Source: Chamaelirium japonicum
Taxonomy: Eukaryota > Streptophyta > Magnoliopsida > Liliales > Melanthiaceae
Assembly: GCA_947650365.1 (NCBI GenBank)
Contig: OX393550.1
Coordinates: forward strand, 98,011,424-98,075,423
Direction: 5' to 3'
DNA length: 64,000 bases
The notes beneath the pieces were generated by a model. It was not told where the DNA came from. It did not search any database and worked only from the letters and a program-made list of their open reading frames with translations. The translations under genes were made by a program, and so were the position numbers. How positions within the stretch are numbered: position 1 is the first letter of the stretch; each line of letters opens with the position of its first letter. Positions 1 to 64,000 of this stretch are shown here, piece by piece.

Positions 1-1765
1 GCGCCATGATTCTTTCCTTGAAGACGAAGCATCTTTCGATGGGATGACTTACCACCCGGTGGTATTTGCAGAAGAGAGGGTCGTCGACGCGATGCATCTG
101 CTCGGGCCTCTTCGAAGGAGGGAGCTCTATCATCTTCTCTTGCAGCAGTTGGTCGAACATGGAGGAGACTTCCGAGTCTGGGAAGGGGTACTCCTTGGCT
201 TCGAGCTCCTCGAGAGTCATCCTTTGTCTTGGCGGCGGAGGCGGCGATATGGCGGCTCCCTTCCTTTGATCTGATCTGCCACCGATCTTGAGCGGTTTGG
301 AAGTTGAAGCGACGTCAGCAACATTGACTTGTTTCGGTTTCGGTGCCGGTGGCTTGTCCTTCTTCTCCACCTTCAAGAAGTCTTTGTTCTTCGAGTCCCC
401 GCGGCTTGCTAGGCTAAGTTCCATGTCGTGAGCCCGAGTCGCGAGTTCTTCGAAAGACCGAGGCTTGATACCTTTGAGGATGTAGAGCAGGCCCCAGTGC
501 ATGCCTTGGGTGCACATCTCGATGGCCGAGTCTTCAGACAAGCGGTCTCGTGAATTCGGCGCGAGGTTCCTCCATCGGTCGATGTAGTCGATCACCGGCT
601 CGTCCTTCCTTTGCTTGACTGCAGTAAGCTCGGTCATGCTGACGGTTCATCTGGTGCTGTAGAAGCGGTTGAGGAACTCCCTCTCCATCTGATCCCAGCT
701 GTCGATGGTCCCTGGAGGAAGATCAACGTACCAGTCGAACGCGTTGCCTTTGAGGGTGTGAACGAATTGCTTCACCATCTCGTCGCCATATGTGCCGGCA
801 TTATTGCAGGTCTCGATGAAGTGGGCGACGTGCTGTCTTGGATTTCCCTTTCCGTCGAAGTGCTGGAACTTTGGTGGCTGGAATCCGACTGGGAAGCGTA
901 GTTGCTGGATCCTCGCAGTGTAGGGCTTCGAGTATGCCGCCGTGATCGGAGGAAGGCCACTGCCGTGGGAGCGCATCATGTCGGCTATCAACGCTTGGAC
1001 TTGCTGAGCATTCATCGTTGCCGTTGCCGGAGGTTGTGTGGCCACCGAGTCTGGCGCTGGGGAGACGACTTCCACTGGGACGGGAGCCGAGGAGAGCGCT
1101 GGAGTAACTGCTTGAATCGTCGGAACAACCTCTGCAGGAGCGGGAGTTGAAGACGGAACTGAAGCGGCTACTGGAGAAGCGACGGGTTGGCCGACTGCTG
1201 CAGCGTCTTTCGCGCTTAGCTTTTGGAGCAGAGTGTTGATGTGACGATCCTTCTCCTCCATTAGCCGAGTAATTTGCGCCATATGCTCGCTCATCTGCAT
1301 GACTTGGAGCTGAAGAGCGGACGGAGGATGGTGACGGAGAACGTCTCGGTGTTGCATGTTCGCATCCTCGCCGTCATCATTGGAGACGTAGTTACGCCGA
1401 CTTGCTTCTGGCTGATGATTGATGTTTGCCCCCTGCAGAGGAGGTGCAACGTCTGCTGGAGAATCCGAACGGGCTCGGGGCTGGGGCTGGTCCTCCCCAA
1501 ACTTCTGGAAATGGACTCCAGGATCGAGGCTCGTTTCTTCATGCACCAGGGCCTCGTCGGCGCTTTGGCGAGCATCTTCGGTAGTAGCTTCTGGCATGAA
1601 GACGTCCGCAAGAGTCCGAGTACGCCGAGTGTAGACGCGCACCATTGGAGGAGGATCACCCTCCGGGTTTACTGGATCACCATGTCGGAGTAGAGGAGAC
1701 TCGACGATTGGTGAGAGGCTTGGAGCAAACGCATCGTTGTTTGTTCCGGCCATTGCAAACTTCAA
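1..1765 (-). pseudogene. Tat-type Ty3/gypsy gag(-pol) start, one in-frame stop, runs off window edge
   Basis: Capsid-type gag of a long-terminal-repeat retrotransposon, read on the minus strand from about 1765 (or the Met at 1753) to the window edge. The first ~250 residues are Pro/Ala/Ser-rich and low in complexity. They are followed by a retrotransposon gag domain (visible motifs HFIETCNNAGTYGDEMVKQF and GNAFDWYVDLPPG). After LNRFYSTR there is a TGA at 644-646, then the same frame stays open to position 1, with MTELTAVKQRKDEPVIDYI, WRNLAP and CKYHRVVSHPIERCF. These are hallmark sequences of plant Tat-lineage gag. The stop fits a CGA to TGA change, a usual CpG decay. It lies only ~60 bp inside its LTR, so the leader is very short. 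Pol would lie beyond the left edge. Family assignment is strong; activity is not expected unless the stop is bypassed. Confidence 0.9.
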
Positions 1766-1801
1766 GCAGCTTCTTCAGCCGTACGGATGAAAGGAGAAGA
1801 G

Positions 1802-1819
1802 GTCCCACCGGGCGTGCCA
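1802..1819 (-). other. Primer-binding site of the Tat-like element
   Basis: On the minus strand the sequence starting TGGCACGCCCGG lies six bases inside the LTR end, exactly where a tRNA primer site is expected. It begins with TGG, the complement of the tRNA CCA end. From memory it fits a tRNA-Arg type primer as used by Tat/Ogre elements; that identity is inference. Confidence 0.7.
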
Positions 1820-2640
1820 GAAATCTGTGGACGCGGAAAAAGCACGGGTCGTCTTTATTGCGAATCACACGAGATTACAAGTGTGGCCGGGACCCGGGTG
1901 GCTCGGGTGTAGCGAGTCCGGGTTGCGGCGAGTTTTGATCAGGGGATTGTGGGAAAGATCTTCTGGAGGATCCCTTTGATCCGCGTCTCCACGTGGTGTT
2001 CGTGCGAGAGCTCTGAAGGGGCTGCCCAGGACAGGGGTCTTTACAGGGTGAGGGTTTTGGAGAGGCTAAGGAATGTCCACCGTCGCTTTGTCCCTTCCGT
2101 GCTTCGCGCTTTCTCGGCTAGGGGGTTTTCCGGCTTCGTTCCTCGGTCTTCGTGTCTTCCTCGCTCCTTGCTTGACCTTGGCGTCCTTGATCGTCGGTTC
2201 GCGGCGTCGATCGTGTTTTTGGCGTCGGCTTTTTGGCTTTGGCTTGGCTCCGGTGTGGCTCTGGCTTTTGCTTTGCTTTGGCGCTTGCACTTGGACGTAG
2301 CTGGGAGAGACTTGCGATGCTTTCGTTCTTCCGGACTTCGCGTCGTATCGGCTAGAACGTGCGGTGCTTTTGCTCGTGGCCGGCGTAGTCGCTTGGCTTT
2401 GGCACTTGCGTTGCTTTGGCGCGGGCTTTACTGGGACTTTGCTTTGGCTTCTTGCGTTGGCCTTAGCTTCAGCGTCAACTCGATCTTCTTCTTCGAACGA
2501 CGTGGGCTACTTCTCCGGTGCTTCGACGGTTTGCGTGCCGACTGGACTTCTTTTCTTCTCCGGGCTTCTTTGGCGTGATCGGAGTCGAAGGATGCTTTCG
2601 AAGATGGCGGGGGTAGCACCAATCTCCGTGCGACGGTTGT

Positions 2641-2760
2641 GGCGTCGACGACGGTTGTAGCGTCGGCTTTTGTTGATGAAGACGACGGGGGTGACGACGG
2701 TCTCCGTGCGACGGTTGTAGCGTCGGCTTTTGTTGATGAAGACGACGGGGTAGCGAAGCT
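2641..2760. repeat. Two 60-bp direct repeats inside the LTR
   Basis: Two adjacent 60-bp units share ACGGTTGTAGCGTCGGCTTT and a following GATGAAGACGACGGGG. Related units are expanded to a 73-bp period in the other two LTR copies of the family. Confidence 0.8.
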
Positions 2761-3177
2761 TCAGACGATCTGCTCCAGGCTTTCTTCTTCGTGGATGGCA
2801 CAGACGTTTGTTGAAGACGACGGGGTGATGACGCTTCGTTTCTCTCCTCCGGGCTTTGGAGCTTGATCGGGATCGAGGATTTGTTGGAGCCGACGGGGTA
2901 GTGCCGCTCCGAGCTTCTTCTCCGGCCTTTGCTTCTGGCGTCTTCGGAGTCGAAGGGTCTTCTTCTCCGAGCTTTCTTCTTCGTGCACGGAGTCGAGGTC
3001 TTGATCTTCGTGTGCAAGGGTCTTCACGTTGATGAGAGCTTTCGGTAAGCCGATCCCTCGGGACAGGCTTGACCGTGCCTCGTGAAGCCTTGGGTCGGTG
3101 AAGAAGCGTCTCCTCTTCTGCAGAGCTCCCGCGCTTCGTCTTCAGTCTTCGACCTCTTCTTCATTCCCCCACCCCCT

Positions 3178-3187
3178 CTATTTATAG
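3178..3187 (-). promoter_or_regulatory. TATA box of the LTR
   Basis: CTATAAATAG on the minus strand, about 625 bp into the LTR. The same box is kept at 14746-14755 in the left copy and is degraded to CTAAAAATAG at 27463-27472 in the right copy. Its position and conservation fit the retrotransposon core promoter. Confidence 0.6.
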
Positions 3188-3453
3188 GCAAAGGGGAGGG
3201 GAGAGAGATATGGGAACTTTTAATTTTAAATCCCTTTTCTATCTCTCTCATAATTGCCCGGGATTTATTCATCCATTGATGAGGGGAATAACGTTTATTT
3301 GTTTTCCTTTTCTGGCGATGCAATTATGGCTGGATTTCGCACACGAAATCGATGGCGATCGGGCGCTTCTTCTTGTGCGTCGGATCGAGGGATCGGCGCA
3401 GATCCGCGTGTGTGCAGACGTCATACGCAACCTCCCCCCGCGCATGGCGGTAT

Positions 3454-3690
3454 TTCCTTCCTTTTCTTTCTTTTCTTTCCTTTTCTTTTCTTTCCTTTTC
3501 TTTTCTTTCTTTTCTTTTCTTTCCTTTTCTTTTCCTTCCTTGCAGGGCCGGCCGGCCCCCCATGGGGTTCGGGTCCTAGTAGGGCCGGCCCCCCATGGGG
3601 TTCGGGTCCTAGTAGGGCCGGCCCCCATGGGGTTCGGGTCTTAGTAGGGGCCGGCCCCATGGGGTTCGGACCCTAGTAGGGGCCGGCCCC
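3454..3690. repeat. Pyrimidine-rich simple repeat followed by ~34-bp tandem repeats
   Basis: A TTTTC/TTCC-type tract (3454-3540) precedes about four units of ~34 bp built on GGCCGGCCCCCCATGGGG plus TTCGGGTCCTAGTA (3546-3690). The tract is a constant part of this LTR family and also occurs at 15035-15110, 21765-21830 and 27122-27180. The 34-bp array appears expanded only in this copy. Confidence 0.85.
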
Positions 3691-3996
3691 CCTTGGAGTG
3701 TGGGGTCCGCTCCTCTTTTGCTGGGTGCGAGTCGGGTCCGCGTGTCGGGTTTGCATCCGCGTCGGCCCACATAAGTCGGGTTCGGGTTCGACGAAATTCG
3801 TGTGTCTACACTCACATCATAGATATTCGTTGCTTTTTCTTTCCTAGTTTAGCTTAATACTTTGGTTCAAGTTTTCCGATTACTCCTATTTCTCTTCTAG
3901 TCTCGTCACTTATACTAATTAGCATTGCTCTTTGTAATAGACATTGAAGGACTTAAAAGGACCCAGACTCTCTTCAACTTGCACTCATGTTATAGA

Positions 3997-4610
3997 GTAA
4001 ATGTGTGATGGAATATGGAGCTTGACCTACCATGGCTGCAGACTGCCCGGTGCCCCGGAGAAGTCAAAGGACCTTTTGGGAGTTGAGCATGAAGGTCGGG
4101 TGCCCAAGCGACTAACCTAAAGTAGGGAAGCTGATCTACAGGATTGGCGCTCGTGCGAATCGGGGCCGGGACCCAAGAGGCATGGGCTTTGTCAGGCGGC
4201 ACTCGGGCGAAATTACAGGGTGCGCCCGGCCGGCCTTGGTCTAGGAAACTCAACAGGTTTGCATTAGGGTTTGGTATATAAAGTCTTACGAACCGTCATT
4301 GTAAAAGTAGGAAAGGGCAAGAAACTAGAGAGGTTTTTGATCATCAAGGAGAGACGGAGAGGTGTGGAAGACTTGAGAGATTCGTGGTGTGAGTGATTCC
4401 TTCCCCTATAAGATCGAGAAGGAAACTTGTTCCGTAAGATCACGATTCTCAAGATAGTAAAATGTAGGTTCTCGAGGCTGGACGCAGGCAAGTTTTGCCG
4501 AACCAGGTAAATCTATGTGTCGTCGCTTTTACTTTTTCGCACATATACTCTTTGTGTTACTTTCTTCCGTTGATTGCTAGATCCTAGGTTGCGTAGATTA
4601 TACAACAACA
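3997..4610 (+). mobile_element. Ty1/copia LTR remnant (possible solo LTR)
   Basis: A TATA motif (GTATATAAAG near 4273) is followed by typical copia U5 wording: CTGGACGCAGGCAAG, GCCGAACCAGGTAAAT and TGTGTCGTCGCTTTTAC, ending near ATTATACAACA at 4610. The start TGTGATGG near 3997 is tentative. No primer site or coding region follows, so it is either a solo LTR or a truncated one. Five-base flanks (AAATG/ACATG) are only similar, so a target duplication is not proven. Confidence 0.5.
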
Positions 4611-4784
4611 TGATCCTCTAGTTAATTGATTGTGTGGCACTAGCTGGATTTTGGCAGTCTTGATCATGGACAATCAAATCATGGCTACTAACAATTCTTA
4701 TTTTAGCTTTTGGAAGTGCGTTGAACATGCATACTTGGATCATACTTTTATGCAAGGTAAACATGGAAAGAAAACAATTTAATA

Positions 4785-4851
4785 GGGTTTCTAAGTAAGA
4801 ATAGATCTAGGGTGCTTGTTGCTCATGCAATCTATTCTTACTTAGAAACCC
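4785..4851. repeat. Perfect 22-bp inverted repeat (hairpin, 23-nt loop)
   Basis: The arm at 4785-4806 (starts GGGTTTCTAAGTAAG) is exactly reverse-complementary to 4830-4851. The loop contains CTAGGGTGCTTG. A partial third copy, GGGGTTTCTAAAA, follows at 4865. It does not look like a bacterial terminator in this setting; it may be a MITE end, foldback or small-RNA precursor. Confidence 0.85.
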
Positions 4852-4859
4852 CCCCTCAC

Positions 4860-7800
4860 ACAAAGGGGTTTCTAAAAAAAAAAAGCATTATAAGAGTCCT
4901 ATCCTTAGGACTTCCATTTGAATTTCTACCTGTACAGTGGAATCTCAATGGGGTGCACCCCTTAAAAGAATAGAGGTGTGAACTCTTCTGCATGCATTGT
5001 CCCCTGTTTTCGTTTCTGTCTGCATGACCAACATGCACCCCTTAAAAGAATAGGCGACATGGCCACAATAAAACTTGGATTCGATTCTTTTCTTTAGCCA
5101 TACGCCTAAGCAGTTGGTATGCCATGTCATCATAAAACCGACTTCCTTTTGTTCTTGATGTACGAGCATCACCCTTTTATCATGCAATTATTAGATTACT
5201 TTCAATTTTTTTCTTTGATAAAGACATTTAGTTATGTTTAAACACCATATTTTTAAAATCTAGAATAAGTGTTGTTTTCAGGTCTACAACTTGAGATCGT
5301 GTTCGTTTTTTTATTATAATATATGTTTTGGAGGTGCCTTGATGAGACTCTTTGATGCCACGGCCCACACCATGACGTGGAATTGCTTGAAGGACCGCCA
5401 TTGCTCCTAGCAAGAAGATGACCTACTGATCTTATAGCGGTAGGGTTCTTGGACTCGCTCCTGGCAATTTAAGGCCTCACACCATAATGGTTTGAGAAAA
5501 CTCTCTTTTTCTTCATTTACTCAACATTGCCCTAAATCGCATTGCTAAATGGTGTACATAGCCCTCCCAACTTGGAGAATAAACAAAAATCAAAGCACTC
5601 AAAAGGGTCCAAGGATTCATAAGGGATTGACAAAGCCCTACTCAAGGTCCAACACAACAACCCACAAGCATAACAACCTATAAAGCGTAAAATGAACCCA
5701 AAACACAAAAGCCCCTCAATTACATAAACCATACACAACCCAATAGCGATATTTGGCTAAGTAAGGTTCAAATTGTGCCAATCTTTGCCCAACAAGTGGC
5801 AGACCAAGGATTGGCCTTGGAGCCTGCTTTCTCACATTGATCGTGCTCCTTTGGAGGGTGTTACCCAAGTTTCCCAACACCCATCATTTGGATGTTTTAA
5901 AGACCAGACATGCTCGTTTTGAGTAAACTTTTGACCAAGTTGTACAAAAATGGGACTAGGATATTGGTTATTTTTTTTCATTTGTTATGCCAAACCGTCA
6001 GTTTCGTTTAGGATTAGCATTATTAAACCAATGGCTTAGATTACGTATAGATTTCTTATGCTCAAAGAACTTGACTTACTTGTGGGAGGACATGCCCCAT
6101 GAACATTTTGGTTCATGTATAAAAAAATTATTTTCAACTTATCGTTGATGAGTTATATAAAGAATCCCATTATTTGCACTTTTCTTATTCTTTTCTTCTT
6201 CAATCTTGTGCTCCCTTGAATCACCTTGCTTCATACTTGGATCTTCTTAATTTTTAAGGCATCACTGGGGTACATTTTAAAAGTATGCCTTGTATCTTTT
6301 CCATCGTTTTTTCATAGGTGATCCCCCCCCCCTCCCCCTCTCCTTCTCTCCTCCTATTCCTCAAAAGAAAAAAAGGAAAAAATAGCGTTATCCTACTTTA
6401 TTGTTGGTCAACACCCATCTCACTTTTTGTCCTTTTTCTTTGTAGGTTTGTCCTTTTTTAGTCCTTGTTTTTTATGCTTTTGTTCCCAAGGACTTGGACC
6501 ACTTGTAAAAGATGCGGGTTGAGAGTAATTCTTTACTTTTATCTTTAAAACTTGACGTAAACATATTTACTTACTTGTTTAAAAGGTAAAAGTCACATGA
6601 TGAAATTTGTTGGTCTTTTGATTTTTGATAATTTAATATTTTGGTAAACTATCTAAATGAATGTCGCAAGCTACCAAAATCGGTCGAAATTAATCCAAAA
6701 CCTAGTTTCAACAGTCTTCGGATCGACTTTAATTTGAAACCCATTAGAAACCACCTGTATGGTTCTATTTCAGCGAAAACTTCAAACCTTGCAAACATTA
6801 AGCTTTTCTTGGGGCAAATTGGTGCAAAGTGTCTGCTATCTATCATACTTGAAGCAAGTTGCTCAATTGTCATCCCTTTTTGAATTATTGGATAAAGGAG
6901 CTTTACCCTTCATGATGGTCATCCCTCCTTGAATCAAGTTGCTTGATTGTCAAAATAAAATTGTATTGATTGTTGTCCCTTTTGCTTGCACTAGAGAAGG
7001 CTCACATGGAGGGCTAGATGAACTTCATGAAGCTGTGGATCCACGAGCTTGAGAGCCCACACATTTAGAATTGTTTTTGAAGTTTGCCTCAACCTTGAGT
7101 GTTAGCTGATTGGCTTCTTCTAAAGTCCACACCTGCAACATCTCCATCTTATGTCAAAACTCACCGTCTTGCATCTAACTACTTTCTAAGAATTGCTCTT
7201 ACATTCATGGTTCCAAATAGTAAGATCAAGAAACTAGTAGCATCTTCCATCTATTTGGACCCTTATTTGGACTTGGACCCTTGTTAGGGACGAAATAATA
7301 TATGGTACAAGGTTTTCATGTATGCTAGAAGATTGTATTCTTTCATCTTGACCTTCATCTCCTCCCGTGTATCACTAGAAGGTTGTTCCGTCTTTTGTAT
7401 TCTATCTTCCACAAAATACCACTATGAGCATGTCAATCCTTTTTTTTTTGGAAGGTGACATGTCGATCCTTTTACCTCCTTATCTTTCTGTCATGTCATA
7501 CTAATCAAAGTCATCCTCCATGAACATAGTCTAATAGAGGAATTCTGTATGATTTAGTTTTCCGTAGAAATACAAAACCTCATGGTTCAACTTATTGGAT
7601 TTATTGTTCATTATCTCATACATATTAATCCTTAATTAGCAAACCCATCGTGGTCATCCATGGGATCCATGGAAACATCACGATGAGAGATAGCTATGTA
7701 TTTATTCCCATGACAAGGAGATGTATCAATGAATTCTCAATCTCCATGGCTACCCATTACTCCAACATTTGATGTTGACTAATCTTTAATCAAGGAAATG

Positions 7801-8424
7801 ATGGATGAACTTGTGAATAAGGTGAAACACAAATTATATATGTTGGAACGAATAAGCTCGAAGTTTGCTCTAATATCTTCTCACATGTTATTATGATTAG
7901 TGCGAACATGTCTTGTTCTAATGCTATGGTACTTGCACCTTAACTCATATTGATATTATATAACGAATCCACTTCTTAATTTTCTACAAAGTCTAGACGA
8001 AGAGGATGGCACATGATCTCAAGTTTAATCCTAAATTAATTAAATGCCAATCAACTTTCAGATTTCTTATGAGTTTCTCTTCCAAATAATAATTTTTGCT
8101 CTTAGAAATCTACTTCCAAATCTGTAGGATTGTACTATGGAGTAGTCGAATTATGACCAATTGTATGTCAAATATCTAGCTAAATTTGTAAGAGAAGTTA
8201 TGAAATCTCCACGTCTATACTGATTTCAGCATAAACCTATATGTTTTTTTTCTTCTGTAGATGTCTGCTTTGCATGATCCTGGATCATGATCTTTACTAC
8301 TAAATCTGACATTATCTGTATATAACCTTAAGAGGCCTAGTCTTCTCACACGTGGCCCTCTTATTGCCTGTATAATGTGCTTTTCTTAAATGTTTACAAA
8401 TCTTTTGTATTTGTATTTTTTCAG
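4860..8424. other. No gene seen; AT-rich unassigned DNA
   Basis: No long ORF, TE domain or RNA gene was recognised. The short sequence GCACCCCTTAAAAGAATA occurs twice (about 4955 and 5035). There are poly-C/T runs near 6325. Several 60-80 codon ORFs exist but have no recognisable motif and no matching start context. Confidence 0.5.
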
Positions 8425-8499
8425 GAGAAGTTGCATCATTGGATTTTGGTAAGGCAAGGAGGATGGCTATCTGAAGCAGATGTTCTTGCATATATTGAG
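8425..8499 (+). other. Possible internal host exon, 25 codons
   Basis: A 75-bp open segment beginning EKLHHWILVRQGGW and ending ADVLAYIE is framed by a pyrimidine-rich acceptor (TTTTTTCAG) and a GAG|GT donor, phase 0 at both ends. The peptide has the composition of real protein, unlike the surrounding DNA. I do not recognise the family. It could be an exon of the same plus-strand gene that ends at 33222, with TE-filled introns between them, or a gene relic. This is inference from splice-like context only. Confidence 0.3.
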
Positions 8500-9601
8500 G
8501 TTCTCATGACATTTGTTTCTTTTATTTGAGTTACATTATGATTCATGAAAGATGTTCTTTCTTATTTACCTTTTCATTCAGTTGTTCTGTATTCTTGTCC
8601 AATAATTTATTGAAGAATTGGGAAATTAAAAAGGAAATGATTGTCGGGCACATGATCAAGCAAGTTTTTTTTTTTTGCATTTTCATGATCAAGTAAGTGC
8701 TACTAGTAGTAGAAGTAGAAGTAGGAGCACCTAGGTAGCATCCATATGACATGAAAATAAATATTAACTGCATTTGGTTTTAATTAGTAATTTGGTGGTT
8801 GTACCTTAATATTGATAAGTACATAGCATAAGGACTGTGTACGACAAAAATAATAGTTTATATTACTTCCATATAACCAAGGTGTATGTTCATACAACAT
8901 GGTGGCAATAAAGAAGCTTACTCAAAGATTTGGAAGTCCGAAGTATAGGTGCTAAGTAGGCGTGTGCTTTCAAGTGGTTGCGTAAACTAGCTAGAAGATT
9001 CCTGATTCTCGGAGGAATATAGTGGAATATTGAAGTCACTGAATCACATCATGTTATTACTTTTTTAGTACTTGATCCCTAAAAGATGAGATATAATCTT
9101 GTTGTAATGGTAAAAGTTTCATTCACTACATGATCCTTATCCTCCTCTTTCCCTGTAAATTCATTCCATATATGTCTGTTGTTGAATACATCACTTATTA
9201 CATTATACTATTATAGGAAATTTTCTCTTACTGCATCAAGCTTTCTGTGTGTAATTCAGCTTTCTTTGTAAAACAACAATTTTTCAAAAATGGATTGAAT
9301 AATAATATATTATTAACAAACGGATTTAAAGTTTGGTTTTTACCATCAACGGACTTATACTCCCTTTTGATTGGCGTATAATGGAAACACTAGTTCGACC
9401 GATGTATTAGTCTGACGATTATATGGAATTAATTACAAACCGAAAAAGCCCTTTATGTATTAAACTGCCATATTACATACACACCATTTTAACTGGCGGA
9501 TAACTACCGTTGGCGGCTATACACCATTTAAACTGGCGAATAGCTTGGTAGCTGTTGGTGTTCCATTAGCCGTTGAGCCTAACAGCTACCACCGACTGGT
9601 T
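8500..9601. other. No gene seen
   Basis: AT-rich DNA. Towards its end the phrase ACACCATTTTAACTGGCG and a close variant (ACACCATTTAAACTGGCG) occur twice within about 45 bp (about 9481 and 9525), just upstream of the Mutator-like remnant. They may belong to that element's terminal region. Confidence 0.5.
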
Positions 9602-9610
9602 CTATAAATA
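9602..9610 (+). promoter_or_regulatory. TATA box upstream of the Mutator-like transposase remnant
   Basis: CTATAAATA lies ~80 bp before the Met codon at 9690, followed by a CT-rich leader (CTCACCCACTC, TCTCTCAATTCTC). Position and composition fit an old transposase promoter. Confidence 0.4.
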
Positions 9611-9689
9611 ATGAATTATAACACTCACCCACTCACTCCCAATTCTCTCTCAATTCTCACTTCTCTCTTAATTCCCACTTCTCTCAAAT

Positions 9690-10575
9690 ATGACTACAAG
9701 ATCTCCGATAGTTGTATGTTACGGAGGTCGGTGCGAAGTAGATGCGTAGGGAATACAAATCCAATCTTTGTTCAGGTCAATAGTACAATGTTTGAGCTGT
9801 AAGAGATCACCCTACGGTGCAAGCTTCGACCCGACTTCAATTTAAGGTAATCTTAATTCAGTTAGTGAATCACAATCTTATTCAGTAGAAATATATGAGG
9901 ATGAAAATTGGAATGGATATTAATAACATGTCTCGGGGCATTAGGCCTACTGTGTTTGTAGATTACCCATATAATATTAACGAAAACGTAGATATTAGTG
10001 GTTATAACTTATAACTATCAATCATCTTATAGTTATGCTCGTGAGCCTGGTTCTCTACACCACTATATAACATGATTGATAATTATAACTAATACCAGCA
10101 TGTAGTTTTGGTATCAACATCAATGTCGTCAGTAGTACCCGCATTGTTACCCACAACGGTGCAGGATGTACCGACATCAGTATCAGATACTTCTGATTAC
10201 GACATAGACTTAGAGCTTAGTGACTCAAGTTTGTCGTCATCAGATGATACACAAATGTTTGCCGGCAAGCATACGACTCTGCAAAACATTTTGAACTGCA
10301 ATGCACAAATTTTTAATTAAGAATAATTTTACATTAACAATATGATTGTAATAATAAATATAAAATTATCATTAAATGTGATATTCCTGATTGTACATGA
10401 CGTGTATATGCAACAAAGATTTATAATGGTGATTATTTTAATGTAGTAACATTTAACTTACAACGTTCATGTGTTGGTAGAGTAGTACATAGGAATCATC
10501 CACAAGAAACATCTGAATGAATTAAAAGTAAAGTTAGTACCCGCTTAGCAAATAATCCTTATTATTCTCCTACTC
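9690..10575 (+). pseudogene. Mutator-like (MULE) transposase, decayed N-terminal half
   Basis: Three separated pieces of a MULE transposase can be read. First, an N-terminal piece at 9690 (TRSPIVVCYGGRCEV) continues in another frame as YVGNTNPIFVQ-like text. Second, an acidic Ser/Asp linker at 10108-10320 (SDTSDYDIDLELSDSSLSSS). Third, the DNA-binding zinc-finger region from about 10385 in one frame: RVYATKIYNGDYFNVVTFNL, then QRSCVGRVVHRNHPQETSE, a TGA replacing Trp, and IKSKVSTRLANNPYYSP. A second TGA replaces the Trp normally before RVYA. The catalytic transposase domain is absent downstream. The element is dead and probably old. Confidence 0.8.
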
Positions 10576-10680
10576 TATAATTATGGTTATGTTTGATGAA
10601 TATGTTGTTTCCATTTCATATAATAAAACTCGATAGTCAAGCGAATCAGAATACCGAGAAGTTCTACACCTGTAACACAC

Positions 10681-10990
10681 TTCAACAAAAAATGAGGGTC
10701 CCCTTCTATCCAGCAAAAAGTGGGGCCCCACTCTCTCTCCTGTAACTCAGCCAAATATGAGACCTCTCATTTCTGTAGTGTAGCAGAAAGTGAAGTCCCC
10801 TCATCCTCCTACCCAGCAGAAAGTGGGTCCCCCCTCTCCCTCCTATAACACAGACAAATATGCAGAGGCCCCTACCTTCTGTGACGGAACGGAAAGTTAA
10901 GCCCCCCCACCATCCCACCCAGCAAAAAGTGGGGCTCCCTCTCCCTCCTGTGACTTAGCATAAAGTCAATCCTCTCCCTTCTACTGAGGT
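10681..10990. repeat. ~105-bp tandem repeat, three copies
   Basis: The phrase CAGCAAAAAGTGGGG/CAGCAGAAAGTGGG recurs at 10711, 10814 and 10920 (spacings 103 and 106). Each unit contains a weaker half-unit (CAGAAAGTGAAGTCCCC), so the basic period is about 52 bp. It lies just downstream of the MULE remnant and could be part of it. Confidence 0.8.
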
Positions 10991-11489
10991 GAAAATAGTT
11001 TTGAATAATCGACTCTTCAAGCAAAATTAGAGGTCATAAAGAGAAAACTCCATGAAAAGTACCAAAAGGCAGATGCAACTAAGAAACAATGAACGATACA
11101 AGTAGCAGAGCTGTAGGATGTACCGACAAAGAAGGTTTATATTAAAAGATGTCTAGGTCCTATTCATTAGAAATCTAAAACCAACACTAGAAATTGGCCA
11201 GCCCGGGCAAAAGGACTACGCTAGCTACAAGCTTATGCGATTTAGACTTTGAAAGTTTACTTTTCTATATTTTATTTTGCTATAATATTAATAAAATTTA
11301 TTATATGCCATGTTCCAAACTCTATGTGCAACACATCTGATCATTGTAACGAACCACCGAGAGTATTATATAAACTCATTTTATTTCATACACAAATACA
11401 ATATATAGTCTAAAAACTAGCCATGACCACATCTTGATTTATGACCATTGAAATCTCCAGTAAACATCCTTATGTACGTCTCGGGTGCC
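10991..11489. other. No gene seen
   Basis: Unassigned DNA with no ORF of note or recognisable repeat. Confidence 0.5.
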
Positions 11490-11935
11490 TTTCTCTTCCT
11501 AGGAGGAAGGGAAGTCTCATCGGCTGGGCTCTACTGAGACGACGACCAATTGATAAGGCGACAACTGAGGTCGACGACTGAGGCGATAACAACAGCTCAA
11601 AAGTGGGCCGAAAGCTCAATGACTCCGTGGTCTAGAAGGCTTGAAGATCGGAGTCTGAAATGACTGAGAGGCCGATGGCTAATAAGAAGACTGAGAAGAC
11701 GACAAACGTCTTTCTCTTCCTAGGAGGAAGGGAAGTCTCGTCGGCTGGGCTCTACTGAGACGACGACCAATTGATAAGGCGACAACCGAGGTCGACGATG
11801 AGGCGATAACAACAGCTGAAAAGTGGGCCGAAAGCTCAATGACTCCGTGGTCTAGAAGGCTTGAAGATCGGAGTCTGAAACGACTGAGAGGCCGATGGCT
11901 AAGAAGAAGATGACTGAGAAGATGACAAACGCCTT
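11490..11935. repeat. 221-bp direct tandem duplication
   Basis: TTTCTCTTCCTAGGAGGAAG begins both units, at 11490 and 11711. The copies differ by only a handful of substitutions and small indels along their length (e.g. TCTCATCGG versus TCTCGTCGG). No coding meaning is seen. Confidence 0.9.
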
Positions 11936-12092
11936 TGTATCATCGTAGGTGATGACCGTATCAGCTCTGTAAGAGAGGCTAAGTCCCAACTCAAGGACAC
12001 AGTCACACAGCTACCTTCGACATGCGTTCTCCCATCTAACAGTAAGAATGAGTCATCCTGTGGTACATCTGGCTGCTCCTCTATCGACACCT

Positions 12093-12188
12093 CTAGCTAC
12101 TCCTGTACCGGCATCTTCGGTTGCTCCTGTACCAACAACTCGAAGTGCACCTGTACCGGCAACTCGAAGTGCACCTGTACCGGCATCT
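12093..12188. repeat. 24-bp coding-like minisatellite
   Basis: Units such as GCACCTGTACCGGCAACTCG occur about four times. In the plus frame starting at 12048 this reads as APVPATRS repeats. The repeat runs directly into the gypsy LTR fragment that starts at 12186, which closes the frame's plausible sequence. It may be a relic of a Pro/Ala-rich gag or linker. Confidence 0.7.
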
Positions 12189-12520
12189 CTTAAGGGTCCC
12201 TTTGATCTGCGTCTCCACGTTACATCGTGCGAGAGCTTTGGAGGGGTTGCCCAGGGCAGATCTTTAAAGGGTGAGGGTTTCTTGACAGGTTAAGAAGTGT
12301 TCGCCGTTGCTTTTGTCCCTTTTGTGCTTCGTGCTTTCTCGGCTGGAGGGTTTTTGGCTTCGCTCCTCGGTTTTCGTCTTCTTCGGCTCTGGCTAGATCT
12401 CGGCGTCTTTGATCGTCGGTTCACGGCGTTGATCGTGCTTTGGCTTTACTTTCGGCTTTGGCGTGGCTCTGGCTTCTGCTTTGCTTTGGCTTTACTTTCG
12501 GCTTTGGCGTGGATCTGCCT
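12186..12520 (-). mobile_element. Detached Tat-family LTR fragment
   Basis: This ~310-335 bp piece is nearly identical to 13438-13742 of the downstream LTR, in the same orientation (shared CTTAAGGGTCCCTTTGATC, GGGGTTGCCCAGGGCAGATC, CTCGGCGTCTTTGAT). The fragment starts at CTCTTAAGGGTCC, a sequence also present at the matching point in the full LTR. Its right end carries a small internal duplication of TTTGGCTTTACTTTCGGC. Confidence 0.85.
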
Positions 12521-12819
12521 TGGCCTCGAGCTGTTCGCTGTGTTACAGTAGCAACGATGCGTGCTATGCTTAGTAAATCTATAACTGCCTCCACAGTCTG
12601 CTCACTGATCGTCGGGTCTAATTCTACTAATTCATCTGCTTATAAAAGAGTTAAATGTCCACATGTCATATAAAGTATGCTAAATAAGAATTCAAAATGA
12701 TAAAATATTTAAGCATTATCGCTCTTTGATATCAGTCGTCGTAATGCATAATCATCGCGTCCCAGTATTCCCGAGGAACAAAACGAGGCTCGACGTACTA
12801 ATTTGAATTAACTCAAATT
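12521..12819. other. No gene seen
   Basis: Unassigned sequence between the LTR fragment and an AT-rich tandem array. Confidence 0.5.
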
Positions 12820-13150
12820 CAAAATTGAGTTAATTAACTCAAATTCTTATGATGGGTTCATAATAATTTGGGTTTTTTTTCAAAATTGAGTTGAATTAAC
12901 ACAAAATTGAGTGGAATTAACTCAAAATTGAGTTGAATTAACTCAAGTTCGTATAATGAGTTCATAAGAATTTGGGGTTTTTTTCAAAATTGAATTGAAT
13001 TAACCCAAAATTGAGTAGAATTAACTCAAATTGAGTTGAATTAAGTCAAATTCTTATGATAGGTTCATAAGAAATTTGGGGTTTTCAAAATTAAGTTGAA
13101 TTAACTCAAATTGATTTAAAATGACTGAAAATTGAGTTGAATTAAATCTA
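12820..13150. repeat. AT-rich ~105-bp tandem array with nested short units
   Basis: The phrase TTATGATGGGTTCATAA with variants recurs three times at about 105-bp spacing. The stretches between are filled by short repeats of AAATTGAGTTGAATTAACTC. Confidence 0.8.
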
Positions 13151-13223
13151 AAATTAAACCATAAACCCTAATATTTTTATTTTCTTTTCCTGATTTTTTA
13201 GAAAATTTATATATTTATTTATT

Positions 13224-13225
13224 TC

Positions 13226-13320
<95 letters not shown>
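13224..13320. repeat. (CT)n followed by (AT)n microsatellite
   Basis: A CT-dinucleotide run (13224-13258) passes into an AT run (13259-13320) that abuts the outer end of the left LTR of the inverted duplication. Confidence 0.95.
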
Positions 13321-13322
<2 letters not shown>

Positions 13323-14132
13323 CTGTATGCACAGTAAAGGATTTGGGTCGTCTTTTTGCATAAAACGAGATTACAGAGGCCGGGACCCGGGGAGTCGGGT
13401 GCGTTGAAGATTTGATCAGGAGATTGTGGGAGAGATTCTCTTAAGGGTCCCTTTGATCCGCGTCTCCATGTTACTTCATGCGAGAGCTTTGGAGGGGTTG
13501 CCCAGGGCAGATCTTTAAAGGGTGAGGGTTTCTTGAGAGGTTAAGAAGTGTTCGCCGTTGCTTTTGTCCCTTCCGTGCTTCGTGCTTTCTCGGCTGGAGG
13601 GTTTTTGGCTTCGCTCCTCGGTTTTCGTCTTCTTCGGCTCTGGCTAGATCTCGGCGTCTTTGATTCTCGGTTCATGGTGTCGATTGTGCTTTGGCTTTAC
13701 TTTCGACTTTGGCGTGGCTCTGGCTTCTGCTTTGCTTTGGCGCTTGCGATTGAACGTAGAAGGGTAGAGGCTTGCGATGCTTTAGTTTTTCCGGACTTCA
13801 CGTCGTATCAGCTAGAACGTGCGGTGCTTTGCTCATGACCGTCGTAGTTGCTTGACTTTGGCACTTGCGTTGCTTTGGCGCGGGCTTTACTGGTGCTTTT
13901 ACTTCAGCTTCTTGTGTTGGCTTTTGCTTTGGCGTTGACTCGATCTTCTTCTCGAACGGCGATGACTACGTCTTCACTTCTCCTTTATTCTTCCGGCTTC
14001 CTCGATGGTTGTGGCGTCGACTTGATTTCTCTTCTCCGGTCTTCTTTGGCGTGATCGGAGTTGAGGACTTTGTTTTGAAGACGACGGGTGTAGCGCCGCT
14101 TCGGATGTCCTCCAAACTTTCTTCTTCGTGAA

Positions 14133-14490
14133 TGGAGCGGACGTTGTTGAAGACGACGGAGTGATGCCGTTTCGATCTTCTTCTTCGGGCTTTTGGGCTT
14201 GATCAGAGTCGAAGGCTTGATGAAGACGACGGGGTGATGACGCTTCGATCTTTTTCTTCGGGCTTTTGGGCTTGATCAGAGTTGAAGACTTGATGAAGAC
14301 AACAGGGTGATGCCGCTTCGATATTCTTCTCCGGGCTTTTGGGCTTGATCAGAGTCGAAGGCTTGATGAAGACGATGGGGTGATGCAGCTTCGATCTTCT
14401 TCTCCGGGCTTTTGGGCTTGATCGGAGTCGAAGGCTTGATGAAGATGACGGGGTGATGCCGCTTCGATCTTCTTCTCCGGCCTTTGCTTC
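14133..14490. repeat. 73-bp tandem repeat within the left LTR, ~4.5 copies
   Basis: GAGTCGAAGGCTTGATGAAG-type starts occur at 14206, 14279, 14352 and 14425, exactly 73 bp apart. This creates long false ORFs rich in Ser/Arg/Lys. The array is mirrored at 27740-28080. Confidence 0.92.
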
Positions 14491-14745
14491 TGGCGTTTTC
14501 GGAGTTGAAGGTTTCTTCTTCTTCGAGCTTTCTCCTTCGTGCACGGAGTCAAAGGGTTGATCTTCTTGTGCAAGGGTCTTCACGTTGATGAGGACTTTCA
14601 ATGGACTAAGCCGGTCCCAAAGGGATAGGCTTGCCCGAGCCTCGAGAAGCCGTGGGTTGTTGAAGGCGTGTCTCCTCCTTTGCAGAGCTTCTTTGCTTCT
14701 GTCTTCGACTTCAACCTCTTGAGCCTTCCCCTTCCCCTTCCCCCT

Positions 14746-14755
14746 CTATTTATAG
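14746..14755 (-). promoter_or_regulatory. TATA box of the left LTR
   Basis: CTATAAATAG on the minus strand, at the position matching 3178-3187 of the first LTR. Confidence 0.55.
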
Positions 14756-15306
14756 GTGAAGGGGGGTGGGGAGAGATATGGGAAGGTTCATTCAAATCCC
14801 TTGATTATCTCTCCCATAACTATCCAAGATTCATTTCCTCATTTATGGGAGAATAAACCTTCATTTATTTACCTTTTCTGGCGGAGTAGTTATGGCCCAA
14901 TCATTTTGAATTTTATTTGAATCTTGCACATTAAATCGATGGCGACTCGGCTTCGTTTCTTGTCCGTCGGATCGAGGGATCGACGTAGATCCACGCTTGT
15001 GTAGACGTCTACACAACTTCTCCCTGCGCATGGCGGTTTTCTTTCATTTTTCTTCTTTTTCTTTCTTTTCTTTTCTTTCTTTCTTTTCTTTCCTTTTCTT
15101 TCTTTCTTGTTTGGGCCAGCCGCTCCTTACCCGTGGGTAGGGGACATAGTTTTCCAAGGGGGGCCGGGTGGCCCCCACTTGTGGATGGGTCTACCTGACC
15201 CCTCTTTTGGCTCGGGTCGGGTGTTGCGGGTCCGGGTTCGTGTTGGGTTCGCCCCCAGGTCAGTGCACGCGAGTCGGGTTCGGATTTGATAAATTTTGTG
15301 TCTACA

Positions 15307-15321
15307 AATGCCCCCTCAAGG
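15307..15321 (-). other. Polypurine tract, left arm
   Basis: The minus strand reads CCTTGAGGGGGCATT immediately before the LTR start TGTAGACAC. Plus-strand DNA priming site position and purine run both fit. Confidence 0.75.
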
Positions 15322-15412
15322 ACGAGTGCACTGGCAGAAAACGCGTAACCCTCGCTTACGTAGGAAACGCATAGTGCTTGTCCTTGATTCCTTTTCGGGA
15401 CAGGGTTGAGGC

Positions 15413-15422
15413 CTATTTAAAG
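15413..15422 (+). promoter_or_regulatory. Candidate antisense promoter TATA box, left arm
   Basis: CTATTTAAAG lies about 100 bp inside the 3' LTR on the strand of the antisense ORF. The same motif is conserved in the right arm (26825-26834). Conservation in both arms and the downstream antisense ORF suggest an internal promoter; transcription is inferred, not seen. Confidence 0.45.
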
Positions 15423-16249
15423 ACCCCTACCCCTCTGCTCCTTTCATTCAGCGTCGGTTCTTGCGGAGGGCTGAAGCTTGGAGATCGCCGTCGGAAGAGG
15501 CTCCCTAGGGTTGCATAGGACTCGCTCCGTCTTCCTAGTTGTTGCCTCTTTCCCTGGCGGCGGCGGCGGTGGCTGTTGAGGAGGATCGGTGCTAGGGGAC
15601 CATCGGCGATAGTGTGTGAGTTGAAGATCGTTGTGAAGGCGGGCTTGAAGCGAAGAGGGGAAGATGATCGGGGTGATGAGGACGGAGCACCGTGGTCGAG
15701 GTGTCAGCTTCCTCTTCTTTCTTCTTTTTCTTCCTTCTTTTTTTTTTCTTTTTCTGTCTCGCGGAGGTAGCAACAGCAGTAGGCGGCGGCAGCCTGTGGC
15801 TTCGGGCGTTGGGGCCAGGCGGCGGCGGCGGCCGGCGGCTTCAAGCGCGGGGGCCAGGCGACGTGCGGGGTGCGGAGGCCAGGCGGTGGTGCCGGGGGCA
15901 TAGGCGGCCGATGGTCGGGGTTGACTCAGGTAGGTCCCGATCGGGTCGGAGAAGAGGGAGCTGCGGGCTCGAGTCGGGCGGGCTCCAACCGGATCGGAGA
16001 AAAAGGGGGGGCTGCGGGCCCCTTTTTTGGCTCGTATCGTGTGGCCCCCGCCCCCTGCGCGGGTTCGGATGGGAGAGACGGGGGTTGCGGACCCTTCGGT
16101 CTTTCTCTCTTTTTTTTTGAACTTCGGGTTTGTTGGGTCTCTTGTCTGTTTGAGCGGCATGAGGATGGGTGACCACTAGGAGCTCCCCCCCTTTTTTTTT
16201 GACTCTCCTTCTCTGGTCTCGATTGGCTTCTTTTCGTTGGATTTAGCTA

Positions 16250-19200
16250 GTCTCTGCTGGACTTGACTTGCTTCTCGTTGTCTCCTTTTAGGGCTCGAGC
16301 TTTCGAGAGCTTGATTTAGCCAGGGTGGATTGCTGAGGACTTCTCCGATGAGAGTAAGTACCTTCGGTTCCCCCTTACTCGGGTGTACCGTTACCGCACT
16401 TCGAAGAGAGATGATCGTCTGTCTATGCTCCGGATTCCCATCCATGAGCGCATCACAGAGGATGGAGTTGCCGACCCGAATTACGGGATGCCGAAGCTGA
16501 ACGAGAAGGTTTATACTGACGAGGCGATCTCCATGAAGCTTCTTTGTCCGAGCTTGAGTCTACCCTTTCATCACTGTGCCGAAGATTTTGTGCCTACACC
16601 GGTAGTGGCTTCGAAGATCTGCTCTCGTTTGACTTGATGGGGTGTTGACTCCTAGCCTCGTGGGGACGTTCAGTACCTCTGCGGCTTTCACGAGTGATGG
16701 GCGAGCTTTCAGAAGTTTTCGGGGCAGAGCCTGAGACGAAACCGTTGACGAAGTTCCTAGTACCAGCTTGTCGAGAGTATAGTCGTCCTGGGGGGATGTA
16801 CCGAGCTCTCTGCGAACTCTGGTGCCTGGATACCAACATGTTTCTTACTGGAGCGGAGAAATAGGGATTTCTCTCCGCGATGTTCACATCGTCATCGGAT
16901 GCCCCGAGGTGCGAAACTACTATCAAGAGGAGGTGCTGGCTCTGAAGGAACTAATGGATACCAGTTTCTCCCCGAGTTCTTGTCTTCTTTTGTTCAAGGC
17001 GTATGTCATCATTGCGGCACGAGACCAAACGGATCAAGTTCGTCATTCGTCTTGGGTAAATTTTTGGTTCAGGGGTGAGTACCGGTCTCTTGCCCCTTCT
17101 GCTCACCCGATGTGGAAAATTACCCAGATGAAGAGGCCTTCATTGCGATCCTTCGTGAGACCGATTGAGTCTTTAGCCCGAGTGAACCATTCAATGGTGG
17201 GGAAACGAAGCCCGTGGGAGGTTCTTGGTTTGGAGCGCTCGACAGCGAGGAATGACGAGCAGTTTATCGAGCCGCCAGGTTGGCCATTTTCCTTTGTCGA
17301 TTCGTGCTTACTTGTACCGGCGAAGCCATCCGTCCTGAGACTTTTCTTGTAGCGTCCCGGATGGCAAGGGGAGAGCTCTTCAATTTGGCTTTAGCGATCT
17401 TGTGCGCCTTATACCAGGGGCTTAGTGGCACGTACTGGAGCTTTTCTAATTCGGACAATGCCAAAGGGAAAGTTGGACGGTCTAACTCCTTTGCCCCCCC
17501 TGCACTATTTGTACGGTTGGGTGGCCCTTCATTTTTCGAAAGGGATCTTCACCAGACATGGGCATCCAGCAGATTCGCTGTTCTTGCCGGGCATAAGGGG
17601 GATTCTGAATGCCTTCATCAGCTGGGAACGCCCGAAGGAGTGTGCAGAACGCTTTTGAGGAAGATGGAAGGCACGGACTTAGAGTTCACATCAGAGCACT
17701 TAGTGTTGCCTCTAGAAAGGTCGACGGTTTTTGACAATGAGGAGATTTCTGACGGCTTGTACTGGAATATGGTCAGCTGTAGCCCAGGCTATTTGGTTTG
17801 GCGCCGAGGAGATATAGTGGAGGTGGAGCAGTATTCTCCTTATCGATTTGCTCACCAACAGGGGTTTCGACAGGAGGTGCCCAGCATGCCGCAGTGGCTA
17901 CAGGGGCGTATAAGCCCGCAGGAGGGTTATCACCTATGGGCTTCCCTTTATGCTCGGTTGACTGGCTGTAGTTTCTTTCCTGGGACTAAGTCGGGATCAA
18001 GAGATGCTGCGACCCCAAGTTACTGCAAATGGATCGAAAAGCGAATATCTCTACTACTTGCTAGCCTTCCGATTGATGTCTTGGCGGGTAGCGAGTTTAA
18101 GGACTTCAGTTTTGATCCTTCGGTGGGATCGGAGGATCGCCGCCTCTGGCTGGGAGCTCATAGGGCCGGAAAGACTTGTAGTCGCCTTTCCAGCGCCCGT
18201 CGGGTTTCTTCTTTGGCTCTCGTGTCAGGGGTCGACCCTGTGAGTGCCCTCGGGCCGTCCATTTTTCAGAAGTCAGCCGTTGAAAGTGTCCTGCCTAAGA
18301 GACGAAAGTTGTGTATTCCACGTGGGGTGACTTTGAGGGCACCCTGTCAGGCAGAGGATATTGAGGAGCTTGGTCTTCTAGGGAATGAGGTAATCCCCCT
18401 ATCCGGGATAGCTCTGTCCGACTTCGCAGGTATACATCGAGTTTTTTCTTTTGCGTCTTCTTTGATTTCTGGGGACTTCATTATGCTGAGTAGTGCGTCT
18501 TTTTTTCTTTGAGCAAACTCCGTTGTAGTAGTGGAACGTGAGCTGGATTCTTCGAAAGCGTGCTAGGGGCGTTCGCTTACTGAGGCTGCGCATGAAGCGC
18601 TTGGGAAGTGTGGGCTAGACGTTCCCCTCGATGACCTGGCCCTCCTCGGGCTTTGCGGAGAGAACTTTCTCAGTGACGACATAGATATGGATGATATCGA
18701 CGTCGATGCTTTGTCCTTTCACGAGGAGGTCGAGGTTCGAGTGTCGGCAGACGGCATGCTTCGATTGCCGTTTTCTCAGGCTTGGTGGAGAAAACGGTTG
18801 GTACGGCAGCCGCGATAGTTCCTCCAGTCTTGCCGACCTTGCTAACGAAGATAACTCTCGCGGCGGCCGCAGCAGTGGGTAAAGCTTTGCCCACGTACTT
18901 TGAGGCGCCTCGCCAGATTTTGTGACTGAGAAGCAAAGTTTCAGAGTTCCTTCTCAATAGTTGTCGGCAATAAATCAGGTCGACGCTTGAGTCGTTCCAG
19001 GATGAGGGGTTTGGCGCTCTCTAAAACTGGTGGTCTGATGATGGTGCCGAGTTTTGTGCGAGCCTGGCGAAGTTCAAGGTGGATAGTTCTTCGTTTGCCG
19101 CACAAGTGAGCTTGCTCGTGACGGATAGTGAAGCTTATCGTTCCTGACAGGCTCTATTGGAGGGGAGTATTCCTTCTGAGCTAGTGACAGCAGAGAGTTT

Positions 19201-19480
19201 GTGTCAGTCGGAGCGCCAGCTTGTGGATGTGACTTCAAGTTTGATGAAGGCGTAGAAGAATGTGGAATCGGTGCAAGCTTCTCTTCAGAAAGCAGAATCT
19301 CGCTTGGAGCGAGCCGAGACTGCGGAAAGAACTTTGAAGGCGAGCTTCTTGAAGCAGCAAGCAGATTTGTCAGCTCGTCGCGAGCTCATGAACACTCGCC
19401 CTTTAGAGTTGCAGCAGGTGGAGGCCACTAGAGAGGAGTTGTTGCGACGCCTTCGAGCTTTGGATACCCTCTACTAGTTG
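16250..19480 (+). pseudogene. Antisense extra ORF of the Tat-like element, left copy (frameshifted)
   Basis: It encodes, antisense to pol, the extra protein known between pol and the 3' LTR of many Tat-lineage elements; its function is unknown. Readable blocks in order: LRIPIHERITEDGV and SLSLPFHHCAEDFVPTPVVA (16430-16620); GISLRDVHIVIGCPEVRNYY, resembling the plant mobile domain (16860-17230); a long middle block with VLPLERSTVFDN and YCKWIEKRIS (17425-18512); and a C-terminal coiled coil with QASLQKAESRLERAE (19200-19477). Frames change several times. One clear break is a 1-bp loss near 17655 relative to the right copy. Stops also lie near 16635. The first ~170 residues read upstream of 17352 use yet another frame. 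Not functional as it stands. Confidence 0.75.
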
Positions 19481-20270
19481 TGTCTTGTTTCGGCATTTCG
19501 CACTGCAGTCTCTTTTTTCGGACTCACGCCATGTACTGCTTTCCTTTGAATATCATTTAATAATATCCTGTTTCTTGGACCGTTTGCATAGAATATTGTT
19601 TGCTTTTTTTTTTGTCAGACTGAACCTGAAGTGACTTCTCAGACTGCCTACGTACCCCCTGAGGGGGATCAAGTCACACGTAGTTCACGTTTTTTTTTTT
19701 TTTGAAGTGCGGCCTTGCCTTAGGCATAGTACCTTTTGAGGTACTTCTCATTGATAGGACCGAGCACGAGCCCTTCTGGCGTTGTGAGGAGGTATGTGCC
19801 GCTGGAGTAGACTTTTTTGACGGCGTGCGGTCCATCTCATTTGCCGTCGAACTTCTTTCCTCCTCGATGTGAGAGAATGATGGGGCGCTTAACTGCCAGC
19901 ACTAGCTCTCATATTTGGAAGGATCGAGGACGCATCTTCTTGTTGAAGGCGCGAGTCAATTTGGTTTGATAGCACTCCAAGGTTGCTGAGTTTCGAGACG
20001 CCTTTCATCTAGTGCCTCCAATTCTGCCAGGCGGAGCTGGGTGTTGTCGTCACTAGTGAGACCTTCTTGGATTGCTATCTTTAGCAATGAGATCTGGAGC
20101 TCGAGTGGAAGAACGGCTTCTACCCCGTAGACGAGGGAGTATGGAGTTACTTGCGTCGGAGTGCAGAAGGATGTGCGGTAGGCCCATAATGCTTCACCCA
20201 TGTTCGTGCCAGTTCTTCTTCAACTTCGAGACTACTTTCTCCAAGAGTTTGTAAAGAGTTTTGTTGAAAG

Positions 20271-21047
20271 CAGTGTTGTCAAGGCGACGAGGCGCGCCTG
20301 AGGCGCAAGGGGCTGCTAGAGCCTGAGGCGCAAGGCGCAAATAAGGCGCACGCCTTAGTGTGTAAGGCACAAAAATATATAATTTGCTTTAAAAATTAAT
20401 AATAATTGTCAAAAAAATTCTAAAATTTATAAAAAAGATATAATTTATGAAAAAAATATCATGCATTGCAATGTCTCATACCAATTAGCTTGTTGCAGGA
20501 TTGCGGCCACCTACACACGCAGAGAAAGAGAGCGCGGGGGCCGGGGGACTGCAGTGAGAGAGAGAGAGGGGGCTGCAGTGAGAGAGAGAGAGAGGGGGCT
20601 GCAGTGAGAGAGTGAGAGCGAGAGAGAGGGGGCTGCAGTGAGAGAGAGAGAGGGGGGGCTGCAGTGAGAGAGAGAGGGGGCTGCAGTGAGAGAGAGAGGG
20701 GGCTGCAGTGAGAGAGAGAGAGAGGGGGGGGGGATGCAGTGAGAGAGAGAGAGAGAGAGGCGGAGGACTTCAGGTGGTCCTCGACTCCTCACAGGCTCAC
20801 AGAGAGAGAGAGGCAGAGGAGGACTTCAAAGAGAGAGAGAGAGAGAGGCAGAGGACTTCAGGTGGTCCTCGACTCCTCACAGGCTCACAGAGAGAGAGAG
20901 AGAGAGAGTGAGAGAGAGCTGCGAAGGTCACTCACCTCCAGGCTGCAGGCTCTCGAAGGAGCTGCGGGCTCTCGACGCCTCACACAGAGAGAGGCGGAGC
21001 GGCGACGGCTCACCGGAGAGAGGTGGAGTTGTAGGCTCTCGACGCCT

Positions 21048-21105
<58 letters not shown>

Positions 21106-21510
21106 GAGCGGCGGTGGAGGAGGATCTTCCTCGACGGCTCGCCGCTCACCGGAGAGAGGCGGAGCTGCAGGCCGTCGAGTCTCGACGTCTCAAAGAGAGA
21201 GAGAGAGGGAGGCGCGGCCGTCGAGTCTCCCGGATCTCCCGGATCGCTGAAGGCTGCCGCTGAACCCGAGCCCGCTAAACCCTAAACCCGAGCCTCTTCA
21301 GTATATTTAAACAGAAAAAAAACCCAAAACAAACGGTTCAAAAAAAAACCGGAAAAAACCCGGAAATAACCGGGCGCAGTAAGGCGCGCGCCTGTACGCC
21401 TTGCGCTTGGTTCGTGAGGCGCTGCAAGGCGTGCCTGAGCCACGCCTTGCTGTGCTCGCCTTACCAGGATGCGCCTGAGGCCCGCGCCTCACTGCGCCTT
21501 GACAACTATG
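20271..21510. mobile_element. Non-autonomous hAT-like element (1240 bp) inside the left integrase
   Basis: The termini CAGTGTTGTCAAGGCG and (inverted) CATAGTTGTCAAGGCG match at 14 of 16 bases. A perfect 8-bp target duplication, GTTGAAAG, flanks it at 20263-20270 and 21511-21518. Subterminal DNA is rich in short AGGCGC/GCCTGAGGCGC motifs at both ends. The inside is mainly GA-rich simple repeat with no transposase. Its absence from the right arm shows that it came after the inverted duplication, or hit one arm only. Confidence 0.88.
20520..21230. repeat. (GA)n-rich internal region of the hAT element
   Basis: Many GAGAGAGA blocks are separated by repeated GGGGGCTGCAGTGAGAGAG and a ~105-bp duplicate (TTCAGGTGGTCCTCGACTCC at ~20768 and ~20858). 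Long ORFs in all frames here are an effect of the dinucleotide repeat. Confidence 0.9.
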
Positions 21511-21613
21511 GTTGAAAGCTTCCGCTAGACCGTTGGCTGGAGTGTTGTACATCGTTGAGCACCTCTGCTTAATGTCGTACTTGGCACAGAACTGGCTGAC
21601 AGCGGCATTCTTG

Positions 21614-21884
21614 AACTTTATTTGAATCTTGCACATTTATGGGAGAATAAACTCGAGTCAAAAGAGGGGTCGGGTGGACCCGTCCGTAAGTGGGGGCCAC
21701 CGGCCCCCCTTGGAAAACCGTGCCCCTACCCACGGGTAGGGAGCGGCTGGCCCAAACAAGAAAGAAAGAAAGAAAATGAAAGAAAAGAAAGAAAGGAAAA
21801 AAAAGAAGAAAAAGGAAAGAAAACCGTAATGCGCGGGGGGAGGTTGCGTAGATGTCTACACAAGCGTGGATCTACGTGCAAGAT
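21614..21884. other. Central spacer of the inverted duplication, scrambled LTR fragment
   Basis: The stretch 21652-21877 matches an interior LTR segment (compare 27018-27240), in right-arm orientation. At both edges the same phrase TGCAAGATTCAAATAAAG runs straight into integrase text. At the left edge the LTR pieces are out of order: TTTATGGGAGAATAAA touches the phrase directly. Confidence 0.8.
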
Positions 21885-22559
21885 TCAATGTGCAAGATTC
21901 AAATAAAGTTCAAGAATGCCGCTGTCAGCCAGTTCTGTGTCAAGTACAACATTAAGCAAAGGTGCTCAACGATGTACAACGCTTCAGCGAACGATCTAGC
22001 GAAAGCTTTCAACAAAACTCTCTGCAAGCTCTTGGAGAAAGTCATCTCGAAGTCGAAGAAGGACTGACACGAACGCATGGGTGAAACATTATGGGCCTAC
22101 CGCATGTCCTTCCGCATTCCGACGCAAGCAACTCCGTACTCCCTCGTCTACGGGGTAGAATTCGTTCTTCCACTCAAGCTCTAGTTTCTATCGCTCAGGA
22201 TAGCAATCCAAGAAGGTCTCACTAGTGACGACAACACCCAGCTCCGCCTGGCAGAATTGGAGGCACTAGATGAAAGGCGGCTCGAAGCTCAGTAACGCTT
22301 GGAGTGCTATTAAGCCAGATTGACTCGCGCCTTCAACAAGAAGATGCGTTCTCGATCCTTCCAAATAGGAGAGCTAGTGTTGGTAGTCAAGCGCCCCATC
22401 ATTCTCTCACATCGAGGAGGAAAGAAGTTCGACGCCAAATGGGATGGACCGCACGCTGTTAAAGAAATCTACTCCAGCGGCGCATACCTCCTCACAATGC
22501 CAGAAGGGCTCGCGCTCGGCCTTATCAACGGCAAGTACCTCAAAAGGTACTATGCCTAA
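21885..22559 (+). pseudogene. C-terminal integrase fragment, right arm
   Basis: Mirror of the left fragment: KFKNAAVSQFCVKYNIKQRC, AFNKTLCKLLEKVISKSKKD, then a TGA in place of Trp, HERMGETLWAYR, SLVYGVEFVLPLKL, further stops near 22180 and 22295-22312, and an open final block from 22320 (TRAFNKKMRSRSFQIGEL, KFDAKWDGPHAVKEIY) to the pol stop at 22557-22559. The final block is the C-terminal DNA-binding tail of integrase without a chromodomain. Confidence 0.82.
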
Positions 22560-22759
22560 AGGAAGGCCGCACTTAAAAAAAAAAACGTGAACTACGTGTG
22601 ACTTGATCCCCCTCAGGGGGTACGTAGGCAGTCTGAGAAGTCACTTCAGCTTCAGTCGGACAAAAAAAAAAGCAAACAATATTCTATGCAAACGGTCCAA
22701 GAAACAGGATATTATTAAATGATACTCAAAGGAAAGCAATACATGGCGTGAGTCCGAAA

Positions 22760-25700
22760 AAAAAGATTGCAGTGCGAAATGCCGAAACAAGACAACTAGT
22801 AGAGGGTATCCAAACTCGAAGACGTCGTAACAACTCCTCTCTAGTGGCCTCCACCTGCTGCAACTCTAAAGGGCGAGTGTTCATGAGCTCACGACGATCT
22901 GACAAGTCTGCTTGCTGCTTCAAGAAGCTCTCCTTCAAAGTTCTTTCCGCAGTCTCGGCTTGCTCCAAGCGAGATTCTGCTTTCTGAAGAGAAGCTCGCA
23001 CTGATTCCACATTCTTCTGCGCCTTCGTCAAACTTGAAGTCACATCCGCAAGCTGGCGCTCCGACTGACACAAACTCTCATTTGATGTCGCTAGCTCGGA
23101 AGTACTCCCTTCCAATAGAGCCCGTCGGGAACGATAAGCTTCACTATCAGTCACGAGCAAGCTCATCAGCGCGGCAAACGAAGAACTACCCACCTTGAAC
23201 TTCACCAAACTCGTACAAAACTCGGCACCATCAGCAGATTACCAGTCTTAGAGAGCGCCAAAACCCTCATCCTGGAACGACTCAAGCGTCGACCTGATGT
23301 ACTGCCGACAACTGTTGAGAAGGAACTCCGAAACTTTGCTTCTCGGTCTCAAAATCTGGCGAGGCGCCTCAGAGTACGTGGGCAAAGCTTATCCACTGCT
23401 GCGGCCGCCGCGGGAGTTATCTTTGTTAGCAAGGTCGTCAAAACTGGAGGAACTGTTGCCGCCACCGCACCAACCGTCTTCTTCACCAAGCTTAAGAAAA
23501 CGGCGATCGGAGTATGCCGTCTGTTGACACTCGAAACCTCAGCCTCCTCGTGAAAGGACAAAGCATCGACGTCGATATCATCCAGATCTATGTCGCCACT
23601 GGGAAAGTTCTCCCCGCAAAGCCCGAGGAGGGCTAGGTCATCCAGGGGAACGTCTAGCCCACACTTCCCAGGCTCTTCATGCGCAACCTCAGTAAAATAA
23701 TGCCCCTGACACGCTTTCGAAGAATCCAGCTCACGTTCCACTACTATAACGAAGTCTGCTCAAAGAAAAAAAACGCACTACTCAGCATGATGAAGTCCCC
23801 AGAAATCAAAGAAGAAGCAAAAGGAATAACTCGATGCATACCTGCGAAGTCGGACAGAGCTATCCCGGATGGGGGGATCACCTCATCACCTAGAAGACCA
23901 GGCTCCTCAACATCCTCTGCTTGACAGGGCGCCCTCAAAGTCACCCCATGTGGAATACACAACTTCCGTCTCTTTGGCGGGACACTTTCAACGACTGTCT
24001 TCTGAAGAATGGACGGCCCGGGGGCACTCACAGGGTCGACCCCTGATACGGGAGCCAAAGAAGAAACCCGACGGGCGCTGGAAAGATGACTACAAGTCTT
24101 GGCCCTCTGAGCTCCCAGCCAGAGGCGACGATCCTCCGATCCCGCTGAAGGATCAAAACTGAAGTCCTTAAACTCGCTACCCGACAGGACATCAATCGGA
24201 AGGCTAGCAAGTAGTGGGGATATTCGCTTTTCGATCCATTTGCAGTAACCTAGGGTCGCGACATCCCTTGATCCCGTCTTGGTCCTAGGAAAGAAACTGC
24301 AGTCAGTCAACCGAGCATAAAGGGAAGTCCAGAGCTGATAACCTCCATGCGGGCTTATACGCCCCTGTAGCCGCTGTGGCATGCTGGCCACCTCCTGCCG
24401 AAACCCCTGTTGGCGAGCAAATCGATGAGGAGAATACTGCTCCACCTCCACTGTATCTCCTTGGTGCCAAACCAAATAGCCTGGGCGACAGCTGACCATA
24501 TTCCAGTACAAGCCGTCAGAAAGCTCGTCATTGTCAAAAACCGTCGACCTTTCTAGAGGCAACACTGAGTGCGCCGATGTGAACTCGAAGTCTGTGCCTC
24601 CCATCTTCCTAAAAAACGTTCGAGCACACTCTTTCGGGCGTTCCCAGTTGATGAAGGCATTCAGGATCCCCCCTATGCCCGGCAAGAACGTCGAATCTGC
24701 TGGATGCCCATGTCTGGCGAAGATCCCTTTCGGAAAATGAAGGGCCACTCAACCGTACAAATAGTGCAGGGGGGCAAAGGAGTTAGACCGGCAAACTTCC
24801 CCTTTGGCGTTGTCCGAATTAGACAAGCTCCAATACGTGCCACTAAGCCCCTCGTATAAGACGCACAAGATCGCTGGAGCCACAAATTGAAGAGCTCTCC
24901 CCTCGCCATCCGGGACGCTACAAGAAAAGTCCCAGGACGGATGCTTCGCCGGTTCAAGGAAACACGAATCGACAAAGGAAAATGGCCAACCAGGCGGCTC
25001 GATAAACTGCTCGCCACTCCTCGCTGTCGTACTCTAAACCAAGAACCTCCCATGAGCTTCGTTTCCCCACCATTGAATGCTTCACTCGGGCTAAAGACTC
25101 AATCGGCCTCACGAAGGATCGCAGTGAATGCCTCTTCATCTGGGCAATTTTCCACATTGGGTGAGCAAAAGGGGCAGGAGACCGGTACTCACCCCTGAAC
25201 CAAAAATTTACCCAAGACGAATGCTGAACTCGATCCGATTGGTCTCGTGCCGCAATGATGGCATACGCCTTGAACAAAAGAAGACCAGAACTCGGGGAGA
25301 AACTGGTATCCATCAGATCCTTCAGAGCCGGCACCTCCTTTTGATAGTAGTTCCGCATCTCGGGGTATCCGGTGACGATGTGAACATCGCGAAGAGAAAT
25401 TCCTATTTCTCTCGCTCCAGTAAGAAACGTGTTGGTATCCGGGCACCAGAGTTCGCAGAGAGCTCAGTACATCCCCCCAGGACGACTATACTCTCGACGA
25501 GCTGGTCTAGGAACTTCGCCAACGGTTTCGTCTCAGGTTCTGCCCCAAAAACTTCTGAAAGCTCGCCCATCCACTCGCGAAAGCCGCAGAGGTACTAAAC
25601 GTCCTCACGAGGTCAGGAGTCAACACCCCATCGAATCAAACGGGAGCAGATCTTCGAAACCACTACCGGCATAGGCACAAAATCTTCGGCACAGTGAAGG

Positions 25701-26013
25701 AAGGGCAGACTCAAGCTCGGACGAAAAGCTTTATGGAGATCGCCTCGTTAGTATAAACCTTCTCGCTCAGCTTCGGCATCCCGCAATCCGCGTCGGTAAC
25801 TCCATCCTCTGTGATGCGCTCATGGATGAGAATCCGGAGTATCGACAGACGATTACCTTTCTTCGAAGTGTGGTAGCGGTACACCCGAGTAAGGGGGAAA
25901 CGAAGGTACTTTCTTCCATCGGAGAAGTCTTCAGCAACCCACCCTGGTGAAACCAAGCTCTCGAAAGCTCGAGCCTTGAAAGAACACAAGGAGAAGCAAG
26001 TCAAGTCCAGCAT
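22760..26013 (-). pseudogene. Antisense extra ORF of the Tat-like element, right copy
   Basis: Reverse-complement counterpart of 16250-19480. Order on the minus strand: GWVAEDFSDGRKYLRFPLTR and ILIHERITEDGVTDADC (26013-25711); a middle region (25358-24954: GISLRD-like text, ELLSKGG and PIESLARVKHSM in shifting frames); a long open block of 334 residues at 24748-23744 (HFPKGIFARHGHPADS, VLPLERSTVFDNDE, YCKWIEKRISPLLASLP); and a 160-residue C-terminal coiled-coil block at 23208-22726. Better preserved than the left copy in the 24748-23744 block, since it lacks the frameshift at the matching position. Function of the family is unknown. Confidence 0.75.
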
Positions 26014-26824
26014 AGACTAGCTAAATCCAACGAATAGAAGCCAATCAAGACCAGTGAAGGAGAGTCAAAAAAAAGAGGGGGGGGGGAGCTCCTAGTGGTC
26101 ACCCATCCTCATGCCGCTCAAGCAGACAAGCGACCCAGCAAACCCAAAGTTAAAAAAAAAGAGAGAAAGACCGAGAGGTCCGCAACCCCCCTCTCTCCCA
26201 TCTGAACCAGCACAGGGGGCGAGGGCCACACGCCACAAGCCAAAAGGGGGGGACCCGCAGCCCCCCCTTTTTCTCCGATCCGGTCGGTGCCCGCCCGACT
26301 TAGGCCCGCAGCTCCCTCTTCTCTGACCCGATCGGGACCCGCCCGAGTTGGCCTCGACCACCGGCCGCCTGGCCTTCGCACCTCACACGCCGCCTGGCCC
26401 CTGCACCCGAAGCGGCAAGCCGTCGCCGCCTGGCCCCCGTGCCCGCGCCGCACGCCGTCGTTGCTGCCTCCGCGAGCCAGAAAAAGAAAAAAAAAAGAAA
26501 GAAGGAAAAGAAGAAGATGGAGAAAGAAGAAGAAAGAGGAGGAAGCCGACACCTTGACCACGGTGCTCCGTCCTCATCACCCCGATCATCTTCCTCTCTT
26601 CGCTTTAAGCCCGTCTTTGCGATGATCTTCAACTCACGCACCATCGCCGATGGTCCCCTAGCACCAATCCTCCGCAACAGCCGTCGCCGCCGACGAAAGA
26701 GGCGACAACTAGGAAGACGGAGCGAGTCCTGTGCAACCCTAGGCAGCCCCTTCTGACGGCGGTCTCCAAGCTTCAGCCCTCCGATAGAACCGATGCTGGA
26801 TGAAAGGAGCAGAGGGGTAGGGAT

Positions 26825-26834
26825 CTTTAAATAG
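26825..26834 (-). promoter_or_regulatory. Candidate antisense promoter TATA box, right arm
   Basis: CTATTTAAAG on the minus strand, the mirror counterpart of 15413-15422, ~100 bp from the LTR. Confidence 0.45.
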
Positions 26835-26925
26835 GCCTCAACCCTGTCCCGAAAAGGAATCAAGGACAAGCGCTATGCGTTTCCTACGTAAGCGAGGGTT
26901 ACGCGTTTTTCGTCGGCACACTCGT

Positions 26926-26938
26926 CCTTGAGGGGGAA
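26926..26938 (+). other. Polypurine tract, right arm
   Basis: CCTTGAGGGGGAA directly abuts the LTR. Compared with the left arm about 13 bp are missing at the boundary, including the LTR's first bases TGTAGACACA. Confidence 0.7.
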
Positions 26939-28920
26939 TTTATCAAATCCGAATCTGACTCGCGTGCACTGACTCGGGGGCGAACCCGACACGAACTCAG
27001 ACCCGCAGCACCCGACCCGAGCCAAAAGAGGGGTCGGGTGGACCCATCCGCAAGTGGGGGCCACTTGCCCCCTGGAAAACCGTGCCCCCCTACCCACGGG
27101 TAGGGAGCGGCCGGCCCAAACAAGAAATAAAAGAAAAGAAAAGAAAGAAAGAAAAGGAAGAAAAAGAAGTAAAAGGAAAGAAAACCGCCATGCGCGGGGG
27201 GAGGTTGTGTAGACGTCTACACAAGCGTGGATCTACGTCAATCCCTCGATACGACGGACAAGAAACGAAGCCGGGTCGCCATCGATTTATTGTGCAAGAT
27301 TCAAATAAAATTCAAAATGATTGGGCCATAACTACTCTGCCAGAAAAGGAAAATAAATGAAGGTTTATTCTCCCATAAACGAGGGAATGAATCTTGGATA
27401 GTTATGGGAGAGATAATCAATGGTTTGAATGAACCTTCCCATATCTCTCCCCACCCCCCTCATCTAAAAATAGAGGGGGAGGTGGAAGGCTCATGGGGTC
27501 GAAGTCGAAGACAGAAGCAAAGAAGCTCTGTAAAGGAGGAGACACACCTTCAACGACCCAAAGCTTTACGAGGCTCGGGCAAGCCTATTCCTTTGGGACC
27601 GGCTTAGTCCATTGAAAGTCCTCATCAACGTGAAGACCCTTGCACAAGATCAACCCTTCGACTCCGTGCACGAAGGAGAAAGTTTAGAGAAGAAGAAACT
27701 TTCAACTCCGAAGATGCCAGAAGCAAAGGCCGGAGAAGAAGATTGAAGCGACATCACCCCGTTGTCTTCATCAAGCCTTCGACTCCGATCAAGCCCAAAA
27801 GTCCGGAGAAGAAGATCGAAGCGGTATCACCCCGTCGTCTTCATCAAGCCTTCAACTCCGATCAAGCCCAAAAGTCCGGAGAAGAAGATCGAAGCGGCAT
27901 CACCCCGTCGTCTTCATCAAGCCTTCAACTCCGATCAAGCTCAAAAGCCCGGAGAAGAAGATCGAAGCGGCATCACCCCGTCGTCTTCATCAAGCCTTCG
28001 ACTTCGATCAAGTCCAAAAGCTCGGAGAAGAAGATCGAAGCAGCATCACCCCGTCGTCTTCAACAACATCCGCTCCATTCACGAAGAAGAAAGCGTGGAG
28101 GACATCCAAAGCGGCGCTACACCCGTCGTCGTCAAAACAAAGTTCTCAACTCCGATCACGCCAAAGAAGCCCGGAGAAGAGAAATCAAGCCGACGCCACA
28201 ACCGTCGAGAAATCCGGAAGAATAACGGAGAAGTGAAGACATAACCATCGCCGTTTGGAAAGAAGATCGAGTCAACGCCAAAGCAAAAGCCAACACAAAA
28301 AGCTGAAGCAAAAGCACCGGTAAAGCCTGCGCCAAAGCAACGCAAATGCCAAAGCCAAGCAACTACGACGGTCACGAGCAAAGCACCGCATGTTCTAGCC
28401 GATACGACGCGAACTAAAGAATCGCAAGCTTCTACCCTTCTACGTTCAAGCGCAAGCGCCAAAGTAAAGCAGAAGCCAGAGCCACGCCAAAGCAAAGCCA
28501 AAGCCGAAAGTAAAGCCAAAGCACGATCGACGCCGTGAACCGACGATCAAGGACGCCGTGAACCGACGATCAAGGACGCCGAGATCTAGACAGAGCCGAG
28601 GGAGACATGAAGACCCAGGAGCAAAGTGAAAAACCCTCTAGCCGAGAAAGCGCGAAGCACGGAAGGGACAAAACCAACGGCGAACACTCCTTAACCTTTC
28701 AAGAAACCCTCACCCTGTAAAGATCTTTGCCCTGGGCAACCCCTCCAGAGCTTTCGCACGAAGTAATGTGGAGACGCGGAACAAAGGGACCCTCCAGAGG
28801 ATCTCTCCCACAATCTTCTAATCAAATCTTCGTCGCACCTGGCTCACCACCCCCGAGTTCCGGCCGCTGTAATCTCATTTTGTACAATAAAGACGACCCG
28901 AATCTTTTTCTGCGCATACA
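26937..28920 (+). mobile_element. Outer LTR of the right arm (3' LTR, first ~11 bp lost)
   Basis: From ATTTATCAAATCC near 26939 to TGCGCATACA ending at 28920. Same order of pyrimidine tract, TATA remnant and 73-bp repeats as the left LTR, in opposite orientation. The missing 5' terminal bases would prevent normal integration of this LTR. Flanks of the two outer LTR ends (TATCGC on the left, ACCGCC on the right) show no target duplication. Confidence 0.86.
27740..28080. repeat. 73-bp tandem repeat within the right LTR
   Basis: Mirror of 14133-14490: four to five units containing CTTCATCAAGCCTTC and GGAGAAGAAGATCGAAGCGG. It generates the long repetitive false ORFs at 27743-28244. Confidence 0.9.
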
Positions 28921-29552
28921 ACCGCCTAGCCGCCTTAACTACACTGATTGAAATATTCACATGTTATCTTAAGCAAAGATGTTAGGTTAATTTCTGGATC
29001 CATAAATATTTGGTATGATTTCATCGTTTAAACAAAAAGCATTTAGGGGAAACCATCATTGATATGAAGATGTAGAATTGGTATCATACCAAATGGTTCC
29101 CACTAATATTTTTCAATAACTGCACTATAGTCATTTGACATAAACGATTAAATCATAAGGGGCATGTTTTTGTGATTGTACCTTCCGTGCTAAAAAATTT
29201 GTCCGTAAAGGATTTAATAGTAAGTTTTTGGATTTAAATAATATTCAGACATACCATGATCTCCAATGAATGCGTAGGTAAACATTGTTAATTGTTTGCT
29301 TATAAATTTTTTTGTTGACATTGTTAAAATCTTCACCTTGTTGATATTTGGTTTATATCGAAATCCTGAGTATAGCATCATCAAATAAATAAGTACATGC
29401 CTCAACAAGATCAAACCATACCTTTCCTGAAGCTCAAACTCTTGCTTGTAGTTCATATAGTTCGGTGTATGGCGCACATGAGTTCGTCCTTTATCGATTC
29501 AGTGAAAACCTCTGCCATAATCTTGCCTTCTCTCTTCTTACTATATTGGTAT
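28921..29552. other. No supported gene; flanks the non-coding LTR element
   Basis: Unassigned DNA. An 87-codon ORF on the minus strand (29214-29477) was considered but lacks motifs and a splice-consistent extension. The last five bases (GGTAT, 29548-29552) are the left target-site copy of the next element. Confidence 0.5.
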
Positions 29553-29721
29553 TGTTTCATTGATGGGAGAAGTCCCAAGGGCGCACCAATGCTCAATTGT
29601 ATTTGGGCACTATGGCCAACATTATATACAACCTACAAAGGCTCTGATCGCTTACGGGTGAGAATACCACACAAAGGTCTAAGGAGAGATACATGTAAAG
29701 TAAAAATAACTACTTTTAACA
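29553..29721 (-). mobile_element. 3' LTR of the non-coding element (169 bp)
   Basis: TGTTTCATTG...CTTTTAACA. Shares GCTCAATTGTATT, GGGCACTATGGCCAACATTATA and ACGGGTGAGAATA with the right LTR but lacks that copy's extra 74-bp units and has internal gaps, so the two ends have diverged substantially. Confidence 0.7.
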
Positions 29722-29736
29722 CCCCTCAAACTCAAG
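29722..29736 (-). other. Polypurine tract of the non-coding element
   Basis: The minus strand reads CTTGAGTTTGAGGGG directly before the LTR start TGTTAAAAG. Confidence 0.7.
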
Positions 29737-30417
29737 GTGGGATTTTTCCACATAGAGTTTGTAGAGGAAGAAAGAGCAAAAGAACACGCCAGGCCAACCT
29801 GCAAACAAGTCGTCTTAGGAATCCGATTGACCTCCAAGCAGGGCAACTGAGAAACCTGACGAACCTGCGAACAGGCCAATCGGGGAACCCAGCCAACCTG
29901 CAAGCAGGCTGACCTAAAAGCGGATCACCATATTGATATCTCGAACACCCCCCTCGCCTAGATAAAGATGGAACAATGAATCATCCACAAGGAAAAAGAG
30001 GAATGTTGAGAGGTAGCATAGTAACCCAGGAAAAGTAGCGGAAGCTGGTGGCCGAAGCGGGAGAGATCGACAATGACAAAGCCGAGGATAACTCTATTCT
30101 AGGGTGAGTGAAGCCGACGATGGTGGATATCGGCGATGGAGGAGACCGGAGGAGAGATGTGTGGACGTGTGAAGATCCCAAAGGAGGCAAACGCTCGGCC
30201 GAAGCAAGTGCTTGACACCTCCTTGGAGATCTCGATCATCATAACCAAAGAAGGGGAAAGAACCGTAGCTCTGATATGGTCGCAAGTCCGCATAGGAGGC
30301 TGACTGTGGGGTATACGGACCACGGGAGAAGTGACTAAGACGAATTGAGTCGGAGGAAAGGAGACCGACACAAATCTATCTTGTGTGAGAAGAGGTCACA
30401 GACTCACAGGGGTGAGT

Positions 30418-31125
30418 TCCTACGTGGGAGAGGGCCGGCGACTGACCAGGGCGCGGACGAGGGTAAGAGAGCTCGTGTGAGAGGGCCGACAAACGACGAG
30501 GGCGCGAACGAGGGTAAGAGAACCCGTAGGAGGGCCGATGACCGGTGAGGGCGTGGATGAGGGAGAGAGCCGTCACACGGTAGCATATTTACCAAGTCGG
30601 AAGTCGAGAAAAAATCAGCTAGGGAGAAGTTGGAAAAATCGGGAAAAAGTCGGAAAGATCGGAAAAGAGTTGGGAAGCAAACAGTAGAATTTTAGAACAT
30701 ATTTTATATATAGATGTTACAATAGGTTTTTTGAGCTATACATGACAGGATTAAATCACAACTAATTGGGAATAAAGTGCTTAAATCGGGGTTAAAACGT
30801 GAAAATCGTGATTTTTTCTAAACATCAGGAAAGAATCGTGTAGCGAACGTTTACTGAATAAGTCGTGTTTTAATTGAGATTTATTCAAAAAATCGGAGTT
30901 TTTGGTAACAGAGCACGGTAGAGGGGCTATGATCAGTGAGGGCACGAACGAGGGAGAGAGAGAGAGCCCGCGGGAGAGGGCTGATGACCAGCGAGGCATA
31001 TACGAGGATGGAGGTGCCATATGGGAGAGGGCTAATGAATGGAGAGGGCACTGGCGTGGGAGAGAGAACCTGCGGGAGAGTGCCTGTAGTCAGTGAGGGC
31101 GCGAAGCTCGGAGAGGAGGCTGGGT
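30418..31125. repeat. ~51-bp dispersed tandem units inside the non-coding element
   Basis: Units around GAGAGGGCCGAC...GAGGGCGCGAACGAGGG recur three times at 30427-30575 and about four times at 30911-31125, separated by unrelated AT-rich DNA. Confidence 0.7.
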
Positions 31126-32416
31126 TTTGATTCGTGTAGAGATGAGAAGAGCAGTGAAGGAGGGAAGATCTCGATTCAGTGGAAGTCGGAGAGGAGCCTC
31201 CCCTGCATGAGATCTGGGTCTCCCTTTTCACCTTCTTGTTCTTCCCCCCTTGGAAACCAACCAGGGAATCAGATCAACAGAGGTTACATCTGAGATGGAG
31301 ACCGCATCGAACATACTAGCAAAGACACCAAAGGGTCGAAGAAGATGCTTTTCGGGTCGGGTTTGTCGACTGAAACACATTTGGGATCTTACTTTTAAAG
31401 CCAAGGACTGGTTGCATCAGCCCACTAACCAGTCAACGAATTATTAGCCGCTGGATTAGAAAAACGGCCCAGATCTCATTCTTCTCTTTCTTCTATTGTT
31501 TCTACGTAGTCGTTGGCTTCTTGAGTAGAGGCTCCGATATAGAGCAGAGGTCATCATGACTTGGCTCTGGATCGAGGATCACCACAACACGACGAGGCGA
31601 AAATGAAAGCTTTTCCACCTTTGCTCTGTGTAATTGGAGATACTGTGGAAGTGCAGCGACAGTGGCCTGAAGAGCCAGGTGATGACAACAGGAAGAGTCT
31701 TTGCTCCGACGTTGGAGCGGAGACGCGTGACGTGCACTGGACCAAAGGGTGTAGAAGAGCTGATGATCGTCCTCCTCCCCTTTTGCTGAAGGTCCCTCTC
31801 ATCTCTGCTACTGGTGCACCTGCGAGGGGTCCTCAGCTACTAGTTGGCCGAGAGGGAAGAACGAGGAGAGGAGGATTAATGGCATCCTTTGCTGCATCGG
31901 ATTGGGGGAGGAGACGACCACCTCCCCTCCTGGCCCCTTGTTGATCTGAGTCAGAGATGAGAGATTGAAGGAGATTCGACAGAACACCTCCTCTTATTTC
32001 TTGTATGTTGCTCTTCCCATCCCCCAATCCCAAGACCCGATCCCCCCTCTCTTTGGGCTGGGTGCGATTGCCAAAGATTGTCCCTCATTGTTGATCCTAC
32101 ACTGAAAAAGGATCCAACACTGAGATCCCACGAGCAGCCACGGAGCAGCTGCTAGAGGGCACTATGTGTTGGATGATTGGATTAGGTCCTCACTAGCAAT
32201 CGTGAGGTGAGGGAGAGGCCGGAGGAGACGACATCGAGTCCAGTGGATCAATTCGAGTCAGGTGGGAGGTTGGAGGATACGACCTTGAGTCAGGAGGGAG
32301 GCTCGAGGAGAATGAAAATATTATTTCTATTATCGGCCTCCTTGAGGTCACATGTGGTGGTGACCAAGGAGGCCGAGTCGGAGATGAGAACTCCAACACC
32401 TAGGCCTAGCAAGCTT

Positions 32417-32428
32417 GCTTTGATACCA
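32417..32428 (-). other. Initiator-Met tRNA primer-binding site
   Basis: The minus strand reads TGGTATCAAAGC immediately inside the LTR. It differs by one base from the canonical plant TGGTATCAGAGC. Confidence 0.75.
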
Positions 32429-32723
32429 TGTTACATTGGGAGGAGCCCCAAAGGGCACACCATGGGAGAAACCCTTGAATGCTCAATTGTATTAGGGCAC
32501 TATGGCCAACATTATAAACAACCTATTTATATACATGTGAAGTAAAGACATGAAAGGATTTGGTCACCTACGGGTGAGAATATCACACAAAGGTAAAGAG
32601 AGAGATACATGTGAAGTAAAGACATGAAAGGATTTGGTCACCTACGGGTGAGAATATCACACAAAGGTAAAGAGAGATATATGTGAAGTAAAGACATGAA
32701 AGTAAAGATAACTACTCTTAACA
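32429..32723 (-). mobile_element. 5' LTR of the non-coding element (295 bp)
   Basis: Plus-strand limits TGTTACATTG (32429) and CTCTTAACA (32723), with short TGTTA/TAACA inverted termini. Contains two 74-bp units starting CATGTGAAGTAAAGACATG at 32534 and 32608, absent from the other LTR. Confidence 0.75.
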
Positions 32724-32856
32724 GGAATAATCAAACTGCTGCTCAAAACACATATAATTATAGCAAATGTAAGAACTTTTTAGCATTATCACCAAAACAT
32801 CATTTGCAATATGTAAATCTTCTACTTAAAATGGTTAATCTTTTCTTATTTTGCAG

Positions 32857-33222
32857 AACGAGCTTGGATACAACGGTGGAGATGTCTCGATGGAACTCAC
32901 TTCCCAGTCTCGGCAGCCACCTACGAATGACCACATGCACGAACCGGCCCCAACTATTCCAATGCCACACGGAGCAAACCCAGCTAACAATCCCGTCTTC
33001 TCGACTGCAATGCCAAGCCCTCTTATTGGAGCTCTACAGCAGCCTTTCGACGTCACACCTGGAGGGAACCACTGCAGCAGTGGTCCTCTGGGGTCTCAAA
33101 GCAGGACCGTTGGATCGAATCCTGGAGTTTTTATGCCCCAGTCTTACACTTGTCTGCCTCAGAGACAAGATTCTGTCATGGACATGTATCATGAAGATCC
33201 CCATCAACAATTCTACCAGTAG
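32857..33222 (+). CDS. Probable 3'-terminal exon of an unidentified host gene
   Basis: After a strong acceptor (CTTATTTTGCAG) the frame starts in phase 0 with NELGYNGGDVSMELTSQ and stays open for 121 codons to a TAG at 33220-33222, ending MDMYHEDPHQQFYQ. The composition (Pro, Gln, Ser, Asn, Met rich, no charged repeats) is like the disordered C-terminal tail of a plant nuclear or regulatory protein. A plausible 3' UTR with AATAAA follows. It does not match any TE protein I know. Upstream exons are not evident nearby; the intron upstream contains the 3.2-kb LTR element inserted 133 bp before the acceptor. I cannot name the family. Alternatives are an exon of a decayed gene or a gene fragment captured with flanking intron. 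Confidence 0.55.
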   Translation, partial: NELGYNGGDVSMELTSQSRQPPTNDHMHEPAPTIPMPHGANPANNPVFSTAMPSPLIGALQQPFDVTPGGNHCSSGPLGSQSRTVGSNPGVFMPQSYTCLPQRQDSVMDMYHEDPHQQFYQ

Positions 33223-33345
33223 AGAGTGCAGTGAAGTTATTCAAGATGGCTACTCCAGAAATAAAGTCACATGATTCATGTATGCATGTTGTTCATGAAG
33301 GTCATATTGCTATGGCAATGGATTGCTGGATACTTGTGACTTTGC

Positions 33346-33388
<43 letters not shown>

Positions 33389-33530
33389 TTTGATTCATGT
33401 GTAATGAATGCAAGCACCACACAAATGTTTCCTGCACTGGTTGAGCACTTTCAGATGCACCTGCTCTGTTCATGATTTCTCCCATTGTAGTTGAGAATAA
33501 AATTCACAGAAGGGTGGACTTTCCATTTCA
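33223..33530 (+). other. Likely 3' UTR with (CT)n tract and AATAAA
   Basis: Downstream of the exon's stop, unique sequence includes a (CT)17-like tract (33351-33384) and a polyadenylation signal AATAAA at 33496-33501. Confidence 0.45.
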
Positions 33531-33711
33531 GGGAACAAGCGAACATATAATCCCTATTATGGAGCGGACATAGAAATGGGCCCAATGCTTGGGAGTTGCA
33601 AGTCCCAGTAAAAATGAACAAAGCCGAGAGGAATTTTGAGCAAATCTCATGCCTAGTTTCATGAGGACTTCACCGCATTTACCATGACTTTGTTGCCTGT
33701 TTGTTTGTTTA

Positions 33712-33739
33712 TTGATGAGAGAGAGAGAGAGAGAGAGAG
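33712..33739. repeat. (GA)n microsatellite
   Basis: Uninterrupted GA dinucleotides. Confidence 0.95.
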
Positions 33740-34075
33740 GAGGTTATTAAAAGGGCAATTTTGACTTAACACCCAAAAACTAGTGAACGATTTTGTTCCA
33801 ACCTTTTTAAGGAGGTTGGAATAACACATTCCTCCTCATTGGCCCACTCCAAGGGCATGCATGCCATTTTGCTTTATTCATCGTGGGGAAATGACCAAAA
33901 GCCCTTGAAATTGGCTAATGAAGAGGAAGGTGTAGGAACAGAGTCATTCTCCCAACTTCACTCCAAGAGCTGAAGACCATCCTATGCCAAGCTCCTGCCG
34001 ACACTGGTGGGTTAATATTGTCAAAGTGGTCCTCTGTTATTTGCTTTGGCACATATGGAAAGCACGCAATACTGT

Positions 34076-34634
34076 TAGGGATGGCAACGGGTCGGGTTTG
34101 GGATGGGTCGGCCCTATCCCGAAACCGCTCTATTATATTTTATTATGTTCCAAACTCATGTCGGATTTTAAGGATAATTTCCAAACCCGCCCCAATTAGT
34201 ATTGAAAAATCAGTGCCCGTCCCTTCTCGCTCCGTTTATGCATTGCGGGTCCAATCGAATCGGATCAGATTGGATCGGTTTCATAAAAAACTGCATATTT
34301 AGCTTCTTTGGCCCACCTAATCGCAGCTCTACATAGAGAAAAAAGTACAGAACAAATGTTCTTCCTATATTACGATCACACAATTATAAGCACAAGTCAA
34401 CTTATTATATGATCTTGAGAACCAACATATCAAAGAATATTTAATATATATGAATATATGATAGGTTATATACCCGGGTCGGGTCGAGGCGGGTTGGAGT
34501 AAAACTCGAACCCGACCGGGTTTAAATTCAAATCCCAAACCCACCCCAAACCCATTTTTGAGCATCCCAAACCCGTCCCAATCGGGTCGCGTCGAGTCGG
34601 GTAACCCGGTAAACCCGGATAATTGCCATCCTTA
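34076..34634. mobile_element. hAT-type MITE, 559 bp (TAGGGATGGCAA family)
   Basis: The termini TAGGGATGGCAACGGG and inverted TAAGGATGGCAATTAT share TA-GGATGGCAA. The flanks AATACTGT (34068-34075) and AATACTGC (34635-34642) form a 7-of-8 target duplication. GGGTCGGGTTTGGG-type subterminal repeats occur at both ends. Non-coding. Confidence 0.82.
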
Positions 34635-35227
34635 AATACTGCTCTTTTTCCAGTGACAAATGACACTATGGAGGTAACCTTTTACATGCTGTGTCTGAAT
34701 TTTATTCTTTTTGTCATTTTAACAATCTCCCTACAGATGTCTCCACGCAACCAATGGTTTCTTCTCTGTTAACTATAGAGGTTCGATGGTTTCCTCCATA
34801 TTAGTATGAACTCAAGCTCAATTTTGATGGGTCCTTCAATGGTCCTTCATGACTTGTTGGAGCTGTTTTTGCTATTCAGTATCACACTGGATATATTTTG
34901 GCTATGAGGGCTTATTACTTACACTCTTCTTCTGTACAGGGAGCGGAATCACGTGGATTATGGAAAGATCTCAAAGTTACTGTGGCAAACTTCCCACACC
35001 GGTCATTAAGGATTGAAGGAGACTCTCTTAACGTCATCTCTCAGCTATCACATGAGGCTATTCATGACCCCATTCTTCTTGACTGCTCATCAGCCTCCGC
35101 ATGTTCGGAATTCGCACATCTTATGTGAAGGCAATTTGGTTGCAGATTGGTTGGCGGGCTATGCACAGACATCAAGCATCAGCAGTGTGTGGTGGATGAC
35201 CTTCCCTTCGACAGTTCTTACTAGGGC

Positions 35228-36235
35228 CAGTGGCGGACCCATGATTTTTTCTCAGGGGGGGCATAATTATTAAAAAGTAACTATAATCATTGCCTCACAG
35301 TCGAAGGCTTCGGCAAACAGTGTGACAACTTCCCTACTATTCCTTCAATCGCGCAACAAAAGACATATTAGGATTTTATCTCGAGTGGAGGAGAATTTTG
35401 ATCCTTGGAGTCCTTCGAAAATTTGGAGCTGTAACTAACTGACTCGATCAGGATGCATGGGTTGTAAATAATAGACTAGATCCTCTCTTTTTTTTTTCGG
35501 GTGGAGGGGGTATTTCATATGTACCCCCAAAAACCTGTAAATAGGCCCCGATTTTTACTCGATTCTCATTCACTAAGGGCCATGTGATGAACTTTGCAGG
35601 GATGCCACATGTGCGGGTAGTGGCAGACAGTGGTGGATGTCGGCCGGACAGTAGTGGGCATTAGTGGCCAGCAACGGGTGGTGGCCGGCGGCCGGCGAGG
35701 CCGGTCGTGGGTCGCACATGCGGGTGGTGTGTGGTGGCGACGGATGGCCCATGTGGCGTTGGGGTGGTGGTCGGCGGTATGGTGGTGGACATTGATTGGC
35801 GGGGGTTGGTGGTCGGTGAGGCAGTGGCGACTGGTGGGGGCCACCTCCATGTGAAGTTGGCAACCAAAAGTTGACAAACCGGCTAGAATTGTTTTTTTTT
35901 TTTTTATAAATTACACTTGGCTCCCCTCCCCTGCTGAAGTTTAGCTCAAAAACATTTTAACCCCCCTATAGTCAAAAAATAACATTTTGAAACCCCCCCC
36001 CATTCAATTCAGTTTCGATCAAATAAAAATTACCAAGTGAGGAAATCAAGTAGTTGACAAAAGGGGGTATTGTGCTAACATTTCAGGCTTTAGGGAGTGA
36101 TTTGGAACAAAATTAATTATAGGGGTTATAGGTTTTTAAGCTAAATTTCAAGGGGGTAAGAGTAACTTACCTTTACTTTTACCAAAGTGAGGGGGGGCTT
36201 GAGCCCCCCCTAGGCCCCATGTAGGTCCGCCCCTG
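35228..36235. mobile_element. hAT-type non-autonomous element, 1008 bp
   Basis: The termini CAGTGGCGGACC and inverted CAGGGGCGGACC differ by one base. A perfect 8-bp target duplication, ACTAGGGC, lies at 35220-35227 and 36236-36243. The interior carries G/C homopolymer-rich DNA and a GTGGTGG-rich block (35600-35860) with false ORFs. No transposase. Confidence 0.88.
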
Positions 36236-36345
36236 ACTAGGGCCCGTTCAGATTGTAGTCCTTGCTAATAACCCTTGACCTACTCTTGTTTGTTAATGTA
36301 ACCTTTCGCCTATATTAGTGTAATGTGCTTACCAAAAAAAAAAAC

Positions 36346-37129
36346 CTATTGGGAGTTTGGATATCCTCCTAAATTAATCGTAATTACGCCCCCCCCCCCC
36401 TCAAAAAAAAAAAAAAAAAAAAAAGGCATTTAAGCCTACGCCTAGAAAATTTGACTTACACCCCCATTACTATATATGATATAGTAAATTTTGTGTGTGC
36501 GTGTTTGTGGGGGGGACTAAGTCAAAATTACTCTTATTAAAACATGAAAAATTTTATATGCACCCCACAGCTCTATGACTAGCCACCGTTTTCCATCAAA
36601 CTTGAATACACCCCATTTTTTTGGATCATACCTCCCTCTCATCACTAAAATATCCGTGCTCCCTTAAATACACACCAATTAATACTCCCGCCCTTCTTGA
36701 ATAGACCCTAATTAAACCTTCCACCCCTCTTGAATAACCCTCTCTTTCTCACTGACGACGCTGCCAGCCGGAGGTGGGCGGTGCTGAAAAGACCTCCCCG
36801 ATGCCTATGAGGCCCCCAACTTCTCTTTCAAACTTATGTACTAAGGTTTGATGATGTGGTGGGGTATAAGAAAAGTTATAGTTGCCATTTTAACAGATTT
36901 GAACAAGTGATTGAGAAACCAAGAAAAAAACATGGTCGTTTAAAAGATATGTGGGTTATGTATAGATTTTCCTGACACAAAGTCGAATAAGAGAGGCACA
37001 TAAGTTGCCGACTCGGCTCTGCTAAAGGTTAGAAAACAAAACAAAGGACTTGCTAGAGCCTGAGCGTAGAATCACCTTCGGAAGTTTCGAAGGAGAGACC
37101 GGAGACCACCGGACAATTCATCTCCATGA
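36346..37129. other. No gene seen
   Basis: Contains poly-C and poly-A runs (36389-36424) and otherwise unassigned AT-rich DNA. Confidence 0.5.
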
Positions 37130-38345
37130 ACTTATACCGGACAATTCATCTGCCAACCCCTTGCCGAAGGCCGACCGTTGCACCTACCGACCCCTTGCCA
37201 AGGGTCAGCCAAGGGCATGTCTGATGACTCGCTATCCAGGGCCGACTGGAAGGAAAGTAGCTCGAAGCTACTGCTGTTTGGGTTGATGTTGAGGTGGTTC
37301 GATGACTATTCGAAAGAATATGCCGACCCTCTGCCAGGGGCCGACAAATTTAAAAGTTTGCCTGCCAACCTGCTATCCGGGACCGACCATCGCGCCCGCT
37401 GACCCCCTGCCAAGGGCTGACCAGAGGCGTGTCTGCTGACCCGCTATCCGGGGCTGACCGTCGTGCCTGCCGACCCCTGCAAGGGTCAGACAGGGGTGTG
37501 TCTACCGATCCGCTGTCCAGGGCCGACTGTCACTCTAGTTGACCCCCTGCCAAGGGCCTGCCAGGGGTGTGTCTACCGACCCGTTGTTCGGGGCCGCTTG
37601 TCGCACCCGCCAACCCCCTGCCAAGGGCCAGCCAGGAGCGTGACTACCGACCCACTATCCAGGGCCGCTCGTCGCACCAGCTGACCCCCTGCCAAGGGTC
37701 GGCCAGGTGCGTGTCTGCCGACCAGCTGTTTGGGGCCGACCGTTGCGCCCGCGACCCCCTACCAAGGGCAAGCTAGGGGCGTGTCTGCCGACCCACTGTC
37801 CGGGGCCAGCCGTCGCACCCGCCGACCCCCTGTCAAGGGCCGACTAGGGGCGTGTTTGCCGACCCGCTGTCTAGGGCCGACCATCGCGTCCACTGACCCC
37901 CTGCCAAGGGCTGGCTAGAGGCGTGTCGGTCGACCCTCTGTCCGGGGTTGGCTGTCGCACTCGTCGACCCCCTGTTAAGGACTGGCCAAGGGCATGTCTG
38001 TCGACCGCTGTTCAGGGTCGACTGTCACGCCTGCCGACCCCCTGCCAAGGGTCGGCCAGAGGCATGTCTGCCGACCTGCTGTTTAGGGCCGACTGTCTTC
38101 CCCGCCGATCCCTTGCCAAGGACTGGCCAGGGGCATGTCTACCGCTCCGCTGTCTGGGGCCAACCGTCGCGCCTGCCGACCCCCTGCTAAGGGCTGGCTA
38201 GGGGCATGCCCACCGACCCGCTGACTAGAGCCAATCGTCATGCCCGCCGACCCCCTGCTAAGGGTCGGCCAAGGCATGCCCGCCGACCAACTGTCCGGGG
38301 CCGACCGTCGTGCCCGCCGACCCCTTGCCAAGAGCCAGCCAAAGG
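37130..38345. repeat. ~70.5-bp GC-rich minisatellite, about 17 copies
   Basis: GACCCCCTGCCAAGGGC recurs with spacing 70-71 bp (e.g. 37401, 37683, 37895), alternating with GCGTGTCTGCCGACCCGCTG and GGGGCCGACCGTCGCGCC. Because the unit is not a multiple of three and lacks stops, ORFs appear in several frames. They are products of the repeat, not genes. Confidence 0.93.
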
Positions 38346-38449
38346 TGTGTCCGATCGGTCACTCAGCTAGCCCGATCAGTCGCTATCGATCGACTGCGTC
38401 ATGGACAATCGGTCGCCAGGCACATCCGGCGACCAAATCTAGTTGGTCG

Positions 38450-38600
38450 GCGACCGACCCCTTCCTTGCCTGGTTGGTCGGCCCGGCACCCGATCGATCG
38501 GGTTGGGTCGGCACCCGATCGGTCGGGTCAGTGCCCAATCAGTTGGGCCAGGTTGGCACCCGGTCGATCGGGCCTGCGCTCGGTCGGTAGGGTCGGGTCG
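38450..38600. repeat. ~29-bp tandem repeat built on GATCGGTCGGGT
   Basis: Units such as GGCACCCGATCGATCGGGTT recur four to five times with drift, directly next to the 70-bp array. Confidence 0.75.
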
Positions 38601-38714
38601 GGGGAGCCCGATCATTGGCTCGACCGACCAATCTGCCATGAGGGGGTGGGGGGTAGGTCACGGGGGTGTTGCCGGCGACTCCGACCGACTAGGCCCTGTT
38701 GGTTGGCCTTAAAA

Positions 38715-38985
38715 ACTCTAAACCCTAACCTTAAACCTAAAACCCCTAACCCTAAACCCTAACCCTAGAACGCTAAACCCAAAACCTAAAACCCTAACAC
38801 CCTAACCCTAGAACCCTAACCCTAAAATCCTAACACCCTAACCCTAAAACCCTAACCCTACTAAAATCCTAACCCTAACCCAAGAACCCTAAACCAAAAC
38901 TTAAAACCCTAATACCCTAACCCTAAACCTAAAATCCTAACACCCTAACCCTAGAACCTAAACCCTATCTTGACTCTAACCGTAA
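38715..38985. repeat. Degenerate interstitial telomere-like array (CCCTAA/CCCTAAA)
   Basis: More than 25 CCCTAA words, many in the forms AACCCTAACCCTA and AAACCCTAAC, mixed with variants such as CCCTAGAA and CCTAACAC. Both the 7-bp plant-type and 6-bp spacing occur. Single orientation (C-rich strand is plus). Confidence 0.9.
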
Positions 38986-39099
38986 GTCTAAAAATGTGGC
39001 TTACGGTTTGCGCGAGCTTTAGAGGAGGCTGGGGAATCTTCCGCTTCTTCATCTAAATTGATAGTGGGAGAGTCCGTCGAGTCTAAAAATAGGGCTTGA

Positions 39100-39940
39100 G
39101 GGGCCTTGGGCTTGTCGAGTGCCGACGCGATGGTCTCCTCTCAGAATTTGTCTTCGAGTGCCAAGGACAGGGCCTTGGGCTTGTCGAGTGTCAAGGCGAA
39201 GGTCGCCTCAGACTTTGTCTTCAAGTGCCAAGGGCAGGTCCATGAGCTTGTCGAGTGCCGAGGCGAAGGTCGCCTTGGACTTTATCTTCAAGTGCCAAGG
39301 GTAGGGCCTTGGGCTTCTTAAGTGCCGAGGCGATAGTTGCCTCGAGCTTTGTCTTCGAGTGCCAAGGGTAGGTCCTTGGGCTTGTTATGTGTCGAGATGA
39401 AGGTCGCCTCGGACTTTGTTTTCGAGTGCCAAAGGCAGGGCCTTGGGCTTGTTGAGTGTTGAGGTAGTGGTCGCCTCAGACTTTGTTTTCGAGTACCAAG
39501 GACAGGACCTTGGGCATGTTAAGTGCTGAGGTGAAGGTCGTCTTAGACTTTGTCTTCGAGTGACAAGGGGAAGGCCTTGGGTTTGTTGAGTGTCGAGGCG
39601 ATAGTTACCTTTGACTTTGTCTACGAGTTCCAAGGGTAGGGTGTTGGGCTTGTCGAGTGCCGAGGCAAAGGTTGCCTTGGACTTTGTCTTCGAGTGCCAA
39701 GGGCAGGGCCTTGGGCTATTCGAATACCGAGGCGGCGAGGGTACCTCAGACTTTGTATTCGAGTGCCAAGGTTGTCTCCTTGGACTTGGTTGCATGCCGA
39801 GGCAGCGAGGGCGCCTCGGACTTTGTATTCGAGTGCCAAGGCTATCTTCTTGGACTTTGTTGCATGCCGAAGCAGCGAGTGTACCTCGGATTTTGTCTTT
39901 GAGTGCCAAGGCTGTCTTCTTGGACTTTATGCCGGGCAAT
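39100..39940. repeat. 67-bp tandem array (~10 copies) passing into ~69-bp variants
   Basis: CTTGTCGAGTG-type landmarks occur at 39180, 39247, 39314, 39381, 39448, 39515, 39582, 39649 and 39716, an exact 67-bp spacing. From ~39720 the unit changes to ~69 bp containing GCATGCCGAGGCAGCGAG. The non-triplet period rules out a conserved coding repeat. Confidence 0.93.
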
Positions 39941-40334
39941 CTGCCATGCCCGAAGATGCTCGAGGGATGCCTGAGGATCTACTGGAATGGACAAGGATCT
40001 ACTGGAATGGACAAGGTAGATAGCCATTTAGATCAAACGGTGGAGGATAGTGGTGGCGAGTGACGAAGCAAGACACGGAGCACAAAAGGAGATCGATAGT
40101 GGTGGAGCACGAAGAACAACAAAGATACATGGGGGGAGAAAATTTTCTATGAAGGAAAATAGAAATAAATTTTTACCCACCTATATACGAAAAAGTTGGT
40201 GAGAGACAAAACATCGTATTAAATGGGGCGTGACGCTTGAAGAATTTGAACAATCGACCAATAAGCAAATGCCATATATGTTAAAGTTTCCTAGCAAGAA
40301 AGCCAATAAACCAATATAAAAGATAAGGGTAAAA

Positions 40335-40565
40335 CAAGTAGGCGGGACATACTGCACTTAACATAGAACCCGCTAACTAGGCGGGACATCCTGCTCTTAG
40401 CATAACCTGCCAAATAGGTGAGATAATCTGCTCCTAAACATAGAACCCGCCATGCAGGTGGGACATTCCACTTTTACCCTCGAACCCGCAAAGAAGGTGG
40501 GATATCCTGTAGTTCGCCAGGAACCCACCACATGGGTAGGACATTTCGCCGCCTACCTGGACCCG
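40335..40565. repeat. 39-bp tandem repeat, six copies
   Basis: AGGCGGGACAT-type cores lie at 40340, 40379, 40416, 40457, 40496 and 40535, alternating with GAACCCGC. Increasing divergence to the right. Confidence 0.88.
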
Positions 40566-41308
40566 GCAATAGGAACTCACCAAGCACACTACCCCTTAGT
40601 ATTTTGTGGCTATTTTTTAAATCAGGACGCCTCGTTCAGAGTATCAGTTGTGGTCCGTCGAACACATATTCGTTTCGACACACTCTAAGGGGATAATCGT
40701 GGTTACCTAATTAAAATATTCACTCCCTCACTCGACAAACTACAAATAAGAGGTTTATAGAGAGCCTACTTCTAAAAACCAAACCAAGATAGGTAGAGGC
40801 TAGAATCTCTTCCTTCCCCTCAAAAGAATGAACAACCAAACTAAAATAACATGGCCAACCATCCTGTTTGAGAGAGTGACATGTACCGATCTAAAATAGA
40901 AAGCCTTTAACAAACCAGCCTCTAGGGCAGGTAGGGTGAACCCCTCTCTCTCTCTATCCTTAAAACAGAACTCATTCGTCCCTTCAAAAAAGGGGGTACG
41001 TTGAAGCTCTTCACCCAAATACAGAAGTCATCTTGAAGGCACTAAACAACTAGCTCATCCAAATCGACATACCAATGTCACCTATCCATATATAAAAATG
41101 AAAGACTATCATACGTCCACCTCTCACAAGTAGATTAACCCCACAAAAACGAGCGGATCAAGTCACATCGACCCATGCATGTGCAAGAGACAGCTGCCTC
41201 GATGCAATTGGCAAAATGCGCACCGTCCCAGGTGGGGGGTAACAGGTGTCACAACCGGATTGGAAGACCTTCACCACCTAATATGGGAGAGCAGACATCT
41301 CAACAAAA
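40566..41308. other. No gene seen
   Basis: Unassigned DNA leading to the copia insertion site. The last part before the element is AGATA (41309-41313), its target site. Confidence 0.5.
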
Positions 41309-41313
41309 AGATA

Positions 41314-41469
41314 TGTTAGTATTATAGTCCCACCTCGGTTGTGGTAACACAATGATGTCCGTTCTCCCTCTATATATAGAGAGCTGGTCTTATGTAATGT
41401 GTGGATAGAAAAGATAATACAAGGAGCTTTTCTCCCCAAACTATTCTCTCTGTTTCTGTCGTCGTAACA
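41314..41469 (+). mobile_element. 5' LTR (156 bp) of a young Ty1/copia element
   Basis: TGTTAGTATT...CGTCGTAACA, with a TATA box TATATATA at 41371-41378. It differs from the 3' LTR at one position (T versus C in TCTGTTTCTGYCGTCG). Preceded by AGATA, which is repeated after the 3' LTR. Confidence 0.95.
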
Positions 41470-41481
41470 TGGTATCAGAGC
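41470..41481 (+). other. Initiator-Met tRNA primer-binding site of the copia element
   Basis: TGGTATCAGAGC, the canonical plant copia primer site, directly abutting the LTR. Confidence 0.93.
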
Positions 41482-41559
41482 CGGGCTTTGTTCCCGGACT
41501 CACTCTCTCTCTCCCCTGTGCCGAAGCAGAGAACCCACGGTAGAGCCGGTCGGAATCGG

Positions 41560-42130
41560 CCCGGCCATCCAAGGAGTGGGATCGCAGCCATCCGTCCCAC
41601 CCCTCGTCGCCGTAGTAGACGTGATCCCCTCGCAGCTGCCGGTGGTCTCTGGCCCCCGCTCCCGTCTCCGGCCCGGCCCCTGCCCCGGCCCCGGCCACCG
41701 CTCCCGTCTCCGGTTCGGCCCCGTCACCCGGCCCCGGCCCCGGCCCCGGCCACCGCTCCCGTCTCCAGTTCGGCCCCGGCCCCGTCTGCTCCGCTTATCT
41801 CGCACCGGAGTCCCGCACGGGAAGATATCCCGAGTATCCCGCACGGGAAGATTATCCCGTTCGGTTCTATCCCACACCACAGCGATCCGTTCGACCGAGT
41901 ATCCCGCACCGCAGTTATCCCGCACCGCTGTTATCCCGCACCGCAGTTATCCCGCACCGCAGTTATCCCGTACCGGAGTTATCCCGTACCGGTATCTATC
42001 CCGCACCGGTGCCTATCCCGTATCGAATCCGAATATATCCTGTACGGAAAGATATCCCGTATCGGTGTCTTATCACGCACCGACGACGATCCCGCACCGC
42101 TCTACCTACCTGCGCTGCGCCTTGTAACTA
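41560..42130 (+). pseudogene. Degenerate gag region of the copia element, Pro/Arg repeats in place of capsid
   Basis: Where the gag capsid domain should be, the DNA is a GC-rich tangle of CGGCCCCGGCC blocks (41650-41790) and a ~15-bp repeat of ATCCCGCACCGCAGTT (41880-42010). ORFs in two frames are Pro/Arg/Ser repeats without the UBN2-type capsid motif. Only from 42131 does normal gag (zinc knuckle) text begin. With almost identical LTRs, this element was probably moved by proteins supplied by relatives. Whether this is a family-wide feature or a change in this copy cannot be told from here. Confidence 0.6.
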
Positions 42131-45100
42131 ATGGCCTTTTATGATCAGTCTACCTGCGCTGCGCCCTCTAGCTTTGAGGGGGTTCTAGCGGCCACTCACC
42201 CCCCGAGAATTTCTCCTTTTCGGAGTGGCTCTCGTCCCGCCGGTCTGCCTGATACTCGACGATGCACCCACTGTGGCAAGACGAGACACACGATTGACTC
42301 CTGTTGGCTTCTCTATCCGGAAAAGCGTGCGAGTCCACCTCACCGTAATCGATCTGCGGCTGCCGTTGCTAGCACTACTATTCCTGCTCCGGCTTCTACC
42401 GTAGCTACTACGATGGATCGTCTTCAGCGTCTCGAGATGCGTCTTGAGCAGCTCCTTCTACAGCCTACTGCTGGTCTTTCCGGCCCCTCCGGTCTCTCTG
42501 CCACCTCGGGTACCTCTGCACCTTGGATTATGGACTCTGGGGCCTCTCACCACATGACACCTGACCACTCTATTCTTACTGCATGTTCTCCCGCCCACCG
42601 TATTCCTCCGATCCACACTGCGGATGGCTCTCTCCTAGCCATCTCACAGCTGGGTCCATCACTTCGGGCTTTCTCTCTTTACCATTTGTTCTACATGCTC
42701 CTCAGCTTCGCATGAACTTGATTTCTATTAGCTGCCTTTGTGATTCCGGTCTGACAGTTGCTTTCTCTTCCTTTTTTTGTGTTGTGCAGGATCCTCGCTC
42801 GGGACAGAGAATTGGTGCTGCTCGTAGGGTCGGTGGCCTATATCACCTGGAGTACCTTTATTTACCTCCTGTCTCTCCTCAGGTCGTCTGTAGTGCGGTT
42901 TCTTCTGATGCCGACCTATGGCACAGGAGGCTAGGTCATGTGTCTGAACCTCGGCTTAAAAGTCTTTTCCAATCTGGTGCTTTAGGCCGTGGTTCATTTT
43001 CTCGTCTTTCTTTTTGCTCGGGATGTCAGTTGGCTAAGCATTCTGCTAGCCCCTTTTCTACCCGTTTGTCGCAGTCTTGTAGTCCGTTTGATCTAGTGCA
43101 CTCAGATATCTGGGGTCCTGCACCTCTTCCTTCTATGAATGGCTATCTTTATTATGTTAGCTTTATTGATGATTATTCTCGTTTTACTTGGGTGTATCTC
43201 CTTCGTCAGCGTTCTGATCTTCCCGACATCTATCAGACCTTCACCACCATGGTTCATACTCAGTTTCATGCCCGTATTAAAACTTTTAGGTCCGATTGCG
43301 CTCGTGAATATCTCTCTTCTACCATGCGTTCTATCCTTCAGTCTCATGGGACTCTTTTTCAACAATCATGTCCTCATACTCATGAGCAGAACGGTGTTGC
43401 AGAACGAAAGCATCGTCATATTCTTGAGACAGCTCGTGCTCAGCTTATCTCCTCGTGCGTTCCTCGCACCTTCTGGGCGGAGGCCATTTTGACCTCTGTC
43501 AACCTTATTAACATCACCCCTTCCTCTGTCCTCGCCGGTGTTTCGCCTCATGAGCGTCTCTATGGCACGACTCCTGATTACAGCATGTTGCATACTTTTG
43601 GGTGAACATGTTTTGTCCTCCTTCCTTCTCATGAGCGTAACAAACTGTCAGCTAGGTCCACTAAGTGTGTTCTCTTGGGCATCAGTTCTGAGCACAAGGG
43701 GTATCGTTGCTATGACCCCCTAGATCGTCGTCTTCGCATCTCTCGACATGTCACTTTTGTTGAACATGTTCCTTACTACTCTCCTGCGTCTCAGGATCTC
43801 TCCTTTCTTGAGATGCCTCCTTCTCTTTCACCTTCCCCTCCTTTCTCTGCTCCTTCTCCTGCTCCTGCTCTTGAGTCTTTACCTCCTGCTCCCGTCGTCG
43901 TCCCTGCTACACGCTTGAGTCCTTCATCTCCTGCGGATCCCTCGTCTCCTATGTCTGGTTACCCTCCATCCGACATTCCCCCGATCCCGGCTTCATCTGT
44001 CAATGACTCCTCTGGTACTCCGTCCACTTCGAGCAGCCTACCTCTACCGGATGCGGATCCTCACAGTCCTCCTCGCTACCCCCAGCGCGAGCATCGCCCT
44101 CCTGACCGCTTTGGCTACTCCCCTGATCGCTTTGGCTTTGCAGCTGTCACTTCCTACTTGCCTCAGTTCGTTACCTACCTTACTGCCCTTCATACAGACA
44201 GAGAGCCTAGGTCTTATAGCGAGGCATTGCAGTACCCTGTGTGGCAGCAGGCTATGGCTGAGGAGTTTCAGGCTTTTGCGCAGACTCAGACCTGGGACAT
44301 TGTGCCTCTACCTCCTGGTATCGCGCCCATCAACTGTAAATGGGTCTTCAAGATCAAGCATCGCCCATATGGTTCTATTGACCGGTACAAAGCCCGTCTT
44401 GTTGCTCGCGGTTTCACTCAGGAGTATGGGATTGATTATGATGAGACGTTTGCTCCAGTAGCTCAGATGACCACTATTCGGACTCTTCTTGCTGTTGCTG
44501 CGGCTAAGGGTTGGCCCCTATTACAGATGGACGTGAAGAATGCTTTTCTTCACGGTGATCTCTCTGAGGTTGTCTATATGTAGCCTCCTCCGGGCCTCAG
44601 CACACCTCCTCAGCATGTATGTCGTCTTCGTCGAGCTATCTATGGCCTCAAACAGGCTCCTCGTGCCTGGTTTGAGCGTTTCCGTCGGGCGGTTATCGAA
44701 ATTGGCTTTGTAGAGAGTTTTCAAGACCATTCTATGTTTGTGCGGACTTCCCCCCATGGCCGGGCCATTCTCCTTCTCTATGTCGATGACATGATTCTTA
44801 CTGGTGATGACACCCGTGCCATAGCCTCCCTTCAGGAGCATCTTCGGAGCCAATTTCAGATGAAGGATCTGGGTCCTCTGCGTTATTTTCTTGGCCTGGA
44901 AGTTGCTAGGAGCTCTAGGGGGATTCTGCTTTCTCAGCAGAAGTACACAGCTGACATTCTTGCTCGGGCTGCACTATCTGATTGTCGTACAGTTGACACT
45001 CCTCTTGAACTTCATGTGAAACTCCGCCCTACTGACGGTGAGCCCCTCTCAGATCCTACCAGGTACCGCGAGATAGTTGGTCAGCTCGTCTATCTCTGCA

Positions 45101-45726
45101 TTACCAGACCGAATATTGCCCATGCTGTCAGTATTCTCAGCCAGTTTGTGGATGCCCCTCACTCTGTTCACTACGCTGCTCTTCTTCGGACTCTTAGGTA
45201 CCTTCGTGGCACTATTACTCGGTCGCTCTTCTTCTCGTCCTCCTCCTCTCTAGCTCTTCGTGCATACTCTGATGCCGACTGGGCAGGGGACCCGACTACT
45301 CGGCGCTCGACTACTGGTTACTGCCTTTTTCTTGGTGACTCTCTTATCTCCTGGAAGAGCAAGAAGCAGAAGGTGGTTTCTCTCTCTAGTACTGAGGCCG
45401 AGTTTCGTGCCATGGCCACTACTACAAAGGAGATCGTTCATCTCCGTCGTCTTCTTCGAGATCTCGGTGTTGATACCTCGGGTCCCACTGCTCTTCATTG
45501 TGACAACAAAAGTGCTATTCAAATTGTCAGTAATCCGGTGTTTCATGAGCGGACCAAGCACATTGAACTAGATTGCTATTTCTCCAGAGAGCAGTATGAG
45601 GCTGGGACCATCTCTTTGCCTTATGTCTCTTCGACGGAGCAGATTGCTGACTTATTTACGAAGTGTCATCCATCTCCTCGCTTCTGGTTTCTTATTCGCA
45701 AACTCTCAGTGGTTGACCCACCGTGA
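42131..45726 (+). pseudogene. Ty1/copia Gag-Pol polyprotein: knuckle, protease, integrase, RT, RNase H; one frameshift, two stops
   Basis: Order: CCHC knuckle CTHCGKTRHTIDSCW (~42263); protease WIMDSGASHHM (~42525); a -/+1 frameshift near 42640; GAG-pre-integrase DLWHRRLGHVSEPRL; integrase core with DIWGPAPLPSMNGYLYYVSF, DDYSRFTW and the RSD...E region (HEQNGVAERKHRHILE); a TGA at 43603-43605 in FG*TCF; RT with [35 protein letters not shown], a TAG at 44581-44583 replacing Gln, IYGLKQAPRAW and the catalytic LLYVDDMIL; RNase H with YSDADWAGD, SLSSTEAEF and LHCDNKSAIQ, ending before the polypurine tract. All blocks after 42640 share one frame. The short LTRs suggest an Ale/Retrofit-like lineage (tentative). 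Confidence 0.93.
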
Positions 45727-45739
45727 GTTTGAGGGGGGG
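45725..45739 (+). other. Polypurine tract of the copia element
   Basis: GAGTTTGAGGGGGGG directly before the 3' LTR, overlapping the pol stop codon region. Confidence 0.92.
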
Positions 45740-45895
45740 TGTTAGTATTATAGTCCCACCTCGGTTGTGGTAACACAATGATGTCCGTTCTCCCTCTATA
45801 TATAGAGAGCTGGTCTTATGTAATGTGTGGATAGAAAAGATAATACAAGGAGCTTTTCTCCCCAAACTATTCTCTCTGTTTCTGCCGTCGTAACA
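45740..45895 (+). mobile_element. 3' LTR (156 bp) of the young copia element
   Basis: One substitution relative to the 5' LTR over 156 bp. Followed by the target duplication AGATA (45896-45900), which matches 41309-41313 perfectly. Confidence 0.95.
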
Positions 45896-46002
45896 AGATA
45901 AACTCTCATCTCCCTTAGGTTTTTACTATAAAAGATGGGCGGATGGCACAGAAGAGGGAGTTGATAGTTCATTGTAAAACTTGTACAAGCACTTGTCATA
46001 CT

Positions 46003-46371
46003 GTGAAGAACCAAGACCTTTGGATACCCGCCGCCTCACAATACCGACTAAATTGTAAGTGGAGTCCAAGGCTGGTATATATAAAAGGCCCATCACCCGT
46101 TCTCATTACCGATGTGGGAATAACCCACGTGAGGCATGACCATCTTAACACCCCCCCTCATGCAGGACACGCATGGTAAGGGCACAATCGGGAGGAGCCC
46201 CCGGAGCAATTCTGACTCTAATAACATGTGAAGAACCTAGACCCTTGGATACCTGCTGCCTCACAAAAACGCCTTGTAAGGGCTGGTATATAAACGGCCC
46301 ATTACTTACTCCCATTACCGATATGGGACTAACCCGTATGAGGCCAAGCATGACCATCTCAACACATACAT
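46003..46371. repeat. 225-bp imperfect direct repeat (1.6 copies), LTR-like
   Basis: GTGAAGAACC starts both units at 46003 and 46228. Shared text includes TTGGATACC..GC.GCCTCACA, GGCTGGTATATA and CCGATRTGGGA.TAACCC. The TATA-like GGTATATAAA and the CACCCCCCCTCATG phrase recall retrotransposon LTR ends, but no boundaries could be fixed. Confidence 0.65.
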
Positions 46372-46904
46372 TGGCTAATAACAGAACACTACTCTACTAT
46401 GATCTCGAGTCTCTTCCTTTCCTCTTCCAGCCTCTCGTTCTGCTTCTTTTCTATTATCTAGAAGGACTTGGGGGCATCCATTCTTGGAGCCTCAATCCTT
46501 CAAGGAGTTCAACTCGAGATCCAAGCAACACGCCATCAACACCTTCTCGATCCGAGCATCAACAACTTGCATCTTCCACTAGCAGTAGAAAAGAAGAAAG
46601 GAAATACTTCCTCCCGCCATACCACTACACGGATCTTGTGGGTAGGGGTTTGCTCCAAAAAAACCTTACCCACACCTTGGCCAGGCACAAGCCCACGCGG
46701 TGACCGCGTCCAAGCTAGGCAAGTGCATAACGACCCTTCTAAAGAACCCATCGGTCCAGGTCATCGCGAGGGTGGTCCACTATGACACAAGGTGTCATAC
46801 TCCGCTCTTGCCATGAGGACAACAAGCGGGTGACATTTTCTTGCACAAGGACAAAAATATATACAATGATTCAGACTAAACAAGAATTGGAAATGATATT
46901 TTTG
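46372..46904. other. No gene seen; truncation partner of the secreted-protein gene copy
   Basis: Unassigned DNA containing CTACGGATCTTGTGGGTAGG-like unique text. Its right edge is where homology of the truncated gene copy stops. Possibly an old element that replaced the 3' part of that gene. Confidence 0.4.
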
Positions 46905-47048
46905 ATAAACTGCCGCATCACCCAACACAGCGTCAGCGCCACCATCGTACAAAGGCAGCTTGTCGGCGACCAAGAAGTACCCGACTGTGTCCTTCGTGGG
47001 CAGCAATAGCATGATCAAACTAAGCATGGCCACAGCTTTCTCTGCCAT
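46905..47048 (-). pseudogene. 5'-end copy of the secreted JIP60-like-domain gene, truncated
   Basis: On the minus strand the frame begins MAEKAVAMLSLIMLLLPT, a signal peptide like that of the intact gene at 54567 (MAEKAVAVLGSILLLLMG), then ADKLPLYDGGADAVLGDAAV, matching the region just before the conserved domain of the intact protein. It carries a deletion of ~13 codons inside the signal/propeptide region. Homology ends at about 46905, exactly before the conserved domain; the ORF continues into unrelated sequence to 46761. Upstream, homology to the intact gene's leader goes to 47104, is broken by a LINE, and resumes at 53200-53258. Not expected to give a working product. Confidence 0.8.
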
Positions 47049-47225
47049 TCTTTAAAGATCAAACCACTGTTTGATTGATATATGGCCGGTTTGATGATTA
47101 ATTAATTGAATCTTTGATGTTCCAACTTTGACGTTGTCGACTCCCCTGCTCTGTGCGAGTGCTTCCCCCCTTTTGGTCCCCCCTCCCCCCCCTCTCTCTC
47201 TCTTGGTCTCCCCCTCCCCCCCCCC

Positions 47226-47257
<32 letters not shown>

Positions 47258-47346
47258 GTCGTTCACTCCTCTACAGATTCCTGCTATTCTGGTTAACATC
47301 ATCTTTTCGACCTCCTTGCTTTTAGTCCCCACCCCCTGCAACCCCC

Positions 47347-48980
47347 ATGGAAGGAGACATAGAAGATCTCCTAAAGGCTTTCGGCGATAGCTCGATCCAT
47401 GAGGGAGAGCCCCTGCGGGAAGAGGATCTCCTTCGTACTGTTAAATGGAAATCATCCATAGTGGGTAGAGTCATTGCTGATGACCGATCTTTTCGCTTCT
47501 ACTCGCTCAAGAACACTCTCCTGAGGGCATGGGAAGATCTGGGGATTGTCGATGTTTTCAAATATCGAGAGCCTCTTTTCCTTATTGAAATGACATCCTC
47601 AGATGCAGTTGATAGAGTCCTCAGAGGAGGCCCTTGGTGCTATAATCGAGATTTACTACTCCTTCAGAAGGGGTCTCTAGGACTTAAACCCCAGGACTAC
47701 GTGTTTCCCACCTTTGATATCTGGATCCAAATCCACGATATCCCGTTCGACTGCCTCTCAGTGTAGAGTATCTCAAGGATGGTCCAAGGAATAGGCGACC
47801 TCAAACCCATTGATCCGATCCTAGCTAAGAAGTGTAGGGAGTTCGCCAGAGTCAGGATGACTCTTCCAGTGGATTTCGCAATCAAAGATAAGGTGAGGGC
47901 TCCCCTCCCCAACGGTGAGACCCTTGTGGCCAATCTCAAATATGAACGGTTTCCGCGCTTCTGTGTGTTGTGTGGGAAGCTGAGTCACGTAGCCTCTGAC
48001 TGCCCTCTGAAGAAAAAGGCGCTCCGGGCCATGGAGGAGACTATATCAGAAGACATCAAAGCCAGATTAGCGGCAAAACTTGTCCCTCGCCTCTCTGAAG
48101 CTAGAGGTCCGAATTGCCCCCTCAAGGCCGGTCCATCGTGTTTTTTTCAATGGTAATGGGTGCTCTGGTGACAAACTTGACCATGATGGGAAGAACCCTA
48201 CTTCCAGAAATTAGCGAGACGGTAGGGATGATGACATGGCACGTGCGCGCGTAACTAACGGGATCTCAAAGCAAAAGTTGAAAGGTATTAAATCCCGCAA
48301 TTATGGAGGCGGTAGCGATCGTGATCAAGAGGGTTTTCTTGTTGAAATTAATACCTCCAAAACCGTGGAATCTCGCATAGAAGGAGAGGCCGTGGAGCTA
48401 CAGGCTGGAACACTTAATGGCTCTGATCTCCCAGCTCAAATCCCTGCCTCTAATTCCGCTAACCAAGTAGGGGATATTTCTTTCCCTATTGGTAGCCCTT
48501 CCGAATATGTGTTAAATGGAATTGATATGAGACCTCTGAGTGGGCATCTAGACCTCTTGTCTTCCTTAAATAACATGCAGCTGCCTATCATTACTCACAT
48601 CTCCATCCCACCATCCATGGGGATGAGTAATCTATCGGTATATATGGAATGCGCAACTAGCATCAACAACGTGCAACCGAATCCGGGAGGAACTAATAAA
48701 CGTCGGGCCACCAAAACTCATTACAAGGTTTTCCCTTTTCCCCCATCGAATAATGACGGGTGGCTCATATTCCTTGTCTTTAGAGAAGCGGCCTCGACTT
48801 CATGATGGAGAAGGTTCTTATCTAGAGAGTCCTCCACTGGGGGCCAAGAAAGCAAAAATTACTGAGCACGAGAACAACACAGTGTCAATAGACTCTCACA
48901 TGTCTGGTATGATTACCCCTACCACCCCTTGTCTCTTTCTGCAAGGTGGCAACCCAGTTGCAAGGGTTGCCACTGGATAA
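47347..48980 (+). pseudogene. LINE ORF1, nucleic-acid-binding protein, broken
   Basis: ORF1 starts MEGDIEDLLKAFGDSS and has the DUF4283-like N-terminal fold seen in plant LINE ORF1 (WKSSIVGRVIADDRSF, FLIEMTSSDAVDRVLRGGPW). After a TAG at 47764-47766 the same frame continues with RMTLPVDFAIKDKVR and a CCHC knuckle CVLCGKLSHVASDC (~47960). The frame is lost near 48150 and picked up by a Ser/Asn-rich tail (48236-48805 and 48753-48980). It binds LINE RNA in working relatives. Confidence 0.82.
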
Positions 48981-51900
48981 ATGAGGATCATCTCCTGGAA
49001 TTGCAGAGGGATGGGGAGCCCTACTGTAATTCCAAACCTTAAAAACCTCCTCCGTATTTGTTTTGCAGATCTTCTCTTTTTATTTGAAACCAAAAGCTCC
49101 GGTGCACGCATGGAATCTGTCCAGACGACGTTGGGACTAGACTGGGTCTTTACCGTCCCGTGTTCTCCTTGGAGCGGCAGGCTAGCGCTCATGGGGAGAT
49201 GCAACACAAGCATTACTATTCTATCGTCTTCCCAATACATGATTGTCGCTCGGGTGAATGGAGGGAATATGGCATGTATCTACGGCAACCCCCATAGAGC
49301 TCAAAGAGATGCCGTATGGAGTAACATTATGGATTCTCTTTTGATTTTCAACGAACCCATGGTCTGTTTTGGGAATTTTAATGATCTGTTGAAAGATTTA
49401 GATAAGTATGGTGGAGCCACTCTAACTCTTTCTAATACTGCTCGACTCCGCAACTTTGTCAACACTCTCGATTTATTAGATTTGGGTTTCAAGGGACCCG
49501 CGTTCACTTGGGCCAACAATCAACAGATCCTCACCCACATCAGAGAGCGATTGGACCGTGTGTTTGCTAATCCAGAGTAGAAACTCATGTTTCCTTAGGC
49601 GGAAGTTAGACACCTCCCCCGTGTCTGCAGCGACCATTGCCCCATTCTTATCTCGATCTGGCCGGCGATGAAGAGGAGGAGATATACTTTCAAATTTGAG
49701 CAATTCTGGACTGATAGCCTCGAGTTCAAAGAGGTGGTTAGTAACTCATGGAATAGATCCAACCGGGCTTCTTCCATTGAAGATATCACCAAGAAAAATG
49801 AAGTAGTTAAAGCAGAGCTATCCAACTGGAACCAGAAGAAGTACAGAGATCTGCCTCGTCAAATCATTGACAACGATGAATCCTAGCTCGTATCACAACA
49901 ATCCCTCTAATGAAGACAGTCTCCGGCTTGAACGCCTTTATCAAAATAAGATTGAAAAACTTCTATCCAAGGAGGAGATCTATTGGAAGCAAAGATCAAA
50001 AGCACATTGAATTAAACATGGGGACCGTAACACCGGCTACTTTCATGTCACTGGGTCATAAACAAAGATGCTATTGGGGATTGTTTCTCTGATTATTTCA
50101 TAAAGCTCTTTTCCTCTTCCAATCCACCAAGTTGCAACCCAGAAGATTTTCTCATCCAACCGCTCATCACCCCGGAGGAACGTGAATCCTTATGTGCTAT
50201 TCCATCCAACGAAGAGATTGAGTTAGTTTTCAAGGGCATGGATAACATGAAAAGCCCGGGTCCAGATGGACTAAGTGCGGGCTATTATAAAAGCTGCTGG
50301 AGTATTATTGGAGAGGAAGTTACTATTGCTATTTAGAATTTCTTTAGAGGTATACCTCTTCCTCCCTCTCTTAATCAAACCCTTATTTCTCTTATCCCAA
50401 AGAAAGAGATTATTGAAACCCCAACGGATTTTAGGCCTATTAGCCTATGTAACGTTCAATATAAAGCCATCTCAAAGATCCTGAAATAATAGACTCAAAA
50501 TCCATCTCCATAAGTGTATCTCCCCCCACCAGAGTGCTTTTGTGCTAGGGAGAAATATTACTGACAATTCTGTTATTGTCCAAGAAGTAATCAACACCTT
50601 GAATCGCACATCGAGGCATAGAGGCTACATGGCACTGAAATTGGATCTAGCCAAAGCCTACGACAAACTTGAGTGGAGTTTTCTTATATCCATCATGAAA
50701 GGTTTTGGATTCCCTAGCTCTTTCTTTCATTGGATCTTCTGTTGTATCTCCACTCCTTCATTCTCGGTGCTCATCAATGAAGAAGCTCATGGCTATATTG
50801 AACCAAGGAGAGGCATCCGACAAGGTTGCCCTCTCTCGCCTTATCTATTCCTCTTTTGCACTGTGGTCCTCTCTAGACTTCTGCTTGGCCTTCTAAATCA
50901 GAGGAAAATACATGGGATTCGGCTGGACAGGGGAGGCGAAATTGTCACGCATCTCATGTATGCAGATGACTTGTTCATTTTTGGGCATGCAAATCAAGAA
51001 TAGGTGGTAGCCATTAAAGAAATTCTTGAGACCTTCTGTCTAGTCTCTGGACAAAAGGTAAATTATTTGAAATCCAATGTTCTGTTCAGCAAGAATATTC
51101 ATAGAACTACCCATAATCAACTGGCAAGAGCTTTGGGGGTGAACATTATGACAAATCAAGAAAAATATATGGGAAGTCCTCTTTTCATTTGGAGGTCTAA
51201 ATCCTTGACGTATAAGTTCATTGGGGACAGGTTTCAAGCCAAACTCAAAGGTTGGAAGTCGAAGTTGCTCTCTCACGCAGGCAGAACCACCCTCATCAAA
51301 TCTTCTCTGTCTTCTATCCCAACTTATTTTATGTCGACTATCGCCTTACCTAAACGTGTGACTGAATCTCTTAATGCATTAGTTAGGGACTTCTGGTGGG
51401 GCTTCGAGGGTGGGGGTCGCCATCGCTATATGAAGGCTTGGAGGTTTTTCCAACTTCCAAAGGAGGAAGGAGGCATTGGCATCAGGGATTTCGAGGCTAT
51501 CAATTGGGCTTTCCTCAAGAAACTGGCATGGAGATTTTTTCTAAACCCACATGCTTGGTGGACCAAAATTCTTGAGAAAAAATATCTGCACGGGGAAGAT
51601 TTTTGGAATCACAAAAGGCAACCGTATCACTCTTCGGTCTGGAACTGCTTGATCCAAAGTCGGGATTTCTTAAAAGGTGGTACTTGATGGCTTGTTCGTG
51701 ATGGGCACCATGTCCGGGTCACCTCCGACCCATGGATCCCAACTGTAGAGGGCTACCGCGTCTCCATCCAGCATCCGGTCTTAAGCAATGTAATTGGCGA
51801 CGCACGGTTTTCTGACTTTCGAGTGGTTGATCTATTTGATTTCTCAAATGGTGCTTGGAGAAATGATATCATGCAAGCCATGGGGTTTGACGACATGACC

Positions 51901-52836
51901 TGTAGCCACATCAGGCGATTAAACCTTGTACCGGAAGGTGAACCAGATATGTTAGGTTGGATCCCATTGAAGTCCGGGTCTTTTTTTGTGGGGTCTGCCT
52001 ACCGGCAAGTTGTGAAGCAGCTTAGGGGAGAGACGAATCCCGTCATCCACTGCAATCTCTTCTCTTGGTAACTAATTTGGAACATGAAGGGTCTTATGCC
52101 ATGGGTCCAGCTATTCATTTGGAGGCTTGTTATCTCAAGCCTTCCTACTCGAGCCAGACTATCTAATTTCATGCAACATATTTCTCCCCTTTGCATCTTT
52201 TGCAACATGGAACCAGAGTCGGATGCGCATTTGTTTCTTGATTGTCACCTCACTTGCAGGGTTTGGAATAAGGAGGGCTTCCTAACCCCTATTGGCGCTC
52301 AATCTGAGTGCTTGCAAAATAGATTGAGTACCATTTGGGACCAGCTCCCTTCAAATCAAGACAGGAGGTATCGAGCGGCCTACATTCTTTGGTCAATTTG
52401 GAAGGAACGCAACAATGCCATGTTTGAGGGCATTGTACCTAACTCGGGTCATATCGCTATGGTAACACATAACTTCACGAAGACCTTTGGTTGTAGCCCT
52501 ACTATTGAGGACAGAGATAGACTGGACGATAGCACCAAGCCGTCCTGGCAACGCCCTCCGGAGGGAGTCGTCAAGATCAATATTGATGCAGCAATTGGAA
52601 CGAACACGACTGCCTGCAGAAACATCGCTAGGAATGAGGATAGAGAACCTATCCGGGTGGCAGGTAAGGTCCTCCATCATTGTTCCCCATTGGAAGCTGG
52701 AACTGTACGTGGCTATGTTGGAAGGAATCAAGCTTGGTATTCAGATGGGAATCAACAACGTAATTCTAGAGAGGGATTGCCTCTCAGTAGTTATGCTCCT
52801 GTTGGAGGACACCCCTCCTCCCTGAAAAATCCATAA
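48981..52836 (+). pseudogene. LINE ORF2: endonuclease, RT, zinc-binding, RNase H; many lesions
   Basis: Endonuclease at 48981-49580 starts IISWNCRGMG and keeps YGNPH, but the catalytic GDFND motif reads GNFND. The 49600-50540 interval is broken by several stops and shifts. RT runs in one frame from 50542: KLDLAKAYDKLEWSF, GIRQGCPLSPYLF and the active-site MYADDLFIF. Stops sit at 51001-51003, 51685-51687 and 52069-52071. The zinc-binding domain LFIWRLVISSLPTRARL...CIFCNMEPESDAHLF lies at ~52100-52260. The RNase H start VVKINIDAAIGTN is at ~52570 and then degenerates. Length and order are those of plant L1 elements with a C-terminal RNase H. Confidence 0.88.
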
Positions 52837-53209
52837 TCTAATTATGGAATGCAGGAGACTCCCTTCTCGCTATGTTACATGTGTGCTTAGACATGTTTTC
52901 AGATAATGTAACCAAACAACGCATGCCTTATCCGCCCATGCGATGCATAGTAGTACCTGTTTTAGTTATCCCTTGCCATATGGGCACATCTCTCCTCTTT
53001 TTGAAGAGATTTTATGTAAGGATCTTGCAATTAATGATTATAATAATATAGTCCACCTATCCTTTCGCACTCTCTTCTATGCTACTTGGGCCTACTGGCT
53101 GTGGGAAACCCGTTGGGATTGGTACCTAGTGCCCGAGCTGTAGGGGGAGAGAAGAATGGATAGGTTGGTTTTGGATTGCAAAAAAAAAAAAAAAAAAATT
53201 GATTAATTA

Positions 53210-53258
53210 TAGAAGCTGTAGCCCCTTAAAATATTAGCCAAATACCATGCATGATTTT
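53210..53258 (-). promoter_or_regulatory. Displaced core promoter of the truncated secreted-protein gene copy
   Basis: AGAAGCTGTAGCCCCTTAAA and ATATTAGCCAAATACCATGC match the upstream region of the intact gene at 54622-54661. It holds the equivalent of that gene's TATA area, now 6.1 kb from its start codon because of the LINE. Confidence 0.72.
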
Positions 53259-53754
53259 TTTTTTTAAATTTCATGTGGCGGCCGGGTTATGGGTCACCGG
53301 TTCAACCAGTGGTTCAACCGTACAACATAACTAAATTAATTTATTATGATTAGATTTTAAAATAGTTAAAAAGTAATTTTTATTAGTATTTGTAAACAAA
53401 ATATAATATCGTCTAAAAATAATTAATTTCTAGCAAACACGCCGAGGAGACGCAGAGAACATGCAACAACAAAAAATAGGTTTGAAGACCCTTTTAACAA
53501 GCTGTGGTTCACTGAACCGTAGAACGAGTCACGTGAGTTGTCGGTTCAATCAGTGGGTTGGCGGTTTTGTCGAATTTAAGTCGGGTTTATGGTAATTCCG
53601 GTTCTTGTTCTTTACATTACGTACTTTTTTTTTGTCCCCCCAGTGATTGCTGCTGTAGATTTCGCTCGGACACCGCCACCATCAGGCGGTTTGGTGCAAG
53701 AGAAAGTGCGATATAAACCGAGAAGAAAAGAGCATGCGAGTTCGTTTAACACAA
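53259..53754. other. Possible TIR-element remnant, no gene
   Basis: GGTCACCGGTTCAACCAGTGGTTCAACC near 53292-53320 and TCGGTTCAATCAGTGGGTTGGCGG near 53540-53565 sit at either end of an AT-rich stretch. Such paired GGTTCAACC motifs are common in degenerate plant TIR elements, but I could not fix ends or a target duplication. Confidence 0.35.
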
Positions 53755-53893
53755 ATAAGCACACAAGCTGGATTGATTATTACATACAGATAGATAGACA
53801 GCTTACAGACAGATAGATAGACAGGTTCTGAAAGAGTAGTGACCAGCTTACAGACAGATAGATAGACAGGCACTGAGACACAGACACTGAGAC
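53755..53893. repeat. AGATAGATAGACAG simple repeat with 56-bp duplication
   Basis: AGCTTACAGACAGATAGATA occurs twice (53798 and 53846 regions), followed by (CACTGAGACA)n. It lies just after the stop of the minus-strand secreted-protein gene and would fall in its 3' UTR. Confidence 0.85.
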
Positions 53894-53937
53894 ACACCTC
53901 ACAATCTCAGTACATACATAGACTACATAGTAGTGGA

Positions 53938-54567
53938 TTACTGCTCACTGGTACTCTCGCTCTCTGAAGCGTCGCCGTCGCTGTCAACGGCTGATGATGC
54001 ATACCAAATGACCTTCACTTGGATCTCACCGTACGTGCCTTTAACATTATTGATGGAATTACCGGAGCTTTTAGCAGGGAAGTGTGCATTGCCCTGAGCA
54101 ATCGGATCATCGGGAGACAGTTGGTCGTAATCCCACAGATCGGCCCTAATTATGATGTGGGAGTCCAATGGCACCCCCGTTAGCACCGATCTCGACAACG
54201 GAATGAGATGCCCAGGCCTCACTTCGATGTAATCCTTCGCTGACTTCTGGAAGAGCACAATTTCATTCGGAGCGTCGCCGACGCGACCGGTAATCACTCC
54301 ATAAACATCGGCCGGGTCCTCGCCATCTCCGTTTATGAGCACGACGCTCACTTCAGCCACCGCCGAATCACCCAGCACAGCGTCAGTGCCGCCGCCGCTA
54401 TCGGACAAGGGCACCTTGTCGACGGTGGCCAAGACGTTCCCGGGCATGTGCCCGGCCGTGTCCGCCACCAGTCCTCCATCTCGAACGGCCATGCTTGGTG
54501 GGAAGCAGCAGAGTCCCATCAGCAGCAGCAAGATCGAACCGAGCACGGCCACCGCTTTCTCGGCCAT
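53938..54567 (-). CDS. Small secreted protein with a JIP60/DUF6598-like domain (209 aa)
   Basis: Intact single-exon ORF. Residues 1-28 form a signal peptide (MAEKAVAVLGSILLLLMG, then FPPSMA), followed by a ~45-residue Asp/Gly-rich segment and a conserved domain at ~70-190 (VSVVLINGDGEDPADVYGVI, VRPGHLIPLSRSVL, IIIRADLWDYDQLSPDDPIA, GTYGEIQVKVIWYA). The C-terminal tail is acidic/Ser-rich. The domain resembles the one found in 60-kDa jasmonate-induced proteins and DUF6598 proteins of monocots, where it accompanies a ribosome-inactivating domain; no such catalytic part is present here. It should enter the secretory path. Function is unknown; a defence or stress role is inference from the family. 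A truncated tandem copy lies at 46905-47048. Start chosen because signal peptide and leader are conserved in both copies. Confidence 0.72.
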   Translation of the reverse strand: MAEKAVAVLGSILLLLMGLCCFPPSMAVRDGGLVADTAGHMPGNVLATVDKVPLSDSGGGTDAVLGDSAVAEVSVVLINGDGEDPADVYGVITGRVGDAPNEIVLFQKSAKDYIEVRPGHLIPLSRSVLTGVPLDSHIIIRADLWDYDQLSPDDPIAQGNAHFPAKSSGNSINNVKGTYGEIQVKVIWYASSAVDSDGDASESESTSEQ

Positions 54568-54637
54568 TATTTAGCTCTACCACTGTTTGATCGGTATATG
54601 GTCCGATGGTTGATTGACTATAGAAGCTGTTGCCCCC

Positions 54638-54645
54638 TTTAAATA
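54638..54645 (-). promoter_or_regulatory. TATA box of the secreted-protein gene
   Basis: TATTTAAA on the minus strand, about 70 bp upstream of the Met codon at 54567, with an ATTGG (reverse CCAAT) motif 10 bp further upstream. The counterpart in the truncated copy reads ATATTTTAAG. Confidence 0.6.
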
Positions 54646-54829
54646 CTAGCCAATACCATGCACACCACACATTGACAACCCGCATGGCACGGCGTGGCAT
54701 GGTCTGGTAGGGTTCACCATCCGCACACCACAAAATATTTTGTGGAATCGAGCGAGCTGATTGAATTTGAAACCCCGTTATAGCCACAAACACATTTTTC
54801 ACAGAAGACATAGTACAAGGGATGAAGGA

Positions 54830-55419
54830 GTCGGGTAGAATTAATGGTCGTGTGCACGACCTCCCAAGGTTGTGAGATGACTTGAATCGGTAGAAAAGTC
54901 GAGCGAGAAAGAAGAGACTGATCGTGCACACGACTTGGTATGGTAGTACGCCGGTGAGGAGGTTCGGTCTGCGTTATCCTGCATGATTCCTTCTCTAAGT
55001 TGGATACGAATGTATGCCTATAAATAGGCGGCCCTGGGATGAACCTAGGGATCATTGAGACACAATAGCATCCAGGGTTAGAGTTTAGAAAGTAGTCATC
55101 ATCAAGGGAGAGGAAGAGTAATCCATTAGAGACCGGAGGGTTTCGGAAAGAATTTCTTCTTGTCTCTGGAGTGAGAGGGCTGCGAGATCGATTCCTTGGG
55201 GGGTACCTCTTTATGGGTGTATCAGGAATTGGTTAGAGACAAGCGTATTAGTACCTGGGTTTTCTTCATACTAGTAAATCTATTGATCGGTTGTTGCCGA
55301 AATTTTTTGGGTGTATTTGCTTGTGTTTATCTATATGCTCAGTCTTGTCGGCGGTCGTCTCTACCATGGTGCTTCTACGCATGTCGTGTTTCGCTGCGCG
55401 AGGGCCTCGGATCACAACA
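54830..55419 (+). mobile_element. Ty1/copia LTR remnant with adjacent primer site
   Basis: A long AT/GC-mixed region ends ATCACAACA (55411-55419) and is followed within three bases by TGGCATCAGAGC (55423-55434), one base off the canonical initiator-Met primer site. A start codon (ATGGTTTACGACGGG, 55447) follows at the usual distance, but gag text stops after a few codons. The left LTR limit was not found; 54830 is approximate. Confidence 0.6.
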
Positions 55420-55422
55420 AAT

Positions 55423-55434
55423 TGGCATCAGAGC
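55423..55434 (+). other. tRNA primer-binding site of the copia remnant
   Basis: TGGCATCAGAGC differs at one base from TGGTATCAGAGC and abuts an LTR-like ACA end. Confidence 0.65.
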
Positions 55435-55693
55435 TAATCTACGGTCATGGTTTACGACGGGGTCGTTGACGAATGATGGAAGGAGCTTCCACGATCATGA
55501 TGGTAGCCAGGAGAGCGAAGGCACATGCTCGGTATTCAGTGAAGCACAAGGGTGCAGATGGAGCACGCTCAAAGGAGATGATGATTAGGAGGTCGGCCAA
55601 GTCGAAAAACTTGGGCAATCACTAAGTCTGGTGATTGAGTTCCCGGTACGGGGGCAAAGACGGCGACGATGATCAGGAGATGGATTTATGGTC

Positions 55694-55963
55694 GACAGTT
55701 GGCCAGTCGATAGTTGGTAGGTCGTCAGTCGATGGGTCGCCATTTTGCAGGTCGGCAGTCCATTGGTCGATAATCGACAGGCCCATAGTCTGCAGGTCGA
55801 CAGTCAACGAGTCGACAATCTATGAGTTGACAGTTGGCCAATCGATAGTTGGCAGGTCAACAGTCGATGAGTCGCCATTCTGCGGGTTGACAGTCCACTG
55901 GTCGACAATCTATGGGTCGATAGTTCCGATCGATCATCTCCCTCTAGTCAGCTGATCGGTCGG
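55694..55963. repeat. 135-bp tandem repeat of ~15-bp subunits, two copies
   Basis: GACAGTTGGCCARTCGATAG starts both copies at 55694 and 55829. Each is made of ~15-bp units around GGTCGACAGTC. The long plus-strand ORF over it (period divisible by three) is a product of the repeat. Confidence 0.85.
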
Positions 55964-56238
55964 CCGAGAATATCTTTATCTAGTGCTTGCCCAAGTTCTT
56001 CCTTCTGAATTTGATTTGTTAAGGCACACACAAGTCGACCCCCCCCCCCCCCCCCCTTTCTGGCTTCTGGCTCGGGAGGTCGTCCTCGGTTGGTCGACCA
56101 TCTTCGATCGATCGACCTCCCTTTGTTTAGCCATCCTCTCTCAGTTGGTTGGTTGTTTTGGAGTGGTCAACCCTCCATGGTCGGTTGGCCGTAACGAGTT
56201 TGATCACCTCTAGCTTGCTCGATCCCCACTGAGCTCGG

Positions 56239-56320
56239 TATAGATTTTTGTTAAGCCGTCCTCGGGTATAGATTTTCAGTATAGATTTTTGTTAAGCCGT
56301 CCTCGGGTATCGAATCAATC
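56239..56320. repeat. 41-bp tandem duplication
   Basis: TATAGATTTTTGTTAAGCCG plus TCCTCGGGTAT occurs at 56239 and 56280. Confidence 0.9.
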
Positions 56321-56609
56321 GTTCGTAAGTAGATGAGTCTTCTTTTCCCAGTCGAAGTGTCGAAGGTCATGGGTCGAAGTATTGCATCTATGGCATACCA
56401 TCTGCACTCGAAGGTCATGAATGTGTGCGTATTCATAAGACCGCGGTAGTACAACATGGTATATGATTTTTCTGTTAAAAGTAATATTAATTAATAAATT
56501 GACAACATTTGTAAACATATAACGTGACAAAAACATACTTAATTTGAGGAAGCTGGTTGACTCGGGTCGGTGAGCTCGACATTCATCACAGCTGCACATA
56601 GTCACTGGA

Positions 56610-57115
56610 GTGCGATTCACTTTTGGGTTGCTAGCCATTGTGCGGCTGTGATGCTAGTCGGGCACATGCCGATTTGCACACAGCGGGCGCATTAGGGCTG
56701 TCTGTAATGGACTGAGTGTGGTCAAGCTGGGTGCAGCAGACGGTTGTGATTCAGTTTCGACATTAACCTATCTTGGGTGCAACGCAGCAGGCGCATTCGG
56801 GCTGGGTGTAACGGACTAAGTGCGATTCACTTTTGGGTTGCTACCCATTGTGTCACTGTGATGCAGGTCGGGCACATGCCGATCTGTACGCAGCGGGCAC
56901 ATTCGGGCTGGGTGTAACGAACTGAGTGCGGTCGGGCTGGGTGCATCGGATGGTTGTGATTCAGTTTCGGCCTTAACCTATCCTGGGTGCAACACAGCGG
57001 CACATTCAGGCTGGGTGTAACGGACTGAGTGCGATTCACTTTTGGGTTGCCAGCCATTGTGCGGTTGTGATACTGGTCGGGCACATACCGATCTGCATGC
57101 AGCGGGTGCAATCCT
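56610..57115. repeat. ~210-bp tandem repeat, 2.4 copies
   Basis: GTGCGATTCACTTTTGGGTT begins units at 56610, 56820 and 57029. Each unit holds shorter GGGCTGGGTGTAACGGACTG and GCAGCGGGCGCATTCGG repeats. The array runs directly into a Helitron helicase fragment. Confidence 0.9.
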
Positions 57116-57292
57116 CGACGATGCCACTGTGATTACAATATGTCGTAGGTTATGACATTTTGTTGCCAATGTATTGTACATAAAGACCTTACCGGTCCCA
57201 GCCACATCGCTTAGGAAAAATATTGTACCTCGGTTATCCGAAACTGAAGAATAGGTCATATTGAAAGTCGAACGCTGGCAATCATTCAACAT
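57110..57292 (-). pseudogene. Helitron PIF1-like helicase fragment
   Basis: The minus strand reads LNDCQRSTFNMTYSSVSDN, then GTIFFLSDVAGTGKVFMYNT and CHNLRHIVITVASSRIAPA: the N-terminal Walker A block and motif Ia of the PIF1-type helicase carried by Helitrons. The Walker A is altered (GTGKV where GTGKT is usual). Homology ends abruptly in the 210-bp repeats. About 60 residues of a protein normally over 1000 long; a fragment only. Confidence 0.75.
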
Positions 57293-57418
57293 ATCGATAT
57301 TTAGCTGTGGATCTATCTGCTGAGCCTCATGCTGTAACTGTTAGTGTTCGATTATTAGTCTGTTACCAATTACTGCACTCCAATTTGAAATCGGTTATGG
57401 CATCGGGGGGAAATCGGA

Positions 57419-57592
57419 TAAAATTTTCAGCACATCCTGCATACACTACAACCGTGGGGACCACTGCAATTCAAGAGATATTGGATAGTGGTCCCCAGCA
57501 CATGGCAGTAGTGGCCCCTAGCACATAGAGCGTGCTGATAGGATTGGGTAGCGGTTGGTTGTAGCGTACGCAGGATGTGCTGGAATTTTCCC
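57419..57592. mobile_element. Foldback/MITE-like element, ~174 bp
   Basis: Terminal inverted repeats of ~30 bp with a few mismatches: AAAATTTTCAGCACATCCTG at the left, and the inverse of GCAGGATGTGCTGGAATTTT at the right. A second, diverged copy is at 58253-58373. Confidence 0.65.
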
Positions 57593-57655
57593 CATCGCAG
57601 CTGTGTGGGTCACGTGAGAGAGAAAACCATCACCACTGTCTTTGTTTGTGTAGTC

Positions 57656-58003
57656 TAGGGATGGCAACGGTGCGGTTTCGGTGCGGTTTTGGGCAAAACC
57701 GAAACTGCACCGCAACACCGAACCGCAATACCGAAACCGCACCGCACCGCGACGGTGTACCATATGTAAAACCGAAACCGCACCATGCGGTGCGGTGCGG
57801 TGCACCGCAGTTTAACATTATAATTATCTAAACGGTGCGGTTTTTTGCGGTTTTGGGCAAAACCGAAACCGCACTGCAACACCGAAACCGAAAACTGAAA
57901 CCGCACCGCACCGCGACGGTTTTATATTTTGGCAAACCAAAACCACACCATGCGGTGCGGTTTCCGCGGTTCACGGTTTTAAACCGCACCGTTGCCATCC
58001 CTA
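57656..58003. mobile_element. hAT-type MITE, 348 bp, perfect 8-bp target duplication
   Basis: The termini TAGGGATGGCAACGGTGCGG and the exact inverse match over 23 bp. GTGTAGTC flanks at 57648-57655 and 58004-58011. The interior consists of GCGGTTTTGGGCAAAACCGA-type palindromic repeats. Confidence 0.93.
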
Positions 58004-58252
58004 GTGTAGTCAACCTCTGTGAAAAAAAAAAAACAAAGGAAACGCCAAAACGGGCCTCCTTGACGCCGCCTTGACGATCCGAGGCCTTTCGACGATGCCC
58101 CGAACAAACTCTACCCTCGATGCTGACAATCCGATCCAATTCGCACCCCCTTGACGACAGACTTGGATCGACAATACCCTCAAAGCCTCCTTGACGATCC
58201 GCGCCCCCTCGACGCCCACGTGAAGTCCCAACATAAGGGGCTCCAGATCTGG

Positions 58253-58373
58253 AAAAAAAATTTAGCACATCCTGCACACACTATAACTACGGGGACCACT
58301 GCAATTCAAGAGACATGGGGGCTGTGGCCCCCAGCGTACTGATAGGCTGTGCGCAGAATGTGCTGAAATTTCC
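58253..58373. mobile_element. Second copy of the foldback/MITE-like element
   Basis: AAATTTAGCACATCCTGCAC and the inverse GCGCAGAATGTGCTGAAATT form imperfect terminal repeats. The interior GGGGACCACTGCAATTCAAG is shared with 57419-57592. Confidence 0.6.
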
Positions 58374-58631
58374 CCATCACAGCCGTGTGGGTCACGTGAA
58401 ATAGAAAACCATCCCCACTTCTTTGTGTAGTCAGTCACCCATTCTTCGTGTAGCCAGTCACCCAGTGTGAAAAAAAAAAAAAAAAAAAAAAGGAACGGGC
58501 CTTCTCGACACCGCCTCAACGATCCGAGTCCCCTGGACGATGCTCCGACAATCCGGACCCTCGATGCGGACAATCTATCCATGCCCCCTAGACGAGGGAT
58601 CGGATCAACAATGCCCTCGAAGCCTCCTTGA

Positions 58632-58881
58632 TAGGGATGGCAACGATACGGTTTCGGTAAGGTTTTGGGCAAAACCGAAACCGCACTGCAACACCGCGCG
58701 AACCGCCACACCGAAACCGCACCATACGGTGCGGTGCGATTCGGTGCACCGCAGTTTAACATTATAATGGTCTAAACGGTGCGGTTTTTTATGGTTTTGG
58801 GCAAAATCGAAACCGCACTGCGACGGTTTTATATCTTGGCTCCACGGTTCACAGTTTTAAACCGCACCGTTGCCATCCCTA
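58632..58881. mobile_element. hAT-type MITE, 250 bp
   Basis: The termini TAGGGATGGCAACG and inverted TAGGGATGGCAACGG match. The flanks CTCCTTGA (58624-58631) and CTCCTCGA (58882-58889) are a 7-of-8 target duplication. Same family as 57656-58003, with a deleted interior. Confidence 0.88.
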
Positions 58882-59410
58882 CTCCTCGACGGTCCGTGCC
58901 CCCTCGACGCCGTGTCGACGCTGAGCGCTGGATCATGTTGGGGCCGGAGGTGGTGTCGGTGTCAAGAAGGCTTTGAGGGGCGTCGATCCGGTGATCAGTG
59001 CCGTGGACGCTGTGTGGGTCACGTGAAAGAGAACCCCCCCCCCCCCCCCCCCCCCCCCACTCTTTCTTTGTGTAGTCAGTCACCCACTGTGAAAAAAAAG
59101 AGTGACGGGCCTCCTCGATGCCTCCTCAACAATCCGAGGCGCCTTGACGACGCCCCAACGATCCGTGACGTCGATGCCGATGATCTGAGCCCTCGATGCC
59201 GACAATCTGATCTGCGCCCCCTCGACGACAGACCAGATCGACAATGCCCTCGAAACGTCCTCGACGATCCATGCACGGGTCGGCATTGGATCGTGTCGGG
59301 ACCGGCGGTGGTGCCCGACATCAAAGGGAAACATAAGAAGAATGAAGAAGGGGTGAGGCTTCAATGCCTACCTCGGATCGTGTCGGGACCGCCGACGTAA
59401 CCCCTCGACG

Positions 59411-59782
59411 TCGAGGACTAGATCTTTCCGTCTTCTGATCGTGGTTGCTGCGAGCAGGTATAGAAGAGGGAAAGAGCTCGATGGCTATAAAGCATTTCCA
59501 AGGTTGCTAGTTCCCATATTATTGAGAGATTTTTAAAAAATTTTGGATATTTTTCAAAATCTTTTCATGTTGGTCTCTCCATTTATACAGAAGAGGGAGG
59601 ATGTGTTGGGAGAATATTTTTTCCAAGCTTGATAGTTCCCATTTTAGGAGATGCACGATTTGGGATATTGGTGGGAGTTCCGAGATGATATATGGTTTGG
59701 CTTATTGGTGGTCTTTCCATATTGGTGTTATTGCTTGATATAATTTTTTTTAAAATTCACGACTTCACATATTGGTGCTATC
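59411..59782. other. No gene seen
   Basis: Unassigned AT-rich DNA up to the poly(T) start of the next LINE. Confidence 0.5.
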
Positions 59783-62700
59783 TTTTTTTTTTTTTTTTTG
59801 AGAACCCCTCCTCAGTGGAGGGAGGGTTTGGCGGACCCCAACCAGAAGTCATTACTAATCAGGTAAGAACCATGTTACAAAAATTGTTAGCCTCCACCCC
59901 TAGCTTATCTCGCCAAGGAGCAATCCAAGCACCGAAAATGGAGATGATAGACCGCTTCAACTTGTCCTGTCCTTCGGACTTGGCTTTGAAGATCCGGTTG
60001 TTCCGTTCTAGCCAGATTACCCACACAATAGCCATGACTAGAATGTCCCACGGCTTCCGGATCTTCGTAGGAATTCGCCTCCGCCTCCAAGATGTCCAAA
60101 GGGCCCTGAGCGTCGTCGGGTGAGAAGAGAGACCAGCTCTACTCTCAAAGTGATCCCACAACGGCCTAACAAAAGAGCACCCAAGCAACAAGTGCGACGC
60201 TGTCTCCACATCCGAACCACAGAAGGTGCAGGAGGCATCGGACACGCTCGGATGATGTCTTCGCAACAGATTCGACTTGGTGAGAATCTTGTTCCGGGAA
60301 GCTAGAAGAGAGAAAATCTGCACCTTAGAGGGAGCCTTCGACTTCCAGATTGCACTAGAGGGACCATGTCGCCGGGCGGTTGGTAGAAGGTGGTTGTAGA
60401 AAGAGCTAACGGAGAAGACTCCGGAGGACGATGCTCGCCACCGTACCGCGTCCTGGGATATACTGAAGGATGCCGATCTCAGAATTGGAAGAAGATCCAG
60501 CCACTCCCGCCGCCCATCCAGAGTCAACGGCGCACCTAGTTTTACCCGCCACCTGATAATCCCCTGCCTCCGACAGGTCTGAGAGCGCACCGAGGCACCC
60601 TTGGTTCTGGCCAGGGAGTAGAAACCTGGGAAGAGCTGCTCCAGCGGCCTGTCAGTGACCCAAGGGTCCTTCCAGAATCTGATGGACCTCCCGTCTCCTA
60701 GAATAAGCGAGGTAGCCCCCCTATAAAGATCTCTCACCCTCAAAATGCTCCTCCAGAAGTAAGAGATCTTGCCCGACGATCTACCCCGAGCCTGCAAGGG
60801 GGAGAATCTCCTAAAATATCTGGCTAGGATGACATCCCTCCAAGACCCTCCGGAATTCTGCTGAAGTCGCCACCACCATTTCCCAAGCATCGAAACATTG
60901 AACCGACGCAAATCTAGGACCCCCAAGCCGCCCATCTGCTTAGGAAGACAAACCTGATCCCACCTTAGCAGATTATAACCTCCCGCATGCTCCCCCACAC
61001 CATGCCAGAGGAAAGAGCGCCGAATCTTGTCTATCCGCTCTACTACCCAGGACGACAGGTAGTAAAAGGACAGGTAGTACGAGGGGATAGAAGAAAGCAC
61101 AGAGTTGACGAGCACCAGCCTACCTCCTGATGAAAGGAAACGGCCCTTCCATCCCTCCAATCTCTTCTCGACCTTAAGGATTAGCTGCTCCCAATCCTCC
61201 CTCCGAAGTGCCCTGTCACTGATAGGCAGCCCCAGATATTTCATCGGTAAGCTCGCCGCCTTACAATTCAAGAGCCGAGCCAGGCCATCCCCTGCTTCCC
61301 CCGGCTCGATATAGAAAAGGCTGGTCTTCTGGAAATTAATTTTCAGGCCTGAGGTCAACTCCAACCCGTACAGGAGGATCTTGAGGGAGACCAACTGGAA
61401 CGGACAAGCAGCTGCGAATAAAAGGGAATCATCCGCATAGTACAAATTCGAAGTTGTCCAACCATGACCTCCCACCCCTCGAACCAAGCTTTCAGCATTT
61501 GTTTTTCGGACAGCTGCATCAAAGGCATCGACAACCAGGATGAAGAGATATGGGGACAGAGGGCAACCCTGCTTCAGGCCCTTATACACCTTGAAATCCT
61601 TGCCTTGCTCCCCATTAATAAGGCAGGAGATCTTCGAGGACACCAAAATTTCTCTAATCCAACCTATCCAGTTGTCAGAGAAGCCCTTCGCCTTCAAGAT
61701 ATCTAGCAAGAAAGCCCACTTGATCTGATCGAAAGCTCTCTCGAAATCAATCTTCAGAAGCACTCCTTCCTCTCCAGACTCCCGCAGATGGAAAATCGTC
61801 TCATGAGCCGCCGCCACACTATCCAGAATTAGCCTCCCCCTGATGAAGGCAGTCTGGGAGGGAGAGACCAGAAGAGAGATGTTGTCCGCTAGACGATTCG
61901 CCAAAACCTTCGTAATGATCTTGTAGAGGCAGTTGGACAACGAAATTGGCCTGAAATCCCGGATGGTCTGTGCATCTGATTTCTTAGGCAAAAGAATAAT
62001 CCACGAGTGGTTGAGGCAATGGAGACGCACCTTGCCTAAGAAGAAATCATGCAGCAGCCGGCAAAGGTCATCCTTCAAGATGTCCCAGAATTTCTGAAAA
62101 AACTCCATAGGAAACCCATCCGGACCTGGGGCCCCATCACCTTTCAACTGGAACACCGCCTTACGGAACTCCTCCGCGGTAAAGTCCGCCTCCATTCCCG
62201 AACCTCCTGGAATCCTCGGGAAATCCGCACAGCTCCAATCGTAAGAGAGCCCTGCTGAGATGTCCTCCTCCCGGAAGGAGGACTTGAAAAAAGAAGTGGC
62301 TGCGCCTAGAATGTCGGCCGTGGACGTCAGCTCACGGTCGTCATGCCACAGGGAAGCCAAAAAGTTTCTCCTTCTCCGAGCATTAGCTACTCTATGGAAG
62401 TAGGAGGTGTTCGCATCACCTAACTTGACCACTGCTCCTTCGACCGCTGCCTCCACATCCCCTCCTCCTTTCGCAATAGGAGTACTAATTCCTTGTTAAG
62501 CTCCTTCAACCTGGCAGTATCATGGTCGGTTAGGGTAGCGACTTCACCTCTGGCCTCGAGCACCTGAATCTCGGCCAAGGTTGAACCCTTCTGACGCAAA
62601 ACATTGCCGAAATGTTCCCTGCTCCAGGATTGTAGCTTCCTCTTGATGAATCTCAGCTTCTTCGCCATATTAAGGGCCGAATTATCTACCAACCCAGCCT

Positions 62701-63296
62701 CTGCCCACCACCTGGCGATCAAATCTCCGAATCCCTCCTCCATTGACCACATGGACTCAAACCGGAAGGGCGGCCTAGAAGGAGTGATTGAGTCCGTAGA
62801 GAGAAGGATTGGTGCATGATCAGAAACACAGGATGCTAGACCAGTCTGAATCGACCCAGGAAAACGCAAGTCCCAATCCAAGGAGATCAAGAAACGATCC
62901 AGCCTAGCTAGAATCGGGTCTTCTCTCTTGTTGCTCCATGTGAATGTACGCCCGGACAGAGGAAGATCAATCAATTCCTGATTCCGGATGAATTGGGAGA
63001 AAGCCCTCATAGCAGACGCATCACCATCACTGCGCAGCCTCTCGTCTGACCCTCTCGTGACATTGAAGTCACCCGCGATCACCCAAGGCCCCTGAAAATT
63101 CGTCCTGAGCAAGGATAGCTCCGTCCAGAAATCATCTCCCCTGCTGTGGTCGGTCGGCCCATAAACAGAAGATAGCATCCATTCCAGTCCGTCAAGTCTG
63201 TTCTGAAGGACTAAGGACAGGGAGAAGACCCCAACGTTAGAGCTCTTCAGCAGGAAAAGGTCATCACAGGAAAAGGTCATCACAATACCGGATGAA
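59783..63296 (-). mobile_element. 5'-truncated L1-type LINE, 3.5 kb, minus strand
   Basis: Starts at its 3' end with an 18-base poly(T) on the plus strand (59783-59800) and a short 3' UTR, then ORF2 in reverse. The 5' end is lost inside the endonuclease domain near 63290, where GGAAAAGGTCATCACA is duplicated. I found no convincing target duplication. Confidence 0.85.
59859..63296 (-). pseudogene. LINE ORF2: endonuclease (partial), RT, zinc-binding; one frameshift
   Basis: Endonuclease part (63296-62420): SSVYGPTDHSRGDDFW, WVIAGDFNVTRGSDE, RTFTWSNKREDPILARLDRF and the final SDHAPILL are kept; the first ~60 residues are missing. A single-base loss near 62430 (at EQW|VKLGD) shifts the frame. 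From there 865 residues are open to 59859: VKLGDANTSYFHRVAN; PGPDGFPMEFFQKFWD; PISLSNCLYKIITKVLANRL; GLKQGCPLSPYLFIL; catalytic YYADDSLLF; PMKYLGLPISDR; C-terminal zinc-binding ISYFWRS... and SCTFCGSDVETASHLLLGC. No RNase H at the C-terminus, unlike the LINE at 47105. Apart from truncation and one frameshift it is remarkably intact, so recent. Confidence 0.92.

Positions 63297-64000
<704 letters not shown>

What the first reader, a model, noticed from the sequence alone, without database searches (positions are those of the whole stretch)
13324..28920. 15.6-kb inverted duplication of a Tat retrotransposon 3' half: a natural long-hairpin locus
Seen: two long arms in mirror order (LTR, polypurine tract, antisense ORF, integrase end), both outer ends are U5 ends of LTRs, and no 5' half exists in either arm. 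Known: transcripts across inverted repeats make long double-stranded RNA that Dicer-like enzymes cut into siRNAs, and such loci can silence a whole TE family (for example Mu killer in maize). Inference: this locus could be a trans-acting silencer of its Tat family. Outer LTR promoters transcribe inward or outward depending on the copy, and the antisense promoters point toward the centre, so read-through of the spacer would give a hairpin.
Basis: partly seen in the sequence, partly recalled or inferred. Interest (0 to 1): 0.75.

Follow-up and report, generated by a model that had tools for sequence, protein, structure and literature searches.

The report
Inverted-dimer Tat retrotransposon insertion
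A plant chromosome holds two mirror-image halves of the same old retrotransposon, most likely inserted together as one faulty head-to-head copy; whether the locus makes silencing RNA remains untested.

Summary
The inverted repeat is real: 13324-21637 against 28920-21887, 91.6% identity over 6,951 paired bases, LTR U5 termini outside, integrase fragments meeting in the middle, no 5' half. An assembly fold-back is very unlikely (8.4% substitutions, 44 gap events, a 1.24-kb DNA transposon in one arm only). Both arms carry the same private junction (a U3 fragment fused to mid-integrase); at up to 3 mismatches the 1.52-Gb genome shows it only here, apart from one LTR resembling half of it. So the arms descend from one molecule. 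The centre is made of U3 fragments. The outer ends are exact LTR termini, flanked by 5 bp that match 4/5 (ATCGC/ACCGC). The arms differ slightly less than the two LTRs of six ordinary old copies. Best reading: one integration of a head-to-head (U5-U5) dimer cDNA made by aberrant reverse transcription. The silencer idea is untested and partly weakened: by orientation the LTR promoters point outward, and the best-controlled methylation-footprint test is null, though the internal region shows a weak CHH excess. It is an inverted variant of known template-switch insertions; among 91 family loci compared it is the only inverted pair.

The parts
13319..13323 (.). left 5-bp flank ATCGC, putative target-site duplication
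   Evidence: 5-bp TSD seen in another copy of the family (GTTGG/GTTGG)
13324..15306 (-). left-arm 3' LTR (U5 terminus at 13324, U3 start TGTAGACACA at 15306)
15307..20271 (-). left-arm internal region from PPT to integrase 3' part (includes first copy of the 9-bp insert TSD)
17280..18512 (+). antisense ORF (410 aa) of left arm, pointing to the centre; Plant mobile domain match below the curated cut-off
20272..21510 (.). 1,239-bp TIR element inserted in left arm only, 9-bp TSD GTTGAAAGC at 20263-20271/21511-21519; MULE-type by TSD length (recalled rule)
21511..21616 (-). left-arm integrase core fragment (continuation beyond the insert)
21617..21637 (-). U3 fragment fused to integrase (junction J1), left copy; its last bases overlap the next patch
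21634..21652 (-). 19-nt patch CATTTATGGGAGAATAAAC, exact match to left LTR 14840-14858, antisense U3
21651..21877 (+). U3-start fragment, matches 27015-27238 (89%) and 15217-14983 (87%)
21876..21888 (+). 13-nt duplicated U3 bit GTGCAAGATTCAA
21889..21908 (+). U3 fragment fused to integrase (junction J1), right copy
21909..26936 (+). right-arm internal region, mid-integrase to PPT (PPT region about 26927-26936)
23744..24748 (-). antisense ORF (334 aa) of right arm, pointing to the centre; very weak Plant mobile domain match
26937..28920 (+). right-arm 3' LTR, lacking about its first 15 bp, U5 terminus CATACA at 28920
28921..28925 (.). right 5-bp flank ACCGC, putative target-site duplication (4/5 match)

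Best explanation
One old insertion of a head-to-head dimer cDNA of a Tat-like Ty3 retrotransposon. Shown: two arms of one ancestor with a shared private U3-to-integrase junction, a centre made of short U3 patches, outer ends at LTR U5 termini, 5-bp flanks matching 4/5, and divergence like that of two LTRs of one insertion. Inferred: during reverse transcription the growing strand left the integrase region for U3 (skipping R-U5-PBS-gag-RT), made several short switches within U3, and was then joined head to head with its own or a sister copy, by snap-back switching onto a minus strand or by joining two sister cDNAs. The product had a U5 end on each side, which integrase inserted like an ordinary element. 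It is now decaying. Hairpin RNA would be expected only from antisense-ORF read-through.
For: J1 occurs exactly twice genome-wide, both here and inverted; the only other match within 3 mismatches lies in an LTR. The left centre junction is unique within 3 mismatches. In the 39 other places scored, homology starts only at 21901-21909; in 29 of 29 loci fetched of these, ordinary integrase sequence continues upstream. Arms are sisters among 29 copies, 98/96, and in an LTR tree of 16 rows, 93/93, just short of the strong mark. Homology stops at the LTR termini on both sides. Flanks ATCGC/ACCGC; chance of >=4/5 is 1.7%. Arm LTR K2P 0.0997 vs 0.106-0.145 for 6 single-element LTR pairs. Centre patches with about 1-4 nt overlaps, read by eye.
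Against: The TSD is imperfect. In the outermost ~0.48 kb the arms are not nearest relatives: 7 of 27 other LTR pieces score higher against the left end than the right arm does (508 bits), the best tree parts them (lnL 3.6 worse when held together), though p-AU 0.198 does not reject sisterhood; support was 72/85 with fewer rows. Outer/inner divergence ratio is 1.79 against 1.07-1.42 in controls (Fisher p 0.26). Short templated patches are also made by DNA break repair (PMC11724301, start of abstract in the listing). Only the best 40 candidates per genome search were scored, and the pattern search would miss a J1 copy with more than 3 mismatches. In 1 of 29 loci (L042) a same-orientation LTR end lies within 1.5 kb upstream of the integrase stretch, so other deletion derivatives exist.
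Confidence: 0.65

Rival explanations
1. Post-integration DNA event: a J1 deletion derivative (right arm) stood next to an older opposite LTR; a break in that LTR was repaired by copying the right arm inward (break-induced replication or fold-back), giving the left arm.
For: The outermost ~0.42 kb of the LTRs is more divergent (13.9%) than the inner part (7.8%), the highest ratio of 7 pairs, as if copying began inside the LTR; the outer ends are not nearest relatives; templated patches also fit break repair.
Against: The outer excess is not significant against controls (p 0.26), and sisterhood of the outer ends is not rejected (p-AU 0.198); it needs the 4/5 TSD match to be chance (1.7%).
Confidence: 0.2
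2. Two independent insertions of the family in opposite orientation that each lost the 5' half.
For: The family is large (8,685 first-look LTR candidates), and nested or adjacent insertions are common in plants (recalled).
Against: Both arms end in the same U3-integrase junction, found only here; they are each other's nearest relatives; none of the other 90 loci compared shows an inverted neighbour.
Confidence: 0.04
3. Assembly or sequencing fold-back artefact.
For: Long inverted repeats are a known artefact class (recalled); no reads are available here.
Against: 8.4% substitutions and 44 gap events between arms, an arm-specific TIR element with 9-bp TSD, and an asymmetric centre.
Confidence: 0.02
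4. The locus is an active trans-silencer: antisense-ORF read-through makes a hairpin that is diced into siRNAs against the family. (A claim about function; it can hold together with either origin.)
For: 85 perfect runs >=21 nt; antisense ORFs converge on the centre; internal region has CHH:CG deamination 77:32 vs 186:131 in three ordinary copies, p 0.03.
Against: LTR promoters face outward by orientation; LTR footprint null, 50:32 vs 348:269, p 0.48; 1.24-kb insert beside the loop; no RNA data.
Confidence: 0.12

Closest known systems
Template-switching complex LTR retrotransposon insertions (Sabot and Schulman 2007, PMC1950507; abstract and section 3, both parts, read)
   Same: A dimeric element product inserted once, judged by flanking 5-bp TSD and similar outer LTRs.
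   Different: Theirs are direct (same orientation), with two complete cores and an internal LTR; this one is inverted, U5-U5, with two incomplete cores and only U3 scraps in the centre.
[quoted passage not shown] passages seen)
   Same: Long region between integrase and 3' LTR with antisense ORFs; a related copy carries RT, RNase H, a second RNase-H-like domain and the integrase zinc domain.
   Different: No TRP28 (PF04195) match in the fragments scanned; the antisense ORFs give Plant mobile domain matches below the curated cut-off.
Mu killer
   Same: Inverted duplication of part of a transposon, able in principle to give hairpin RNA.
   Different: No transcript or siRNA shown here; different TE class; here the inverted repeat probably formed before integration.
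Short templated inverted insertions at DNA breaks in yeast (PMC11724301; only the start of the abstract in the listing)
   Same: Short patches copied by fold-back at junctions.
   Different: Those are mostly about 5-34 bp; here 7-kb arms end at LTR termini.

Membership tests
Template-switch complex LTR insertion | flanking 5-bp TSD showing a single integration | tested here: inconclusive
   ATCGC/ACCGC, 4 of 5; chance 1.7%
Template-switch complex LTR insertion | outer LTRs similar, as from one round of reverse transcription | tested here: met
   K2P 0.0997, below all 6 control LTR pairs; sisters 93/93; outermost 0.48 kb unresolved
Template-switch complex LTR insertion | internal LTR and two complete cores in direct order | tested here: not met
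   inverted, incomplete cores, U3 fragments only
Tat lineage Ty3 element | second RNase-H-like domain between RNase H and integrase (recalled as Tat hallmark) | tested here: met
   shown for one related copy, L014: RVT_1, RT_RNaseH, RVT_3, Integrase_H2C2 in order; the window arms lack this region
Tat lineage Ty3 element | long POL-3'LTR region with antisense ORFs | tested here: met
   about 5 kb; ORFs of 410 and 334 aa antisense
Retand sub-lineage | TRP28 domain in antisense ORF (97% of clusters, PMC11963269 passages) | tested here: not met
   [quoted passage not shown] the frames are broken, so a weak test
Mu killer-like silencer | hairpin transcript and siRNAs acting on the family | not testable with these tools
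   no RNA data; indirect footprint mixed
Mutator-like element (insert 20272-21510) | 9-bp TSD and terminal inverted repeats (recalled) | tested here: met
   GTTGAAAGC on both sides; ends AGTGTTGTCAAGGCG / CGCCTTGACAACTATG
Mutator-like element (insert 20272-21510) | mobilised by a MULE transposase | not tested
   no transposase was sought

The most novel reading that the evidence does not exclude
Plant LTR retrotransposons sometimes make palindromic cDNA with a U5 end on each side, and integrase inserts it as a unit. Each such insertion creates at once a ready-made long-hairpin locus of the element's own 3' half, a possible birth route for family-specific siRNA loci that needs no genomic rearrangement; this locus would be a fossil of one, with a faint CHH-deamination trace.
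Probability: 0.15. Interest if true: 0.72.

Novelty: new variant of a known kind. Interest (0 to 1): 0.42.

Why it matters
If the dimer formed before integration, a plant retrotransposon integrase can use two U5 ends, and aberrant reverse transcription is a one-step source of long inverted repeats, the structure that starts hairpin-siRNA loci. The signature used here (arms with a private shared junction, LTR ends outside, short TSD) can be scanned for in any plant genome, so how often retrotransposons create hairpin loci against themselves becomes countable.

Tried and rejected
Two independent insertions: rejected by the shared private junction. Assembly fold-back: rejected by divergence and the arm-specific insert. 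Foreign filler in the centre: first suspected for 21638-21652, then found to be LTR sequence. RdDM footprint: a hint in the 1.7-kb alignment (34:15 vs 61:65, p 0.018) was retested; null in LTR pairs (p 0.48), p 0.03 in a ~4-kb internal alignment that overlaps the first region. Different origin of the outer LTR ends: followed, not significant. In one search the right arm was not among the 40 places listed for the left end, although its score (508 bits) would place it there; a limit of the first look. Paralogous empty site: only the right flank was searched; no other match is listed for its first 638 bp. TSD controls: of six control elements only C4 (GTTGG/GTTGG) and C7 (CTTAG/CTTAC, with a changed LTR start) were read, by eye; C8 could not be (no U3 start in hand); C1, C5, C11 were not examined. 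Other inverted pairs within 25 kb: none among 125 places in 91 loci apart from this one (from; I left out 11 short LTR pieces, and one search was not included). In the tree five rows (L021, L030, L032, L037, L043) are only partly homologous and were flagged as long branches. PMC12312487 (passages) mentions head-to-head elements, but they are VANDAL21 DNA transposons. Nine paper searches (lists of 44 and 62 cut at 12 of 16 and 10 of 21) showed no inverted U5-U5 plant element in titles or the starts of abstracts; only open-licence papers are held.
Full report
OBSERVATION. Self-comparison of the window gives, in the region named, one dominant inverted repeat, 13324-20271 against 28920-22005 (7,031 columns, 89.1%), continued by 21511-21637 against 22013-21887 (93.7%). 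Over both blocks 6,364 of 6,951 paired bases agree (91.6%, K2P 0.091; 467 transitions, 120 transversions, 44 gap events); LTR and internal parts are alike (K2P 0.094 and 0.091). The feature is far beyond chance and lies at the stated coordinates.

ANATOMY. Each arm is the 3' part of a Ty3-type element: 3' LTR outside, PPT, a ~5-kb region with an antisense ORF, then the 3' part of the integrase core inside. The left arm is on the minus strand and the right on the plus strand, so the two are head to head. The LTR runs from TGTAGACACA to CATACA, about 1.98 kb. One related full-length copy (C4) shows these ends with a perfect 5-bp duplication GTTGG/GTTGG; another (C7), with a changed first dinucleotide, shows CTTAG/CTTAC; both read by eye, the other four controls not examined or not readable. 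Related copy L014 carries reverse transcriptase, RNase H, a second RNase-H-like domain and the integrase zinc domain in order, and L010 an integrase core fragment, as expected of the Tat lineage (lineage hallmark recalled). [quoted passage not shown] frames there are broken.

CENTRE. In the 39 other places scored for the family, integrase homology begins only at 21901-21909 of the window, and in 29 of 29 loci fetched the ordinary integrase sequence continues upstream for at least about 100 bp. One of them (L042) has a same-orientation LTR end within 1.5 kb upstream; none of the 29 has an inverted arm upstream. In the window both arms instead carry about 20 nt of U3 fused to integrase. Within 3 mismatches that fusion occurs exactly twice in the 1.52-Gb genome, both times here and in opposite orientation; the one further match, with 3 mismatches, lies in an LTR. 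Between the arms lie a 19-nt antisense U3 patch (exact copy of 14840-14858), 227 bp from near the start of U3, and a 13-nt duplicated U3 bit. The left centre junction is unique within 3 mismatches. No stretch of the centre is left unassigned.

COMMON ORIGIN. In a tree of the two arms and 29 other copies the arms are sisters with 98/96 support (five of the 29 rows are only partly homologous and long-branched, far from the arms). An LTR tree of 16 rows gives 93/93, just under the program's strong mark. In the outermost 0.48 kb alone the result goes the other way: 7 of 27 other LTR pieces score higher against the left end than the right arm does, and the best tree parts the arms, though holding them together is not rejected (p-AU 0.198; 72/85 for sisterhood with fewer rows). 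The outer/inner divergence ratio is 1.79 against 1.07-1.42 in six control LTR pairs, Fisher p 0.26. The shared private junction makes two independent insertions very unlikely.

ONE INSERTION. Homology stops at the LTR termini on both sides. The next 5 bp are ATCGC and ACCGC, 4 of 5; random 5-mers of the window match that well in 1.7% of draws. The arms' LTRs differ by K2P 0.0997, while the two LTRs of six ordinary copies differ by 0.106-0.145 (one pair, C5, over 1,049 columns only). So the arms look like two ends of one insertion of about the age of other copies. A duplication made after integration would be expected to carry flanking DNA or stop elsewhere (inference); here it stops at the ends that integrase uses.

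MECHANISM. Shown: structure, shared junction, LTR ends, near-duplication. Inferred: minus-strand synthesis left integrase for U3, made short switches, and ended in a head-to-head dimer by snap-back or by joining two sister cDNAs; two U5 ends were then integrated. The closest published case is the template-switch complex of Sabot and Schulman 2007 (PMC1950507; abstract and both parts of section 3 read), which uses the same two tests (TSD and outer-LTR similarity) but concerns direct dimers. The main rival is copying by break repair after integration; it gains a little from the outer-LTR divergence and from the short templated patches (compare PMC11724301, start of abstract only).

SILENCER CLAIM. 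The arms offer 85 perfect runs of at least 21 nt, 2,682 bases in all. But LTR transcription runs U3 to U5, that is outward from both arms; a degenerate TATA-like site within 28711-28725 and a poly(A) signal at 28886 fit this (motif roles recalled). Only the antisense ORFs (17280-18512 plus, 24748-23744 minus) point inward; the reference list of PMC11963269 cites a Grande accessory gene transcribed from its own promoter, so read-through is possible but untested here. As a proxy for RNA-directed methylation I compared C-to-T changes by context. LTRs: CHH:CG 50:32 here vs 348:269 in six control pairs, p 0.48. Internal region: 34:15 vs 61:65 in a first 1.7-kb alignment, p 0.018, and 77:32 vs 186:131 in a longer alignment that includes it, p 0.03, with three control copies whose branches include time before insertion. 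I call this weak and unresolved. In addition a 1,239-bp TIR element, whose terminal 187 bp is 92-98% identical in 14 other places listed (12 of them 96-98%), sits beside the loop in the left arm only.

HOW COMMON. Among 125 scored places from three searches (91 loci), 41 neighbouring pairs within 25 kb are in the same orientation and only this locus has inverted pairs. Searches score only the best 40 candidates of hundreds to thousands, so this is not a census. Nine paper searches showed no inverted U5-U5 plant element in titles or the starts of abstracts.

VERDICT. Observation confirmed; origin explained with moderate confidence as one inverted-dimer cDNA insertion; function as a silencer open and not favoured.

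Noticed in passing
window 12186-12490: A 305-bp piece of LTR 95% identical to the left arm's 13437-13741 but only 81% to the right arm: probably a later local duplication from the left LTR.
   Followed up: partly
window 1832 to about 3810: LTR of a related subfamily (72-78% identity to the arms' LTRs), minus orientation, without a partner in the window, with a GC-rich ~32-bp tandem array.
   Followed up: no
window 20272-21510: 1.24-kb TIR element with 9-bp TSD; a repeat with many places in the genome (97 matching pieces listed), one end strongly conserved and the middle matching only in parts.
   Followed up: partly
window 14144-14485 and 27725-28066: 73-bp tandem repeats inside the LTR in both arms (about 4.7 copies each).
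   Followed up: no
window 13258-13320 and 63474-63580: (TA)n microsatellite directly abutting the left putative TSD; another AT run near the window end.
   Followed up: no
window 37362-38332 and 39101-39841: Two minisatellite arrays (71-bp and 67-bp units), with degenerate telomere-like AAACCCT repeats at 38713-38967 between them.
   Followed up: no
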